This document shows positions 1 to 64,000 of a DNA stretch of 64,000 nt, in pieces. How positions within the stretch are numbered: the first letter of the stretch is position 1; each line of letters starts with the position of its first letter. Source of the DNA: Shinella sp. H4-D48 (GTDB taxonomy: Bacteria; Pseudomonadota; Alphaproteobacteria; Rhizobiales; Rhizobiaceae); the NCBI RefSeq assembly GCF_022637395.1, contig NZ_CP093337.1, forward strand, positions 186,001-250,000, in the 5' to 3' direction. The notes beneath the pieces are model-generated. The model did not search any database and was not told the DNA's origin. It saw only the letters and a program-made list of their open reading frames with translations. The translations under genes were made by a program, and so were the position numbers.

Positions 1-267
1 ATCAGCAAGGCGCGGCCGTGGCAGCTCGGCAAGGCCTTCGAAATCCTGCGCGAGACGCTGCCGGCCGAAACGCCCGTCGTCTTCGGCCGCGCGGCGGGTC
101 GTCCCGACGAGCGCATGCTGGTCATGCCGCTGGGGGAAGCCGAGGCCGATCGCGCCGACATGGCGACCTGCGTGGTCATCGGCTCGCCGGAGACGCGCGT
201 CATCGCCCGTCCCGGCCTGCCTGATCTCGTCTATACGCCGCGTTTCCTCAGGGACGAGAGCAGATGA
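1..267 (+). CDS. cobJ: CobJ, precorrin-3B C17-methyltransferase (3' end only)
   Basis: Frame 1 is open from the first base to a TGA at 265-267, giving the last 88 residues of a protein whose start lies left of the window. The tail matches the C-terminal part of cobalamin methyltransferases: a PWQLGKAFEIL segment, then VVFGRAAGRPDERM, then a strand pair ending in VVIGSPETRVI, the usual domain 2 core. CobJ methylates C17 and contracts the ring of precorrin-3B using SAM. The assignment leans on position directly before cobK, cobL and cobM. The 3' end overlaps the 3' end of cobK on the other strand by 37 bp. Confidence 0.85.
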   Translation: MSKARPWQLGKAFEILRETLPAETPVVFGRAAGRPDERMLVMPLGEAEADRADMATCVVIGSPETRVIARPGLPDLVYTPRFLRDESR

Positions 268-1001
268 TCGGCCAGCCGCTCCGCTTCCTCGGCCGTTCCG
301 GCGCGATGCCCGTCATCGCCCGCCGCCCGCTCCACGAGCACGACGGGCAGGCCCAGAATGCGCGCGGCGACGATCTTGCCGTGGGTGGCCTCGCCGCCGG
401 AATTCTTGCTGACGATAACCTCAATCCGGTGTTCGCGAAGAAGAGCGACCTCGTCTTCCACCGCGAAAGGACCGCGGGCCAGCAGGTATTCGACCTGCGG
501 CGCATCGAGCGGCGGATCGACGGGATCGACGCTGCGCACGAGATAGCGGTGCTGCGGCGCGGTATCGAAAACCTTGGCTTCCTGCCGTCCAATGGCGAGG
601 AACACGCGGCGGGGGTCTTTTCCGAGCGCGGTGACAGCGTCCGCCATCGTGGCGACACGCGTCCATCGGTCGCCGTCCGTTTCGTCCCAGCCACGTCGCT
701 CCAGACGCAGCAGCGGAATGCCGGTCTGGCGGCTTGCGGCGCGGGCATTGGCGGAAATCTGCCGGGCGAAGGGATGCGTGGCGTCGATCAGGAGATCGAT
801 CGCCTGCGCGCTGAGATAGTCGATGAGGCCGGCAACGCCGCCGAAGCCACCGCTGCGCACCGGTACGGGCTGCCGGGCGGGATCGATCGTGCGGCCGGCA
901 AGCGAGAGCGTCACGGCGAGATCGTTGCGTGTTACCAGGCGCGCCGCAAGCTCGCGGGCTTCGGTCGTTCCGCCCAGTATGAGGATGCGTCTCTTGTCCA
1001 C
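231..1001 (-). CDS. cobK: CobK, precorrin-6A reductase
   Basis: 256 residues from a GTG at 999-1001 to TAG at 231-233. It reduces the precorrin-6A macrocycle with NADPH in aerobic B12 synthesis. The N-terminal nucleotide-binding motif GGTTEAR (residues 10-16), the family signature DATHPFARQIS (about 73-83) and the C-terminal VSKNSGGEATHGK are present, and length is normal for CobK/CbiJ. Upstream ATG codons would add about 50 low-complexity residues and run deep into cobL, so GTG is preferred. The gene runs against its neighbours: it overlaps cobJ tail to tail (231-267) and cobL head to head (985-1001), so it needs its own promoter inside cobL. Confidence 0.93.
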   Translation of the reverse strand: MDKRRILILGGTTEARELAARLVTRNDLAVTLSLAGRTIDPARQPVPVRSGGFGGVAGLIDYLSAQAIDLLIDATHPFARQISANARAASRQTGIPLLRLERRGWDETDGDRWTRVATMADAVTALGKDPRRVFLAIGRQEAKVFDTAPQHRYLVRSVDPVDPPLDAPQVEYLLARGPFAVEDEVALLREHRIEVIVSKNSGGEATHGKIVAARILGLPVVLVERAAGDDGHRAGTAEEAERLADHLLSSLRKRGV

Positions 1002-2256
1002 GCCTGATCCGACCCTTTCGACGGCCGCCCCGTGGCTTTCCATCGTCGGGATCGGCGAGGATGGTCTAGCGGGTCTGGGCGACGAGGCCAAGGCCGCCAT
1101 CGCGACCGCGACAGTGGTTTTCGGCGGTGCGCGGCATCTGGAACTCGCCGGCAGCGCCATCAGCGGCGAGCGGCAGAGCTGGCTCAGCCCGTTCGAACGG
1201 TCGGTCGAGGCGGTGCTTGCCGCGCGCGGCCGCCCGGTCGTCGTGCTCGCTTCAGGCGATCCCTTCTTCTACGGCGTCGGCGTCACGCTGTCGCGCCGCA
1301 TTCCGCGCGCGGAAATGCGGGTCTTCCCCGCGCCTTCCGCCTTCAGCCTGGCGGCCTCGCGCATGGGCTGGGCCTTGCAGGACACGGTGTGCGTTTCCCT
1401 GCACGGCCGCCCCGTCGACCTCATTCGCCCCCATCTGCATCCGGGCGCACGCATCCTGGCGCTGACGTCGGACAGCGACGGGCCGGCTGCGCTGGCCGCC
1501 CTCCTTGCCGGGAGCGGCTTTGGCAGATCGACATTCACGGTTCTGGAGGCGCTTGGCGGGACGCGCGAACGTGTCAGCCATCACATGGCCGGGCAGTTCG
1601 CGCTCGCGGGCGCGGATATGCTCAATGTCTGCGCAGTCGAAATCGTGGCAGCCCGCGATGCGCGCATTCTGCCTTATACGCCCGGGCTGGACGACGCGCT
1701 CTTCGAGCATGACGGGCAGATCACCAAGCATGAGGTTCGCGCGCTGACGTTGTCGGCGCTGGCGCCGCGCCGGGGTGAACTTCTGTGGGATATCGGCGCA
1801 GGATCGGGCTCGATCGGCATCGAATGGATGCTGGCCGATCCGTCGCTCCGCGCCATCGCCATTGAAGGCCATGCCGAGCGCGCCGCCCGCATCCGTCGCA
1901 ACGCCGGAAAATTCGGCGTGCCGGGGCTTACCGTCGTCGAAGGCATGGCGCCGGATGCGCTGGCCGGGCTCACCGCGCCGGATGCCGTTTTCATCGGCGG
2001 CGGCGGCAGTGAGGCCGGGGTTATGGATGCGGCGATTGCAGGGCTGAAGCCGGGCGGGCGGCTTGTCGCCAATGCGGTGACGACGGAAATGGAGGCCGTG
2101 CTGCTTGCGCAGCATGCCCGGCGCGGCGGATCGCTCATCCGCATCGATATCGCGCGCGCGTCGCCCGTCGGGCAGATGACGGGCTGGCGGCCGGCCATGC
2201 CGGTCACGCAATGGCGCTGGGTAAAACCGGCCGAACAATCCGAGGATCAGAGATGA
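985..2256 (+). CDS. cobL: CobL, precorrin-6Y C5,15-methyltransferase (decarboxylating)
   Basis: About 423 residues, a fusion of two SAM methyltransferases. The N-terminal CbiE-like half starts at [15 protein letters not shown] and has the tetrapyrrole-methylase loop [14 protein letters not shown]. The C-terminal CbiT-like half carries the SAM site [15 protein letters not shown] near residue 270 and [11 protein letters not shown] near 340. It methylates C5 and C15 of precorrin-6B and decarboxylates the acetate on C12. The start is uncertain: ATG at 979 or 985, or TTG at 994, all preceding the conserved core. The stop overlaps the cobM start as ATGA, so the two are translationally coupled. Confidence 0.94.
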
Positions 2257-3014
2257 CCGTTCACTTCATCGGCGCCGGACCGGGTGCCGCCGACCTCATC
2301 ACCGTGCGCGGCCGCGATCTCATCGGCAAATGTCCTGTTTGCCTCTATGCCGGCTCCATCGTGTCGCCGGAGCTGCTGCAATACTGCCCGCCCGGCGCGC
2401 GCATCGTCGATACCGCACCGATGTCGCTGGACGAGATCGAGGCGGAATATCTCAAGGCGGCGGAGGCCGGTGAGGACGTGGCGCGGCTCCATTCCGGCGA
2501 CCTTTCGGTCTGGAGCGCGGTCGCCGAGCAGATCCGCCGGCTGGAGAAGCACGGGCTTGCCTATACGATGACGCCCGGCGTGCCGTCCTTCGCGGCGGCT
2601 GCGGCTGCACTCGGCCGCGAGCTCACCATTCCCGCCGTCGCCCAGAGCCTGGTGCTCACCCGCGTTTCGGGCCGCGCATCGCCCATGCCGAACCGCGAGA
2701 CGTTGCAGGGTTTCGGCGCGACCGGCGCGACACTCGCCATTCACCTTGCCATCCACGCGCTCGACCAGGTGGTGACGGAACTGACGCCGCTCTACGGTGC
2801 CGATTGCCCGGTGGCGATCGTGGTGAAGGCCTCCTGGCCGGATGAGCGCGTGGTGCGCGGCACGCTTGCCGACATCGCCGCCAAGGTGGCGCAGGAACCG
2901 ATCGAACGCACGGCACTCATCTTCGTCGGCCGGTCGCTCGGCGCGGAGGATTTCCGCGAAAGTTCGCTCTACGATCCGGCCTACCAGCGCCGGTTCCGCG
3001 GCCGCGGGGATTAA
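2253..3014 (+). CDS. cobM: CobM, precorrin-4 C11-methyltransferase
   Basis: 253 residues, normal for CobM/CbiF. It transfers a methyl group from SAM to C11 of precorrin-4. Visible motifs: [14 protein letters not shown] at the N terminus, CLYAGSIV, the [11 protein letters not shown] loop and [15 protein letters not shown] of the tetrapyrrole methylase fold, and [11 protein letters not shown] near the C terminus. The ATG shares bases with the cobL TGA. The stop codon overlaps that of the convergent LysR gene by three bases, so no terminator separates them. This is the last cob gene in the window. Confidence 0.95.
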
Positions 3015-3868
3015 AGCATGGCCTCGAAGGCGAGGGAGGCCTTGGAGCGATAGCGCTCCTTGTGTCGTAGAAGACGGAAAGCGCGCCCGGGCAGGTCGAA
3101 GGCGATACGCACGAGCCGTCCCGCCCTCAGATCGTCCTGCACGACGAACTCCGACACCGCCGTCAGCACCCCGCCGGCCAGAACGGCGGCGCGCACCGCC
3201 TCGTTGGACGGAAGCGACAGCGCTATATCGAGTGCTGCCTCGTCGATTACGGAGGTGAATGCGCTGCGTGTGCCGGAGCCGGGTTCGCGCAGCACCCAGC
3301 GGGCCTTTTCCAGATCCTCCGCTTCGACGGCCTTGCCTGCGAGCGGATGCCCAGCCGGCGCGACGATGAACATCCGGTCATGCGCCACGATGCGCTGCGA
3401 GAGGGCGGGGTGATCCACCTCGCCTTCGATCAGGCCCAGTTCCGCCCGTCCGTCGAGAACCGCATCCGCCACCTGCTGCGTGTTTCCGCTGCCGATCTGC
3501 AGGCCTATGGCCGGATAGGTCGCGTGGAAGCGCATCAGGATCGGCGGCAGCCAGTAGCCGCCGACCGTCTGGCTGGCTGACAAGGCGAGCGCGCCGCGCT
3601 TCAATTCGCCGACCTCGCGCAGGAAAAGCTGCGTGCTTTCGGCGCGCGCCAGCGTGTCGATCGCTTCCGGCAGAAAAGTGCGGCCGGTATCGGTCAGCTC
3701 GATGCGCCGACCGGTCCGGTGAAACAGCCCGATGCCATAACGCTCCTCCAGCCCGCGGATCGCCGAGCTGACGGCCGAAGGCGTCAGATGCAGCGCCTCG
3801 GCGGCCTGCGTGAGATGTTCGCGCTCCGCCACGGCGACGAAGATGCGCAGCTGCTCCAGCGTCATCAT
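3011..3868 (-). CDS. LysR-family regulator (YeiE/CbbR-like), divergent from yeiH-like gene
   Basis: 285 residues from ATGATG at 3863-3868. An N-terminal winged helix-turn-helix begins [15 protein letters not shown] and includes [19 protein letters not shown]; the rest is the usual LysR substrate-binding domain. The open frame extends 10 codons upstream, but MTLEQL is the normal family N terminus. It is transcribed away from a YeiH-family gene 75 bp off. In enterobacteria the LysR protein YeiE sits divergent from yeiH and takes part in sulfite defence; the same pairing suggests, but does not prove, a similar role. LysR genes usually repress themselves and activate the divergent gene. Confidence 0.85.
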
Positions 3869-3917
3869 CTGTTCGATCCAATCGAATGAAACATGCAATA
3901 TTTATCGATGGATCGAA

Positions 3918-3931
3918 CGCTTGCGCAAGCG
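3918..3931. promoter_or_regulatory. 14-bp perfect palindrome in the LysR/yeiH intergenic region
   Basis: The sequence CGCTTGCGCAAGCG is its own reverse complement and lies between the divergent LysR and YeiH-like starts, 13 bp before the ATG at 3944. It is a candidate operator for the LysR protein. LysR sites usually contain a T-N11-A core, which this palindrome does not obviously fit, so another regulator or chance is possible. Confidence 0.35.
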
Positions 3932-3943
3932 CATCGTTCAACC

Positions 3944-4978
3944 ATGGAAAATATACCCAACAAACGGCGACGGATTGGAATAAAGACGATCGTGCCGGGC
4001 GTGGTGTTGTCTGTCATCGTGTCGGCGCTTGCCGTGCTTGCCGAGAGGGTGGAACTTCAGCTGACGGGCGGAGCCTGGGTCGAGGCGCTCGTGCTGGCGA
4101 TCCTGGTCGGCGCAGTCTGTCGTCTTTTTCTGCGCCGGCCGGATATTTTTGAACCGGGCATTGCCTTTACCGCGAAGTATTTTCTTGAAGTGGCCATCGT
4201 GCTGCTCGGCGCAAGTGTCAGTGCCGCTGCGATTGCCGGCATGGGATGGATGCTGATCGGTGCCATCGCGGCCGTTGTGAGCGTGGCGTTGATCGCGAGC
4301 TATGGAATCGGCCGCGGGCTGGGGCTGCCCAAGCGTGTGGCGCTGCTGGTCGCCTGCGGCAACTCGATCTGCGGTAATTCCGCCATCGCGGCGACGGCGC
4401 CGGTCATCCGGGCCGATGCCGAGGAGGTCGCTTCCTCCATCGCCTTCACCGCCGTGCTCGGCATGGTGACGGTGCTGCTGCTGCCCGTGCTGGTGCCGCT
4501 GCTCGGCCTGTCGGCGACCGGATACGGCGTGATGGCGGGCATGACGGTCTATGCCGTGCCGCAGGTGCTGGCCGCCACGGCGCCGGTTTCCGCGCTCAGC
4601 ATCCAGATCGGCACCTTCGTCAAGCTCGTGCGGGTTCTGATGCTCGGTCCCGTCATTTTCCTGCTGTCGCTCGCCGTGGGCAGGGCGATGGGCGGGCGGC
4701 TGGCGGTTCACCGGCTGGTGCCGTGGTTCATCCTGGGTTTTCTGGCTATGCTGGCCGCCCGCAGCCTCGGTTTCATCGGTGCCGGGCTGGCAGAGGCCAT
4801 GGGTCTTGCCGCAACCGTGTTGACCATCCTGTCCATGGCGGCACTCGGGCTGGGCATCGATCTCCGGCGCGTCATGCGCGCCGGACCGCGTGTGACGGCG
4901 GCGGTCGTCCTGTCGCTCGCCGTTCTGATTGTTGCCAGCTACGTGATGGTGCTTCTCCTGAACCTCGCGACGGCCTGA
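3944..4978 (+). CDS. YeiH/UPF0324-family inner-membrane protein
   Basis: 344 residues from ATG 3944; ATGs at 3893 and 3908 in frame would add 17 or 12 residues. No strong ribosome-binding site marks any of them, so 3944 is chosen from E. coli YeiH length (about 349). About ten hydrophobic segments fill the protein. The family signature ACGNSICGNSAIAATAPVI (near residue 140) and AVLGMVTVLLLPVLVPL are present. The substrate is not known with certainty; the family has been linked to sulfite or sulfonate handling through the YeiE regulon. The gene ends 6 bp before the end of convergent metH. Confidence 0.85.
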   Translation: MENIPNKRRRIGIKTIVPGVVLSVIVSALAVLAERVELQLTGGAWVEALVLAILVGAVCRLFLRRPDIFEPGIAFTAKYFLEVAIVLLGASVSAAAIAGMGWMLIGAIAAVVSVALIASYGIGRGLGLPKRVALLVACGNSICGNSAIAATAPVIRADAEEVASSIAFTAVLGMVTVLLLPVLVPLLGLSATGYGVMAGMTVYAVPQVLAATAPVSALSIQIGTFVKLVRVLMLGPVIFLLSLAVGRAMGGRLAVHRLVPWFILGFLAMLAARSLGFIGAGLAEAMGLAATVLTILSMAALGLGIDLRRVMRAGPRVTAAVVLSLAVLIVASYVMVLLLNLATA

Positions 4979-4984
4979 GCTGTT

Positions 4985-7900
4985 TCAGGCCGCGTTCTCG
5001 CGGGCAGCCACCGGCACGTAGTTCAGCACCGGACCAAGCCAGCGTTCCACCTCGGAAACCGACATGTCCTTGCGGCGGGCGTAGTCCTCCACCTGGTCGC
5101 GCTCTACCTTGGCGACGCCGAAATAGTAGCTTTCGGGCGACGCGATGTAGAGGCCCGAGACGGAGGAGCCGGGCCACATGGCGTAGCTTTCCGTCAGCTC
5201 GACACCGATCTGCTTTCCCGCATCGAGAAGGCGGAAGAGCGTCGTCTTTTCGGTGTGGTCCGGCTGGGCGGGATAGCCCGGCGCCGGACGGATGCCGGCA
5301 TAGGGCTCGCCGATGAGGTCCGTGGGCGCAAAGGTATCGTCCGGCGCATAGCCCCAGAGTTCCTTGCGCACCACCTCGTGCATGCGCTCGGCGAAGGCTT
5401 CGGCAAAGCGGTCGGCCAGCGCCTTGACGAGGATCGAGTTGTAATCGTCGTTTGCCCGCTCGAAACGCTCGGCAATGGCGATCTCACCTATGCCGGCCGT
5501 CACGACAAAGCCGCCGAGATAGTCGGGCTTACCGCTGTCGACGGGGGCGACGAAATCGGAGAGCGCCACGTTCGGCCGGCCATCACGCTTGGAAAGCTGC
5601 TGGCGCAGCGTGAAGAAGGTCGCGAGCTCCTCGTCGCGCGCCTCGTTCGTGAAGAGCCTGATGTCGTCGCCCACGGTGCCGGCCGGCCAGAAGCCGACGA
5701 CGGCCTTCGGCGTGAACCACTTTTCAGCGATGATCTTTTCCAGCATCGCCTGCGCATCCGCAAACAGCTGACGGGCGGCCGGGCCCTGCTTCTCGTCGTC
5801 GAGGATTTTCGGATAGACGCCCTTCAGCTCCCAGGTCTGGAAGAACGGCGTCCAGTCGATGTAGCGGGCGAGGTCCGCCAGGTCCCAATCCTGCCAGACG
5901 CGCGTACCGAGGAAGGAGGGTGTTTTTGGCTGGTAGGCCGGCCAGTCGGCCCTGAAGGCGTTGTCGCGCGCCTTGCCGATCGGCAGGCGCTGCTTTTCGG
6001 CTTCGTTGCGTGCATGGGCGTCTGCGACCTTGCGGTACTCCGCCTTCAGCGTCTCGACGTAACCCGGCTTCATGTCGGCCGAGAGCAGGCTGCCGACGAC
6101 ACCGACGGCGCGGCTGGCATCGGTGACGTAGACGGTCTGGCCGCGGTCGTAGCGCGGGTGGATCTTGACGGCGGTGTGCACGCGGCTCGTCGTCGCCCCG
6201 CCGATAAGGAGGGGGATGTCGAAGCCCTCGCGCTCCATTTCGGCGGCGACATGCACCATCTCGTCGAGCGAGGGGGTGATCAGGCCGGAGAGGCCGATGA
6301 TATCGACCTTCTCGGCCTTTGCCGTCTCGAGGATCTTCGTCGCGGGCACCATGACACCGAGATCGATGATCTCGTAATTGTTGCAGGCGAGCACGACGCC
6401 GACGATGTTCTTGCCGATATCGTGCACATCGCCCTTGACGGTCGCCATCAGGATCTTGCCCGCGCTCTGGCGCTCGCCGCTGCCGCCGTTTGCGAGCTTT
6501 TCGGCCTCCATGTACGGCAGCAGCACGGCGACGGCCTGCTTCATCACCCGGGCGGACTTCACGACCTGTGGCAGGAACATCTTGCCTGCGCCGAACAGGT
6601 CGCCGACGACGTTCATGCCGGCCATCAGCGGGCCCTCAATGACATGCAGCGGGCGCTCGGCATTCTGGCGCGCCTCTTCGGTATCTTCTTCGACGAATTC
6701 GGTGATGCCGTTGACCAGCGCATGTTCCAGCCGCTTCTCGACCGGCCATTCGCGCCAGGCGAGATCGCGCTCCTTGGCTTCCTTGCCGGCCGCGCCCTTG
6801 AAACGTTCGGCGATGTCGAGCAGCCGCTCGGTGGCGGTGCCGCCGGCCTTCGGCTGACGGTTCAGCACCACATCCTCGCAGGCTTCGCGCAGATCGGCTT
6901 CGATCGTGTCGTAGACGGCGAGCTGGCCGGCGTTCACGATGCCCATATCCATGCCCGCCTGGATGGCGTGGTAGAGGAAGACCGCGTGCATCGCTTCGCG
7001 CACCGGCTCGTTGCCGCGGAACGAGAAGGAGAGGTTGGAGACGCCGCCCGAGATATGAACATGGGGCAGCGTGCGGGTGATCTCGGCGGTCGCCTCGATG
7101 AAGTCGACGCCGTAGTTGTCGTGCTCCTCGATGCCTGTCGCCACCGCGAAGATGTTGGGGTCGAAGACGATATCCTCGGGTGGGAGGCCGGCAACCTCCG
7201 TCAGCAGCTTATAGGCCCGTGTGCAGATTTCCACCTTGCGTGCCTTGGTATCGGCCTGTCCGGTTTCGTCGAAGGCCATCACGACGACGGCCGCACCATA
7301 GGCGCGCACGAGCCTGGCGTGGTGCAGGAAGGCTTCCTCGCCTTCCTTCAGCGAAATGGAATTGACCAGCGGCTTGCCCTGCACGCATTTCAGGCCGGCC
7401 TCGATCACCTCCCATTTCGAACTGTCGATCATCAGTGGAACGCGGGCGATATCCGGCTCGGCGGCGATGAGGTTTACATATTCCGTCATGGCGCGGGCGG
7501 AATCGATCAGGCCCTCGTCCATGTTGATGTCGATGATCTGCGCGCCGTTCGCGACCTGGTCTCGCGCCACGTCGAGTGCTGCCGCATAATCGCCGGCGGT
7601 AATCAGCTTGCGGAATTTCGCCGAACCGGTGACGTTGGTGCGCTCGCCGACATTCACGAAGGGGATGGCCTCGGTCAGCGTAAACGGTTCGAGGCCGGAC
7701 AGCCGCATATGACGCGGGATATCCGGGATTTCGCGGGGCGCATGGCGCGCGGCGGCAGCGGCAATGGCGCGGATATGGTCCGGCGTCGAGCCGCAGCAGC
7801 CGCCGACGATGTTGACCAGCCCTTCGCGCATGAAGCCTTCGATCTGCGCGGCCATTTCCTCCGGCGTCTCGTCATACTGGCCGAAGGCGTTGGGCAGGCC

Positions 7901-8776
7901 GGCATTGGGATAGGCGCAGACAAACGTCTGCGCGACGGCCGAAATCTCGGCGAGATGGGCGCGCATGGCATTGGCGCCGAGCGCGCAGTTCAGGCCGATG
8001 GAGAAAGGATCGGCGTGGCGCACGGAGTTCCAGAAGGCCTCCGGCGTCTGGCCGGAGAGCGTGCGGCCGGAAAGATCGGTGATCGTGCCCGATATCATGA
8101 CAGGCAGGTGGATGCCCTTTTCCTCATAAACCTCGCGGGTGGCGAAGATCGCGGCCTTGGCGTTCAGCGTGTCGAAGATCGTCTCGATCAGGATGATGTC
8201 GGCGCCGCCATCGATGAGGCCGCGCACCTGCTCGGCATAGGCGATGCGCAGATCGTCGAAGGTCACGGCGCGGTAGCCGGGATTGTTGACGTCGGGCGAG
8301 ATCGAGGCTGTACGGTTGGTCGGCCCCAGCGCGCCGGCGACGAAACGGCGCTTGCCGTCCTTCTGCTCGGCGCGCAGGCCCGCGCGGCGGGCGAGGCGGG
8401 CGCCGTCGCGGTTCAACTCATAGACCATGTCCTCCATGCCATAATCGGCCTGGGCGATGGTGGTGGAGGAAAACGTGTTGGTCTCGAGAATATCGGCGCC
8501 GGCGAGCGCATAGCGGTAATGGATGTCCTCGATGGCACCCGGCTGGGTCAGCGTCAGGAGGTCGTTGTTGCCCTGCTGGTGGCAGGCGCAGTCGCCGAAG
8601 CGATCGCCGCGGAAATCATCTTCCACCAGCTTCAGCGTCTGGATTTCCGTGCCCATCGCGCCGTCGAGCACGAGAATGCGCTCGCGGGCGGCAGCCTTGA
8701 GGGCAGCAAGGACTTCGCTTCCGTCGCGCGGCGGCTGTTCAGGGCCGAACAGGTCGTCCAGGTGGGAATTGGCCAT
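4985..8776 (-). CDS. metH: MetH, cobalamin-dependent methionine synthase
   Basis: 1263 residues from ATG 8774-8776, fixed by a GGAGG seven bases upstream; an in-frame ATG at 8800 has none. It transfers a methyl group from methyltetrahydrofolate through cobalamin to homocysteine. Domains in order: homocysteine domain with zinc ligands in GLNCALG (near 264) and GGCCGSTP (327/328); pterin-binding domain starting [18 protein letters not shown]12 cap; B12-binding domain with the axial histidine in [14 protein letters not shown] (near 784); C-terminal reactivation domain with a [12 protein letters not shown] segment. All modules are intact. It is the third element of the riboswitch, 71-aa gene, metH row. 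Confidence 0.98.
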
Positions 8777-8815
8777 GGGAGAACCCTCCGGTACTTTCAT
8801 TCAGTATCGGAGATC

Positions 8816-8835
8816 ACATAAAGATATCTTTATGT
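8816..8835. promoter_or_regulatory. 20-bp perfect palindrome upstream of metH (candidate SAM/SAH-regulator operator)
   Basis: ACATAAAGATATCTTTATGT reads the same on both strands and lies 40 bp before the metH ATG, between metH and the 71-aa gene. The core ATAAAGATATCTTTAT resembles, from memory, operators assigned to ArsR-type regulators of methionine/SAH metabolism (SahR/SamR group) in alphaproteobacteria. The palindrome is seen; the regulator is an inference, and no ArsR gene lies in the window. Confidence 0.6.
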
Positions 8836-8858
8836 CAACATATGTTTCGTGTGCTTGC

Positions 8859-9074
8859 CTAGTGCAGCGGTCCGTCCGCGCCGGCCAGCGATGTAAACAA
8901 GGCCTTCAGCCGTGCGATGTCGGGATCGGTATTGTCCAGCCGTGCGAGTTTCTGCACTTCCTTCAGCGCTTCGGCCGGGAGGTCCGCGCCGCGCGGCTGC
9001 CAGAGAAGCCAGGAAATGAACACGGATTCCGGCTTGCCGGTGCCCGACGCCTGATTTTCGGTGAGTTGAAACAT
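8859..9074 (-). CDS. Unrecognised 71-aa protein directly under a cobalamin riboswitch
   Basis: 71 residues, from ATG 9072-9074 to a stop at 8859-8861. I do not recognise the family. It has no signal peptide or membrane span; the N terminus is polar, a hydrophobic patch VFISWLLWQP lies at 18-27, and the rest is charged and helix-prone (LPAEALKEVQKLARL, then PDIARLKALFTSL). The start is supported by GGGGAAG five bases upstream. That site is buried in a 7-bp hairpin, and a B12 riboswitch lies about 110 bp upstream on the same strand. metH follows 82 bp downstream. Its context suggests a role linked to B12 or methionine, but function is unknown. Confidence 0.7.
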   Translation of the reverse strand: MFQLTENQASGTGKPESVFISWLLWQPRGADLPAEALKEVQKLARLDNTDPDIARLKALFTSLAGADGPLH

Positions 9075-9079
9075 GTCTT

Positions 9080-9099
9080 CCCCAATCGGATAATTGGGG
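9080..9099 (-). promoter_or_regulatory. Shine-Dalgarno-sequestering hairpin (likely riboswitch expression platform)
   Basis: On the minus strand CCCCAAT pairs with ATTGGGG around a 6-base loop. The second arm contributes GGGG to the GGGGAAG ribosome-binding site of the 71-aa gene (minus strand 9083-9077). Formation of this stem would block translation initiation, the usual way proteobacterial B12 riboswitches act. No U-tract follows, so it is not a terminator. Confidence 0.65.
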
Positions 9100-9182
9100 G
9101 ATGGCCGGACGCACGCTGCTGGTGGCCACTGTGTGCCATTGCAAGCGCACCCTTGGGACACCCCGCCCAGGTCGTTACAGGT

Positions 9183-9385
9183 ATCAGGGCAGGTCTCCTG
9201 GCTTGCGGGTCGTTGCGTCTGTCTGGCCTTCCCGGTGCGTGACACCAGTGGCGCGGAGCGACAGACGCTCGCCGTTCACAGTTGCGGGGGCAGCGCCGGT
9301 CTTGATGCGCAGGTCTTTGTTCCCTGCGGCTTCGCACCGGCTTCCCTCTTAGCCTCCGACCGTTCCCGATTCGGAAGACCCTGAC
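9183..9385 (-). promoter_or_regulatory. Cobalamin (AdoCbl-type) riboswitch aptamer
   Basis: Read on the minus strand this is a classical cobalamin aptamer. It has AGGGAAGCCGGTGCGA near its 5' part, then GCTGCCCCCGCAACTGTGAA, then GCCACTGG, GGGAAGGCC, and finally the B12 box AGCCAGGAGACCTGCC (plus strand 9189-9204). A closing P1 stem pairs TCAGGG (9384-9379) with CCCTGA (9188-9183). It faces the 71-aa gene and metH. Binding of adenosylcobalamin normally lowers expression of the downstream gene. Confidence 0.95.
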
Positions 9386-9420
9386 GCCGGCAACCTCGCG
9401 CTCCCCGGGTCTCGAGTCAA

Positions 9421-9803
9421 TGGCGGGCGGTTTGCATTCGGGCGGGAACCTTTTTTATCCCCCGCGCATTGTTGGTCCGCCTGCACCTCGCGCGGGCTCG
9501 CCTCATGTTCAGGATGAGCGATTCACCAAAACCGCAAATGAGGGTCCATGCTGCGCCATCCCGCCCTGTTGACAGGTTGCAAGTCTCTGTCCTTACGGCT
9601 AAAAAATGCCGTTTTCATGCACCACGCGGCGTGGATGTTAAACAGCGTGTCGCTTCAGCCAAAATCGCATTCGGAACGCCATGAGGGCGAGGTCGGGTGC
9701 CATGGCTGATCGCGACAGCAGAATGAAGCCCGCCCGCGAAAGACAATCCGGCGCAACGGCCGTTGCCGGGTGGCTCAACATGGCCGGTTCCAGAATCAGA
9801 AAC
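9421..9803 (+). other. Leader/promoter region of ndvB
   Basis: 383 bp between the 5' end of the divergent riboswitch transcript and the chosen ndvB ATG. I see no convincing gene. It holds an EcfG-like promoter candidate (9445-9470), a TTGACA hexamer at 9569-9574 with only a weak -10 partner, and in-frame ATGs at 9723 and 9780 that could be alternative ndvB starts. Confidence 0.5.
9445..9470 (+). promoter_or_regulatory. Candidate EcfG/RpoE2-type promoter upstream of ndvB
   Basis: GGAAC at 9445-9449 is followed after 19 bases by TT (9469-9470); as GGAAC-N17-CATT it misses one base of the GGAAC-N16/17-CGTT consensus for the alphaproteobacterial general stress sigma factor. It points toward ndvB, 334 bp away. 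A single near-match of this kind can occur by chance. Confidence 0.3.
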
Positions 9804-12800
9804 ATGTCCCTTCATACTCCGCCGCAAGCCTCCTCGCGCGATACCGATATCCGGCAGATCGATTATAACGATTCGATCCGCGCCACCTATCTGACGCTGG
9901 AGGAGCTCGCCGCGTGCGGCGAAGCGCTCGCCCGCGACAAGGCGGCGGTGCTTCCGGGCTTCCATCCCTTCGATTTCCGTGCACGGCACAAGGAAAACGA
10001 GAAGGAAATCTTCCGCGTCTATCAGGTCACGGCCAAGGATGTGGAGGCCGGCGCGCAGATCACGCCGGCGGCCGAGTGGCTGCTCGACAACTTCTATGTG
10101 ATCGAGGAAGCGATCCAGGAGGTCCGCCGCGACTTCCCCCGCCGCTTCTACCGGCAGCTCCCGACTGTCGAGATCGACGGTCAGTCGCTGCCGCGTACGC
10201 TGGCACTGGCATGGCTTTATGTCGCCCATACGCACAGCAGTGTCTCGCAGGAAAGCCTGACCGCTTTCGTGCAGGGCTTCCAGTCGGTCGATCCGCTGAA
10301 GATCGGCGAGCTCTGGGCGCTGCCGTCCTTCGTACGTTTCGTGCTCCTGGAGAACCTGCGGCGCATTTCCAGCCGCGTCGAGCGCTCCCGCAAGATGCGC
10401 TTCAAGGCCAATGACGTGGCCGACGAGCTGGTGCGTCTCAACGATCCGGAGAAGTCCATCGCGCATCTGCGCACCATCGAGAGCCTGACCGAGGACAACA
10501 CCTTCGTCGTCCAGCTTCTCTACCGCCTGCGCGATGGCCTTCAGACATCGGGTGCGGTCATCCAGTGGCTGGAGCGGAAGATCGAGAGCCGGGGCAGCGA
10601 CCTCGAGGAACTGATCGTGGCGGAAAACAACCGCCTGTCCTCCGGCAACGTGACCATGAGTTCGCTCATCAAAAGCCTGCGGTCGGTGGACGATGCGGAG
10701 TGGCCGGTCTGGTTCGAGAGCGTCAGCCGCCTCGACGAGGCGCTGCGCCAGCGCTCAGACTATAGCGATCTCGATTTCGGTTCGCGCAACAAGTACCGCA
10801 ACACAATCGAGCGTTTTGCCCGCCGTTCCGGCAAGAGCGAGCTGGAGGTCACCGAAACCGCGCTCGCCATGACCGAGGAAGACGCCGCGGCAAACGCGGG
10901 CGATCCCGATTATCGCGCCAATGTCGGCGCGTTTCTCGTGGGCAAGAAGCGCAAGCTGCTCGAAAAGCGCATCGGGTACCGTCCTACGCTCGTGCAACGG
11001 ACTGTCCGCGTGACACGCAAGCTCGACTGGCTCGCTATTGCCGGTCCCAACATCATCCTCACGCTTCTGGCGATGATCGCGGTCTATTATTTCCTCGACC
11101 AGCTCGACATCCCGAACGGTGCCTGGCTGATCATGCTCGTCCTGTTCGCGCTACCGGTCTCGGAGGGGGCGACGGGTCTGTTCAACACGCTCGTCACCTT
11201 CTTCGTCACGCCGTCACGGCTGGTCGGCTACGAGTTCAAGGACGGCATACCCGAGGATGCGCGCACGCTGCTCGTCGTGCCCTGCCTTATCTCGAAACGC
11301 GACCATGTCGATGAACTCGTGCGCAATCTCGAGGTCCATTACCTCGCCAACCCGCGCGGTGAGATTTATTTCGCGCTTCTCAGCGACTGGGCCGACAGCC
11401 AGAGCGAGGAAACGCCTGCCGATCTCGATGTTCTCGAATATGCCAAGCGTGAGATCGCCGAACTGTCGGCGCGCTACGCCTTTGACGGGCGCACCCGGTT
11501 CTACCTGCTGCACCGCCGCCGCCTCTACAATCCGTCGGAAGGCGCGTGGATGGGCTGGGAGCGCAAGCGCGGCAAGCTGCATGAGCTGAACCTGCTGCTG
11601 CGCGGCGATGGCGACACGACCTTCCTGCCGGGCGCCAATGTCGTGCCGTCGGACGTGAAATATGTCATGACGCTCGATTCCGACACGCGCCTGATGCGCG
11701 ATGCCGTGACCAAGCTCGTCGGCAAGATGCACCACCCGATCAACCGTCCCGTCATCGACGAGGCGACCGGCGAGATCACCGCCGGCTACTCGATCCTTCA
11801 GCCGCGCGTCACGCCGTCGCTTACGACTGGCAAGGAAGCCTCGACCTTCCAGCGCATCTTCTCCGCCGACCGCGGCGTCGACCCCTACGTCTTCACCGTT
11901 TCCGACGTCTATCAGGATCTGGCCGGCGAAGGCACGTTCACCGGCAAGGGGCTCTACCACGTCGATGCCTTCGAGGCCGCCGTGAAGGGCCGCATCGAGG
12001 AGAACTCGGTGCTCAGCCACGACCTGCTCGAAGGCTCGCTGTCGCACTGTGCGCTGGTGACCGACGTGGAGCTCGTCGAGGACTTCCCGACCCGCTACGG
12101 CGTGGAGACCTCGCGCCAGCATCGCTGGGCCCGCGGCGACTGGCAGCTCCTGCCCTATCTTTTCGGCCCGTCGAGCGGCATTTCCATGCTCGGCCGCTGG
12201 AAGATGTACGACAACCTGCGGCGCAGCCTCATCCCCATCGCCTGGCTCGTCGCCTCGGTCATGGGCTGGTACTATATGGAGCCGCGCCAGGCGCTGATCT
12301 GGCAGCTGGTGCTTATCTTCCTGCTCTTCGTCGCACCAACGCTCTCGCTCATTTCGGGCCTCATGCCGCGCAGCAGCGATATCGTGGCGCGCGCCCATGT
12401 GCATCGCGTGTTCTCCGATATCCGCGCGGCCAACGCGCAGGTGGCGCTGCGCATCGCCTTTATCGCGCATTCCGCCGCACTGATGGGCGACGCCATCGTG
12501 CGCTCGCTCTACCGTACCTTCGTCAGCCGCAAGATGATGCTGGAGTGGCGCACCGCCGCCCAGGCCGACAGCGCGGCGCGTGGCGGTATCCTCGATCACT
12601 ACAAGGCGATGTGGCAGGCCCCGGCGCTGGCGGTGGTTTCCGTCGCGCTTGCCATGATCTCCAAGACTGGCCTGCCCTTTATCGGCGTGCCCTTCGCCCT
12701 CGTCTGGATGCTGTCGCCGATGATCGCCTGGTCCGTCAGCCAGACGGCGGAGACGGAAGACCAGCTCGTCGTGTCCGATCATGTCGCCAGCGAACTGCGC

Positions 12801-15800
12801 AAGATCGCACGGCGCACCTGGCGCTATTTCGAGACCTTCGTCACCGCCGAGCAGCACTTCCTGCCGCCGGACAATTTCCAGGAAACGCCCAATCCGGTCC
12901 TGGCCGAGCGCACCTCGCCGACCAATATCGGCGTCTATCTGCTCTCGGTGATTTCGGCGCGCGATTTCGGCTGGATCAGCTTCGAGGAAACGGTGCGCCG
13001 GATGGAGCAGACCATCGCCACCATCGACGGCATGCCGAAATACCGCGGGCACCTGTTCAACTGGTATCGCACCAACACGCTGGAAACGCTCGGACCACGG
13101 TATGTCTCGGCGGTCGACAGCGGCAACCTTGCCGGCCACCTCATTGCCGTATCCTCCATGTGCCGCGAATGGGCGGAGGCGCCCTCGGCGCATCTGCAGG
13201 GCAGCCTCGACGGCATCGGCGATGTCGCCGCCATCCTGTCGGAGGCGCTCAAGCAGCTGCCTGACGACCGCAAGACGGTGCGCCCGCTGCGCCGTCTCGT
13301 GGAGGAGCGCATTGCCGGCTTCCACAACGCGCTCGCCGCCGTCAAGCGCGAGCACGAATTCGCTTCCATCCGCGTCATCAACCTCGCGGTCCTGGCGCGT
13401 GACATCAACAAGCTCATCGTCAATCTCGACCATGAGGTAAAGTCGCCGCAGACCGGCGAGGTGGTGCATTGGGCGGGCGCGTTGGTCGCGACCTGCGAAG
13501 CGCATATTGCCGACAGCGTCTTCGACCTCGGCAGCATCGAGCCGCTGCGTGCGCGGCTCGGCGTTCTGCGCGACCGCGCACGCGACATCGCGTTCTCCAT
13601 GGATTTCGGCTTCCTGTTCCGTCCGGAACGGCGTCTCCTGTCGATCGGCTACCGCGTCGAGACCAACGAGCTGGACGAGGCCTGCTACGACCTGCTCGCC
13701 TCGGAAGCACGCCTCACGAGCCTGTTCGCTATTGCCAAGGGCGATCTGCCCACCGAGCACTGGTACAAGCTCGGCCGTCCGGTCGTGCCGGTCGGTTCGC
13801 GTGGTGCGCTGATCTCCTGGTCCGGCTCGATGTTCGAATATCTGATGCCGCCGCTCGTCATGCAGGAGCGCCAGGGCGGCATCCTCAACCAGACGAATAA
13901 TCTCGTCGTGGTCGAACAGATGAACCACGGCCGCCGGCTGGGCACGCCTTGGGGCATTTCGGAAGCGGCCTTCAACGCCCGCGACCACGAACTGACCTAC
14001 CAGTACACCAATTTCGGCGTGCCGACGCTCGGCCTGAAGCGCGGCCTCGGCCAGAACGCCGTCATCGCGCCCTATGCCTCGCTGCTCGCCGCGCAATATG
14101 CGCCGAAGGAAGCGCTCGAGAACCTCGAGCGGCTGCGCAAGCTCGGCGCGCTCGGCATCTACGGTTTCCACGACGCCGTGGACTTCACGCCGACCCGCGT
14201 GCCGGAGGGCAAGACCTGCGCGGTGGTGCGCAACTACATGGCCCACCACCACGGCATGTCCATCGCCGCCGTTGCCAACGTCGTTTTCAACGGCGCGCTG
14301 CGCGAACGTTTTCATGCCGATCCGGTCATCGAGGCGGCCGAACTGCTCCTGCAGGAGAAGGCGCCGCGCGACATTCCCGTCATCAACGCCAAGCGCGAGC
14401 CGGAAACCGTCGGCAGCACGCGGGCCGACCTGCTTCGCCCGGAAATCCGCATCTTCAAGGACCCGATCAATCGCGAGCGCGAGACCGTCTTCCTGTCGAA
14501 CGGCCATTACTCCGTGATGCTGACGGCAACCGGTGCCGGCTATTCGCGCTGGAACGGCCAGTCCGTCACGCGCTGGAAGCCCGATCCCACGGAAGATCGC
14601 TGGGGCTCCTTCCTGTTCCTTCGCGATACCGCGACGAACGAGTGGTGGTCTGCCACCGCCGAACCGAAACGAGTAGAGGACGAGGAGACGAAGACCCAGT
14701 TCGGCGACGACAAGGCGGAATTCCTCAAGACCATCGGCACGCTGACCAGCGAGGTCGAGGTCATCGTCGCCACCGAGCATGATGCCGAAGGCCGCCGACT
14801 GACACTCGTCAACACGGGTACGGAGGACCGCTTCATCGAGGTAACGTCCTATCTGGAGCCGGTCATTGCGACCGACGATGCCGACAGCGCGCATCCGCTC
14901 TTTTCGAAGATGTTCATCCGCACCGAGATCGACCAGCGCGGCGACGCAATCCGCGCGGAGCGCCAGAAGCGTCATCCCAACGAGCCCGACATGGCGATCG
15001 CCCATCTCATCGTCGACAATGCCGGCCCCTCGCGCCGCACCGAGATCGAGACGGATCGCCGACGCTTCATCGGTCGTGGCCGTTCGCTTGCGACCGCGGC
15101 AGCCTTCGATGCCGGCGCGCAGCTGTCCGGCACGGATGGCTTCACGCTCGATCCGATCATGGCGCTGCGCCGCGTCGTGCGCGTTCCCGCCGGCAAGAAG
15201 GTCAAGGTCATCTTCTGGACCATCGCTGCGCCGACCCGCGCGGATGTGGATGCGGCTATCGACCGTTATCGTCACCCGGATAGCTTCAACCATGAAATGA
15301 TCCATGCCTGGACGCGCTCGCAGGTGCATATGCGCCATGTGGGTGTGACCTCGCAGGAGGCGGCGAGCTTCCAGATGCTCGGCCGCTATCTCACCTATCC
15401 CGACCTGCACCTGCGTGCCGATACCGGCACGATCCAGACCGGCCTGACATCCCAGTCGGCGCTCTGGCCCATGGCGATTTCGGGCGATTTCCCGATCTTC
15501 GTGCTGCGCATCAACGACGAGATCGATCTCGATGTCGCCCGCGAGGCGCTGCGCGCGCAGGAATATCTGCGTCATCGCGGCGTCACGGCGGACCTCGTCA
15601 TCCTCAACGAGCGCGCGGCGTCCTATGCGCAGGACATGCAGCACACGCTCGATCAGATGTGCGAGAACCTGCGCATGCGCGGCCAGTCGGACGGCGTGCG
15701 CCAGCACGTCTTCACGGTGCGCCGCGACCTGATGGATGTCACGACCTGGCAGGCCCTGCTGGCAGCGGCTCGCGCCGTCTTCCACGCCCGCAACGGCTCG

Positions 15801-18317
15801 CTTGCCGACCAGATTGCCCGCACGGTCTCCCTCTTCTCATCGCCCCCGCGTGGCGACGACGAAACGAAGACCGAGGCTCTGCCGGCCACGGCCAAGCCGT
15901 CGCCGGCTGCCGTTACCGCTTCGCTCCCCGCTCCGGTCGCGATCGATGGAAACGGCCTGTCCTTCTGGAACGGTTTCGGCGGCTTCAATGCCGACCGCCG
16001 CGAATATGCCGTGCGCCTGCGCGGCGGCGAGGCAACGCCGCAACCGTGGATCAACGTGATTGCAAACCGCGAATTCGGCTTCCATGTTCCGGCTGAAGGC
16101 GGTGGTTTCACCTGGAGCCGCAATTCGCGCGACTACCAGCTCACGCCCTGGACCAACGATCCTGTCATCAACCGTCCCGGCGAGGCCTTCTACGTGCGCG
16201 ATCGTGACAGCGGCATGGTGATGACGCCGTTCGCCGCGCTGTCGCGCAAGACGTCGGTCAAGTTCGAGACTTGGCACGGCCTCGGCTACACCGCCTTCCG
16301 CAGCTGGGAGGACGGTATCGAACTCGACCTCGTGCAGACGGTGGACCCGGAAGACCCGGTGAAATATTCGCGCCTCGTCGTGAAGAACACCGACGAGACC
16401 GAACGCCGCCTCTCCGTCTACGGCTATGTCGAATGGGTGCTGGGTAACAACCCCACCAAGACCGCACCCTTCGTGCTGACCAGCCATGACGAGGAAAGTG
16501 GCGCGCTCTTCGCGACCAATCCCTACAGTCTCGACTTCGCCGGTCGGACCAGCTTCTTCGGCGTCGATGCGCCGTTGTCCGGCTTCACGACATGGCGGCG
16601 GGACTTTATCGGCCGCACCGGCGACATTGTGACTCCGGCGGCGCTGTTCACCGGCCAACCCCTGTCGGGTGCGGCCGACGGCATTAGCGATCCATGCGCG
16701 GCGCTCTCCGTCGATCTCGTTCTGAAACCCGGCGAAAAGCGCGACCTGCTCTTCGTGCTGGGCGATTCTGCCGATGCCGATGGTGCCCGCGCGCTTGCCG
16801 GGAAGAGCCGCAAGGCCGATTTCGATGCCGTCATGGCGTCGGTGCGTTCGTTCTGGGAAGGCTTCACCGGCACTCTGCAGGTCAAGACGCCCGACCCGGC
16901 GCTCGATCGCATGCTCAACGACTGGCTGCCCTACCAGGCGCTCGGCTGCCGCATCATGGCACGCACGGCCTTCTATCAGGCGAGCGGCGCCTACGGTTTC
17001 CGTGATCAGTTGCAGGACACGCTGGCCTTCATCCTGCACCAGCCGGACCTCGCGCGTGCGCAGATCCTGAACGCTGCCGCGCGCCAGTTCGTCGAGGGCG
17101 ACGTGCAGCACTGGTGGCTGCCCGATAGCGGGGCGGGTGTACGCACCATGATCTCGGATGATGTGGTTTGGCTTGCTCACGCGGTCGAATATTACTGCCG
17201 CGTCACCGGCGACCGTGGCGTGCTGGACGAACGGCTTGCCTTCATCGAAGGCCCGCCGCTTGCCGAGGGACAGCACGATTCCTTCTTCAAACCGGGCCGT
17301 TCGGCCGAGGATGCATCGCTTTACGAGCATTGCGCCCGTGCGCTCGATCTGGCGCTTGCCCGAACCGGCGAAAACGGCCTGCCGCTCATTCTCGGCGGCG
17401 ACTGGAATGACGGCATGAACCGCGTCGGCGAAGCCGGCCGCGGCACGAGCGTCTGGCTGGGCTGGTTCCTTGCCGGCACGCTGCGCGCCTTCATCCCGCT
17501 CGCGCGCGAACGGGGCGACGGCATTCATGCCGAGGCTTGGGAAATCCACCTCGATCGCCTCAAGCAGGCACTGGAAACGGCAGGGTGGGACGGCGCCTAC
17601 TACCGGCGCGGCTATTATGACAACGGCGCGCCGCTCGGCACATCCGACAGCGCCGAATGCCGCATCGATTCCATCGCGCAGAGCTGGAGCGTTCTGTCCG
17701 GCGAGGGGGACGCCGACCGCTCGCGGCAGGCGATGGACGCGGTCATGGCCGAACTGGTCGACCGGCAGAACGGGATTATCCGCCTGTTCACGCCGCCGCT
17801 TGTCGAAACCACGGAAGACCCGGGCTATATCAAGGCCTATCCGCCCGGCGTGCGCGAGAATGGCGGGCAATATACCCATGCGGCGACCTGGGTGGTGATG
17901 GCGCTGGCGCGTCTCGGCCGGGGGGATGAAGCCTTCGCCTGCCTCGACCTGCTCAATCCGGTCAAGCATGCGCTCGATGCACAGGCGGCGGAACGCTACC
18001 GCGTCGAGCCCTATGTCGTGGCCGCCGATGTCTATGGCGAAGGCGAGCGTGCGGGGCGTGGCGGATGGTCCTGGTACACCGGCTCGGCCGGCTGGCTTTA
18101 CCGTGCCGCCGTCGAGGGCATTCTCGGCATCCGCAAGGAAGGCGGCCGTCTCTTCGTCGAACCCGTCCTGCCGGAAGCCTGGAACGGCTACAGCGCGACG
18201 CTGGTGCTCGATGGCCGCAAGCTGACGCTGCGTGTGGATCGCGGGGATGACGGCGGATGGCAGGCAACAATAAACGGCTCTGTCATCAAATCTTCAAAAG
18301 AGGGCTATTTGCTCTGA
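9804..18317 (+). CDS. ndvB: NdvB/ChvB, cyclic beta-1,2-glucan synthase
   Basis: About 2837 residues, close to Sinorhizobium NdvB (about 2830). This inner-membrane enzyme primes, elongates and cyclises beta-1,2-glucan from UDP-glucose. Order: soluble N terminus; membrane segments near 410-480; glycosyltransferase core with YVMTLDSDTRLM (near 620) and QHRWARGDWQLLPY (near 770); further membrane segments near 820-1000; glycoamylase-like region with NYMAHHHGMS; GH94 phosphorylase-type C-terminal region with its catalytic-acid motif GGDWNDGMNR near 2530. The start is chosen at MSLHTPPQ; ATG 9780 and 9723 or the codon at 9681 are alternatives. opgC follows within 25 bp. Confidence 0.96.
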   Translation: MSLHTPPQASSRDTDIRQIDYNDSIRATYLTLEELAACGEALARDKAAVLPGFHPFDFRARHKENEKEIFRVYQVTAKDVEAGAQITPAAEWLLDNFYVIEEAIQEVRRDFPRRFYRQLPTVEIDGQSLPRTLALAWLYVAHTHSSVSQESLTAFVQGFQSVDPLKIGELWALPSFVRFVLLENLRRISSRVERSRKMRFKANDVADELVRLNDPEKSIAHLRTIESLTEDNTFVVQLLYRLRDGLQTSGAVIQWLERKIESRGSDLEELIVAENNRLSSGNVTMSSLIKSLRSVDDAEWPVWFESVSRLDEALRQRSDYSDLDFGSRNKYRNTIERFARRSGKSELEVTETALAMTEEDAAANAGDPDYRANVGAFLVGKKRKLLEKRIGYRPTLVQRTVRVTRKLDWLAIAGPNIILTLLAMIAVYYFLDQLDIPNGAWLIMLVLFALPVSEGATGLFNTLVTFFVTPSRLVGYEFKDGIPEDARTLLVVPCLISKRDHVDELVRNLEVHYLANPRGEIYFALLSDWADSQSEETPADLDVLEYAKREIAELSARYAFDGRTRFYLLHRRRLYNPSEGAWMGWERKRGKLHELNLLLRGDGDTTFLPGANVVPSDVKYVMTLDSDTRLMRDAVTKLVGKMHHPINRPVIDEATGEITAGYSILQPRVTPSLTTGKEASTFQRIFSADRGVDPYVFTVSDVYQDLAGEGTFTGKGLYHVDAFEAAVKGRIEENSVLSHDLLEGSLSHCALVTDVELVEDFPTRYGVETSRQHRWARGDWQLLPYLFGPSSGISMLGRWKMYDNLRRSLIPIAWLVASVMGWYYMEPRQALIWQLVLIFLLFVAPTLSLISGLMPRSSDIVARAHVHRVFSDIRAANAQVALRIAFIAHSAALMGDAIVRSLYRTFVSRKMMLEWRTAAQADSAARGGILDHYKAMWQAPALAVVSVALAMISKTGLPFIGVPFALVWMLSPMIAWSVSQTAETEDQLVVSDHVASELRKIARRTWRYFETFVTAEQHFLPPDNFQETPNPVLAERTSPTNIGVYLLSVISARDFGWISFEETVRRMEQTIATIDGMPKYRGHLFNWYRTNTLETLGPRYVSAVDSGNLAGHLIAVSSMCREWAEAPSAHLQGSLDGIGDVAAILSEALKQLPDDRKTVRPLRRLVEERIAGFHNALAAVKREHEFASIRVINLAVLARDINKLIVNLDHEVKSPQTGEVVHWAGALVATCEAHIADSVFDLGSIEPLRARLGVLRDRARDIAFSMDFGFLFRPERRLLSIGYRVETNELDEACYDLLASEARLTSLFAIAKGDLPTEHWYKLGRPVVPVGSRGALISWSGSMFEYLMPPLVMQERQGGILNQTNNLVVVEQMNHGRRLGTPWGISEAAFNARDHELTYQYTNFGVPTLGLKRGLGQNAVIAPYASLLAAQYAPKEALENLERLRKLGALGIYGFHDAVDFTPTRVPEGKTCAVVRNYMAHHHGMSIAAVANVVFNGALRERFHADPVIEAAELLLQEKAPRDIPVINAKREPETVGSTRADLLRPEIRIFKDPINRERETVFLSNGHYSVMLTATGAGYSRWNGQSVTRWKPDPTEDRWGSFLFLRDTATNEWWSATAEPKRVEDEETKTQFGDDKAEFLKTIGTLTSEVEVIVATEHDAEGRRLTLVNTGTEDRFIEVTSYLEPVIATDDADSAHPLFSKMFIRTEIDQRGDAIRAERQKRHPNEPDMAIAHLIVDNAGPSRRTEIETDRRRFIGRGRSLATAAAFDAGAQLSGTDGFTLDPIMALRRVVRVPAGKKVKVIFWTIAAPTRADVDAAIDRYRHPDSFNHEMIHAWTRSQVHMRHVGVTSQEAASFQMLGRYLTYPDLHLRADTGTIQTGLTSQSALWPMAISGDFPIFVLRINDEIDLDVAREALRAQEYLRHRGVTADLVILNERAASYAQDMQHTLDQMCENLRMRGQSDGVRQHVFTVRRDLMDVTTWQALLAAARAVFHARNGSLADQIARTVSLFSSPPRGDDETKTEALPATAKPSPAAVTASLPAPVAIDGNGLSFWNGFGGFNADRREYAVRLRGGEATPQPWINVIANREFGFHVPAEGGGFTWSRNSRDYQLTPWTNDPVINRPGEAFYVRDRDSGMVMTPFAALSRKTSVKFETWHGLGYTAFRSWEDGIELDLVQTVDPEDPVKYSRLVVKNTDETERRLSVYGYVEWVLGNNPTKTAPFVLTSHDEESGALFATNPYSLDFAGRTSFFGVDAPLSGFTTWRRDFIGRTGDIVTPAALFTGQPLSGAADGISDPCAALSVDLVLKPGEKRDLLFVLGDSADADGARALAGKSRKADFDAVMASVRSFWEGFTGTLQVKTPDPALDRMLNDWLPYQALGCRIMARTAFYQASGAYGFRDQLQDTLAFILHQPDLARAQILNAAARQFVEGDVQHWWLPDSGAGVRTMISDDVVWLAHAVEYYCRVTGDRGVLDERLAFIEGPPLAEGQHDSFFKPGRSAEDASLYEHCARALDLALARTGENGLPLILGGDWNDGMNRVGEAGRGTSVWLGWFLAGTLRAFIPLARERGDGIHAEAWEIHLDRLKQALETAGWDGAYYRRGYYDNGAPLGTSDSAECRIDSIAQSWSVLSGEGDADRSRQAMDAVMAELVDRQNGIIRLFTPPLVETTEDPGYIKAYPPGVRENGGQYTHAATWVVMALARLGRGDEAFACLDLLNPVKHALDAQAAERYRVEPYVVAADVYGEGERAGRGGWSWYTGSAGWLYRAAVEGILGIRKEGGRLFVEPVLPEAWNGYSATLVLDGRKLTLRVDRGDDGGWQATINGSVIKSSKEGYLL

Positions 18318-18341
18318 CCCACCCATGTGGATCAGAGTACC

Positions 18342-19511
18342 ATGACAGATAAATCTGGACCGGTGGGCGCCGTGCCGCGGCAACGCGACACGCGCCTCGA
18401 CGTCTTCCGGGCCCTCGCCCTCCTGACGATCTTCGTCAATCACGTTCCCGGCCAGTATCTGGAACATCTCACGCACAAGAATTTCGGCTTCTCGGATTCG
18501 GCGGAGGCCTTCGTGCTGATCTCAGGCATGTCGGTGGGCCTTGCCTATTCGCGCTTTGCCGTCGGGGAGCGGCTTGCCGTCACGCTGCGCATCCTGCGCC
18601 GCGCGCTGACGCTCTATGTCGCCCACATCATGACCAGCATCATCACCTTCGCCATCTTCGCGGGTGGGGCGCTATGGTTCAGCCGGCCGGATCTCGTGTC
18701 GGAAATCAATCTGCGTGCCGTCGTCGACCGCACGGAGCAGGGTGTGGTCAGCATGGTGCTGCTCGGCCACCAGTTCGGCTATAACAACATCCTGTCGATG
18801 TATGCCGTGCTGTTCCTCATGCTGCCCGGCTTCCTCTGGCTCTATCAGCGCGGGCCGCGTCTGCTGCTCGCCGTTTCGGGCACGATCTGGCTTTGCGCCG
18901 GCATCTGGCGCATCGCCCCGTCGAATTTCCTCGACGACGGCAAGTGGTTCCTCAATCCGCTGTCCTGGCAGTTCCTGTTTGCCATCGGTTTCGTCGGGGT
19001 GCTGCGGGCAAGGTCGAAGGGCATCCCGCGCAATGCGCTGCTGTTTGCGCTGAGCGCCATCTATCTGGCGGTCTCGATGCTCTGGGTCGTGCTCGGCTGG
19101 TGGCACATCGACTTTTCCTACGGCCTGCCGGCGGTTCTGACCGGCTTCGACAAGACCTACCTGTCGGCAACGCGCCTCCTGCATGTGCTGGCGGGCGCCT
19201 ATCTCATCGCCACGATCCCGGTCCTGTCGAACTGGGCGGCACTACCGCTCTCCCATCCGCTCGTCGCGATCGGGCGCCATTCGCTGGCCATCTTCATCTT
19301 CGGCACCATCCTGGCCATGGCAGGGCAGGTCCTGATGTTCGTGACGGGGAAGAACCCGTTCTTCGGCACGCTCTACGTGCTCGCCGGCATCGCGCTGCAT
19401 TTCGCCTATGCGCGCTATCTCGACTGGCAGGCGGAGGTGATTGCCGACCACGCAAAACGGCAGGGCATGCGAGCCCTGCCGGTGAAGGGGCGCGACGGCC
19501 CGAAGCGCTGA
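18342..19511 (+). CDS. opgC: OpgC-domain membrane protein (glucan substituent transferase-like)
   Basis: 389 residues from ATG 18342 (GTG 18327 in frame is possible). A short basic N terminus with RDTRLDVFRALALLTIF is followed by about ten membrane segments, the pattern of the acyltransferase-3-like OpgC family. OpgC proteins add succinyl groups to osmoregulated periplasmic glucans. It lies 24 bp after ndvB on the same strand and 6 bp from the end of convergent ndvA, which strongly suggests it modifies the cyclic glucan. Substrate specificity is inferred from context. Confidence 0.88.
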   Translation: MTDKSGPVGAVPRQRDTRLDVFRALALLTIFVNHVPGQYLEHLTHKNFGFSDSAEAFVLISGMSVGLAYSRFAVGERLAVTLRILRRALTLYVAHIMTSIITFAIFAGGALWFSRPDLVSEINLRAVVDRTEQGVVSMVLLGHQFGYNNILSMYAVLFLMLPGFLWLYQRGPRLLLAVSGTIWLCAGIWRIAPSNFLDDGKWFLNPLSWQFLFAIGFVGVLRARSKGIPRNALLFALSAIYLAVSMLWVVLGWWHIDFSYGLPAVLTGFDKTYLSATRLLHVLAGAYLIATIPVLSNWAALPLSHPLVAIGRHSLAIFIFGTILAMAGQVLMFVTGKNPFFGTLYVLAGIALHFAYARYLDWQAEVIADHAKRQGMRALPVKGRDGPKR

Positions 19512-19517
19512 TGCCGA

Positions 19518-21278
19518 TCAGGCGGCGGTGTGGCTCTTGCGCACGTCGTCGTCCGTCAGGATGCCGCTGGCGCGCAGCAGGGCGGCAAAGCGGCCGTTGC
19601 TCTGGCTGAGCTCGTTGAACGTGCCCATCTCGGCGATCTGGCCACGATCCAGGAAGATCACCTTGTCGGCCTCGCGCACGGTGGAGAGGCGGTGCGCTAT
19701 GATGAAGGTCGTGCGGTTCTTGCGCAGCGAATCGATCGCGGCCTTCACCCGGGCTTCCGTTTCAACGTCGAGCGCGCTGGTGGCCTCGTCGAGCACGAGG
19801 ATCGGCGCGTTCTTCAGGATTGCGCGGGCGATGGCGATACGCTGGCGCTCGCCGCCCGAAAGACGGTTGCCGCGCTCTCCGACATGGGTTTCGTAACCGC
19901 TCTGGCGCGAGGTGATGAAGTCGTTCGCTGCCGCCGCTTCGGCTGCCGCCATGATCTCTTCGTCCGTCGCGCCCTCGCGGCCGAGACGGATATTGTCGGA
20001 GATCGAGCGGTTGAGCAGGCCCGCATCCTGGAACACGGTGGCAATCGATCGGCGCAGCGACTTGCGCGTCACCTTCGAGATATCGACACCGTCAATGAGG
20101 ATCTGGCCCGACTGCGGCTCGTAGACCCGCTGGAGCAGGTTGACGAGCGTCGTCTTGCCCGCACCGGTCGGGCCGACGATGGCGACGGTCTGGCCGGCTT
20201 CCACGGTGAACGAGATGTTGCGAACGCCCTGCGTCGTGTTGGCGAAGTCGAAGGTGATGTCGCGGAATTCGACCTTGCCCTTGACGTCGCCGAGGTCGCC
20301 GGCGTCGCTCGGTTCCTCGCGATCCTTGACGGCGTCTTCCAGCGTGAAGAAGTCCTCCAGCTTGGCCCGGGCCTCGAAGATCTGTTCGACAAAGGCCTTC
20401 ATCTGGTCAAGACGGCCGATCAGCAGGCCGGCAAAGCCGATGAACGCAATGACATCGCCCACCCTGATTTCGCCGCGCTGCACCAGAACCGTGCCGATGA
20501 CGAGAATGACCATCATCGAGAGGGTGGAGGCGATGCGGTTGAGAGCGCTTGCCAGAGCCCACCAGTCGAGCACGGGATACTGGGCGTTGATCAGGCGTTC
20601 GGCAAAGCGCTTCAGTTCGCGCGTCTCGGCTTCGATGCGGTTGTAGCTGTGCACCACCGAGACGTTGCTGATGGAATCCGACACGTGGGAGAACACGGTG
20701 TGATAGTGGTTCTCCACCGAGGCCTGGCCCTCGCGGGTGCGGTTCATCACCACCTTGCCGATCAGCACATAGAGCGCGCCGAGCACGACGAGGACCATCG
20801 AGAGGCGGTAGTCCATCGCGAAGGCAGTGGGCACGAGCAGGACGAGGGCCACCGCGGTCGCCAGATGCGTGCGCATGAATTCCAGCCACAGGCCGAAAAG
20901 TGTTTCACAGGCGCGCAGCAGCGTGTGCAGGGCATTGGAGGTGCCGCGCTGGCTGTGCCAGGCGAGCGGCATGGAAATGATGCGGCCGAACGCTTCCGTC
21001 AGCAGGCTCGCGCGGCGGCCATGGGCCAGCCGGTCGGCCTCACGGGCGACGAGAACGAAGGCGATGGTGTTGAAAAGGCCGAAGCCGGCCCACATCAGCA
21101 GCAGGGGCGTGACATGCCCGTCAGCGCTGGAAATGGCATCAATGATACGACCGAACAGGATGGGTTCGGCAATGGCGATGACCGCGAGCACGACGTTGGC
21201 GACAACGACCGATCCGACGCGCAGCTTGTAGACATTCAAGTAGCTGAGAGCTCTTGCATAAACCTGAAACAAAGACAC
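19518..21278 (-). CDS. ndvA: NdvA/ChvA, cyclic beta-1,2-glucan exporter (ABC)
   Basis: 586 residues from GTG 21276-21278, preceded by GGAAAGG; ChvA is 588 residues. The longer open frame to 21362 adds an unlike N-terminal tail. It fuses a six-span ABC exporter domain, starting MSLFQVYARALSYLN, to an ATPase with Walker A GPTGAGKTT near 370, signature LSGGERQR near 470, Walker B ILVLDEATSALD and the H-loop IIAHRLSTV. It moves cyclic glucan to the periplasm. As with chvA/chvB it runs toward the synthase gene, here with opgC between. Confidence 0.95.
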   Translation of the reverse strand: MSLFQVYARALSYLNVYKLRVGSVVVANVVLAVIAIAEPILFGRIIDAISSADGHVTPLLLMWAGFGLFNTIAFVLVAREADRLAHGRRASLLTEAFGRIISMPLAWHSQRGTSNALHTLLRACETLFGLWLEFMRTHLATAVALVLLVPTAFAMDYRLSMVLVVLGALYVLIGKVVMNRTREGQASVENHYHTVFSHVSDSISNVSVVHSYNRIEAETRELKRFAERLINAQYPVLDWWALASALNRIASTLSMMVILVIGTVLVQRGEIRVGDVIAFIGFAGLLIGRLDQMKAFVEQIFEARAKLEDFFTLEDAVKDREEPSDAGDLGDVKGKVEFRDITFDFANTTQGVRNISFTVEAGQTVAIVGPTGAGKTTLVNLLQRVYEPQSGQILIDGVDISKVTRKSLRRSIATVFQDAGLLNRSISDNIRLGREGATDEEIMAAAEAAAANDFITSRQSGYETHVGERGNRLSGGERQRIAIARAILKNAPILVLDEATSALDVETEARVKAAIDSLRKNRTTFIIAHRLSTVREADKVIFLDRGQIAEMGTFNELSQSNGRFAALLRASGILTDDDVRKSHTAA

Positions 21279-21583
21279 GAATTCGGGCCTTTCCGGCAAA
21301 ACCTGTTGTGCGGTGCGGTGGTAGCACCTCGATCCCTTCGCTCCTGTGTCCGGGTAACACAAGAGGGGGGTGCGAAGTTCGTCACGCTTGTAAGAATCTC
21401 ATGATGCAACTCAGAACTTGCACGATGACTTTCTTTTGCATGGCGTGTGTTCCTTATCCGATTGATTTTCATCACTCGATCCTGCCAATTGTATGTGGGG
21501 CAACATGAATGGGACATGACTGACTTGGAGGACAGGTCAGGCATCGCTTGGAATTTGAACGGGGCGCTTCCGGCGCGGGGTAC
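21279..21583. other. Divergent promoter region between ndvA and luxR-type gene
   Basis: 305 bp with no convincing gene. It must hold the ndvA promoter (minus strand) and the promoter of the LuxR-type gene (plus strand). The part from about 21360 to 21510 is visibly more AT-rich than the flanks. A dyad lies at 21521-21541. Confidence 0.5.
21521..21541. promoter_or_regulatory. 21-bp imperfect dyad upstream of the LuxR-type gene
   Basis: CTGAC at 21521-21525 and GTCAG at 21537-21541 are inverted, with two further matching inner pairs (TG and CA). Size and spacing resemble lux-type boxes, and it sits 43 bp before the ATG of a LuxR-family gene, so self-regulation is possible. It contains a GGAGG that might instead serve a TTG start at 21548. 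Confidence 0.3.
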
Positions 21584-22324
21584 ATGAAAGTCAGTTTGCT
21601 GGTGCAATTTCTTGCACTGCTTGAGGAGATGCGCGGCCGCGCGGAGACGACATCCGAGTTCCAGCGCCTGCTCGAATTCTACGGTTTCGACTATTATGCC
21701 GTGATCCGCAGGCCGCTGCCGGTCGAAGGCCCGGACGGGCTCTTGCTGGCAGGACGCTGGCCGAAGGGCTGGCCCGAGACTTATGTGCGCAAGCGCTATA
21801 TGCAGATCGACCCGACGGTAAGATATCTCGGTCATGCGCGGGAGGGGTTCCGCTGGCGCGATACGCTCGACGTCTACCGCACCAGCCCGCACCGCAAGCG
21901 CATGGAGCGCATGATGGTGGATGCCCGCCAGAACGGGCTCGAGGATGGCTATATCTTTCCGGTCCACGGCCGGCGCGGCCTTCTTGGCAGCCTCAGCCTC
22001 GGCGGAAGGCCGGTGGATCTCGAAAGAATCGAGATGAGCCTGTTTGACGGCATCGCCCGGCGTCTTTTCTGGAAGCTGATCCACGAGATCGATCCCGAAA
22101 TGGCCGCGCGCTCCACCGCCGCCGTCGATTTCGAACTAACGCGCCGCGAAATGGAGGCGCTGACATTGCTGGGCGCCGGCATGACCTCACCTGAGATCGC
22201 CCGCGAGCTGGGTATTTCCAGCCATACCGTCGACTGGTACATGAACGGTATCCAGGAGAAGCTCGGCGCGCGAAACCGGCACCATGCCATTGCGCTTGCC
22301 TTCCGGCTGGGGCTCATTTCCTGA
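21584..22324 (+). CDS. LuxR-family regulator with intact acyl-homoserine-lactone pocket
   Basis: 246 residues from ATG 21584, preceded by GGGG; TTG 21548 is the other option. The N-terminal autoinducer domain carries the TraR-type pocket residues with TraR spacing: W and Y in GWPETYV, D and P in MQIDPT, and W in GFRWRD (W57, Y61, D70, P71, W85 in TraR). The C terminus is a GerE helix-turn-helix, LTRREMEALTLLGAGMTSPE then LGISSHTVDWYM. It probably binds an N-acyl-homoserine lactone and DNA. No luxI-type synthase lies in the window, so it is an orphan here. pyc follows 115 bp downstream on the same strand. Confidence 0.88.
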   Translation: MKVSLLVQFLALLEEMRGRAETTSEFQRLLEFYGFDYYAVIRRPLPVEGPDGLLLAGRWPKGWPETYVRKRYMQIDPTVRYLGHAREGFRWRDTLDVYRTSPHRKRMERMMVDARQNGLEDGYIFPVHGRRGLLGSLSLGGRPVDLERIEMSLFDGIARRLFWKLIHEIDPEMAARSTAAVDFELTRREMEALTLLGAGMTSPEIARELGISSHTVDWYMNGIQEKLGARNRHHAIALAFRLGLIS

Positions 22325-22439
22325 CGACGCAAATCTTGCGTCTCATGACGAGTCCGAAATTGCACTTTGCAAATTAGCCGCTAATAATTCTCTTCGCGGG
22401 TGCAGCATTTCCCGCTTCCAAGTCATTGAGGAGTTCGAC

Positions 22440-25400
22440 TTGCCCATTTCCAAGATCCTTGTCGCCAACCGTTCCGAAATCGCCATCCGCGTGTTCCGCG
22501 CAGCCAATGAGCTCGGCATAAAAACGGTCGCGATCTGGGCGGAAGAGGACAAGCTCGCGCTGCATCGTTTCAAGGCGGACGAGAGCTACCAGATCGGCCG
22601 GGGCCCGCATCTCGAGCGCGATCTCGGACCGATCGAAAGCTATCTGTCGATCGAGGAGGTGATCCGCGTCGCCAAGCTCTCGGGCGCCGATGCCATTCAT
22701 CCCGGCTATGGCCTCTTGTCGGAAAGCCCGGAATTCGTCGATGCCTGTGACGCCGCCGGCATCACCTTCATCGGCCCGCGGCCACAGACCATGCGCCAGC
22801 TCGGCAACAAGGTCGCCGCGCGCAATCTCGCCATTTCCGTCGGCGTGCCGGTCGTTCCCGCCACCGAGCCTCTGCCGGATGACGATGGCGAGATCCATCG
22901 CCTCGCCGAAGAGATCGGCTATCCCGTCATGCTCAAGGCCTCTTGGGGCGGCGGCGGGCGCGGCATGCGTGCCATCCGCGATCCCAAGGATTTGATCCGC
23001 GAGGTGCGCGAGGCCAAGCGCGAGGCCAAGGCCGCCTTCGGCAAGGACGAGGTCTATCTGGAAAAGCTCGTCGAGCGCGCCCGCCACGTCGAAAGTCAGA
23101 TCCTCGGCGATACGCATGGCAATGTCGTGCATCTCTTCGAGCGCGACTGCTCCATCCAGCGCCGTAACCAGAAGGTCGTGGAACGTGCACCGGCGCCCTA
23201 TCTTTCGGATGCGCAGCGCCAGGAACTGGCCGACTATTCGCTGAAGATCGCCCGCGCGACGAACTATATCGGCGCCGGCACGGTCGAGTATCTGATGGAT
23301 GCCGACAGCGGCAAGTTCTACTTCATCGAGGTCAATCCGCGCATCCAGGTCGAGCATACCGTCACGGAAGTCGTGACCGGCATCGACATCGTGAAGGCGC
23401 AGATCCACATTCTCGACGGCGAAGCGATCGGTACGGCGGCATCCGGCGTTCCCGCGCAGGCTGACATCCGCCTCAACGGTCACGCGCTGCAGTGCCGCAT
23501 CACCACCGAAGACCCCGAGCAGAACTTCATCCCGGACTATGGCCGCATCACCGGCTACCGCTCGGCGTCGGGTTTCGGCATCCGCCTCGATGGCGGCACG
23601 GCCTATCCGGGCGCGGTCATCACCCGCTTCTACGATCCGCTGCTCGTCAAGGTCACGGCCTGGGCGCCGAACCCGGTCGAGGCGATCGACCGCATGGACC
23701 GGGCGCTGCGTGAATTCCGTATTCGCGGCGTGGCGACCAATCTCACCTTCCTTGAGGCGATCATCACGCACGAGGCATTCCGCAACAACACCTATACGAC
23801 CCGGTTCATCGACACGACGCCGGAGCTGTTCCAGCAGGTGAAGCGTCAGGACCGCGCCACCAAGCTGCTCACCTATCTCGCCGATGTCACGGTCAACGGT
23901 CATCCCGAGGCGAAGGGCCGGCCGAAGCCGCCGGCCGATGCGGCCAAGCCCGTCGTGCCATTCATCGAGGGCGACATCCTTTCTGGCACCAAGCAGAAGC
24001 TGGATGAACTCGGTCCGAAGAAGTTCGCCGAATGGGTGCGCGGTGAAAAGCGTGTGCTGATGACGGACACGACGATGCGCGACGGCCATCAGTCGCTGCT
24101 CGCCACCCGCATGCGCACCCATGATATCGCCCGCGTCGCCGGCACCTATGCGCGCGCGCTGCCGCAGCTCTTCTCGCTGGAATGCTGGGGTGGGGCGACC
24201 TTCGACGTCTCCATGCGCTTCCTGACGGAAGACCCGTGGGATCGTCTCGCCCGCATCCGCGAGGACGCGCCGAACCTGCTTTTGCAGATGCTACTGCGTG
24301 GCGCCAACGGCGTGGGCTACAAGAACTACCCCGACAATGTCGTGAAGTATTTCGTGCGCCAGGCGGCCAAGGGCGGCATCGACGTGTTCCGCGTCTTCGA
24401 CTGCCTGAACTGGGTCGACAACATGCGCGTCTCGATGGATGCGGTCGTCGAAGAGAATCGCATCTGCGAAGCGGCGATCTGCTATACCGGCGATCTCCTG
24501 AACTCGGCGCGCCCGAAATACGATCTGAAATACTACACCGCCCTTGCCGCTGACCTGGAAAAGGCCGGCGCGCACATGATCGCGGTCAAGGACATGGCGG
24601 GCCTGCTGAAGCCGGCGGCCGCGCGCGTTCTGTTCAAGGCGTTGCGCGAGGCGACCGACCTGCCGATCCATTTCCACACGCATGATACGTCTGGCATTGC
24701 TGCGGCCACGGTGCTCGCGGCCGTCGAATCCGGTGTCGACGTCGTCGATGCGGCAATGGACGCGCTGTCGGGCAACACCTCCCAGCCCTGCCTTGGCTCC
24801 ATCGTCGAGGCCCTGAAGGGGTCGGAGCGTGATCCGGGCCTCGACCCCGAATGGATCCGCCGCATCTCCTTCTACTGGGAGGCCGTGCGCTTCCAGTACG
24901 CCGCCTTCGAAAGCGACCTCAAGGGGCCTGCCTCCGAGGTCTATCTGCATGAAATGCCGGGCGGCCAGTTCACCAACCTGAAGGAACAGGCCCGCTCGCT
25001 TGGGCTTGAGACCAAGTGGCACAAGGTCGCCCAGGCCTATGCCGATGCCAACCAGATGTTCGGCGATATCGTGAAGGTTACGCCGTCCTCCAAGGTCGTC
25101 GGCGACATGGCGCTGATGATGGTCAGCCAGGATCTCACCGTTGCCGATGTCGAAAACCCGGCCAAGGACGTTTCTTTCCCGGAATCGGTCGTCTCCATGT
25201 TGCGCGGTGATCTCGGCCAGCCTCCGGGCGGCTGGCCGGAAGGTCTCCAGAAGAAGGCGCTGAAGGGCGAGGCCGCCTATACCGAGGTGCCGGGCTCGCT
25301 TCTGCCACCTGCCGATCTGGATGCCGAGCGCAAGGCGATCGAGGATAAGCTGGAGCGCAAGGTCGACGATTTCGAATTCGCCTCCTACCTGATGTATCCG

Positions 25401-25898
25401 AAGGTCTTCACCGACTATGCGCTGGCCGCCGACCTGTACGGTCCGGTCAGCGTGCTGCCGACACCGGCCTATTTCTACGGCCTGTCGGCCGGCGAAGAAC
25501 TTCAGCCGGAGCTGGAAAAGGGCGTCTCCCTCGTCATCCTGCATCAGGCGACCAGCGAGCCGGATACGCAGGGCATGGTGAAGGTGTTCTTCGAGCTGAA
25601 CGGCCAGCCGCGCCTGATCAAGGTGCCGGACCGCAACCGCGCGGCCAGCTCCGCCGTGCGCCGCAAGGCGGATATCGGCAATGCCGCCCATCTGGGTGCG
25701 CCGATGCCGGGCGTCATCTCGACGGTTTCCGTCTCGGCCGGCCAAGCGGTCAAGGCCGGCGACGTCCTGCTCTCCATCGAGGCGATGAAGATGGAAACGG
25801 CGCTGCACGCCGAGAAGGACGGCACGATCTCCGAGGTGCTGGTCAAGGCCGGCGACCAGATCGACGCCAAGGACCTCCTGATCGTCTACGGCGCCTGA
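22440..25898 (+). CDS. pyc: Pyruvate carboxylase
   Basis: 1152 residues from a TTG at 22440-22442 with GAGGAG seven bases upstream; the protein begins (M)PISKILVANRSEIAIRVF as in Rhizobium etli Pyc (1154 aa). It makes oxaloacetate from pyruvate, bicarbonate and ATP. Domains: biotin carboxylase with KASWGGGGRGMR and FIEVNPRIQVEHT (1-450); carboxyltransferase with TDTTMRDGHQSL and the metal-site HFHTHDTSG (about 530-800); allosteric linker; biotin carrier with EAMKMET, biotinyl lysine at 1117. The frame stays open upstream, into the luxR end, but homology fixes the start. A strong hairpin follows the stop. Confidence 0.97.
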   Translation: MPISKILVANRSEIAIRVFRAANELGIKTVAIWAEEDKLALHRFKADESYQIGRGPHLERDLGPIESYLSIEEVIRVAKLSGADAIHPGYGLLSESPEFVDACDAAGITFIGPRPQTMRQLGNKVAARNLAISVGVPVVPATEPLPDDDGEIHRLAEEIGYPVMLKASWGGGGRGMRAIRDPKDLIREVREAKREAKAAFGKDEVYLEKLVERARHVESQILGDTHGNVVHLFERDCSIQRRNQKVVERAPAPYLSDAQRQELADYSLKIARATNYIGAGTVEYLMDADSGKFYFIEVNPRIQVEHTVTEVVTGIDIVKAQIHILDGEAIGTAASGVPAQADIRLNGHALQCRITTEDPEQNFIPDYGRITGYRSASGFGIRLDGGTAYPGAVITRFYDPLLVKVTAWAPNPVEAIDRMDRALREFRIRGVATNLTFLEAIITHEAFRNNTYTTRFIDTTPELFQQVKRQDRATKLLTYLADVTVNGHPEAKGRPKPPADAAKPVVPFIEGDILSGTKQKLDELGPKKFAEWVRGEKRVLMTDTTMRDGHQSLLATRMRTHDIARVAGTYARALPQLFSLECWGGATFDVSMRFLTEDPWDRLARIREDAPNLLLQMLLRGANGVGYKNYPDNVVKYFVRQAAKGGIDVFRVFDCLNWVDNMRVSMDAVVEENRICEAAICYTGDLLNSARPKYDLKYYTALAADLEKAGAHMIAVKDMAGLLKPAAARVLFKALREATDLPIHFHTHDTSGIAAATVLAAVESGVDVVDAAMDALSGNTSQPCLGSIVEALKGSERDPGLDPEWIRRISFYWEAVRFQYAAFESDLKGPASEVYLHEMPGGQFTNLKEQARSLGLETKWHKVAQAYADANQMFGDIVKVTPSSKVVGDMALMMVSQDLTVADVENPAKDVSFPESVVSMLRGDLGQPPGGWPEGLQKKALKGEAAYTEVPGSLLPPADLDAERKAIEDKLERKVDDFEFASYLMYPKVFTDYALAADLYGPVSVLPTPAYFYGLSAGEELQPELEKGVSLVILHQATSEPDTQGMVKVFFELNGQPRLIKVPDRNRAASSAVRRKADIGNAAHLGAPMPGVISTVSVSAGQAVKAGDVLLSIEAMKMETALHAEKDGTISEVLVKAGDQIDAKDLLIVYGA

Positions 25899-25948
25899 TC
25901 GCCATCTGTGGCGGGGACGCCGCGCGTCCCAAGGCAATGAACCGGTGC

Positions 25949-25973
25949 GGGGATGAGGATTAACCTCATCCCC
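25949..25973 (+). terminator. Transcription terminator of pyc
   Basis: GGGGATGAGG and CCTCATCCCC form a perfect 10-bp stem with a 5-base loop (ATTAA), 51 bp after the pyc stop. The following bases are T-rich (GTCTTCGTCTTGATTT) rather than a clean T-tract. Confidence 0.7.
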
Positions 25974-26032
25974 GTCTTCGTCTTGATTTCCGTCAGGTCC
26001 GGACGCAAAAGGCGACAAGAATAATTCAACAG

Positions 26033-26596
26033 ATGCCGGCGCCCATGAACTTCATCATCCGCACCGCGGTTTCCGGCGATATCGCCGCCTTCACCGAGAT
26101 CTATCGCGAATCCGTTCTGAACGGCGTGGCGAGCTACGAGATCGATCCACCCTCGCCCGACGAGATGGCGGCGCGCTTTGCGGCGATCACGGGCAAAGGC
26201 TATCCTTATATCGTGGCGGTCGAGCAGACCGGCCTCATCCTCGGCTATGCCTATGCTTCCGCCTTCCGCACGCGCCCGGCCTATCGCTGGCTCGTCGAGG
26301 ATTCCGTGTATCTGGCGCCGGAGGCGCGCGGAAAGGGTGTCGGCAGAGCGCTTCTGGCAGAACTTATCCGCCGTTGTACGGCGCTTGGTTTCCGCCAGAT
26401 GGTGGCCGTCATCGGCGGAGCGCATCCTGCCTCCATTGCTGTTCATGCCGCTGCAGGCTTCGAGCACAACGGCCACATGAAGGCGACCGGCTTCAAGCAT
26501 GGCCGCTGGCTGGATACGGTGTTCATGCAGCGCGCGCTCGGCGACGGCGCGGAGACCGAACCGTCGGCGACGGACTATCCGGGCACGATGGGGTAA
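26033..26596 (+). CDS. GNAT acetyltransferase, phosphinothricin acetyltransferase-like
   Basis: 187 residues (183 from the second ATG at 26045). A typical GNAT fold: N-terminal IRTAVSGDIAAFTEIYRESV, a strand with YEIDPPSPDEM, and the acetyl-CoA loop VYLAPEARGKGVGRALL (residues about 92-108). ASAFRTRPAYRWLVEDSVY and GFKHGRWLDTVFMQ are typical of the Pat/MddA (YncA) group, which acetylate phosphinothricin or methionine sulfoximine and sulfone. The actual substrate cannot be told from sequence. It stands alone after the pyc terminator and converges on the DUF2794 gene. Confidence 0.85.
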   Translation: MPAPMNFIIRTAVSGDIAAFTEIYRESVLNGVASYEIDPPSPDEMAARFAAITGKGYPYIVAVEQTGLILGYAYASAFRTRPAYRWLVEDSVYLAPEARGKGVGRALLAELIRRCTALGFRQMVAVIGGAHPASIAVHAAAGFEHNGHMKATGFKHGRWLDTVFMQRALGDGAETEPSATDYPGTMG

Positions 26597-26623
26597 AGTG
26601 TAAGGGATCCGCGGAGCGGTTTT

Positions 26624-26998
26624 CTATGTCTCGACGAGGCGGAGCACCTTGTCGAAGATCTTCAGCACCTGCTTCAACTCATGGCCGCGCTTCAGGATCG
26701 TGCCGTGCTGGTTGATGACGCTGTAGGCGCCCTGCTTGGCGGCGAGCTTGGGATCTTTCTCGATGCGGTAGAGCGGCATTTCGCCGGAGCGCTTGAAGAT
26801 GGAGAACACCGCCCTGTCGCGCATATGGTCGATTGCGTAATCGCGCCAGGCGCCCTCGCCGACCATGCGGCCATAGACCCAGAGGATTGCGTCGAGCTCC
26901 CTTCGATCGAATGTCACCGGCAGCGGGTCCTTGCTGCTGCGGTATTCCCTGAGGTCGACCACGACATTGGATGCGTGCAAATCCGGCTGATCTGTCAT
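26624..26998 (-). CDS. DUF2794 protein
   Basis: 124 residues from ATG 26996-26998, with GGAG seven bases upstream; the frame continues 10 codons further back without support. The sequence VTFDRRELDAILWVYGRMV, RDYAIDHMRDRAVFS, EMPLYRIEKDPKL and GTILKRGHEL matches DUF2794, a small soluble family found in alphaproteobacteria. No function is known to me. It ends 27 bp from the convergent acetyltransferase gene. Confidence 0.85.
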   Translation of the reverse strand: MTDQPDLHASNVVVDLREYRSSKDPLPVTFDRRELDAILWVYGRMVGEGAWRDYAIDHMRDRAVFSIFKRSGEMPLYRIEKDPKLAAKQGAYSVINQHGTILKRGHELKQVLKIFDKVLRLVET

Positions 26999-27327
26999 CG
27001 AATCTCCGTACCTGCTGTATGACGGCACGGTGACAGTTTGCCTGAGTGGACTTGAAATGCAAGCTGGAGCGCCGGGACTTACCTTTTCGCAAAAAAAAGG
27101 TCCCGCCGCATTTCAGACAAACAGACGCCCAAATTTGAGAAGACAGTCCCGCTGTCGCAGCTCATGCCAGCCTGCTGCCTTGTGCAGAAAGCGGTTCGGT
27201 CGGAGTGCGTCATTCGGAGCTGCCTTGTATTCCGTTGCCGGCAGCTTCGTCCAGGTCCGGTCCGTCTCTCTTCGAACCCTCAAGCCCCAGCCCCTCGAGG
27301 AAGCCGGGCCGGACCTCCCTCAAAACC
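26999..27327. other. Intergenic region between DUF2794 and DUF1223 genes
   Basis: 329 bp with no convincing gene. It should contain the DUF2794 promoter (minus strand). Near 27080-27110 a GGGACTTACCTTTT segment faces AAAAGGTCCC, an imperfect hairpin. AGGTCCGG (27253-27260) and CCGGACCT (27309-27316) are inverted around a 48-base loop. Confidence 0.4.
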
Positions 27328-28083
27328 TTATCGGGAAGCCTTTTCGCCCGTCAGCACGGTGGCGCCCAGAATGGCGCCGGGCGTGTCCGCGGTCTTCATG
27401 CGCTGAACCAGCACGGCGCAGCCGCCGGCCTTCTTTTTCTTCTTCAGCATGTCGGCCGGAAGCACGAGATTGGTTTCCTTGCCTTCCCACATGCCGATCG
27501 TTTCCATCGACGTCACGGCGTGCCAGTAGTTGACCGTCTTGCCGCGATTCTCGCCCTTGTCGATGTTGATCGTCCGCTCGCGCTCGAAATAGGCGATGAC
27601 GATGTTGGCCTTGCCTTCACCGGCGCCGACGCGAATGCGCAACTCGTCGTTCGTCACGGCCACGTCGACCGGCACCTTCAGGCCCTTGCCCTCGGTGGAG
27701 AGCGCGCCGATGCGGTCACGGATGCCGGAAATATTGGCGCCGTTGATATGTTCGCGGCCGTTGAGCACAGCCTGGGGCGTGTAGACGCCGTTGCGTCCGA
27801 ACATGCGGGCATAGGCATATTGCCGGTCCGTATTGTCCTTGGAGGCGAGCGTGTCGGCCCAGCCGAGATAGTTCCAGTAGTCGACATGATAGGCGAGCGC
27901 GACGACATCGCCTTCGCGCACCAGCGTTTCCAGCGCCTTGTCGGCGGGCGGACAGGACGAGCAGCCCTGGCTGGTGAAGAGTTCGACCACACCCTTGGGC
28001 GCGACGGCCTCCTGCGCGTGGGCGGCGCCGGCGGCGAGCATCAGCAGGATCGCCAGACATTCCGGAAAATGCGGTCTCGGCAT
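27328..28083 (-). CDS. DUF1223 secreted thioredoxin-like protein
   Basis: 251 residues from ATG 28081-28083, with GGGA eight bases upstream. A signal peptide MPRPHFPECLAILLMLAAGA is followed by a likely cleavage AHA|QEA. The mature protein starts with VVELFTSQGCSSCPPADKAL, a CxxC in a thioredoxin-like setting, then YHVDYWNYLGW and QAVLNGREHINGA, the hallmarks of DUF1223. A periplasmic redox role is likely from the fold, but none is established to my knowledge. The open frame extends another 100 codons upstream without homology. Confidence 0.87.
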   Translation of the reverse strand: MPRPHFPECLAILLMLAAGAAHAQEAVAPKGVVELFTSQGCSSCPPADKALETLVREGDVVALAYHVDYWNYLGWADTLASKDNTDRQYAYARMFGRNGVYTPQAVLNGREHINGANISGIRDRIGALSTEGKGLKVPVDVAVTNDELRIRVGAGEGKANIVIAYFERERTINIDKGENRGKTVNYWHAVTSMETIGMWEGKETNLVLPADMLKKKKKAGGCAVLVQRMKTADTPGAILGATVLTGEKASR

Positions 28084-28100
28084 GATCATTCCCAATGGAG

Positions 28101-28122
28101 AGCCGGCACAGGCCGGCTTTTT
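28101..28122 (+). terminator. Terminator-like hairpin on the plus strand without a plus-strand gene
   Basis: AGCCGGC and GCCGGCT form a 7-bp stem with loop ACAG, followed directly by TTTTT, a textbook intrinsic terminator when read on the plus strand. The nearest plus-strand gene ends 1.5 kb earlier (26596). It may end an RNA antisense to the DUF1223 gene, or simply be a hairpin in that gene's 5' leader. Confidence 0.5.
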
Positions 28123-28257
28123 CGAGCCCGTCATACGCCGTTGCGGCTTCAACAGGAAGTCACGATGGAGTGAGATTTTTGGGAAGCAATTCCAGAAAAT
28201 GTGCAGCGGTTCTGCGTCCTGAACTGCGAAAAGACACGAAAGCAGCTGCCACAACGA

Positions 28258-28287
28258 AAAATGCCGGGGCAAAGGCCCCGGCATTTT
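28258..28287 (-). terminator. Terminator of acnA
   Basis: A 10-bp stem ATGCCGGGGC / GCCCCGGCAT with a 4-base loop, extended by A/T pairs, lies 21 bp after the acnA stop. On the minus strand it is followed by TTTTCG. The plus strand also ends in TTTT, so it may work both ways. Confidence 0.8.
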
Positions 28288-28307
28288 CCCTTTAAATTCG
28301 AAATCGC

Positions 28308-31001
<2,694 letters not shown>

Positions 31002-31169
31002 TGATACCCCGTCTCGTCTGGCGCCAGAAATCTGACGTACGAACGCCCGTGCGCGTGTGACGCGCGAATGGGATGCGGGTGCGGTCATTTCCGCTGTCCG
31101 TACGCGGAAATCATTCCCGTGTTCGGCGCTTGGATGATATTCACGCCGACCGCTGGCGTGTTGCGGGCG

Positions 31170-31186
31170 TTATAGATAATTTCTAA
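31170..31186. promoter_or_regulatory. AT-rich dyad between acnA and ccmA (possible Irr-type box)
   Basis: TTATAGATAATTTCTAA pairs with itself at six of eight positions and is AT-rich in a GC-rich setting. On the minus strand it contains TTAGAA, as in the ICE motif of the rhizobial iron regulator Irr. It may equally be the -10 area of a promoter. The Irr link is an inference from weak similarity. Confidence 0.25.
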
Positions 31187-31268
31187 GGAACGATCCAGAG
31201 CGCCGAACGGTAAAACGGCACAATTTTTTTGCATTGCGACCGAGGTCGTAAAGGGAAAGTGAAGCACC

Positions 31269-31910
31269 ATGCGGCTCGTCGCCGAAGGATTGAGCGCCAG
31301 GCGCGGCGAAGACCTGATTTTCCGGGATATTTCCTTCGAAATCGCCGGCGGCGAAGCGCTCCTCGTCAAGGGTGCGAACGGCTCCGGCAAGTCCACGCTG
31401 TTGCGCGTGCTGGCCGGACTGCTGGCTGCGGAGGCCGGCACGGTGCGTCTTCTTGCTGCAACGCAACCGGTGGAGCGTCTCGGTGAGGCCGCCCACTATC
31501 TCGGCCACCGCAATGCCATGAAGCGGGAACTGACCGTCGAGGAGAACCTGACCTTCTGGAAAGCCTTCTTCGGTGATTTCGCCGGCGGCGCGGGCGTCTG
31601 TGTCGACGAGGCGGTCGATACGGTCGGGCTCGGCGGCATCGCCCATCTGCCCTTCGGCTATCTCTCCGCCGGCCAGCAGCGCCGCATGGCCATGGCCAAG
31701 CTTTTGGTCGCCTGGCGCCCGGTCTGGATCCTCGATGAGCCGACGGCCGCGCTGGACGTGGCAGCCGAACGCATGTTTGCCGGGCTGGTGACGGCCCATC
31801 TGTCCCGCGGCGGCATCGCGATCGCCGCAACGCACCAGCCGCTGGGGCTGGAAGGTTTGAGGGAGTTGCGAATGACCGGGTTTACGGGCGCGGCGGAGAC
31901 TGTGTGGTGA
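31269..31910 (+). CDS. ccmA: CcmA/CycV, heme exporter ATPase
   Basis: 213 residues. The ATPase of the CcmABCD complex, which releases heme-loaded CcmE for cytochrome c maturation. Walker A is GANGSGKSTLL (near residue 35), the signature is YLSAGQQRRMAMAKLL, Walker B is VWILDEPTAALD, and the H-loop is in AATHQPLG. Length is normal for CcmA. A 205-bp gap containing an inverted repeat separates it from ccmB, unlike the tight coupling seen further along. Confidence 0.95.
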   Translation: MRLVAEGLSARRGEDLIFRDISFEIAGGEALLVKGANGSGKSTLLRVLAGLLAAEAGTVRLLAATQPVERLGEAAHYLGHRNAMKRELTVEENLTFWKAFFGDFAGGAGVCVDEAVDTVGLGGIAHLPFGYLSAGQQRRMAMAKLLVAWRPVWILDEPTAALDVAAERMFAGLVTAHLSRGGIAIAATHQPLGLEGLRELRMTGFTGAAETVW

Positions 31911-31928
31911 TGGGCGAGCTTGTGGCCA

Positions 31929-32080
31929 CCCCCCTCTGCCCTGCCGGGCATCTCCCCCACAGGGGGGGAGATTGGCTGGTGGCGCTGACGCCGCCTCATC
32001 TCCATCGTTTGCGTTTGGCGAGACTTGGCAGCGATTCGATCTCCCCCCTTGTGGGCGAGATGCCCGGCAGGGCAGGGGGG
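31929..32080. repeat. Intergenic palindromic repeat between ccmA and ccmB
   Basis: Two arms of about 43 bp, 31929-31972 and 32039-32080, are near-perfect inverted copies. Each has GCCCTGCCGGGCATCTC or its complement plus its own small hairpin of C-runs and G-runs (ATCTCCCCC-ACA-GGGGGGGAGAT in the left arm). About 66 bp lie between. This is the look of the abundant RIME/ABC-type palindromic elements of rhizobial genomes; the exact family is not verified. Confidence 0.8.
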
Positions 32081-32115
32081 AGTAGCACCCACCCGCCTTG
32101 CCCGGAGACCACGGC

Positions 32116-32775
32116 ATGATTGCCCTCCTCGCCCGCGACCTGAAACTCTCCATGCGTGCCGGTGGCGGTGCCTTGATCGGCGTGCTGTTCTTCATGACGG
32201 TCGTTGCCGTCATTCCCTTCGGCGTGGGGCCGGACCTCAATCTTCTCGCCCGCATCGGCCCCGCCATTCTGTGGATCGGTGCGCTGCTCGCCTCGCTGCT
32301 CGGGCTCGACCGGCTGTTCCAGGCGGAACGCGAGGATGGTTCGCTCGACCTTCTGCTCATGCAGGAGACGCCGCTGGTTCTCACCGTCTTCGTCAAATGC
32401 CTGGCGCACTGGCTCGCGACCGGCCTGCCGCTGGTCATCGCCTCGCCATTGCTTGGCCTCTTCATGAATATGGACGAGGTGGCGATCGGCGCGACGACGC
32501 TGACGCTTCTGGTCGGCACGCCGGCCATAACCTTCATCGGCGCGGCCGGGGCCGGCATCGCCGTTGCGTTGCCGCGCGGCGGGCTGCTCGTCTCCATCCT
32601 GGTGCTGCCGCTTGCCATTCCCGTGCTGATCTTCGGCGTCTCCGCCGTCTATGCGGCGATCCAGGATCCCGCACCCTTCCTGCCGCCCTTCCTCATCCTC
32701 GTGGCGCTCAACCTGTTCTTCGCGGTAATCGGCCCCGTGGCCGCCGCCGCCGCGCTTCGCCTGTCCAGCGATTGA
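32116..32775 (+). CDS. ccmB: CcmB/CycW, heme exporter membrane subunit
   Basis: 219 residues from ATG 32116, normal for CcmB; a TTG at 32098 is also in frame. It opens MIALLARDLKLSMRAGGGAL, with about six membrane spans, and contains FQAEREDGSLDLLLMQETPL, a strongly conserved CcmB stretch. It forms the membrane channel that pairs with CcmA. ccmC starts 73 bp later. Confidence 0.95.
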   Translation: MIALLARDLKLSMRAGGGALIGVLFFMTVVAVIPFGVGPDLNLLARIGPAILWIGALLASLLGLDRLFQAEREDGSLDLLLMQETPLVLTVFVKCLAHWLATGLPLVIASPLLGLFMNMDEVAIGATTLTLLVGTPAITFIGAAGAGIAVALPRGGLLVSILVLPLAIPVLIFGVSAVYAAIQDPAPFLPPFLILVALNLFFAVIGPVAAAAALRLSSD

Positions 32776-32848
32776 CGCGCCGAATTGACAGGAATGTGAT
32801 TGCGGCAGATCAATTGAAGAGACGGGGCTGACGCGTTAAAGAACCATC

Positions 32849-33610
32849 ATGAGCGAACCGAGCCTTGCCATCCGAAAATTCAGCGACCTTGCCAACCCGA
32901 CCCGGTTTCTGGCGCTGGTCGCCATCGTCTGGCCGTGGCTTGCCGGGCTGACGGTCTGTCTGTTCGCCGTCGGGCTCTACCTGTCCTTCGCCTCGGTGGA
33001 TGATTATCAGCAGGGCCAGACGGTGCGCATCATGTATGTGCATGTACCGGCCGCCTGGCTGTCGATGATGTGCTACACGGTCATGGCGCTGTCGGCGCTC
33101 GGCACGCTCGTCTGGCGTCATCCGCTGGCCGATGTCTCGGCCAAGGCCGCAGCACCGCTCGGTGCCGGCTTCACCCTCGTCGCGCTCATCACGGGCTCGC
33201 TGTGGGGCAAGCCGATGTGGGGCACCTGGTGGGTGTGGGATGCACGGCTGACCTCGGTCTTCGTGCTGTTCCTGATGTATCTCGGGCTCATCGCGCTCAA
33301 CCGCGCCATGGACGACCCGACGCGCGCCGCCAAGGCTAGCGCCATCCTCATTCTGGTCGGCTTCGTCAACATCCCGATCATCAAGTTCTCGGTCGAGTGG
33401 TGGAACACGCTGCACCAGCCGGCGAGCGTGATCCGCATGGACGGTCCGACAATCGATCCGGCCTTTCTGTGGCCGCTGCTGATCATGGCCTTCGCCTTCA
33501 CCATGCTGTTCTTCACGCTGCATGTCCTTGCCATGCGCAACGAGATCCTGCGTCGCCGCATCGCCGTGCTGCGCCGCCACGCCGCCCGTTCGGCCGGAGA
33601 GGCCGCATGA
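32849..33610 (+). CDS. ccmC: CcmC/CycZ, heme transporter for CcmE
   Basis: 253 residues with six membrane segments. The heme-handling WWD motif is present as [12 protein letters not shown] (near residues 126-137), with flanking periplasmic histidines in MYVHVPAAW and [10 protein letters not shown]. CcmC delivers heme to the chaperone CcmE. Its TGA overlaps the ccmD start as ATGA. Confidence 0.96.
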
Positions 33611-33774
33611 GCCACGCTTTTTACGTCACGGCATCCTATGGCGCCGCCTTCGGCGTCGTCTTCGGCCTCGCGCTGTGGGTCTGGCTCGACCATCGCGGCC
33701 GCCATCGCGAGCTTGCGCGTCTGGAAGCCGCCGGAATCCGCCGTCGCTCCGCGCGCCAGGAGAACGCCGAATGA
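33607..33774 (+). CDS. ccmD: CcmD/CycX, small heme exporter protein
   Basis: 55 residues beginning [20 protein letters not shown]. One membrane span (about residues 8-28) is followed by a basic tail [20 protein letters not shown], the standard CcmD layout. It joins the CcmABC complex. It overlaps ccmC upstream and ccmG downstream by 4 bp each, so the three are co-translated. Confidence 0.92.
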
Positions 33775-34385
33775 GCGAACCCGAGGGTAATGCCGAAGCC
33801 GGCGGCAAGCGCACGCGCGTCATTCTGGCCGCCCTGCCGCTCGCGATCTTCGTCGGGCTGGCGCTGATCTTCTGGACGCAGCTTACCTCCGGCCGCAGCA
33901 CGTCCGAAATCCCTTCGGCGCTCATCGGCACCAAGGCGCCTTATCGTGATCTGGAGCCGCTGGCGGGTGCGATCAGGAACGGCGCGCCGGTGCCGGCGCT
34001 CACGACCGAAACCGGCAAGGGCAAGCTGACGCTGGTGAATTTCTGGGCTTCCTGGTGCGTGCCCTGCCGACAGGAACACCCGATCATCCTTTCCTTGTCG
34101 CAGGACCCGCGGCTCAATGTCGTCGGCGTCAACTACAAGGATCGCGCCGAGGGTGCGCTCGGCTTCCTGGGTGAACTCGGCAATCCCTTCTCGGCCATCG
34201 GCCTCGATCCCGTCGGCAAGATGGCGATCGATTGGGGCGTCTACGGCATTCCGGAAAGCTACCTTGTCGGCCCTGATGGCACGATCCTCTACAAGCGGGT
34301 TGGTCCGTTCGACGACAAGAGCCTGAAGGAAGGGCTGTTCCCGGCCATCGAAAAGGCATTGGGTACGCCGGCGCAGACCGGCTGA
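33771..34385 (+). CDS. ccmG: CcmG/CycY, thiol:disulfide interchange protein
   Basis: 204 residues from ATG 33771, overlapping the ccmD stop. One N-terminal membrane anchor ([18 protein letters not shown]) and a periplasmic thioredoxin fold with active site [15 protein letters not shown] (near residues 90-104) and the cis-proline region YGIPESYLV. It reduces apocytochrome c cysteines before heme attachment. CcmE, CcmF and CcmH are not in this window and must be encoded elsewhere. Confidence 0.94.
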
Positions 34386-34433
34386 CGGCCCATCCTCATC
34401 CTCAAATGTCAGGCAGTGACTGAGGCGAAGGCC

Positions 34434-35672
34434 TCAGTCGTCTTCGCCATGGCCGACGATCATCATGGCCTCGAAGGCCATGCGTTCGACCTTGCGCATG
34501 CGCTCGGATTCCGATTTCAGCTGGCCGCAGGCGGCGAGAATGTCGCGGCCGCGCGGCGTGCGGATCGGCGAGGCATAGCCTGCCTGGTTGATGAAATCGG
34601 CAAAGCGCTCGATCTGCTCCCAGTCCGAACACTGGTAGTTCGTGCCCGGCCAGGGATTGAAGGGAATGAGGTTGATCTTCGCCGGAATGCCCTTCAGCAG
34701 CTGGATGAGCAGCTTGGCGTCTTCCAGACTGTCGTTCACGTCCTTCAGCATCACATATTCGAAGGTAATGCGGCGGGCGTTCGACAGGCTCGGATAGGCG
34801 CGGCAGGCGTCCAGCAGTTCCTTCAGCGGATACTTCTTGTTGATCGGCACCAGCATGTCGCGCAGTTCGTCGCGCACCGCATGCAGCGAGATCGCCAGCA
34901 TGACGCCGATCTCGGAGCCGGTGCGGTAGATTTCCGGCACGATGCCCGACGTCGACAGCGTGACGCGGCGCTTGGAAAGCGACAGGCCGTCGCCATCGGT
35001 CGCGATCAGCAGGGCCGTCTTGACGCTCTCGAAATTATAGAGCGGCTCGCCCATGCCCATCATGACGATGTTGGAGACTTTGCGGCCTTCGGCCGGCGCA
35101 ATCATGCCGGCCGGTGTGTCGCGGTCCGGGAAGTCGCCCAGCCGGTCGCGGGCCAGCAGGAGCTGCGAGAGAATTTCCTCCGCCGTCAGGTTGCGCACCA
35201 GCTTCTGCGTGCCTGTGTGACAGAAGGAGCAGGTGAGCGTGCAGCCGACCTGGCTGGAAATGCACAGCGTCCCGCGGCCTTCCTCGGGAATGTAGACGGT
35301 CTCGATTTCGACGGGGCGGCCGGCGCCGCGCGCGGGAAAGCGCAGCAGCCATTTGCGGGTGCCGTCGCTGGAAATCTGCTCGTCGACGATCTCCGGGCGC
35401 GCAATGGTGAAATGCGTCTTGAGCATTTCGCGCATGTCCTTGGAGACATTGGTCATGTCGTCGAAATCGGAGACGCCGCGCACATAGAGCCAGTGCCAGA
35501 GCTGGCTGACGCGCATCTTCACCTGGCGCTCGTTGACGCCCTTGTCGACCAGCGCGCGGCCCATGTCTTCGCGAGAAAGACCGATCAGGCTCGGCTTTTC
35601 GGCGGCCGGGATATTGCGGACGACGGGTGCCTTCACCGGCTCGGCCGTATTGAGAAAATCCATGCTTGCCAT
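34434..35672 (-). CDS. rlmN: RlmN, dual-specificity 23S rRNA/tRNA A2-methyltransferase
   Basis: 412 residues from ATG 35670-35672, preceded by GGGGAATG; the frame opens 20 codons earlier. A radical-SAM enzyme that methylates A2503 of 23S rRNA and A37 of certain tRNAs. The cluster motif is [11 protein letters not shown], followed by [15 protein letters not shown] and [14 protein letters not shown]. The C-terminal region has the methylatable cysteine in [13 protein letters not shown]. It is convergent with ccmG and stands alone. Confidence 0.96.
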
Positions 35673-35801
35673 CGGGTCATTCCCCAGGAACAGGCTGCCC
35701 CGGCGCAGGCTGTTGCGCCACAAGCGGTCCATGCTCGACAGAAGTTACGACGGGCCAAACAGCGTATGCGAGTGCGGCTTGCGGCCCAGTTGCCGGGCCC
35801 T

Positions 35802-36722
35802 TTAGCACTGTTCCGGCTGAAAGTCACCAGTCTTGCCCCTGCACACCTCCCGGAAGCAGGTCCGCAGCCAGCGATGTGCCGGATCGGCATCCATACGCGG
35901 ATGCCAGAGCATGGAAATCGTGAAGCCGGGCAGGTCCACCGGTAGCGCGAAGCTTACCAAGCCGTCGCGGAAGGCGGCCGTCGCACGGTCGGAAACCTGC
36001 GCGATGAGGTCGGAGCTGCGGGCAAGCGCCACGGCTTCGGAAAAGCTAGCGACCGTCACGGCGATGCGGCGCTTCAGCCCCATCCGCTCCAGCGCCTCGT
36101 CGACGGGCCCGCGCTCGCGGCGTCCGCGCGAGACAAGGATATGGTTGCCCCCGGCATAGCGCGCCGCATCCAAGGGGCCGTCGAGCAGCGGATGACCCTC
36201 GCGTACAATGCCGATGAACCGGTCGCGAAACAGTGCCTGCGCGCGCACCTCCGGCCCGGTCGTGTCGCCGATCACGCCGGTTTCGAGATCCACTGTGCCG
36301 TCGCGCAGCGGCGTGCTTTCCTTGTCGGGCTTCGCCACGAAGCGCAGCGAAACCTTTGGCGCTTCGTTGGCGATGCGGGCAACGAGTGCAGGGCCGAAGG
36401 TGTCGACGAAGCCCTCGCGGTTGCGCAGCGTGAAGGTGCGCTCGAGCGTTTTGAGATCGAGGCTGCGCGCCGGGCGCAGCAGGGCCTCGGCGTCCTCGAC
36501 CACCTGGCCCACCATGCCGCGTAGTTCCAGCGCCCGCGGTGTCGGCACGAGGCCGCGCCCGGCCCGCACGAGCAGCGGATCGCCCGTGACATCGCGCAGG
36601 CGCGCCAGTGCCCGGCTCATGGCGGAGGGGCTGAGCCTCAGGCGTTGGGCGGCGCGCGCGACATTGCCTTCGGCAAGCAGCACGTCAAGCGTGACGAGAA
36701 GGTTGAGGTCGGGTCTGGCCAT
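35802..36722 (-). CDS. LysR-family regulator divergent from an MFS pump
   Basis: 306 residues. The N terminus MARPDLNLLVTLDVLLAEGN and helix-turn-helix VARAAQRLRLSPSAMSRALA belong to the NodD/Nac-like LysR branch; the effector domain follows (about 90-295). It is transcribed away from a drug-efflux-type MFS gene 126 bp off, so it most likely controls that pump. The intergenic space contains TTGC and GCAA half-sites that could be an operator. The inducer is unknown. Confidence 0.88.
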   Translation of the reverse strand: MARPDLNLLVTLDVLLAEGNVARAAQRLRLSPSAMSRALARLRDVTGDPLLVRAGRGLVPTPRALELRGMVGQVVEDAEALLRPARSLDLKTLERTFTLRNREGFVDTFGPALVARIANEAPKVSLRFVAKPDKESTPLRDGTVDLETGVIGDTTGPEVRAQALFRDRFIGIVREGHPLLDGPLDAARYAGGNHILVSRGRRERGPVDEALERMGLKRRIAVTVASFSEAVALARSSDLIAQVSDRATAAFRDGLVSFALPVDLPGFTISMLWHPRMDADPAHRWLRTCFREVCRGKTGDFQPEQC

Positions 36723-36848
36723 GAAGGCAATCTAGCACGCTTGCGGAAACATGATATTGCGCCAAACGCACGAATGAAGTGCAAATGCTGCGTCTTCCGC
36801 CCTATATTCTGCCGGCCTATCTCTCGGTGGAAACCAGAGGATAAGGCC

Positions 36849-38243
36849 ATGAACCACATGCATGTCATCGCAACGGATAGACCGCACCCGCTGGGCGCGC
36901 TGGCGGGCCTGTCGCTCGCCATTCTGCTCTCGTCGCTCGGCACCAGTATCGCCAATGTCGCCCTGCCGACGCTCGGCCATGTGTTTTCGGCGAGCTTCCA
37001 GCAGGTCCAGTGGGTCGTGCTGGCCTATCTGCTGGCCAGTACGGTGCTGATCGCCGGCATCGGCCGTCTCGGCGATCTCCTCGGCCGGCGTCTCCTGCTG
37101 CTGTGCGGGCTTGCGCTGTTTGCCGCTGCCGCACCGTCTCTGACGGTGCTGATTGTCGCCCGCGCGTTCCAGGGCGCGGGGGCCGCCGCCATGATGGCGC
37201 TTGCCATGGCCTTTGTCAGCGAAACCGTGCCGAAGGAGCGTATCGGCAGTGTCATGGGTCTCTTCGGCACAACCTCCGCCGTCGGCACGGCGCTTGGTCC
37301 GTCGCTGGGCGGTCTGCTCATTGCCACCTTCGGCTGGCCGTCGATCTTCCTTATTGCCGTTCCCTTCGGCATCCTGGCCTTCGCCCTTGTGTGGCGCTTC
37401 CTGCCAGCCGGGCAGGGGGTGAAAGGTTCAGGTCGCTTCGATCTTGCCGGGGCCACGCTGCTTGCCGCAGCACTCGGCGCCTATGCGCTGGCCATGACGG
37501 TGGGCGCGGGCGGAATCGACGCCTGGAACACTGGCCTGCTGGCCGCGGCGGTGGTGGCAGCGACGCTCTTCGTTGTCAGGCAGCGCAGGGCGGCCTTTCC
37601 GCTCATTCGCCCTGCGGCGTTTCGCCGCCCGGGCTTTGCCGCCAGCCTCGTCGCCAGCATGCAAGTGGCGACGGTCATCATGGTGACGCTGGTCGTCGGG
37701 CCCTTCTACCTGTCGCGCACGCTCGGCCTCGGTCCTGCCCATGTCGGCTTCGTTCTGGCGACGGGTCCATTGGTTTCCGTGCTGACCGGGGTGTTGGCGG
37801 GGCGCATGGTCGATCGCTTCGGCGCCGTCAGGATGACGCTGGCTGGACTTGCCACCATGGCGGCCGGCGCCGGCGCACTGCCCGTGCTTTCCAGCCTGTT
37901 CGGCCTTCCCGGCTATATCGCCGCCATCGTCGTGCTGACGCCCGGCTACCAGCTTTTCCAGGCGGCAAACAATGCGGCCGTCATGTCCGGCGTACCGTCG
38001 GACGAGCGCGGCGTCACGTCAGCGCTCCTGAACCTGTCGCGCAATCTCGGCCTGATCACCGGGGCCTCCCTGATGGGTGCGATCTTCACGCTGGCGGTCG
38101 GAACCAGGGATGTGGCCAATGCCGGGGGCGCGGCCGTCGCGACCGGCCTTCATGTCACCTTCGCCGTGGCGGCCGCCCTTCTGCTTGGGGCCCTCGCGCT
38201 GATGGCCATCCGTTTCAGGACGAACAGGTCAGGCACTGCCTGA
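36849..38243 (+). CDS. MFS efflux transporter, DHA2 (14-TM) type
   Basis: 464 residues from ATG 36849, with GAGGATAAGG just upstream. About 14 membrane segments. Family motifs: SLGTSIANVALPTLGHVF in TM1, GRLGDLLGRRLLLL between TM2 and TM3, and the motif-C stretch GTTSAVGTALGPSLGGLL in TM5. This DHA2 branch (EmrB/SmvA/QacA relatives) uses the proton gradient to expel drugs or dyes. The substrate cannot be inferred. A bidirectional terminator follows. Confidence 0.88.
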   Translation: MNHMHVIATDRPHPLGALAGLSLAILLSSLGTSIANVALPTLGHVFSASFQQVQWVVLAYLLASTVLIAGIGRLGDLLGRRLLLLCGLALFAAAAPSLTVLIVARAFQGAGAAAMMALAMAFVSETVPKERIGSVMGLFGTTSAVGTALGPSLGGLLIATFGWPSIFLIAVPFGILAFALVWRFLPAGQGVKGSGRFDLAGATLLAAALGAYALAMTVGAGGIDAWNTGLLAAAVVAATLFVVRQRRAAFPLIRPAAFRRPGFAASLVASMQVATVIMVTLVVGPFYLSRTLGLGPAHVGFVLATGPLVSVLTGVLAGRMVDRFGAVRMTLAGLATMAAGAGALPVLSSLFGLPGYIAAIVVLTPGYQLFQAANNAAVMSGVPSDERGVTSALLNLSRNLGLITGASLMGAIFTLAVGTRDVANAGGAAVATGLHVTFAVAAALLLGALALMAIRFRTNRSGTA

Positions 38244-38249
38244 AACGAC

Positions 38250-38274
38250 AAAGGCCGGCGTGATGCCGGCCTTT
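38250..38274. terminator. Bidirectional terminator between MFS and IalB-like genes
   Basis: AAAGGCCGGC and GCCGGCCTTT form a perfect 10-bp stem with loop GTGAT, lying between the two convergent stop codons. Both strands end with only a short T-run (TTT), so strength is moderate. Confidence 0.75.
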
Positions 38275-38296
38275 GCTTGGATTGGGGGTGCGTGCC

Positions 38297-38800
38297 TCAG
38301 CGGCAGGTTTCGATCTGCTTCAGCGCCGCCGAGATGCCCGAGAGCGAATAGGCATAGTTGGTGCCGGTGCCGCGGCGCGAGGTGGCCTGAACCTTCATGT
38401 CGCGGCCGCTGCGCATGGCGGCGACAAGAGCCGGCTCTTCGGCGGCGTTCTCCACCCAGGCCGAGTTGCCCTTGACGAACATCACGAAGTTGCGGCCGTC
38501 GATGTTGACGTTGACCTTCGAGCCTTCCTTCAGCGGATAGCCCATCATCGCCTGCGGCTCGTAGGAGATGTTCTGGCCCGGGCGCTGCGAGACGAGGAAG
38601 AAGATGTCGCCGTGGTCGACGCCGGCCGGGTTCTTCTCCTTGGGAACGGATAGGACGTAGCACACCTTGCCGCCATTGGCCTGGTAGGAATAGGCACCCC
38701 AGGCATTGAACTGCTGAATGCGCGTCGGCGACTGGGCCGAGGCAACGCCGGCGGTCGTGAGAACGAGGGCGAGTGCGGTTGCGAGCTTTCTTACAAACAT
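38297..38800 (-). CDS. Invasion-associated locus B (IalB) family secreted protein
   Basis: 167 residues from ATG 38798-38800, with AGGA six bases upstream; an extended frame to 38869 lacks support. The signal peptide is FVRKLATALALVLTTAGVAS with cleavage near ASA|QSP. The mature part has WGAYSYQANGGKVCYVLSVP, the IalB fold start, and a C-terminal cysteine (IETCR) that could pair with the first. IalB was named in Bartonella for erythrocyte entry, but relatives are widespread in free-living alphaproteobacteria, so no invasion role is implied. Confidence 0.88.
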   Translation of the reverse strand: MFVRKLATALALVLTTAGVASAQSPTRIQQFNAWGAYSYQANGGKVCYVLSVPKEKNPAGVDHGDIFFLVSQRPGQNISYEPQAMMGYPLKEGSKVNVNIDGRNFVMFVKGNSAWVENAAEEPALVAAMRSGRDMKVQATSRRGTGTNYAYSLSGISAALKQIETCR

Positions 38801-39115
38801 GTTTTCCTGCCGGTTGTCTTGCCAGTGGTTGCGGCCGAAGGCGATGCCTGTCCTGCCGGTGTCGGCCATGCATGATGACGATTTGATTTATTTTGACTTA
38901 ATTCAGGTTACCAAACCGTCAACATGCACGCATTTTACGAAGGCCATCCGCGCCGCACCGGGACGTGATTGCGTCGAACCGCGCCGCTGCCTTCTGGAAG
39001 AAAGGCGGGCGTCCCCAGTCCCCATTTGGTGAGATAGAACCCGTCGAACCCCTTAAAGGCACAAGGAATAGGGCAAGATTTTGACCCGGATCGTGTCAGC
39101 CCTGTGACCGGCGGC
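38801..39115. other. Intergenic region upstream of the IalB-like gene
   Basis: 315 bp with no gene that I can support. It carries the ialB-like promoter on the minus strand; an AT-rich patch at 38880-38910 is the obvious candidate area. The 3' end of the DUF1232 gene borders it. Confidence 0.45.
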
Positions 39116-39505
39116 CTATCGCGTCGGTTGCAGGTCCGGCTCGTCCGCAAGCGCCTTGTCTGCGGCGACATAGTGGTCGTCGCGCACATGGCCGCGAACC
39201 GCGGCGAATGCCGCCGTCAGCACGGCAATGTCGTCGGTGAAACCCACCATCGCCAGGAAGTCCGGGATGATGTCCACGGGCATCACGAAATAGGCGAGAG
39301 CGCCGAGCAGCGTGCCCCGTACACGCAGCGGCGTGCGGGGGTCGAGCGCGCAATAGTAGGACGCGATCAGGTCGCGCGAGAACGGGATTTGCCGTACGGC
39401 ACGCTTGAGAACCGGCCAGAACCGCTTCTGCACGCGCTCGCGCTGACGCTCCTGTTCGGTTTCGTCTCCCGGCAGAAGAATCTCGCCGATCTTCACATCA
39501 TCCAT
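39116..39505 (-). CDS. DUF1232 (YkvA-like) membrane protein
   Basis: 129 residues, with a strong AAGGAGG seven bases before the ATG. The core LLGALAYFVMPVDIIPDFLA then GFTDDIAVLTAAFAAV is the DUF1232 signature, a hydrophobic hairpin with a conserved DIIPD. A charged N terminus precedes it. The function of the family is not known. It is on the same strand as phhB, 71 bp downstream of it. Confidence 0.88.
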   Translation of the reverse strand: MDDVKIGEILLPGDETEQERQRERVQKRFWPVLKRAVRQIPFSRDLIASYYCALDPRTPLRVRGTLLGALAYFVMPVDIIPDFLAMVGFTDDIAVLTAAFAAVRGHVRDDHYVAADKALADEPDLQPTR

Positions 39506-39576
39506 GCACGGCCTCCTTCAGGTGGCGATGCCGGTATCGTCCGGCGTTCATCATATGGGAATGCAGTCACGTCGCT

Positions 39577-39885
39577 TCAACTCTTCGTGCGCAGGGCCGC
39601 TGCACCGTCCATCGCCGCTGCCAGCTTGAAGTCGAGCGCGGTCAGGCCGCCCGCATCATGGTTGGTCAGCCGCACGTCCACGCGGTTATAAACGTTGAAC
39701 CATTCGGGGTGATGGTTGAATTTCTCCGCGGCGAGCGCGCCCTCGGTCATGAAGCCGAAGGCCTCGCGGAAGGACTTGAACCGAAAGGTCTTTTCGATGG
39801 CGATGCCGTCGTCTGAACGGGCCCAGCCCTCCACGCCACTGAGCGCCTCGGTGATGGCGGTTTCGTCGAGTTTTTCCTGTTTCAT
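39577..39885 (-). CDS. phhB: Pterin-4a-carbinolamine dehydratase
   Basis: 102 residues, normal for the family. It dehydrates 4a-hydroxytetrahydrobiopterin and so recycles the pterin cofactor of aromatic hydroxylases. The active-site pattern is present: [18 protein letters not shown] then [13 protein letters not shown], containing the conserved histidines and aspartate. No phenylalanine hydroxylase lies nearby, and in many bacteria this small protein has moonlighting or unknown roles. Confidence 0.92.
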
Positions 39886-39912
39886 GGGCCCTCGCTTTCT
39901 CTCGCCATGGAG

Positions 39913-39938
39913 AACGGCGCCGGAAGGCGCCGTGTTCC
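39913..39938 (-). promoter_or_regulatory. Hairpin after phbB that also matches an EcfG promoter
   Basis: ACGGCGCC and GGCGCCGT (39914-39933) form an 8-bp stem with loop GGAA, likely the end of the phbB transcript though without a T-tract. Overlapping it on the minus strand, GGAAC (39938-39934) and CGTT (39916-39913) are spaced 17 bases apart, the EcfG consensus, 28 bp before phhB. The match may be a by-product of the palindrome. Confidence 0.35.
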
Positions 39939-39957
39939 GTTACATATGGTGTCGGCG

Positions 39958-40683
39958 TCAGACGAAGAACTGACCGCCATTGGCCGAGATGGTCGAGCCG
40001 GTGATGAAGCCGGCATCGTCGGAGGCGAGGAAGACCACCACGCGTGCGATCTCCTCGGGTTCTCCAAGACGCCCGACGGGGATAAGCGGGATGATCCGCT
40101 CGTTCAGCACCTTTTCCGGGATGGCGCGCACCATCTCCGTGCCGATATAGCCGGGGCAGATGGCGTTGACGGTAATGCCCTTTGCCGCCCCCTCCTGCGC
40201 CAGCGCCTTGGTGAAGCCGAGATCGCCGGCCTTGGCGGCCGAATAGTTCGCCTGGCCCATCTGGCCCTTCTGGCCATTGATCGAGGAGATGTTGATGACG
40301 CGGCCGAAATTGCGGTCGCGCATGCCCGACCAGATCGGATGGGTCATGTTGAAGAGGCCGGTCAGGTTGGTGCCGATCACCGAACCCCATTGCTCCGGAG
40401 TCATCTTGTGGAACATGGCATCGCGCGTGATGCCCGCATTGTTGACGAGAACGTCGACCGGGCCGAGGTCCGCCTCTACCCTGCCGATGCCCTCGACGCA
40501 GGCCTCGTAGCTCGAGACGTCCCACTTGTAGACCGCAATCCCGGTCTCGGCCTTGAAAACTTCGGCAGCCTCGTCATTGCCGGCATAGTTGGCGGCCACC
40601 CTGTATCCGGCTGCCTTCAGCGCCACCGAAATGGCCGCGCCGATGCCCCGCGATCCGCCCGTTACCAGTGCTACCCTGCTCAT
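39958..40683 (-). CDS. phbB: PhbB, acetoacetyl-CoA reductase
   Basis: 241 residues from ATG 40681-40683, with GGGGAG eight bases upstream; a GTG three codons earlier is also possible. A short-chain dehydrogenase: cofactor loop VTGGSRGIG (residues 7-15), VNNAGITRD, catalytic serine in INISSINGQ, YSAAK with catalytic Tyr and Lys, and the C-terminal SANGGQFF. It reduces acetoacetyl-CoA to 3-hydroxybutyryl-CoA for polyhydroxybutyrate. It follows phbA by 86 bp. Confidence 0.96.
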   Translation of the reverse strand: MSRVALVTGGSRGIGAAISVALKAAGYRVAANYAGNDEAAEVFKAETGIAVYKWDVSSYEACVEGIGRVEADLGPVDVLVNNAGITRDAMFHKMTPEQWGSVIGTNLTGLFNMTHPIWSGMRDRNFGRVINISSINGQKGQMGQANYSAAKAGDLGFTKALAQEGAAKGITVNAICPGYIGTEMVRAIPEKVLNERIIPLIPVGRLGEPEEIARVVVFLASDDAGFITGSTISANGGQFFV

Positions 40684-40769
40684 TTGGCTCACTCCCCTTG
40701 TGTTTTTTTCAGTGAGACCCGACGCCCCGCTGGCGGCGGGTCATTGCAAAGCAGCGTGCAAGCCGGCGC

Positions 40770-41951
40770 TTACAGGCGCTCGACGCACATCGCCACGCCC
40801 ATGCCGCCGCCGATGCAGAGCGTGGCAAGGCCCTTGGATGCGCCGCGGCGCTTCATTTCGAAGAGCAGCGTGTTGAGGATGCGGGCGCCCGACGCGCCGA
40901 TCGGATGACCGATGGCGATGGCGCCGCCATTGACGTTGACGATCGCGGGATCCCAGCCGAGGTCCTTGTTGACCGCGCAGGCCTGGGCGGCGAAGGCCTC
41001 GTTGGCCTCCACGAGATCGAGGTCGCCGGTCGACCAGCCGGCGCGCTCCAGCGCCTTGCGCGAGGCCGGGATGGGTCCGGTGCCCATGATCTTCGGGTCG
41101 ACGCCGGCGGTCGCCCAGGAAACGATGCGGGCAAGCGGCTGGATGCCGCGACGCGAGGCTTCCGCCTCGCTCATCAGCAGTGCTGCGGCCGCGCCGTCAT
41201 TGATGCCGGAGGCGTTGCCGGCCGTCACCGTGCCTTCCTTGTCGAAGGCGGGGCGCAGCTTCGTCATGGAATCGAGCGTGGCGCCATGGCGGATATATTC
41301 GTCGGCATCGACGGTTACGTCGCCCTTGCGGCCCTTGACGATGAAGGGAACGATCTCGTCCTTGAAACGGCCTTGCGTCTGGGCGGCCTCGGCCTTGTTC
41401 TGTGAGGCGACGGCAAAGGCGTCCTGCTCGTCGCGCGACAGCTGCCACTGCCGGGCGACGTTCTCGGCCGTGATGCCCATATGGTAGCCGTAGAAGGCGT
41501 CGGTCAGGCCGTCCTTGATCATCGTATCGATCATCTTGAAGTCGCCCATCTTCACGCCGCCGCGCAGATGCGCGCAGTGCGGCGCCATGGACATGGATTC
41601 CATGCCGCCGGCCACGATGATGTCGGCGTCGCCGGTGGCGATCTGCTGCATGCCGAGCGCGACGGCGCGCAGGCCCGAGCCGCAGAGCTGGTTCAGGCCC
41701 CAGGCGGTCGCCTCCTGCGGTATGCCGGCCTTCATGGCGGCCTGGCGGGCCGGGTTCTGGCCTTCGCCGGCCGGCAGGACCTGGCCGAGAATCACTTCGT
41801 TCACCTCGCCGGCCTCCACGCCCGCGCGCTCCAGCACCGCCGAGATCGCCGCGGCTCCGAGTTCGTGGGCGGGCGTGTTGGCGAAGGCGCCGTTGAAGGC
41901 ACCGACCGCTGTACGGGCGGCACTGGCGATGACAATGGACGAGGTGCTCAT
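40770..41951 (-). CDS. phbA: PhbA, acetyl-CoA acetyltransferase (beta-ketothiolase)
   Basis: 393 residues from ATG 41949-41951, preceded by GAGGAAG; the longer frame is not conserved. It condenses two acetyl-CoA to acetoacetyl-CoA. Catalytic residues are visible: nucleophilic cysteine in [11 protein letters not shown] (near 88), histidine in [12 protein letters not shown], and the second cysteine in [11 protein letters not shown]. With phbB it forms the first two steps of polyhydroxybutyrate synthesis; the polymerase is not in the window. Confidence 0.97.
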
Positions 41952-42114
41952 GGTGTGTTCTTCCTCAGGTCTGCGACCGGGCTTGCGGCCTTGGAACCGG
42001 GCCCCAGCGCGCGAAGGACGCAGGCCCGGCGGTTCTCCCGATGTCAAAACTGGCAAAGCGGAGGGGGAGAGTCAAACCCGATATCCGGCCTCGCTAAAAT
42101 TTCATCGGCACGAC

Positions 42115-42145
42115 ATGCTGCATGAAAATTCATGTTGCGCAGCAT
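42115..42145. promoter_or_regulatory. Nested inverted repeat between phbA and phaR (candidate PhaR operator)
   Basis: Outer arms ATGCTGC (42115-42121) and GCAGCAT (42139-42145) flank an inner ATGAA-AA-TTCAT. PhaR proteins in other alphaproteobacteria bind TGC/GCA-rich dyads in phasin and phaR promoters, so this is a fair operator candidate for phaR autoregulation or phbA control. Binding is not shown. Confidence 0.45.
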
Positions 42146-42245
42146 TCCTCGCCGCATCGCACAATTCGATTGTCAGGCGAGGTGTTTTTGCCGATACTCG
42201 AAACGACCAAAAAGAAAATGGGAAGACGGGGATGAGGAGACCCTA

Positions 42246-42824
42246 ATGGCCAGAAACGACGGTCAGATCGTCATCAAGAAATATGCGAACCGCCGGCTCT
42301 ACAACACGGGCACGAGCACCTATGTGACGCTCGACGATCTCGCGGTCATGGTGAAGAAGGGCGAGGACTTCACCGTGCAGGACGCCAAGTCGGGTGACGA
42401 CATCACCCATTCGGTGCTGACGCAGATCATCTTCGAGCAGGAATCGAAGACGGGCAACACGCTTCTGCCGATTTCCTTCCTCCGCCAGCTGATCTCCTAT
42501 TACGGCGACCAGATGCAGATGGTCGTGCCGAGCTATCTCGAGCATTCCATGCAGGCCTTCACCGACCAGCAGGTGCAAATGCGCGAGCAGATCAACAAGA
42601 CCTTCGGCGATACGCCGCTCGGCAAGAATCTTCAGGTGCCGATAGCGCTCGTCGAGGAGACGGTGCGGCGCAACACGGAGATGTTCCAGCAGGCGATGAA
42701 GATGTTCTCGCCCTTCGCCAATGCCGCGCCGGCCAAGGAAACGCGCAAGGCCGAGGCCAAGGATATCGATGAGCTGAAGGAGCAGCTGCGCGCGCTCCAG
42801 ACGAAGCTCGACAATCTCGGCTGA
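42246..42824 (+). CDS. phaR: PhaR, polyhydroxyalkanoate synthesis repressor
   Basis: 192 residues from ATG 42246, with GAGGAG ten bases upstream. The N-terminal DNA-binding region GQIVIKKYANRRLYNTGTST (residues 6-25) and YVTLDDLAVMVKKGEDF are the PHB_acc_N signature; two PHB_acc segments follow (SFLRQLISYYGDQMQ). The C terminus is a short coiled coil (DELKEQLRALQTKLDNL). It senses PHB granules and represses phasin and PHA genes. Divergent from phbA. Confidence 0.95.
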   Translation: MARNDGQIVIKKYANRRLYNTGTSTYVTLDDLAVMVKKGEDFTVQDAKSGDDITHSVLTQIIFEQESKTGNTLLPISFLRQLISYYGDQMQMVVPSYLEHSMQAFTDQQVQMREQINKTFGDTPLGKNLQVPIALVEETVRRNTEMFQQAMKMFSPFANAAPAKETRKAEAKDIDELKEQLRALQTKLDNLG

Positions 42825-42859
42825 AGCAGAAGAGAAGGGCGCGGGTCTGACCCGCGCCG

Positions 42860-43267
42860 TCAAAGCCCGATGGAAAGATCGCGGCTTGCCGTGCGGATCG
42901 AAACCGCGAAACCGGCGACCACATCGATGAAGATGATGGTCATCAGGATGAAGAAGATCTGCGTCGCCGCGCCCTGCACCAGCAGGAACTCGACGAGTGC
43001 GACGACGAACAGCACCATCGACAGCATGTGATCGAGCAGCGCCCGCGAGCCGGGCCGCGTGGCTTTCAGGATTTCCACGAACAGCAGTGCCAGCGCGATG
43101 AGGATGATGAGGTCGCCGAAGGCCAGCGTCCAGGTCGCGCCTGAGAGCATGTTGACCGATATGACCTCGCTGTCGAGAACGGCGGTGCCGCCGGTGCCGA
43201 ACAGGCCCGTCATGGCGAGGTTGTAGAGCGCGAAGGGCAGGATCAGCAGCGGTATGGCCAGCAGCAT
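42860..43267 (-). CDS. Small membrane protein of unknown function
   Basis: 135 residues from ATG 43265-43267, with GGGAG eight bases upstream; a TTG two codons earlier is possible. Four hydrophobic segments: LLAIPLLILPFALYNLAM, FGDLIILIALALLFVEIL, LSMVLFVVALVEFLLV and IFFILMTIIFIDVVAGFAV. This spacing is like a small inner-membrane bundle. I do not recognise the family by motif. It is convergent with phaR, 35 bp away. Confidence 0.75.
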   Translation of the reverse strand: MLLAIPLLILPFALYNLAMTGLFGTGGTAVLDSEVISVNMLSGATWTLAFGDLIILIALALLFVEILKATRPGSRALLDHMLSMVLFVVALVEFLLVQGAATQIFFILMTIIFIDVVAGFAVSIRTASRDLSIGL

Positions 43268-43383
43268 CGGCAAACTCCCGGTGGCCGCGCGTCATGGCGG
43301 CGTCCGGGCCCTCTTAGCCGAAGATCGGCCGCAAGGGAACGGCGACGTGCCGGAATGGGGCAGGCAGGCCGGAAAAAGCCGGC

Positions 43384-43410
43384 AAAAGAAAAGGGCCGGT
43401 CGCCCGGCCC
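43384..43410 (-). terminator. Terminator of rpmF
   Basis: On the minus strand GGGCCGG and CCGGCCC form a 7-bp stem with a 4-base loop, followed by TTTTCTTTT. It lies 30 bp after the rpmF stop. Confidence 0.85.
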
Positions 43411-43439
43411 CTGATCTCAGCTGACGCTGGAAACGCGGA

Positions 43440-43625
43440 TTACGCGCTTTCCTTCGGCGTCAGAACCTGGCGACCGCGGTACATGCCGGTCTTCAGGTCG
43501 ATGTGGTGCGGACGGCGCAGTTCGCCCGAATTCTTGTCTTCGACGTAGGTCGAACCCTTCAGAGCATCTGCCGAACGGCGCATACCGCGCTTGGACGGGC
43601 TCACTTTTCTTTTCGGTACAGCCAT
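43440..43625 (-). CDS. rpmF: Ribosomal protein bL32
   Basis: 61 residues from ATG 43623-43625, with GGAG eight bases upstream. It begins [20 protein letters not shown], the invariant bL32 N terminus, and ends [15 protein letters not shown]. As in other alphaproteobacteria it lacks the zinc cysteines seen in some bacterial L32 proteins. It has its own terminator and appears monocistronic. Confidence 0.97.
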
Positions 43626-43772
43626 TTGACTAACTCCACTTATCAGGCAAACACATCCTCGCGCCACCGAATGGCTGACAAGAACATGTCGTTATCTCGG
43701 AAATTGGGCCGGCTTATACACAGCAAAACCCTGCTTGACCAGTCCCCGGCCGGTTTTTTTCGAATAAGTCCC

Positions 43773-44420
43773 CTATGCCTCGTCCTCCGGCACGATCCAC
43801 GGTTCGGCCAGCGCGGCCGTCTGCCACGTCTGCCATGCCGGATGCGCCTTCACGCGCGCGATATAGGCGAGCACGGCATCGTCCTGCGTGAGGCGGTAGG
43901 TTTCCAGCCGGTTGACCACGGGGGCATACATCGCATCCGCCGCCGAGAAGGCGCCGAACAGGAACGGCCCGCCCGAGCGCGCCAGCGTTTCCTTCCAGAT
44001 CGTCTCGATGCGCGCCACGTCGTCCATCACGCCTTCGGGAAGCGCAATGGCGCGCGGTTGGCGGCGAATGTTCATCGGGCAGGCATTGCGCAGCGCGCGG
44101 AAGCCGGACAGCATTTCCATTGAAATCGCGCGGGCCTGGGCGCGGGCGCCCGCATCCCTGGGCCAGATGCCGGCATCGGGAAACAGCTCGGCGACATATT
44201 CGATGATGGCGAGCGATTCCCACACGCGCACATCGCCGTGATGCAGCACCGGCACGCGCCCCGTCGGCGAAATCGGCTTGAACTTCGGGTTGCCCGCCGG
44301 GAAATCGAAGGGGATCACATGGTCGGTGAAGGGCACGCCGGCCGCTTGCATGGCGATCCACGGCCGTAGCGACCAGGACGAGTAGTTCTTGTTGCCGATA
44401 TAGAGGATGAGGTCGGACAT
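43773..44420 (-). CDS. Glutathione S-transferase family protein
   Basis: 215 residues. N-terminal thioredoxin-like domain with NKNYSSWSLRPWIAMQAAGV (the S/SWS site typical of zeta-like GSTs), SPTGRVPVLHHGD and the glutathione-binding VWESLAIIEYVAE (near 66-78). An all-helical C-terminal domain follows (90-205). It conjugates or reduces with glutathione; the substrate is unknown. Zeta-class members include maleylacetoacetate isomerases, but nothing around it supports that role. Confidence 0.88.
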   Translation of the reverse strand: MSDLILYIGNKNYSSWSLRPWIAMQAAGVPFTDHVIPFDFPAGNPKFKPISPTGRVPVLHHGDVRVWESLAIIEYVAELFPDAGIWPRDAGARAQARAISMEMLSGFRALRNACPMNIRRQPRAIALPEGVMDDVARIETIWKETLARSGGPFLFGAFSAADAMYAPVVNRLETYRLTQDDAVLAYIARVKAHPAWQTWQTAALAEPWIVPEDEA

Positions 44421-44490
44421 GGCATGGGCTCCGTGAGAGGCCGCATGGTAACGCGCTCAGCGGTGCCGGTACCAATGAAAAGCCGTGACG

Positions 44491-45282
44491 TCAGTCATAA
44501 AGGCATTTGATGTAATCGCCGGAGCGGCCGGCCCGCCGGTCGATCAGCCGTGCGAGGCTTTGCAGGCCGGGACCGGGCTTGCCGGCATTGCGGGTATAGG
44601 GATTGGGCAGCGAGACCGCGAGCAGCGCTGCCTGGCGGCGCGAGAGCTTGGCAGCGGAAACGTTGAAATGGTACTGCGCCGCCGCCTCGATGCCGTAGAT
44701 GCCCGGCCCCCATTCGGCGACGTTGAGATAGATTTCCATCAGGCGGCGCTTGCTCCAGACGAAATCGGCGACCACCGCGAGCGGCACCTCCATCGCCTTG
44801 CGCACGAAGGAGCGGCCGTTCCACAGGAAGAGGTTCTTGGCGGTCTGCATGGGAATGGTGCTTGCGCCGCGCGTCTGCTCGCCGGCCAGCGCCTCGTTGA
44901 CGACCTCGCGCATGGCACCCCAGTCGACACCGGCGTGACGGCAATATTGCCCGTCTTCCGACATCATCACGGCGCGCACCACATTGGGCGAGATGTCCTC
45001 GAAATCCACCCATTGCCGGTCGTAGCCGCGCAGCAGCACGACGTCGCGCAGCATGAGGGTGGAAACCGGGCGGACGAATTCCACGGTGTAGAGCACGATC
45101 AGCACATAGGGCAGGGCAATGAAGGCCAGGAGCGCCAGACAGAGGCGACGCCAGTTTCTGCGGAGGCGGGTCATCCAGCCATCCCTGGCATCGGGCTCAG
45201 CCTTTCTTTCGATCGTGTCTTCCCGCGTCTCAGGTACGATGTCCAAGTGTCGGCGCCCGTCCTTCCAGTGTTGCGACTTCAT
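44491..45282 (-). CDS. mtgA: MtgA, monofunctional peptidoglycan glycosyltransferase
   Basis: 263 residues from ATG 45280-45282; ATG 45172-45174 would give 227 and also keep the membrane anchor. One span ([19 protein letters not shown]) then a GT51 domain: [18 protein letters not shown] with the catalytic glutamate, [36 protein letters not shown] and [18 protein letters not shown]. It polymerises lipid II into glycan strands. It is divergent from the prenyl synthase gene 100 bp away. Confidence 0.94.
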
Positions 45283-45382
45283 ACCGTTCCGGCGCGCCAA
45301 AAACCAGCACTGCGCCGCGATTCTTTGTCGCCATCCCGTCCTTCCCGTTGCTTCGGCCGGGGGGCCATGCCAAAGAGCGGCC

Positions 45383-46300
45383 ATGAGCGAGCGTCATCAG
45401 CAATTTCTGTCCCTCTTGAAGAACAATGGCGAGGCGGTGGAGGCCGTGCTGGCCACGCTGTTGTCTGTGGATGTGCGGCCGGGCGAGATCGCGCGCCCGG
45501 CGCGGCTTCTCGCCGCCATGCGCCATGGCGTGCTGAACGGCGGCAAGCGCCTGCGCCCGTTTCTCGTCATCGAGGCGGCCGCGCTGTTTGACGGCGTGGA
45601 GCGCGAGACGGCCGTGCGCGTCGGCGCCGCGCTGGAATGCATCCACTGCTACTCGCTGGTGCATGACGACCTGCCGGCCATGGACGACGACGACCTGCGC
45701 CGCGGCCAGCCCACCGTGCACATCGCCTTCGACGAAGCCGCCGCGATCCTTGCCGGCGACAGCCTGCTGACGCTCGCCTTCGATATCGTGGCGTCGCCCG
45801 AGACGCGGCTGCCCGACGCCACGAAAACTGCGCTTGTACTGGCACTTTCGCGCGCGGCCGGTATCGGCGGCATGGCCGGCGGCCAGGCGCTCGATCTCGA
45901 TGCGGAAAAGGCGGCGCCCGACGAGGCCGGCATCGTCACATTGCAGGCGATGAAAACAGGCGCGCTCCTGCGCTTTGCCTGCGAAGCGGGCGCGATCATC
46001 GCGGGGGCGTCGCCGGCCGATCGCGAGGCGCTGCGCCGCTACGGCGAAACCGTCGGTCTGGCGTTCCAGATCGCCGACGACCTGCTCGATCTTACAGCCG
46101 ATGCCGCCACCATGGGCAAGGCGACCGGGAAGGATGCGGAGCGCGGCAAGGCGACGCTGGTGGCGCGCCGCGGCCAGGCCTGGGCGGAAGATCGCCTCCA
46201 GGCGCTTGTGAAGGAGGCCGAGGCGCTTCTTGCGCCGTTCAGCCATCGGGCCGGGATCCTCGTCGAAACCGCCCACTTCATCGCCAATCGCAGGAACTGA
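45383..46300 (+). CDS. ispA: Polyprenyl diphosphate synthase (FPP/GGPP synthase, IspA-like)
   Basis: 305 residues from ATG 45383. Both aspartate-rich motifs are present: [20 protein letters not shown] (near 90) and [12 protein letters not shown] (near 235), with [10 protein letters not shown] for pyrophosphate binding. It condenses isopentenyl diphosphate with allylic partners to farnesyl or geranylgeranyl diphosphate. Chain length cannot be set with certainty. hisC begins 4 bp after its stop, so they are probably cotranscribed. ispG lies 2 kb away. Confidence 0.93.
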
Positions 46301-46304
46301 CGCC

Positions 46305-47360
46305 ATGAGCAAATTCTGGTCGCCGATCGTCGCCACGCTCAAGCCCTATGTCGCTGGCGAACAGCCGCGCATCCAAAACCTCATCAAGCTCAACACCAAC
46401 GAAAATCCCTACGGGCCGTCGCCCAAGGCCATGGCCGCCATGCAGGCGGCCGTCGCCGACAGCCTGAAGCTCTATCCCGATCCGTCCGCGCTGGCGTTGC
46501 GCCAGTCGATCGCCCGCTTCCATGGCGTGGCGGTGGACGAGGTCTTTGTCGGCAACGGCTCGGACGAGGTGCTGGCGCATGTCTTCGCCGCCCTGCTCAA
46601 GCACGAGAAGCCGCTCCTCTACCCCGACATCACCTACAGCTTCTACCCGACCTATTGCCGCCTGTTCGGGATCGAGGCGAAAGAGATCGCGCTGAAGGAC
46701 GATTTCACCGTCGACCTCAAGGATTACGAGCGCCCCTGCGGCGCCATCATCATCGCCAATCCGAACGCGCCCACGGGCATCGGCCTGCCGCTTTCGGCCA
46801 TCGAGGCGCTGGTTGTGGCCCATCCCGACCAGCCGGTCGTGATCGACGAGGCCTATATCGATTTCGGCGGCGAGAGCGCGATCCCGCTGACGAAGAAATA
46901 CGACAATCTGCTGGTGGTGCACACGCTTTCCAAGTCGCGCTCGCTTGCCGGCCTGCGCGTCGGCTATGCCATCGGCCAGCGCCCGCTGATCGATGCGCTC
47001 GAGCGCGTCAAGGACAGCTTCAACTCCTATCCGCTCGACCGTATCGCCCAGGCCGGCGCGACCGCCTCCATCGACGACCGCGCATGGTTCGACGAGACGC
47101 GCGGCAAGGTCATCGAGAGCCGCGAGCGCGTGACCGGCGCGCTGCGCCAGCGCGGCTTCGAGGTGCTGCCCTCGCAGGCCAATTTCGTCTTCGCCCGCCA
47201 TCCCGATCACAGCGGCGAGGCGCTCGCCAGCGGCCTGCGCGAGCGGGCGGTGCTCGTGCGCCACTTCGCCAAGCCCCGCATCTCGGATTTCCTGCGCATC
47301 ACCATCGGCACGCCGGAAGAATGCGACCGCCTGATCGCGGCGCTCGAAGAGATCCTCTGA
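46305..47360 (+). CDS. hisC: Histidinol-phosphate aminotransferase (HisC)
   Basis: 351 residues from ATG 46305. A fold-type I PLP enzyme: [16 protein letters not shown] at the N terminus, NPNAPTG (cofactor pocket), [11 protein letters not shown], and the PLP lysine in [16 protein letters not shown]. It converts imidazole-acetol phosphate to histidinol phosphate with glutamate. Rhizobia often have several HisC-like genes, so an aromatic or other role is possible. It follows the prenyl synthase closely and ends in a palindromic repeat. Confidence 0.92.
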
Positions 47361-47373
47361 ATTTTCGCGAGCC

Positions 47374-47407
47374 CCCCTCATCCGCCTGCCGGCAGTCGGA
47401 TGAGGGG
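47374..47407. repeat. Palindromic intergenic element after hisC
   Basis: CCCCTCATCCG (47374-47384) and CGGATGAGGGG (47397-47407) form an 11-bp perfect stem; the loop is itself palindromic (CTGCCGGCAG). The CTCATCCGCCTGCCGGCA string recurs, from memory, in many rhizobial intergenic elements. It may serve as terminator for hisC, though it has no T-tract. Confidence 0.65.
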
Positions 47408-47508
47408 ATGCGTCAACCGCGGCCCGACAGGGACATGTGGTGCAATTCTCCACCTGTGAGACGGCGAAAGGATCGGATATCGTTTCCGGAGATTCATCCG
47501 GAAATCCC

Positions 47509-48153
47509 ATGCCCGATCTTACGCCCTATCTGCCGCAGCTTGCCGTTGCCTGGACGGCCTATTTCATCGCGACGGCCTCGCCGGGACCGGCGATTCTCGC
47601 CATCATCGCGACCTCGGTCAGTCGCGGCCGGCAGGCGGGCGTGGCACTTGCGCTTGGCGTCCTCACCGGCTCGTATATCTGGGCGATCCTCACCGCGTCG
47701 GGCCTTTCCGCCCTCATCCGCACCTATGGCGAGGCGATCGTCGTGCTGAAGATCGTCGGCGGCTGCTATCTGCTATACCTTGCCTGGAACGCTTGGCGTT
47801 CCGCGTGCCGGAGCGATGAGAGCCACCGTGCGCGCATGATCGCCATGCCGGCGCTGTCGCTGCGGCGGCAGTATCTCAAGGGCCTCGGCATCCACCTGAC
47901 CAATCCCAAGGCGATCTTTGCATGGATCATGCTGACATCGCTCGGCATGCCGCCGGGCGCGCCCGGCGGGGTCATGGCAACCTTCATCGCCGGCTGCATG
48001 ATTATAGGCGTTTGCGTGTTCCTTGGCTTCGCGCTGGTCTTTTCGCTTGGCCCGGTGCATCGCGCCTATCTCAAGTCACGTCGCGCCATCGAAGGCGTCA
48101 TGGCCGCCTTCTTCGCCTTTGCCGGCTTCAAGCTCCTGACGACGCGGCTCTGA
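47509..48153 (+). CDS. LysE/RhtB-family amino-acid exporter
   Basis: 214 residues from ATG 47509; the frame opens 24 codons earlier. Five to six membrane spans. The family N-terminal motif is in YFIATASPGPAILAIIATSV (near 17-36), followed by GVALALGVLTGSYIWAIL and LTNPKAIFAWIML near 135. LysE/RhtB proteins export amino acids or homoserine lactones; substrate is not predictable. It is convergent with ispG, 15 bp apart. Confidence 0.9.
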   Translation: MPDLTPYLPQLAVAWTAYFIATASPGPAILAIIATSVSRGRQAGVALALGVLTGSYIWAILTASGLSALIRTYGEAIVVLKIVGGCYLLYLAWNAWRSACRSDESHRARMIAMPALSLRRQYLKGLGIHLTNPKAIFAWIMLTSLGMPPGAPGGVMATFIAGCMIIGVCVFLGFALVFSLGPVHRAYLKSRRAIEGVMAAFFAFAGFKLLTTRL

Positions 48154-48168
48154 GCCGCGCCGGAAAGC

Positions 48169-49422
48169 CTATTCCGCCGCAGCCTGGCCCTGGCCGTAGC
48201 GTTTCTCGATGTAATCGTTGACCAGCGTCTCGAATTCGCCGGCGATGTTGGTGCCGCGCAACGTCATGGCCTTCTTGCCGTCGACATAGACGGGCGCGAT
48301 CGGCAGTTCGCCGGTGCCGGGAAGCGAGATGCCGATATCGGCATGCTTGCTTTCGCCCGGCCCGTTGACGATGCAGCCCATGACGGCGACCTTGAGGCCC
48401 TCGACGCCGGGATATTTCTCGCGCCACACCGGCATGTTCTTGCGGATGTCGTCCTGGATCTTCTGGGCGAGCTCCTGGAACACCGTGGAGGTGGTGCGGC
48501 CGCATCCCGGACAGGCGGCGACGACGGGAATGAACTGACGGAAGCCCATGACCTGCAGCAGTTCCTGCGCCACCTGCACCTCGCGGGTGCGGTCTCCGCC
48601 GGGCTCGGGTGTCAGCGAAATGCGGATCGTGTCGCCGATACCCTGCTGCATGAGAATGCCGAGCGAGGCGGAGGAGGCGACGACACCCTTGGTGCCCATA
48701 CCGGCTTCGGTGAGGCCGAGATGCAGCGCATGGTCGGAGCGCGAGGAAAGCATGGCGTAGACGGCGATGAGATCCTGCACGGCGGACACCTTGGCCGAGA
48801 GGATGATGCGGCTGCGCGGCAGGCCGATTTCCTCGGCCATCTCAGCCGAAAGCAGCGCCGACTGGCAGATCGCCTCGCGCATCACCTGCTGGGCGGTGAG
48901 CGGCGAGCCCCTGTCCTGGTTCTCGTCCATCAGCCGGGTCAGGAGCTCCTGGTCGAGCGAGCCCCAGTTTACGCCGATGCGCACCGGCTTGTCATAGCGG
49001 ATGGCGGTCTCAACGATGGCCGAGAACTGCTTGTCCTTCTTGTCCTTGAAGCCCACATTGCCCGGATTGATGCGGTATTTCGCCAGCGCTTCGGCGCAGG
49101 CCGGGTGATCGGCCAGCAGCTTGTGGCCGATATAGTGGAAGTCGCCGACCAGCGGCACGTCCAGACCGAGGCGTTCCAGGCGCTCGCGGATCTTCGGCAC
49201 GGCGGCGGCACTCTCGTCGCGGTCGACGGTGATGCGCACGATTTCCGAACCGGCGCGGTGCAGGGCTGCGACCTGCGCCACGGTACCGTCGATATCGGCC
49301 GTGTCTGTATTGGTCATCGACTGGACGACGACAGGCGCACCGCCGCCCACCAGCACGCCGCCGACATCGACACCGACGGACTGACGCCGCGGCTTCGGTT
49401 CAAAGTCGAAGGAGAAGGACAT
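48169..49422 (-). CDS. ispG: IspG, 4-hydroxy-3-methylbut-2-enyl diphosphate synthase
   Basis: 417 residues. It catalyses the penultimate step of the MEP isoprenoid pathway with a 4Fe-4S cluster. An N-terminal TIM barrel starts [20 protein letters not shown]; cluster cysteines are in [12 protein letters not shown] and [19 protein letters not shown]. Length is normal for the bacterial two-domain form. With ispA-like it shows two isoprenoid genes within 4 kb, not in one operon. Confidence 0.97.
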
Positions 49423-49560
49423 CTTGGGGCCTCTTGCGCGAACGCGGCCGCGCGGGGCTTGCAGCGCGGCCTTTGCCCTCAGGTGGCGCAGGAAAAGGGG
49501 CTTGTCAACCGCAGGCGCGGGCAGGCGCGACGATTTGATCGCCCTTACCGCCCATGGCTG

Positions 49561-50754
49561 TCAGTGCCGCTCGCGCACATCCGCATGGACCGCGTGGTGC
49601 GAGAGCAGAAGAACGACGATGAAAAGCACCGGCAGCAGCGCGAAGATGATGGCAAAGCCCGTATGCTCGGCGATAAAGCCGATGACGGAAGGTGCGAAGA
49701 GCGAGCCGGAATAGCCCATGACGGTCGCAACCGACAGCGCCACGCCCTGCGCGTAGCCCGGCAGGTTGCCGGCGGCGGAAAAGGCGATGGGCACCATGTT
49801 GGAAATGCCCACGCCGCACAGCGCAAAGCCCAGCACCGCCACATAGCCGTGCGGCGCGGTGCCCGCGATGATCATGCCGGCCATTGCGATGACCGTGCAA
49901 TAGCGCAACGTCTTCACCGCGCCGAAGCGGTCGCGCACATGGTCGCCGGCAAAGCGCATCGCCGCCATGGTCAGAGAGAAGGTGCCGAAGGCGAAGCCGG
50001 AGAGTGCCAGCGGCGCGCCGAGCTCGTTGCGCATGTAGAGCGCGCTCCAGTCGAGGATCGCGCCTTCCGGCACCATGCAGAACAATGCCATCAGGCCGAT
50101 CAGCCAGGGCAGCGGCGTGACGGGAAGGCCCACCTTCTTGCGCTCCTCGGTCCGGTGCGGCGCGTCGCGCAGCACGAAAGGCCAGATGAAGGCGAGCGCG
50201 ACGGCGGCGAAAACGGTGAGCAGGGCCGCGTGGCCTATGACGCCGATGGTCTCGATGAGATAGCCGCCGGTCGTGGCGCCGATGAAAGCGCCGAGGCTCC
50301 AGAAGGCGTGGCAGGAAGACATGATCGCGCGGCGCATGGATTTCTCCACCTCCACGGCATTGCCGTTCATGGCCACGTCCATCGTGCCGAGCAGGCCCCC
50401 GAACAGCGAGATCGCGGCGACGCCGAGCGCGATGTTCGGCGCCAGCGACAGCAGGAGAAGCGTCGGCAGAAACAACAGCGCCGCGCCCTTCACCGTGCGC
50501 GCCGAGCCGAAATGGGCGATCAGCACGCCGGCAATCGGCATGAGGATCAGCGAGCCGATGCCGAAGCACATGATCATCAGGCCGAGCTGCATTTCGGAAA
50601 TGTCGAGCCGGCCGGCGAATTCGGGGATCTTCGGCGCCCAGGCACCCGCATAGAGCCCGTTCAGCAGGAAGAGGCCGGAAATGGCGCGCCGGGTTGGCGG
50701 GAAATAGCTGCCGAAGAAGGATCTGGCGGCAAGGGCTTGGTCGGGCGTCGTCAT
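49561..50754 (-). CDS. MFS transporter (YbjJ-like)
   Basis: 397 residues, 12 membrane segments. It starts with SGLFLLNGLYAGAWAPKIPE and has IPEFAGRLDISEMQLGLM, typical of the YbjJ/fucose-permease-like MFS group, with GLLGTMDVAMNGNAVEVE in TM4-5. Substrate unknown; sugars or drugs are both possible. It lies 30 bp downstream of a DeoR regulator on the same strand, so the two probably form an operon that the regulator controls. Confidence 0.85.
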   Translation of the reverse strand: MTTPDQALAARSFFGSYFPPTRRAISGLFLLNGLYAGAWAPKIPEFAGRLDISEMQLGLMIMCFGIGSLILMPIAGVLIAHFGSARTVKGAALLFLPTLLLLSLAPNIALGVAAISLFGGLLGTMDVAMNGNAVEVEKSMRRAIMSSCHAFWSLGAFIGATTGGYLIETIGVIGHAALLTVFAAVALAFIWPFVLRDAPHRTEERKKVGLPVTPLPWLIGLMALFCMVPEGAILDWSALYMRNELGAPLALSGFAFGTFSLTMAAMRFAGDHVRDRFGAVKTLRYCTVIAMAGMIIAGTAPHGYVAVLGFALCGVGISNMVPIAFSAAGNLPGYAQGVALSVATVMGYSGSLFAPSVIGFIAEHTGFAIIFALLPVLFIVVLLLSHHAVHADVRERH

Positions 50755-50784
50755 GGAAGGTCCATCATTGTGGAAAGTGCGTGC

Positions 50785-51558
50785 CTAGACGGCGCGCAGG
50801 ATATCGATGCCGGCAGCGGCCAGCGCCGCCGCCTGCGTTGCGTCCGCATCCGCTTCGATGATCGCGCGCGAAACGCGCGACAGCGGCAGCACCGAATAGG
50901 GCGCGGCAATGGAAAGCTTGTCGTTGGTCACCGAGATCAGCACGCTCCTGCTGCGCTGGGCGACGAAGCGCTTGAATTCAGCGTCCTCGAAGGAATAGCA
51001 GGTCACGCCGGCGTCCTGGTCGATGCCGCATACGCCGAGCACGAGGATATCCAGCCTCAGCGCCTCTGCATCACGGATCGCGCTGGTGCCGATCACGCCG
51101 CCGACGCGCGCATCGACCATGCCGCCGAGCTGGATCGTGGCGATGTCGCGCTCCAGCAAAGCGGCGGCGATGGCCGGCGCATTGGTCGCGACCGTCAGGT
51201 CTGCACCCGTCGGCAAGGCGCGCGCGAGCGCGTGATTGGTGCTGCCCGCATCAAGGAAGACGGTCGCGCCCGCGGGCAGCAGCCCCGCCGCCGTGCGCGC
51301 CAGCGCGGCCTTGCTCTCACCGGCAATGCCGATCCGCTCGTTCATCGATGTCGTCGACGGGGAGAGGCGTAGCGCCCCGCCATAGACGCGGCGGCACAGC
51401 CCGGCGGATGCCATCTCGCGCAAGTCCCGCCGGATCGTGTCTTCGGACACGCCAAGTTCCTGAGCCAGATCCGCCGCGATCACCCGCCCCGACAGATCGA
51501 GCCGTGTCCGGATCAGCGCCTGTCGCTCGCCCAGCAATAGGTCTTGTATCGACATCAT
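50785..51558 (-). CDS. DeoR-family transcriptional regulator
   Basis: 257 residues from ATGATG at 51553-51558. An N-terminal helix-turn-helix (LAQELGVSEDTIRRDLREMA, about residues 29-48) is followed by CRRVYGGALRLSP and a sugar-isomerase-like sensor with FLDAGSTNHALARAL (near 97-111). DeoR proteins bind phosphorylated sugars and repress catabolic or transport genes. The downstream MFS gene is the likely target. It contains a cysteine-rich stretch LGVCGIDQDAGVTCYS as in the AgaR-like group. Confidence 0.88.
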   Translation of the reverse strand: MMSIQDLLLGERQALIRTRLDLSGRVIAADLAQELGVSEDTIRRDLREMASAGLCRRVYGGALRLSPSTTSMNERIGIAGESKAALARTAAGLLPAGATVFLDAGSTNHALARALPTGADLTVATNAPAIAAALLERDIATIQLGGMVDARVGGVIGTSAIRDAEALRLDILVLGVCGIDQDAGVTCYSFEDAEFKRFVAQRSRSVLISVTNDKLSIAAPYSVLPLSRVSRAIIEADADATQAAALAAAGIDILRAV

Positions 51559-51653
51559 CTTTACCAATCATGCATAATCGCGTGAGAATATGCATGATTC
51601 GGCAAAGCCGTCAATGGTTGCAGCGATCTGGTTCCGGTCCGGTTGCCATGCGG

Positions 51654-51687
51654 ACAAACAAAAACCCCGCCGTTTCCAGCGGGGTTT
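51654..51687 (-). terminator. Terminator of the yccA-like gene
   Basis: On the minus strand AAACCCCGC and GCGGGGTTT form a 9-bp stem with an 8-base loop, continuing into TTTTTGTTTG. It lies 28 bp after the YccA-like stop. Confidence 0.88.
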
Positions 51688-51714
51688 CCATGACCAGCCC
51701 TTCGGCTGCCGTGC

Positions 51715-52458
51715 TTAATCGCGGTTACCGAGGAAGCGCAGCAGGAAGAGGAAGAGGTTGATGAAGTCGAGGTAGAGCGTCAGCGCACCCATGATGGCCT
51801 TGCGGCCGGCCACGGCGACGTCGTCGGCTTCGAAGTACATTTCCTTGATCTTCTGCGTGTCCCAGGCGGTCAGGCCGGCGAAGACAAGAACGCCGATCGC
51901 GGAGATGGCGAAGTCGAGAGCCGAAGACTGCAGGAACAGGTTGACGAGCGAGGCGATGATCAGGCCGAACAGGCCCATGATCAGGAACGAGCCCATCGCG
52001 GAGAGATCACGCTTCGTCGTGTAGCCGAACAGCGACAGGGCGCCGAAGGCGGCGGCCGAGACGAAGAAGGTCTGCGCGATGCTGGCGCCCGTGTAGACCA
52101 GGAAGATCGACGAGAGCGACAGGCCCATCAGGCCCGCATAGATCCAGAACGTCGTCTGCGCGGCAGCGACGCTCATCGAGTTAATGCGGAAGCTCAGGAA
52201 GAAGACGAGGGCGAGCGGGGCGAGCATCACGACCCACTTCAGCGGGCTCACATAGATGGCGTAGCCGAAGCTCGTGAGCTGGCCGCCGGCAAAGGCAGCC
52301 TGCGAAGCGAAGTAGGCGACGACACCCGTGATGGCGAGACCCAGTGCCATCAGGTTGTAGACCCGAAGCATGTAGGCGCGCAGGCCCTCGTCGATGACGG
52401 CGCCGGCCTGAGCGCCGGAATTCACCGTTCGAGTCTGGTAGTTACGGAGATCAGCCAT
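51715..52458 (-). CDS. YccA/Bax inhibitor-1 family membrane protein
   Basis: 247 residues from ATG 52456-52458, with GAGGAAAAC just upstream. It starts MADLRNYQTRTVNSGAQAGA and has seven membrane segments (RVYNLMALGLAITGVVAYFA first). Typical BI-1 stretches are LMGLSLSSIFLVYTGASI and TAWDTQKIKEMYFE near the C terminus with a conserved aspartate. E. coli YccA modulates FtsH proteolysis; BI-1 proteins conduct calcium. The local role is unknown. It has its own terminator. Confidence 0.93.
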   Translation of the reverse strand: MADLRNYQTRTVNSGAQAGAVIDEGLRAYMLRVYNLMALGLAITGVVAYFASQAAFAGGQLTSFGYAIYVSPLKWVVMLAPLALVFFLSFRINSMSVAAAQTTFWIYAGLMGLSLSSIFLVYTGASIAQTFFVSAAAFGALSLFGYTTKRDLSAMGSFLIMGLFGLIIASLVNLFLQSSALDFAISAIGVLVFAGLTAWDTQKIKEMYFEADDVAVAGRKAIMGALTLYLDFINLFLFLLRFLGNRD

Positions 52459-52649
52459 GTTTTCCTCTATGTTCAAGCCCCATGGTCTATACGGTGTCGG
52501 GCGCCTGGTTATTCGCTTCGACGGTTCGAAGCGCTTCTTGCGGGTCCGGGCAGCCGCTGCGGGGCTCCAGCTTGCCTGATGTAAATATGCGCATCAATTG
52601 CGTTGTGCACAAGACCTGCGACATCAGGGAGAGCCGCAGGGATGCCGAT

Positions 52650-55202
52650 TTAGAGCTCCCGCAACACCGGTGCTGCCTTCTGTCCCAGAATGCGCCACGT
52701 TCCCGCAAGGCCGATGCCGACCGTCATGATCAGAGCCGTCACCACCGTCATGACGGCCACGTCGGGCAGGAAGCTCGACGGTAGCTTCATGATGCGGGCC
52801 ACCACGAACCAGGCCGATACCCCGCCCGCAAAGAGTGCAAACAGCGCCGTCGCCAGTCCCAGCATCAGATATTCGTAGCTGAAGGCACGGATCAGCGTGG
52901 CGCGGGTGGCGCCCAGCGTCTTCAGCACGACGGCATCGTGCACGCGTGCCCGGTTGCCGGCGGCCAGTGCGCCGGCCAGCACAAGGATGGAGGCGATCAG
53001 CGCCACGGCGGCGGCGGCACGGATGGCGGTCGCCAGCTGGCCCACCAGCTCGTTCACCACGTCGAGCGCATCCTTGACGCGCACGCTGGTCACGGTCGGA
53101 TAGGCGTTAGTGATCGCCTTCAAGGTGGCGGCTTCCTGCGCGGCGGTCGCGCCCGGATCGATCACGGTGGCGAGCCAGGCATGCGGCGCGCCGGCGAAGG
53201 TGTTGGGCGAGAAGACCATCACGAAGTTGATCGACAGCGATTCCCACTCGACATTGCGGAAGTTGGCGATGCGCGCGGTGATGTTGCGGCCGAGCACATT
53301 GACCGTCACCGTGTCGCCGAGTTTCAGGCCGAGTTCGCGGCCCTCGTCGGTCGAGAAGGAGACGAGCGGTTCGCCCGTATAGTCCTCGGGCCACCATTCG
53401 CCCGCGCTCAGCGTCGAATTCTCCGGCACGTTCTTCGCATAGGTGATGCCGCGGTCGCCGCGCAGCACCCACTGGCCCTCCGGCGGCACGTCGACCTTGG
53501 CGACATCCACGCCGTTCAGCTCCATCACGCGACCGCGCAGCATCGGCACTTCGATGATCTTGCCTTCGGGCATGTTGGAGGAAAGCACGCTGCGGAAGCC
53601 GTCGAGCTCGCCGCCCTGGATGTCGACGAAGAAGAAATTCGGCGCGCGGTCCGGCAGGCTGCCGGTCAGTTCACGGCGCAGGTTGCCGTCGATCAGCGTC
53701 AGCGTCACCAGCAGCGCCAGCCCAAGGCCGAGCGACAGCACGACGGACGATGTAAGGGCGCCCGGCCGGTGGATGTTGCCGATGGCAAGCCGAAGCGACG
53801 GCGAATTCACGCGCGGGCTGCGCCTGGCGATCGCCGTGATCAGCATGGCGACGGCGCGCAGCACCACGAAGGCGAAGGCGATGGCGCCGAGGAACACCGA
53901 AGCGATGTAGCGGTCATAGGCGGTGAAGATCGCCAGCCCCGCCAGCGCCGCGAGGAATGCGGCCGCGCCCAGCACATAGGGCCAGCTCGGCAGGCGTGAC
54001 GATTGAAAGCCCTGCTCGCGGAACAGCGCGGTTGCCGGCACCTCGCGGGCATGGCCGAGCGGCATGATGGCGAAGGCGAGCGCCGTCAGAAGGCCGAAGA
54101 CGGCGGCCAGCAGCAGGGCGGACGGATAGAGCTGCGCCTCCGCCGGCACCGGCAGTACGCCTTCGAGGAACTGCATGGCAATGAGCGGCATCAGCGCGCC
54201 CGCGACGAGGCCGATGAGAATGCCGACGGCGGCAATCAGCGCGATCTGCGTGAGATAGACGAGCGCCACCAGCGAGGCCGGCGCGCCCAGGCACTTGAAG
54301 GTGGCGATGACCGAGCGCTTGGAATCGAGATAGGCCCGCACCGCATTCGCCACGCCCACGCCGCCGACGATCAGCGCCGTGAGGCCGACCAGCGTCAGGA
54401 ACTGCGAGAAGCGGGTGATATTGGCGGTGAGCGAGGGGGCCGCGCTGTCGGCGGTGCGGATCGACCATCCTGCGGTCGGGAACGCCTTTGCCGAATCGTC
54501 CCGGATCGTTGCGATGGAGGCGTCGGGATTGGTCAGGCGGATGCGGTAGGCGTTTTCGACAAGGCTGCCGGTCTGGATCAGCCCGCTGGCCTGCAAGGCC
54601 TCTTGCGAAAGCATCAGGCGCGGGGCCAGCCCGAAGCCTTCGGAAACGGCATCGGGCTCGCGCGCCATGGTGGCCGTCACCTTGATCTTGGCATTGCCGA
54701 GCAGGATCTCGTCGCCCACGGCGATGTTGAGCCGGTCGAGCAGTAGCGGCGCGACGATGGCGCCCCAGGCGTCGCCCTTGCGTCCGAGCAGCTCCGAGGA
54801 AGGCTGCTGCGGCACGGTTTCCAGCGTGCCGTAGAGCGGATAGGCGCCGTCGACGCCGCGCGCCTCCACCAGCGTCTGGTCGGACCCGTCGGGCATGCGC
54901 GCCATGGAGCGCAGTCCGGTCGACAACGAGACGTCGCCGAGGCCCTGGAAATAGGCCATTTCCTCCGGCGTCGCCATGCGGTTGCGCAGCTCGAAGCGCA
55001 CGTCGCCGGCCAGCAGCGTCTGGCCCTGCGAGGCGATCGCCTGCGTGATGGCGCTGGAGACGGAATTGACGCCGGCAATCGCCGCCGTGCCGAGCGCGAT
55101 ACAGGCGAGGAAGATGTAGAAGCCCTTCAGGCCGCCGCGCATCTCGCGCAGCGCCAGGCGAAGGGCAAGCGGAAACTGTTTGAGGACCGTGCCGATCCTC
55201 AT
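52650..55202 (-). CDS. ybbP: FtsX-like ABC permease (YbbP family)
   Basis: 850 residues from ATG 55200-55202, overlapping the ATPase gene stop by 4 bp. An N-terminal span (FYIFLACIALGTAAIAGVN), a large periplasmic MacB-PCD-like domain, then paired FtsX blocks with about ten spans in total; FKCLGAPASLVALVYLTQIA and LKTLGATRATLIRAFSYEYL are the two coupling segments. This layout is YbbP. With YbbA it forms an ABC complex of the LolCDE/MacB superfamily, likely acting on lipid or envelope substrates. Confidence 0.92.
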   Translation of the reverse strand: MRIGTVLKQFPLALRLALREMRGGLKGFYIFLACIALGTAAIAGVNSVSSAITQAIASQGQTLLAGDVRFELRNRMATPEEMAYFQGLGDVSLSTGLRSMARMPDGSDQTLVEARGVDGAYPLYGTLETVPQQPSSELLGRKGDAWGAIVAPLLLDRLNIAVGDEILLGNAKIKVTATMAREPDAVSEGFGLAPRLMLSQEALQASGLIQTGSLVENAYRIRLTNPDASIATIRDDSAKAFPTAGWSIRTADSAAPSLTANITRFSQFLTLVGLTALIVGGVGVANAVRAYLDSKRSVIATFKCLGAPASLVALVYLTQIALIAAVGILIGLVAGALMPLIAMQFLEGVLPVPAEAQLYPSALLLAAVFGLLTALAFAIMPLGHAREVPATALFREQGFQSSRLPSWPYVLGAAAFLAALAGLAIFTAYDRYIASVFLGAIAFAFVVLRAVAMLITAIARRSPRVNSPSLRLAIGNIHRPGALTSSVVLSLGLGLALLVTLTLIDGNLRRELTGSLPDRAPNFFFVDIQGGELDGFRSVLSSNMPEGKIIEVPMLRGRVMELNGVDVAKVDVPPEGQWVLRGDRGITYAKNVPENSTLSAGEWWPEDYTGEPLVSFSTDEGRELGLKLGDTVTVNVLGRNITARIANFRNVEWESLSINFVMVFSPNTFAGAPHAWLATVIDPGATAAQEAATLKAITNAYPTVTSVRVKDALDVVNELVGQLATAIRAAAAVALIASILVLAGALAAGNRARVHDAVVLKTLGATRATLIRAFSYEYLMLGLATALFALFAGGVSAWFVVARIMKLPSSFLPDVAVMTVVTALIMTVGIGLAGTWRILGQKAAPVLREL

Positions 55203-55912
55203 GCCGGCACCGCCTCGGAAATGGTTGCCGCGGGTGCGGCACCTGAGACGATTTCGCCCGAGCGCATGGCGACTTGCCGGCTGCATCGAGCGGCAAGGGC
55301 GGGATCGTGCGTCACCAGCACCAGCGTCATGGCGCGCTCGGCCTGCTTCGCAAACAAGAGGTCGGCGATCTGCCGGCCGGTCTCGGTGTCGAGGTTGCCG
55401 GTCGGTTCGTCGGCAATCAGCAGCTTCGGCGAGGGCGCGAGCGCCCGGGCGATCGCCACGCGCTGCTGTTCACCGCCCGAAAGCTGGCCGGGATAGTGCG
55501 ACAGGCGCTCGCCCAGCCCGACGGCCGTCAGTTCGCGCCGGGCGATGTCGAAGGCACCGGGCGTATTGGCCAGTTCCAGCGGCACCGCGACATTTTCGAG
55601 CGCCGTCATGTTGGGAATGAGATGGAAGGACTGGAAGACGATGCCGATGTTACGGCCGCGGAAATCGGCCACCTGGTCTTCGTTCATGCCGTGCAGCCCG
55701 GCGCCGTCGATGTGGATTTCGCCGCTGTCGAGCCGCTCCAGGCCGGCCAGAACCATCAGCAGCGTCGACTTGCCGGAACCCGAGGGGCCGACGATGCCGA
55801 CCGATTCGCCCGCATCGATCGAAAGGTCGATTCCCTTGAGCACATGAACCGAGGCGGCCGCCTGGCCCAGGGTGAGATCGGCTTTTTTGAGATCGATGAT
55901 GCTTTTGGCCAA
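55199..55912 (-). CDS. ybbA: ABC transporter ATPase (YbbA/LolD-like)
   Basis: 237 residues. Walker A GPSGSGKSTLLMVLAGLE (near 42-59), Q-loop VFQSFHLIPNMTALEN, signature QLSGGEQQRVAIARAL, Walker B LLIADEPTGNLD and H-loop VTHD. It drives the adjacent FtsX-like permease and overlaps it by four bases. It is divergent from tesA, 59 bp away, the same neighbourhood as tesA-ybbA-ybbP in E. coli. Confidence 0.93.
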   Translation of the reverse strand: MAKSIIDLKKADLTLGQAAASVHVLKGIDLSIDAGESVGIVGPSGSGKSTLLMVLAGLERLDSGEIHIDGAGLHGMNEDQVADFRGRNIGIVFQSFHLIPNMTALENVAVPLELANTPGAFDIARRELTAVGLGERLSHYPGQLSGGEQQRVAIARALAPSPKLLIADEPTGNLDTETGRQIADLLFAKQAERAMTLVLVTHDPALAARCSRQVAMRSGEIVSGAAPAATISEAVPA

Positions 55913-55971
55913 GGAATTCTGCCCTATATGATTGTGAAGAACCGCAATGCCAGCAATCTAGGAACCTCGCC

Positions 55972-56616
55972 ATGGCGTTTAAAGCGAAGCTCGGTTTTTT
56001 AACCGCCCTTGCGATCACAGCTTTGTTATCCGTCGGTGCTGCGCGCGCCGAGCCCGTCAAGCTCGTCGGCTTCGGCGACAGTCTGATGGCCGGCTACCAG
56101 CTTCCGGCGGGCGATGCCTTCCCGGTCAAGCTGGAAGCCGCCCTGCGCGCCAAGGGGCATGAGGTGGAGATCGCCAATGCCGGCGTTTCCGGCGATACGA
56201 CCTCGGGCGGCCTTGCCCGTCTCGACTGGTCGGTGCCGGATGGCACGCAGGGCGTGATCCTCGAACTCGGTGCCAACGATGCGCTGCGCGGCGTTGCGCC
56301 GGAAGAGACCGAAAAGAATCTCGACACGATGCTGACGCGGCTGAAGGAGCGCGGCATTTCCGTGCTGCTTGCCGGCATGCTCGCGCCGCCGAATATGGGC
56401 CCCGAATACGGCGAGCGCTTCAACGCCATCTACCAGAAGCTTGCCGACAAGCATGACGTGCCGCTCTATCCGTTCTTCCTCGAAGGCGTCGTCACCAAGG
56501 CCGATCTCCAGCTGGAGGACGGCATGCACCCCAATGCGCGCGGCGTGGATGCGATGGTGCAGGCGATGCTGCCGGCCGTTGAAGGTTTCCTGACTTCCAT
56601 CAAGGCCGGGGAGTAA
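55972..56616 (+). CDS. tesA: TesA-like GDSL lysophospholipase/thioesterase
   Basis: 214 residues. A signal peptide (AFKAKLGFLTALAITALLSV, cleavage near ARA|EPV at 26/27) leads to a periplasmic SGNH hydrolase: block I GFGDSLMAGY with catalytic serine 37, block II NAGVSGDTTSGG, block III LELGANDALRG and block V DGMHPNARG with the Asp-His pair. TesA hydrolyses acyl-CoA, acyl-ACP and lysophospholipid esters. Its pairing with ybbAP is conserved across proteobacteria. Confidence 0.93.
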   Translation: MAFKAKLGFLTALAITALLSVGAARAEPVKLVGFGDSLMAGYQLPAGDAFPVKLEAALRAKGHEVEIANAGVSGDTTSGGLARLDWSVPDGTQGVILELGANDALRGVAPEETEKNLDTMLTRLKERGISVLLAGMLAPPNMGPEYGERFNAIYQKLADKHDVPLYPFFLEGVVTKADLQLEDGMHPNARGVDAMVQAMLPAVEGFLTSIKAGE

Positions 56617-56698
56617 TTTTCGCGGGTGCGAAATTAGGGTTGCGCGAAACGGCTTTGCGTGATTCGCTGACGTTACATTCCAGTAGGGAGAAGTCACC

Positions 56699-57280
56699 AT
56701 GCCAAGACTTTTCGTCGCCCTCGAAGTGCCGCGCAATGCCGCGATGAGCCTCTCGCTTTTGAGAGGCGGCCTTCCCGGAGCCCGCTGGATCGATGTCGAG
56801 AACTTCCACATAACCCTTCGTTTCATCGGTGACATCGACGGTCGCACGGCCGACGAGGTGGTCGACCGGCTCGACCGCATCGAGCGGCCGGAATTCCAGC
56901 TTGCGCTGTCCGGCATCGGCTCCTTCGGGTCGAAGAAGCCGCATTCCGTCTTCGCCGGTGTCACGCCGGCGCCGGATATGTTTGCGCTCCAGGCGGAAAT
57001 CGAGCGCATCTGCCAGCGGCTCGGCCTGCCGGCCGATCCGCGCAAGTTCACGCCGCATGTCACGCTGGCGCGCCTGCGCAATGCCCGCACCGAGGATGTC
57101 GCGCGCTACCTCACCGGCCGCGGCAACTTCCACACTGCCCCCTTCATGGTGAACCGCTTCGTCCTGATGTCCTCCAAGGAATCCGTCGGCGGCGGGCCAT
57201 ACCTCACGGAAGAGGTCTTCCCGCTCTACGACACGGGAAGCGCCTGGGACGGTACGGATCTGTACGATCATCCGGTGTGA
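56699..57280 (+). CDS. thpR: RNA 2',3'-cyclic phosphodiesterase / 2'-5' RNA ligase (ThpR)
   Basis: 193 residues. The two HxT/S motifs of the 2H superfamily are present: FHITLRFIGD (near residue 37) and THVTLA-type PHVTLARLRN (near 121). LFVALEVP at the N terminus and VLMSSKESVGGGPYLTEEVF at the C terminus are typical of ThpR. It opens 2',3'-cyclic phosphates on RNA and can join 2'-5' ends in vitro. It stands 275 bp before an RNA helicase gene on the same strand. Confidence 0.93.
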   Translation: MPRLFVALEVPRNAAMSLSLLRGGLPGARWIDVENFHITLRFIGDIDGRTADEVVDRLDRIERPEFQLALSGIGSFGSKKPHSVFAGVTPAPDMFALQAEIERICQRLGLPADPRKFTPHVTLARLRNARTEDVARYLTGRGNFHTAPFMVNRFVLMSSKESVGGGPYLTEEVFPLYDTGSAWDGTDLYDHPV

Positions 57281-57555
57281 GAGGCATTTTCGGTTTCAGG
57301 AAACCGTGCATCGTCGTGGGTCCGATTCAGCATCTTGTGGCGGGATTGTGAGTCCGATCAAGGACTTGCGGTGAACAAACCCGGAATGCGGGCGAGTCAG
57401 CGATTCGTCTCCGTTTCGTTCCGCGGCTGTTCCACGAGCCGGCAAAAGACCGGAAAATCCGCCGCATTTCGCCTTGCCCCTTGCCATCGGCGGCTGTGAT
57501 GGGCATCTGTTGCCGGAAACTGAACCAGCCGGGGCATGTCTTGTCGCAAGCACCC

Positions 57556-60500
57556 ATGATTGTGAGCGGCCGCGGGGTCACCGCGGTGCTCGGCCCGACC
57601 AATACGGGCAAGACCCACTACGCAATCGAACGCATGGTGGCACATGAGACGGGCATTATCGGCCTGCCTCTGCGCCTTCTGGCGCGCGAGGTCTATACGC
57701 GCCTCGTTGAGCGGGTCGGCCAGCACAATGTCGCGCTCATCACCGGCGAGGAGAAGATCACGCCGCATATGGCGCGCTTTTCGGTCTGCACGGTGGAAGC
57801 CATGCCGCGCGAGACGCGCGCCTCCTTCGTCGCCATCGACGAGGTGCAGCTTGCCGGAGATCTGGAGCGCGGGCACATCTTCACCGACCGGGTGCTGCAT
57901 CTGCGCGGGCGCGACGAGACGCTGCTTTTGGGTGCGGGCACCATGAAGCCGATCCTCGAACAGATGCTGCCGGGCATCCATGTCATCGAGCGCCCGCGGC
58001 TTTCCCAGCTGTTCTATTCCGGCTCCAAGAAGATCACCCGCCTGCCGCAGCGCACGGCCATCGTCGCCTTCTCGGCCGACGAGGTCTATGCCATCGCCGA
58101 ACTTATCCGCCGCCAGCGCGGCGGGGCGGCGGTGGTACTGGGCGCGCTTTCGCCGCGTACCCGCAATGCGCAGGTCGCGCTCTACCAGGAGGGCGATGTC
58201 GAATATCTCGTCGCGACGGACGCGATCGGCATGGGTCTCAACCTCGATGTCGACCACGTCGCCTTTGCGCAGGACCGCAAGTTCGACGGCTTCCAGTTCC
58301 GCAATCTCAATCCGGCCGAGCTTGCCCAGATCGCCGGCCGCGCCGGCCGCCACCTGCGTGACGGCACCTTTGGCGTCACGGGCCGCGTCGATCCCTTCGA
58401 CGAGGAGCTGGTCGAGCGCATCGAGACGCACCAGTTCGATCCGGTGAAGGTGCTGCAATGGCGCACGACCCGCTTCGACTATTCCTCGCTGCAATCGCTT
58501 CGCCTGTCGCTCGAGGCCGTGCCGCCGATCGGCGGGCTGACACGCGCGCTTCCGGCGGTCGACCAACAGGCGCTGGAGCATCTGTCGCGCTACCCCGATA
58601 TCCGCGAACTCGCGACCACGCCCCAGCGTGTCGAAAAGCTGTGGGAGGCTTGCGCGCTGCCCGACTATCGCCGCATCACGCCGGCCCAGCATGCCGACCT
58701 CATCTCGACGCTCTATGCGGATCTCGTCCGTCGTGGCACGGTCAATGAGGACTTCATGGCCGATCAGGTCCGCCGCGCGGATCGCACGGATGGCGAGATC
58801 GACACGCTTTCGGCGCGAATCGCGCAGATAAGGACGTGGACCTATGTGTCGAATCGGCCCGGTTGGCTTGCCGATCCGACACACTGGCAGGAAAAGACGC
58901 GGGAAATCGAAGACCGATTGTCCGATGCGTTACATGAACGGTTGACGAAACGCTTTGTTGATCGCAGGACATCTGTGCTCATGAAGCGCCTGAGAGAGAA
59001 TGCGATGCTGGAAGCTGAAATCAGTGTGAATGGCGATGTCTTCGTGGAAGGACATCATGTCGGGCAGTTGGCCGGTTTCCGGTTCACGCTCGTCTCCGGA
59101 ACGGAAGGTCCCGATGCGAAGGCCGTGCAGGCGGCTGCGCAGAAGGCGCTCGCCCTGGAGTTCGAAGCCCGGGCCGCGCGCCTGCATGCGGCCGGCAACG
59201 GCGATCTCGCGCTCGGCTCCGACGGCACCGTGCGCTGGCTCGGCGATCCCGTCGCGCGTCTTGCCGCGTCCGATCATATCATGCGTCCGCGCGTCATCCT
59301 GCTCTCCGACGAGCAGCTGACGGGCAATGCGCGCGATCATGTCGCCGCCCGCATCGAGCGTTTCGTGAACCATCACATCGCCACCGTCCTGAAGCCGCTC
59401 GACGACCTGTCGCGCGCCGAAGACCTGCAGGGTCTCGCCAAGGGTCTGGCTTTCCAGCTCGTCGAGAACCTCGGCGTGCTGTTCCGCCGTGATGTGGCCG
59501 ATGACGTGAAGTCGCTCGATCAGGACGGCCGCGCCTCCATGCGCAAGCACGGCATCCGCTTCGGCGCCTACCACATCTTCATGCCCGCGCTCCTGAAGCC
59601 GGCACCGGCCGAACTCATCACGCTGCTCTGGGCGTTGAAGAACGACGGACTCGACAAGCCGGGCTATGGCGATCTCATTCCGGTTCTGGCCGCCGGCCGC
59701 ACCTCGGTCGTCACCGATCCGAGCTACGAGCGCACCTTCTACAAGCTCGCCGGCTTCCGGTTCCTCGGCAAGCGCGCCGTGCGCATCGACATTCTCGAGC
59801 GCCTCGCCGATCTCATCCGCCCGCTTTTGCAGTGGAAGCCGGGCACGCCGCGTCCCGATGGCGCCTATGACGGCCGCCGCTTCACGGCGACGACCGCCAT
59901 GCTCTCCATCCTCGGTGCCACGCCCGACGACATGGAAGAGATCCTCAAGGGTCTTGGTTACCGTGCCGACAGCGTGACGGCCGAAGAGGCCGCCGCCTTC
60001 CTCGCCGCGCAGGCTCCGGCCGATGCGGGCGCTGCCGCTCCGGCGGACACCGCCGGCGAACAGGATGCCGAGGCGGACGAAGCACAGGCCGACGCTGCCG
60101 AAGAGACGGCAGGCGAAGCTCCGGCTGCCGAAGCACCTGCGTCCGAAACACCTGTTGAAGAGGCGCCGGCCGCCGAGACGGCGGAAGCCCCAGTTGCATC
60201 GGAAGCCGCAGCCCCCGAGGCTGCCGGCGAAGGCACCGAGCCGGTCGAGGTCAAGCCCGTGCTGCTCTGGCGTCCGGGCTCGCGTCACGACAACCAGCGC
60301 CAGGGCGGCCACCGTCAGGGCGGTGAGCGTCCCGAACGCGGCGAGCGCCGTGGCGGTGACCGCAATCGCGGCCAGCAGGCCGGTGAGCGCGGCGAGCGTC
60401 GCGAAGGCGGCCGCGGCCGTCCCGACCAGAATCGCGGCAACCGCGACGGAAAGCCGCAGGGCGGCAACCGTCCCGATCGCAACGAGCAGCGCGGCGAGCG

Positions 60501-60627
60501 CAACGATCGCGGCGGAAAGCCGCAGCAGGCGAAGTTCGAGGCCCGTCCGCCCCGCAAGGAGAAGCCGATCGATCCGGATTCACCCTTCGCAAAGCTCGCA
60601 GCGCTCAAGGAGCAGCTGAAGAAGTAA
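57556..60627 (+). CDS. SUV3-like ATP-dependent RNA helicase with RGG-rich tail
   Basis: 1023 residues from ATG 57556; an ATG at 57499 would add 19. Helicase core: Walker A AVLGPTNTGKTHYAIERMV, DEVQ box in FVAIDEVQLAGD, motif III-like LGAGTMKP, and second RecA domain with EYLVATDAIGMGLNLDVDHV and AQIAGRAGRHL. This matches the mitochondrial SUV3/bacterial homologue group. A Suv3 C-terminal-like region follows, then an unknown middle (500-830), an Ala/Glu-rich linker (about 835-925) and a basic Arg/Gly/Gln-rich tail (about 930-1000) that probably binds RNA. The S4 gene starts 3 bp after its stop. Confidence 0.92.
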   Translation: MIVSGRGVTAVLGPTNTGKTHYAIERMVAHETGIIGLPLRLLAREVYTRLVERVGQHNVALITGEEKITPHMARFSVCTVEAMPRETRASFVAIDEVQLAGDLERGHIFTDRVLHLRGRDETLLLGAGTMKPILEQMLPGIHVIERPRLSQLFYSGSKKITRLPQRTAIVAFSADEVYAIAELIRRQRGGAAVVLGALSPRTRNAQVALYQEGDVEYLVATDAIGMGLNLDVDHVAFAQDRKFDGFQFRNLNPAELAQIAGRAGRHLRDGTFGVTGRVDPFDEELVERIETHQFDPVKVLQWRTTRFDYSSLQSLRLSLEAVPPIGGLTRALPAVDQQALEHLSRYPDIRELATTPQRVEKLWEACALPDYRRITPAQHADLISTLYADLVRRGTVNEDFMADQVRRADRTDGEIDTLSARIAQIRTWTYVSNRPGWLADPTHWQEKTREIEDRLSDALHERLTKRFVDRRTSVLMKRLRENAMLEAEISVNGDVFVEGHHVGQLAGFRFTLVSGTEGPDAKAVQAAAQKALALEFEARAARLHAAGNGDLALGSDGTVRWLGDPVARLAASDHIMRPRVILLSDEQLTGNARDHVAARIERFVNHHIATVLKPLDDLSRAEDLQGLAKGLAFQLVENLGVLFRRDVADDVKSLDQDGRASMRKHGIRFGAYHIFMPALLKPAPAELITLLWALKNDGLDKPGYGDLIPVLAAGRTSVVTDPSYERTFYKLAGFRFLGKRAVRIDILERLADLIRPLLQWKPGTPRPDGAYDGRRFTATTAMLSILGATPDDMEEILKGLGYRADSVTAEEAAAFLAAQAPADAGAAAPADTAGEQDAEADEAQADAAEETAGEAPAAEAPASETPVEEAPAAETAEAPVASEAAAPEAAGEGTEPVEVKPVLLWRPGSRHDNQRQGGHRQGGERPERGERRGGDRNRGQQAGERGERREGGRGRPDQNRGNRDGKPQGGNRPDRNEQRGERNDRGGKPQQAKFEARPPRKEKPIDPDSPFAKLAALKEQLKK

Positions 60628-60630
60628 GCC

Positions 60631-61050
60631 ATGGCGCGCGACGAGGAACAGCCGGCAGGTCAGGCGCGACAGCGCATCGACAAATGGCTGTTCTTCGCGC
60701 GCCTGCGCAAGTCGCGCTCGCTGGCGGCGAAGTCCGTCGAGTCGGGCGATGTGCGCGTCAACGACCTCGCCATCCGCCAGCCCTCCTATGCCGTGCGTCC
60801 CGGCGATGTCATCGTGCTTTCGCTCGAGCGCCACGACATGGTGGTGAAGGTGCTCCAGACCGGCGAGCGCCGCGGCCCCTATGAGGAGGCCCGCCTTCTC
60901 TACAGCGACATGACGCCGCCCCCGCCGCCGCGCGAGGAGCGCAATCTCTTCGCGCAGGCCACGCGCGAGCGCGGCGCGGGCCGCCCCACCAAGCGAGAGC
61001 GCCGCGAGATCGACCGCCTGCACGATTATCCGGGCGAGGGCGACGACTGA
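60631..61050 (+). CDS. S4-domain RNA-binding protein (Hsp15/HslR-like)
   Basis: 139 residues. The S4 fold is clear: QRIDKWLFFARLRKSRSLAA (residues 14-33), SGDVRVNDLAIRQPSYAVRP and GDVIVLSLERHDMVVKV. A basic, proline-containing tail follows, with GRPTKRERREIDRL. E. coli Hsp15 binds stalled 50S subunits that carry nascent chains and is heat-induced. It starts 3 bp after the helicase, indicating one transcript, and supports a shared job in RNA quality control. Confidence 0.93.
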   Translation: MARDEEQPAGQARQRIDKWLFFARLRKSRSLAAKSVESGDVRVNDLAIRQPSYAVRPGDVIVLSLERHDMVVKVLQTGERRGPYEEARLLYSDMTPPPPPREERNLFAQATRERGAGRPTKRERREIDRLHDYPGEGDD

Positions 61051-61268
61051 ACACAGTCAGGCCTGAGGCCGCGCTTTAGAATTCTATACCTCGCAAGACG
61101 CCAATCGCGCATGTATTACGCTTGCAAAGCGCCCGTAAAGCCTTTACCTCAGCCACCGGACAGCCTGCTTCTCGCATCTTCTGCTGTCTGCCAGCCGATT
61201 GCGTGACAGGCTTTGCGGCGATGGACGGTTCCGCCGTTCGCCTGCTAGTGATTTTTCTGGAGTTCATC

Positions 61269-61607
61269 ATGACGTATGTCGTGACCGACAACTGCATCCG
61301 CTGCAAATATACGGACTGTGTCGAAGTCTGCCCTGTCGACTGCTTCTACGAAGGCGAGAATTTCCTGGTCATCCACCCGGACGAGTGCATCGATTGCGGC
61401 GTCTGCGAGCCGGAATGTCCCGCCGAGGCGATCAAGCCCGATACGGAGCCGGGCCTCGACAAGTGGTTGAAGATCAACACGGAATTCGCGTCGATCTGGC
61501 CCAACATCACCGTCAAGCGCGATGCGATGCCCGAGGCCAAGGAAATGGACGGCGTGGAAGGCAAGTACGAGCAGTACTTCTCGCCGAATCCGGGCCAGGG
61601 CGACTGA
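61269..61607 (+). CDS. fdxA: FdxA, 7Fe ferredoxin
   Basis: 112 residues from ATG 61269, with GGAG seven bases upstream; the frame opens far earlier without homology. [20 protein letters not shown] starts the typical FdxA, with [18 protein letters not shown] for the 3Fe-4S site and [16 protein letters not shown] for the 4Fe-4S site. A conserved C-terminal extension ends in [12 protein letters not shown]. It is a low-potential electron carrier. It precedes carD, as in many alphaproteobacteria. Confidence 0.97.
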
Positions 61608-61976
61608 CCGGTCGCACCGCGGCCGCCGAAGCTGGGGAAAAAAGCTTGTCCTCGCCAAAAGGCGATAGGGCAGGCTTGATGACCCATGCGAAGCAAATTA
61701 TTGATTTCGGCACTTTTTTGTGGTAGGGTCCTGATACTGATCCACATCGCGGCATTTTGCGTGCCCGAACACCACCACGAAAGCAAACGATCCCTCACCG
61801 TCGCTCACCTCCCATAGGCAACCTCGGTTGCTCGCATGTGATCGCGTTGCAGTGGACCTCTTTGCGCATGGCGGACGGACCAGAGTGGTGACACCGCAGG
61901 GTGCCCCCCGTCTTTCCCGGGTCCCCGGACCCACCCCGGCCTCATCGGGGAGTGTAACAGGGAGTATTTGAACAGA
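61608..61976 (+). other. Long leader between fdxA and carD
   Basis: 369 bp without a gene I can support. It contains several short inverted repeats (CGCC-AAAA-GGCG near 61655, GGGTCC-CC-GGACCC near 61920) and AT-rich promoter-like patches near 61690-61720. A promoter for carD is expected here. The end has GGGAG followed by TTG and then the chosen ATG. Confidence 0.45.
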
Positions 61977-62546
61977 ATGACGACCCAGCAGAAGAAATCT
62001 TCCACGCGCCAGGGCTTCAAGACCGGCGAGTCGATCGTCTATCCCGCTCACGGTGTCGGCCAGATCGTGGCCATCGAGGAGCAGGAAGTCGCCGGCATGA
62101 AGCTCGAGCTTTTTGTCATCGATTTCGAAAAGGACAAGATGCGTCTCAAGGTGCCGGTTGCCAAGGCCGTATCCATCGGCATGCGCAAACTGTCGGAGAC
62201 CGATTTCGTCGAACGCGCGCTGAAGGTTGTCCAGGGCAAGGCCCGCGTGAAGCGCACCATGTGGTCGCGCCGCGCGCAGGAATACGATGCCAAGATCAAT
62301 TCCGGCGACCTGATCTCCATTGCCGAAGTGGTCCGTGACCTCTATCGCGCCGAGAACCAGCCGGAGCAGTCCTATTCCGAGCGCCAGCTTTACGAAGCCG
62401 CTCTCGACCGCATGGCCCGCGAAATCGCCGCCGTCAACAAGATGTCGGAAACCGAAGCCGTTCGCCTCGTGGAGACGAACCTCGCCAAGGGTCCGAAGCG
62501 CGGCAAGGCCATCGAGGAAGATGACAGCCAGGACGAGGCCGCCTGA
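61977..62546 (+). CDS. carD: CarD/CdnL-family transcription regulator
   Basis: 189 residues from ATG 61977; a TTG at 61968, closer to GGGAG, is a real alternative (three more residues). The RNA-polymerase interaction domain is GESIVYPAHGVGQIVAIEEQ then LFVIDFEKDKMRLKVPV; the C-terminal helical DNA-binding part carries KRTMWSRRAQEYDAKINSGD and a charged tail. CdnL proteins stabilise the open complex at promoters, notably for rRNA, and are needed for normal growth in alphaproteobacteria. A strong terminator follows. Confidence 0.95.
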   Translation: MTTQQKKSSTRQGFKTGESIVYPAHGVGQIVAIEEQEVAGMKLELFVIDFEKDKMRLKVPVAKAVSIGMRKLSETDFVERALKVVQGKARVKRTMWSRRAQEYDAKINSGDLISIAEVVRDLYRAENQPEQSYSERQLYEAALDRMAREIAAVNKMSETEAVRLVETNLAKGPKRGKAIEEDDSQDEAA

Positions 62547-62573
62547 TCTAGGGCGCTCCGTCACGATTTAAAG

Positions 62574-62600
62574 CCCGGCTGGCGACAGCCGGGTTTTTTT
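62574..62600 (+). terminator. Terminator of carD
   Basis: CCCGGCTG and CAGCCGGG form an 8-bp stem with loop GCGA, followed by seven Ts, 27 bp after the carD stop. It ends 3 bp before the EcfG-type promoter of rpoH2. Confidence 0.93.
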
Positions 62601-62602
62601 AT

Positions 62603-62627
62603 GGAACTTTTTTGCAGCATGCCCGTT
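62603..62627 (+). promoter_or_regulatory. EcfG/RpoE2-type promoter of rpoH2
   Basis: GGAAC (62603-62607), 16 bases, then CGTT (62624-62627) matches the GGAAC-N16/17-CGTT consensus of the alphaproteobacterial general stress sigma factor. It is 150 bp upstream of rpoH2, which is a known RpoE2 target in Sinorhizobium meliloti. The match is exact; use is inferred. Confidence 0.82.
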
Positions 62628-62777
62628 TGACTGGCCGAGGATGACCGAAGGGCGTTGTGCCGCGGCATTGTCCCGGCCGTGCCGGGCAATCCATTGGCCT
62701 CTCCGGAATGTCTTCTCTATGGGCGAACGGGCGGCGCGTGCCTCCCCGGAGCCGTTTCGGTTCACGTGGAGAGACTG

Positions 62778-63638
62778 ATGGCTACGACGACTGCAGAGCG
62801 CCGCATGATCAAGATTGCCATGTCCGCGCCCTACCTTGAGAGGGACGAGGAACAGGCTCTTGCCCAGGCCTGGAAGAACAATCAAGATCAGGAAGCCCGT
62901 AACCGCATCGCCATGGCCCATATGCGCCTTGTCGTTTCGATGGCGGGCAAGTTCCGCAATTTCGGCCTTCCGCTCAGCGATCTCGTGCAGGAAGGCTATA
63001 TCGGTCTCCTGGAGGCCGCCGCCCGCTTCGAGCCGGAACGGCAGGTTCGCTTCTCCACCTATGCCAGCTGGTGGATCCGCGCCTCGGTTCAGGATTACGT
63101 GCTGCGCAACTGGTCCATCGTGCGCGGTGGCACCAGCTCGGCGCAGAAGGCGCTGTTCTTCAACCTGCGCCGCCTGCGCGCCCGGCTCGCCCGCGGCGAT
63201 ACCCGCCTGACCGCCGAGGCCATGCATCAGGAAATCGCCGCCGCCATCGGTGTCAGCACCGCCGACGTGCGCACCATGGATGCGCGCCTGTCCTCGTCGG
63301 ATATCTCGCTGCAGGCGCCGATCTCGCCCAATGAGGGCGAAGGCGCCAGCCGCATCGATCTTCTCGCCAGCGAGGCCCCCCTGCCGGATGAGCAGGCCGA
63401 AGGCTCCATCGATGGCGAACGCCGTCACCACTGGCTCCATTCCGCGCTTGGCGAACTCAACGAACGCGAGATGAAGATCATCCGCGCCCGCCGCCTCGCT
63501 GAAAACGGCGCGACGCTTGAGGAACTCGGCGTCCTGCTCGGCATCTCGAAGGAACGCGTCCGCCAGATCGAGAACCGGGCGCTCGAAAAGCTGAAGGCCG
63601 TGCTCGTCAGCAAGACTACGGATTTCGCCTACGCCTGA
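62778..63638 (+). CDS. rpoH2: RpoH2, alternative sigma-32-type factor
   Basis: 286 residues from ATG 62778, with GGAGAGA seven bases upstream. Region 2 is complete (MRLVVSMAGKFRNFGLPLSD, then FSTYASWWIRASVQDYVLRN) and region 4 has the helix-turn-helix ATLEELGVLLGISKERVRQI. It belongs to the RpoH group but its N terminus (MATTTAERRMIKIAMSAPYL) and EcfG-type promoter fit rhizobial RpoH2 rather than RpoH1. It directs a subset of heat and oxidative stress genes downstream of the general stress response. Confidence 0.93.
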   Translation: MATTTAERRMIKIAMSAPYLERDEEQALAQAWKNNQDQEARNRIAMAHMRLVVSMAGKFRNFGLPLSDLVQEGYIGLLEAAARFEPERQVRFSTYASWWIRASVQDYVLRNWSIVRGGTSSAQKALFFNLRRLRARLARGDTRLTAEAMHQEIAAAIGVSTADVRTMDARLSSSDISLQAPISPNEGEGASRIDLLASEAPLPDEQAEGSIDGERRHHWLHSALGELNEREMKIIRARRLAENGATLEELGVLLGISKERVRQIENRALEKLKAVLVSKTTDFAYA

Positions 63639-63711
63639 GCTGTAGTCGCGCCGGGTCTTCACGGGCCCTCGGGCCCGACCCAAGGGCCCACACGCCCCCC
63701 AATGCAAATGA

Positions 63712-63733
63712 CCCGGATGCAGGGACATCCGGG
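63712..63733. terminator. Hairpin between rpoH2 and the small secreted-protein gene
   Basis: CCCGGATG and CATCCGGG form an 8-bp stem with a 6-base loop between the convergent genes. The plus strand continues CCTTTCG, so it is a weak terminator for rpoH2; the minus strand continues TCATTTG and lies 28 bp after the small gene. Confidence 0.6.
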
Positions 63734-63761
63734 CCTTTCGGGAGGTCGTTGACGATATGGT

Positions 63762-63938
63762 TCAGTTGCAGACCTTGATCTTCCGGATCACGACATCGCC
63801 GTAATAGTCGTAGGACTTCACCTTCTTGATGAAGCACTGCGGTTCGTAGCCGTAGCTGTCGTCGCAGGCATACGAGGGCGCTGCGACGGAAACGGCGGCG
63901 ACGAGGGCAATAGTGGCGGAAACGATGGTCTTGCGCAT
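63762..63938 (-). CDS. Small secreted cysteine-containing protein (58 aa)
   Basis: 58 residues from ATG 63936-63938, with AGGAG six bases upstream, to TGA at 63762-63764. A clear signal peptide RKTIVSATIALVAAVSVAAP ends with cleavage near SYA|CDD, leaving about 34 residues with three cysteines (CDD, PQCFIKK, KVCN) and a tyrosine-rich middle (KSYDYYGDVV). I do not recognise the family. The odd cysteine count allows a disulfide plus one free thiol, or dimers. A cysteine right at the predicted cleavage site raises a lipoprotein alternative, but no canonical lipobox is present. Confidence 0.7.
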   Translation of the reverse strand: MRKTIVSATIALVAAVSVAAPSYACDDSYGYEPQCFIKKVKSYDYYGDVVIRKIKVCN

Positions 63939-64000
63939 GGGGCTCTCCTGATGTCTGGCCTGACCTCGCTTGCGACGAGCTGTTCTCGTCCGGTGATGAG

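Follow-up and report, generated by a model that had tools for sequence, protein, structure and literature searches.

Why should a riboswitch for cobalamin (B12) stand beside metH, the gene of a B12-dependent methionine synthase, with a 71-codon open reading frame (ORF) in between, and what does it control? B12 riboswitches serve to assign genes to B12 metabolism, and this one is found in Shinella sp. H4-D48, in a stretch of 64,000 nucleotides (NZ_CP093337.1, positions 186,001 to 250,000) that was analyzed as a whole and is called the window here. Its minus strand carries, in this order, the aptamer, a short hairpin, a hairpin over the SD of the ORF, the 71-codon ORF, a gap of 82 nt and metH.

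A B12 riboswitch ahead of a small gene

The elements of the riboswitch unit are the following.

9171-9398, minus strand: cobalamin (B12) riboswitch aptamer RF00174 (Infernal, full model 1-189)
9284-9294, minus strand: aptamer L5 loop GCTGCCCCCGC (sequence)
9155-9168, minus strand: P13/L13-type hairpin GGGCGGGGTGTCCC, predicted kissing-loop partner of L5 (sequence and complementarity)
9080-9099, minus strand: SD-sequestering hairpin with arms CCCCAATT and GATTGGGG (folds of 18 Shinella-type leaders and of two window states)
8859-9074, minus strand: 71-aa gene of a new family tied to B12 riboswitches (ATG at 9074, stop ends at 8859)

An earlier note, made from the letters alone, had placed the aptamer, the SD hairpin and the start of the small protein on one strand, with the small gene immediately upstream of metH. 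This arrangement is borne out by the covariance model (124.9 bits against a gathering score of 31.5), by the SD (GGGGA, 9083-9079) ahead of the ORF at 9074-8859, and by the short gap before the metH start at 8776. The small gene, and not a known B12 synthesis or transport gene, is the direct target, as had also been proposed.

CCCCGC of the L5 loop (9289-9284) is complementary to GCGGGG of the next hairpin (9168-9155), and the loop feature was present in all 34 riboswitches compared. An L5/L13 kissing pair is usual in corrinoid riboswitches as described in PMC10653944, and by analogy with these the 9168-9155 hairpin would be the kissing partner of L5. Besides this complementarity, the window riboswitch has an expression platform over the SD. 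The SD overlaps the 3' arm of the 9099-9080 hairpin, and the motif CCCCCAAT...ATTGGGG occurs in 18 of 18 Shinella-type leaders. CATCCC (9103-9098), on the 5' side of this hairpin, can alternatively pair with GGGGTG (9164-9159), which is the default fold in six of the 18 leaders (L005, L012-L016).

With B12 bound, L5 would pair with L13 (GCGGGG), the CCCCAAT arm would be free to cover the SD, and the protein would not be made. With B12 absent, the GGGG stretch would pair with CATCCC and the SD would be released. The direction of this switch is suggested by the sequence, the energies being undecided; by the usual sign of cobalamin riboswitches, the small protein would be made when B12 is scarce. 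The fold energies of the window leader (-38.9 kcal/mol free, -35.1 when L13 is blocked, -36.4 when the ON pairing is forced) separate the two states poorly, and the SD was unpaired at 0.19, 0.18 and 0.44, respectively. These values are compatible with the switch model and are no proof of it. The riboswitch itself is ordinary, and the novelty is the small-protein family behind it.

Two other features of the window may be recorded here. A divergent plus-strand ORF (9681-18317, 2878 aa), whose product we take to be an NdvB-like cyclic beta-glucan synthase, has its 5' end facing metH, with the riboswitch and the small gene between. A ybhL leader (RF00520, 52473-52578, minus strand) scored 50.6 bits against a gathering score of 50.

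A SahR-type operator between the small gene and metH

8833-8838, minus strand: TTGACA, possible -35 of a separate metH promoter (sequence conservation)
8817-8834, minus strand: CATAAAGATATCTTTATG, perfect palindrome, SahR-type operator (genome site search)
8787-8811, minus strand: hairpin covering the metH SD GGAGG at 8789-8785 (covariation, 19 sequences)
4985-8776, minus strand: metH, B12-dependent methionine synthase (Pfam, NCBIfam)

The metH start is most likely the ATG at 8776, as the ATG at 8800 lies upstream of GGAGGG; the longer metH frame scored 2160 bits with the MetH equivalog. The palindrome was found at six sites of the genome (up to 3 mismatches), against none for a reversed control. 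For five of the six sites the gene context was read, by eye from translations: metH, an ArsR-type regulator followed by a metF-like gene, a BHMT-like gene (which was matched in a search too), an ahcY-like gene, and the region upstream of the metE riboswitch. The palindrome is common to SAM-cycle genes of this genome. A SahR regulon is known in rhizobia (PMC4239095, PMC8877191), and the metH palindrome, judged by its sequence, belongs to it.

The metE site lies in a region of the same genome (L126, C1:2544000-2558500) that has three B12 riboswitches in 9 kb, preceding metE, an nrdH-/nrdE-/nrdF-like cluster and a formaldehyde-dehydrogenase-like gene (all but metE named by eye); the SahR-type palindrome is upstream of the metE riboswitch there.

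TTGACA occurs in 18 loci that carry the small gene and in four that lack it, and TTGACATAAAGATATCTTTATGTGA, between the small gene and metH, was near-invariant in 18 loci with the small gene and again present in four without. Four same-genus genomes without the protein (G002, G003, G005, G020) are also without a riboswitch at metH, and they keep metH and its SahR-type operator. Elsewhere these genomes have four to six riboswitch matches at E ≤ 0.001, one to four of them over the gathering score. Since the riboswitch and the small gene are absent together, they appear to be present or absent as a pair in these Shinella-type genomes. metH is probably driven from a SahR-type promoter of its own in the 82-nt gap.

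A hairpin over the metH SD

By eye, no terminator is evident in the gap upstream of metH, and transcription may continue into metH. On transcripts that come from the riboswitch unit, the hairpin at 8811-8787 may block ribosome access to metH; were transcription from the metH promoter to begin within this hairpin, silencing would be confined to the long RNA. These elements allow an alternative of the long-undecoded-transcript type. Riboswitch read-through would cover metH, and the hairpin would leave the long transcript poorly translated; B12 shortage would then lower metH, and the short transcript from the SahR promoter would supply metH when B12 is present.

This alternative draws on the covariation of the hairpin, six pairs of which were changed on both sides among 19 Shinella-type and near-relative leaders; the hairpin was not reported by Rfam at gathering thresholds. 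It also draws on the folds of the 51 nt before metH, which we compared in 57 of 61 candidate metH leaders (L203, L209 and L222 were dropped as duplicates, and L085 for want of a start). The median was -19.4 kcal/mol in the 27 leaders with the small gene versus -9.4 in the 30 without (Mann-Whitney p 1.6e-6; p 0.04 after collapse to 9 versus 28 groups), with the reservation that the SD was unrecognised in 15 of the 57 and that some folds take in part of the operator palindrome. Folds are weaker too (-6.7 and -10.3) in the four Shinella-type genomes that lack the small gene, but these represent two near-identical pairs, and their metH SD is still predicted to be mostly paired (0.92 and 0.80). Exceptions occur in both directions: five leaders fold strongly despite having no small gene (L206, L208, L212, L216 and L223, -15.4 to -20.8), and three fold weakly despite having one (L018, L080 and L161, -4.9 to -10.5). 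The window's own copy has an A.C mismatch, is weaker than most, and reaches only -12.7. The hairpin thus tends to greater stability where the small gene is upstream, with exceptions, and we see a lowering of metH on B12 shortage, by read-through, as a minority possibility. In the reading that we prefer, the riboswitch serves the small gene and metH is driven separately.

The family and its riboswitch link

Within a first sample of 61 genomes, 20 had a small-protein match. A riboswitch was found within 1.5 kb in 19 of the 20 fetched loci, and metH likewise in 19; locus L019 is a GbcB-linked copy, with the riboswitch 2.5 kb upstream and without metH in 8 kb. Among named relatives of the protein, the closest belong to Shinella. 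Of the same-genus genomes, 11 of the 17 that carry the protein have full-length MetE versus none of the four that lack it, these being few and related genomes.

We searched 297 Rhizobiaceae genomes in six frames with a 19-row profile that was blind to riboswitches, and inspected the surroundings of all 64 matches. RF00174 was found upstream on the same strand in 57 of the 58 matches with E ≤ 1.6e-5, and the remaining strong match (L105) stops at a contig end. The 57 are made up of eight Shinella-like or related loci, 47 of 48 widely fetched loci, one further metH locus (L043) and a degenerate second copy (L135). For scale, 5 kb downstream of each of eight riboswitches amounts to about 0.4% of both strands of a 4.77-Mb genome. 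The six weaker matches include one real family member behind riboswitch-nrdAB (G249, L161) and one degenerate match without a riboswitch within 10 kb (G262, L160, E 0.003); the other four (G081, G132, G082, G168), with neither motif nor riboswitch, were discarded as chance.

The distribution of the family is patchy, with 17 of 21 same-genus genomes (the window's own counted), 59 of 297 Rhizobiaceae genomes and 9 of 397 genomes in an order-wide search. All five strong matches outside Rhizobiaceae, in three other families, were behind riboswitches. In G510 the small gene is preceded by riboswitch, GbcA-like and GbcB-like genes, in G458 by the same pair and one more gene, and in G446 and both G495 copies by a riboswitch and Btu-like genes; in the G495 loci (L153, L154), crude gene calling gave one or two ORFs on the opposite strand within the riboswitch-small gene interval. 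Of two weak order-wide matches (G654, G599), G654 has no riboswitch and looks like chance. Three weak matches outside the order (G970, G792, G811; E 8e-6 to 1.6e-4) were also without a riboswitch. These small alphaproteobacterial proteins (L157-L159) have an F-L-x-W...P-x-G-x-D-like pattern and no Pfam match.

The expectation that orthologues always lie between a cobalamin riboswitch and metH was therefore right about the riboswitch, as the 57 of 58 strong matches demonstrate, and right about metH for one part of the family only.

Partner genes and operon types

The 48 distant, widely fetched loci fall into few types. In 27 the order is riboswitch, GbcA-like, GbcB-like, small gene; 16 have the riboswitch directly before the small gene; four have NrdA-NrdB before the small gene, with the riboswitch ahead of nrdA; and one is a GbcB type truncated by a contig end. 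By crude gene calls, in the 43 of 48 loci that had both riboswitch and small gene in the first fetch, no opposite-strand gene separates the two. A 4-nt overlap of the chosen small-gene start with the GbcB stop is seen in 8 of the 27 GbcB-type loci. Same-strand downstream neighbours of the small gene include metH, BtuF-like, BtuB-like, CobF and GbcA-like genes.

The partners thus vary between GbcA/GbcB-like betaine demethylase, NrdAB, CobF, BtuB/F/C and metH. NrdAB substitutes for B12-dependent NrdJ, the Btu and Cob genes supply B12, and GbcAB-type demethylation needs oxygen. Representative GbcA-like and GbcB-like proteins scored 519 and 371.8 bits, these being their best library matches, versus curated equivalog cut-offs of 670 and 500, and are called "like" for this reason. 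Operons of this pair under B12 riboswitches were seen in L128, L077, L095, L150, L151 and others. A B12-dependent MtgBCD route for glycine betaine, with genes also in Sinorhizobium meliloti, is described in PMC12478193, and the riboswitch-governed GbcA-like/GbcB-like operons look like a B12-independent alternative to it.

B12 shortage is the common thread of these partners. Their variety argues that the small gene is a member of a B12-shortage regulon and not a metH accessory as such, and the small protein probably contributes to the way these bacteria handle a lack of B12.

How the small gene probably came to stand beside metH

Two Phyllobacterium plasmid records, read for gene order only, have nrdA-nrdB-hypothetical protein-cobF-metH and nrdA-nrdB-hypothetical protein-metH. 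Over its first 175 nt, the leader of locus L108 corresponds to the nrdA leader and start of G292 (80.9%), and over positions 195-293 to the nrdB end and small gene of G292 (87.9%). By these matches, nrdAB has dropped out of L108, the small gene remaining under the riboswitch ahead of metH. The Shinella leader showed no remnant of nrdA.

A tree of 59 proteins, built from few columns and with many open forks, its middle branch being weak, places the Shinella-type copies in a half with four of the five nrd-type copies and eight distant metH-linked copies. Four gbc-type copies fall in this half too, and one nrd-type copy falls in the other. The five nrd-type copies are unclustered (5 changes versus a shuffled mean of 4.9), and copies of one genome (G330, G570) fall in different parts of the tree.

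We infer that an ancestral operon of riboswitch-nrdA-nrdB-small gene-(cobF)-metH would have lost nrdAB and so left the small gene beside metH, a placement that Shinella has probably inherited. Such a loss accounts for this unusual position better than a control of metH by B12 does.

The small protein

The earlier note could place the protein in no family, and the searches agree: neither the 71-aa protein nor its family has a significant match in Pfam, NCBIfam or PDB. The best database match of a single member had E 0.005, and such matches were scattered; a plasmid search gave no match to a GbcB-linked family member, and we found no description of the family in searches of an open-access library. 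An AlphaFold2 model from 22 sequences has three helices (14-24, 32-44, 51-64), with 35 residues at pLDDT ≥ 90, a mean of 78.3 and pTM 0.65; Foldseek found nothing for it at E ≤ 0.001 in PDB or viral models. Across 53 family members, F19, W22, L23, P27, D31, A36 and L56 are near-invariant, and these positions contain no catalytic or metal-binding pattern, which favours a binding role. A C-terminal histidine is present in 18 of 18 Shinella-type proteins; it is not general across the family, and the argument for it as a cobalt ligand was dropped for that reason.

With low confidence, we suggest that the three-helix mini-domain most likely binds another protein during the shift from B12-dependent to B12-independent enzymes. 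A small adaptor, used as cells leave B12-dependent enzymes, is our best guess for its role. A wider form of this idea would make the family a riboswitch-governed adaptor that marks B12 shortage, binds B12-dependent enzymes or their partners, shifts metabolism to B12-independent routes and moves between operons under B12 riboswitches, with read-through and the SD hairpin perhaps lowering MetH synthesis at metH. In this full extent we find it rather doubtful.

The protein could instead act directly on MetH, for example by holding or reactivating apo-MetH at low B12. metH is the next gene in Shinella and in 6 of the 48 distant loci, and lies one gene further in two more; the Phyllobacterium records contain a small gene-metH arrangement too. 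Against this stand the 28 GbcA/GbcB-type loci among the 48, in none of which metH is next, the separate operator of metH, and the four Shinella-type genomes that have metH and lack the protein. A direct action on MetH is unlikely on this evidence. The small gene as a specific helper or leader of metH, which the earlier note had put forward, finds support neither in the gene order of those 28 loci nor in the SahR-type operator.

Selection on the reading frame

On another reading, the 71-codon ORF would be a leader (uORF) that is translated in order to tune metH or decouple it, like the uORFs at the B12 switches of Mycobacterium tuberculosis. In Shinella and several of its relatives the ORF does sit between the riboswitch and metH, and the gap has no evident T-rich terminator by eye. 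However, conservation acts on the protein sequence. Orthologues and codon conservation, which had been named as a check on the ORF, were both found: 18 orthologues (17 from the same genus and one from another genus) gave dN/dS 0.26 over 153 pairs (mean dN 0.19, dS 0.72). The homologues in GbcA/GbcB-type operons are without metH next to them, the gap with its SahR-type operator and TTGACA separates the ORF from metH, and metH retains the operator region where the riboswitch and the ORF are gone. A leader peptide of metH was rejected on these grounds, and we consider it very unlikely.

A chance open frame in a GC-rich leader, where further frames are open too, can be dismissed, given that selection is specific to this frame (the same alignment has pN/pS 1.4 and 2.0 when read in the other two forward frames), that the family is wide with a common motif, and that an SD precedes a consistent start in the Shinella-type loci. 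The 71-codon ORF is a real gene.

Together, the above observations are best explained by a B12-repressed riboswitch that controls translation of a genuine small protein, perhaps adaptor-like and part of a Rhizobiales B12-shortage regulon, beside a separately driven metH. We give this reading as a whole a probability of about 0.7. It accounts for a B12-repressed element beside a B12-dependent gene without B12 shutting off metH. An unannotated family behind B12 riboswitches makes a clear candidate for a component still missing from the response of rhizobia and their relatives to B12 shortage, and the small gene is a small, easily deleted target.

Comparison with known systems

The window element is like the usual RF00174 riboswitches in its aptamer score, L5/L13 complementarity and SD hairpin. 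Their usual targets are synthesis, transport or isozyme genes, whereas the target here is the gene of an uncharacterised small protein. With metE and nrdAB isozyme operons under B12 riboswitches the small gene would share its control, as it is often their last gene. Unlike the other genes of such operons, it encodes a protein that matches no enzyme family, and it remains behind the riboswitch where the isozyme genes have been lost, in L108 and probably also in Shinella.

The SahR regulon, as far as it is described in PMC4239095 and PMC8877191, agrees with the presence of the same palindrome at metH, the regulator/metF-like pair and the ahcY-like, BHMT-like and metE genes. Shinella differs from that description in carrying a B12-riboswitch gene just upstream of the metH operator.

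The metE and ppe2 B12 switches of Mycobacterium tuberculosis have translated uORFs (PMC11260477). They are alike in that a short translated frame lies beside a B12 switch, and one of the two serves a methionine-synthase gene, metE. Compared with these uORFs as that source presents them, the Shinella frame belongs to a conserved protein family that occurs in many operons, and metH has its own operator and no stop/start overlap with the small gene.
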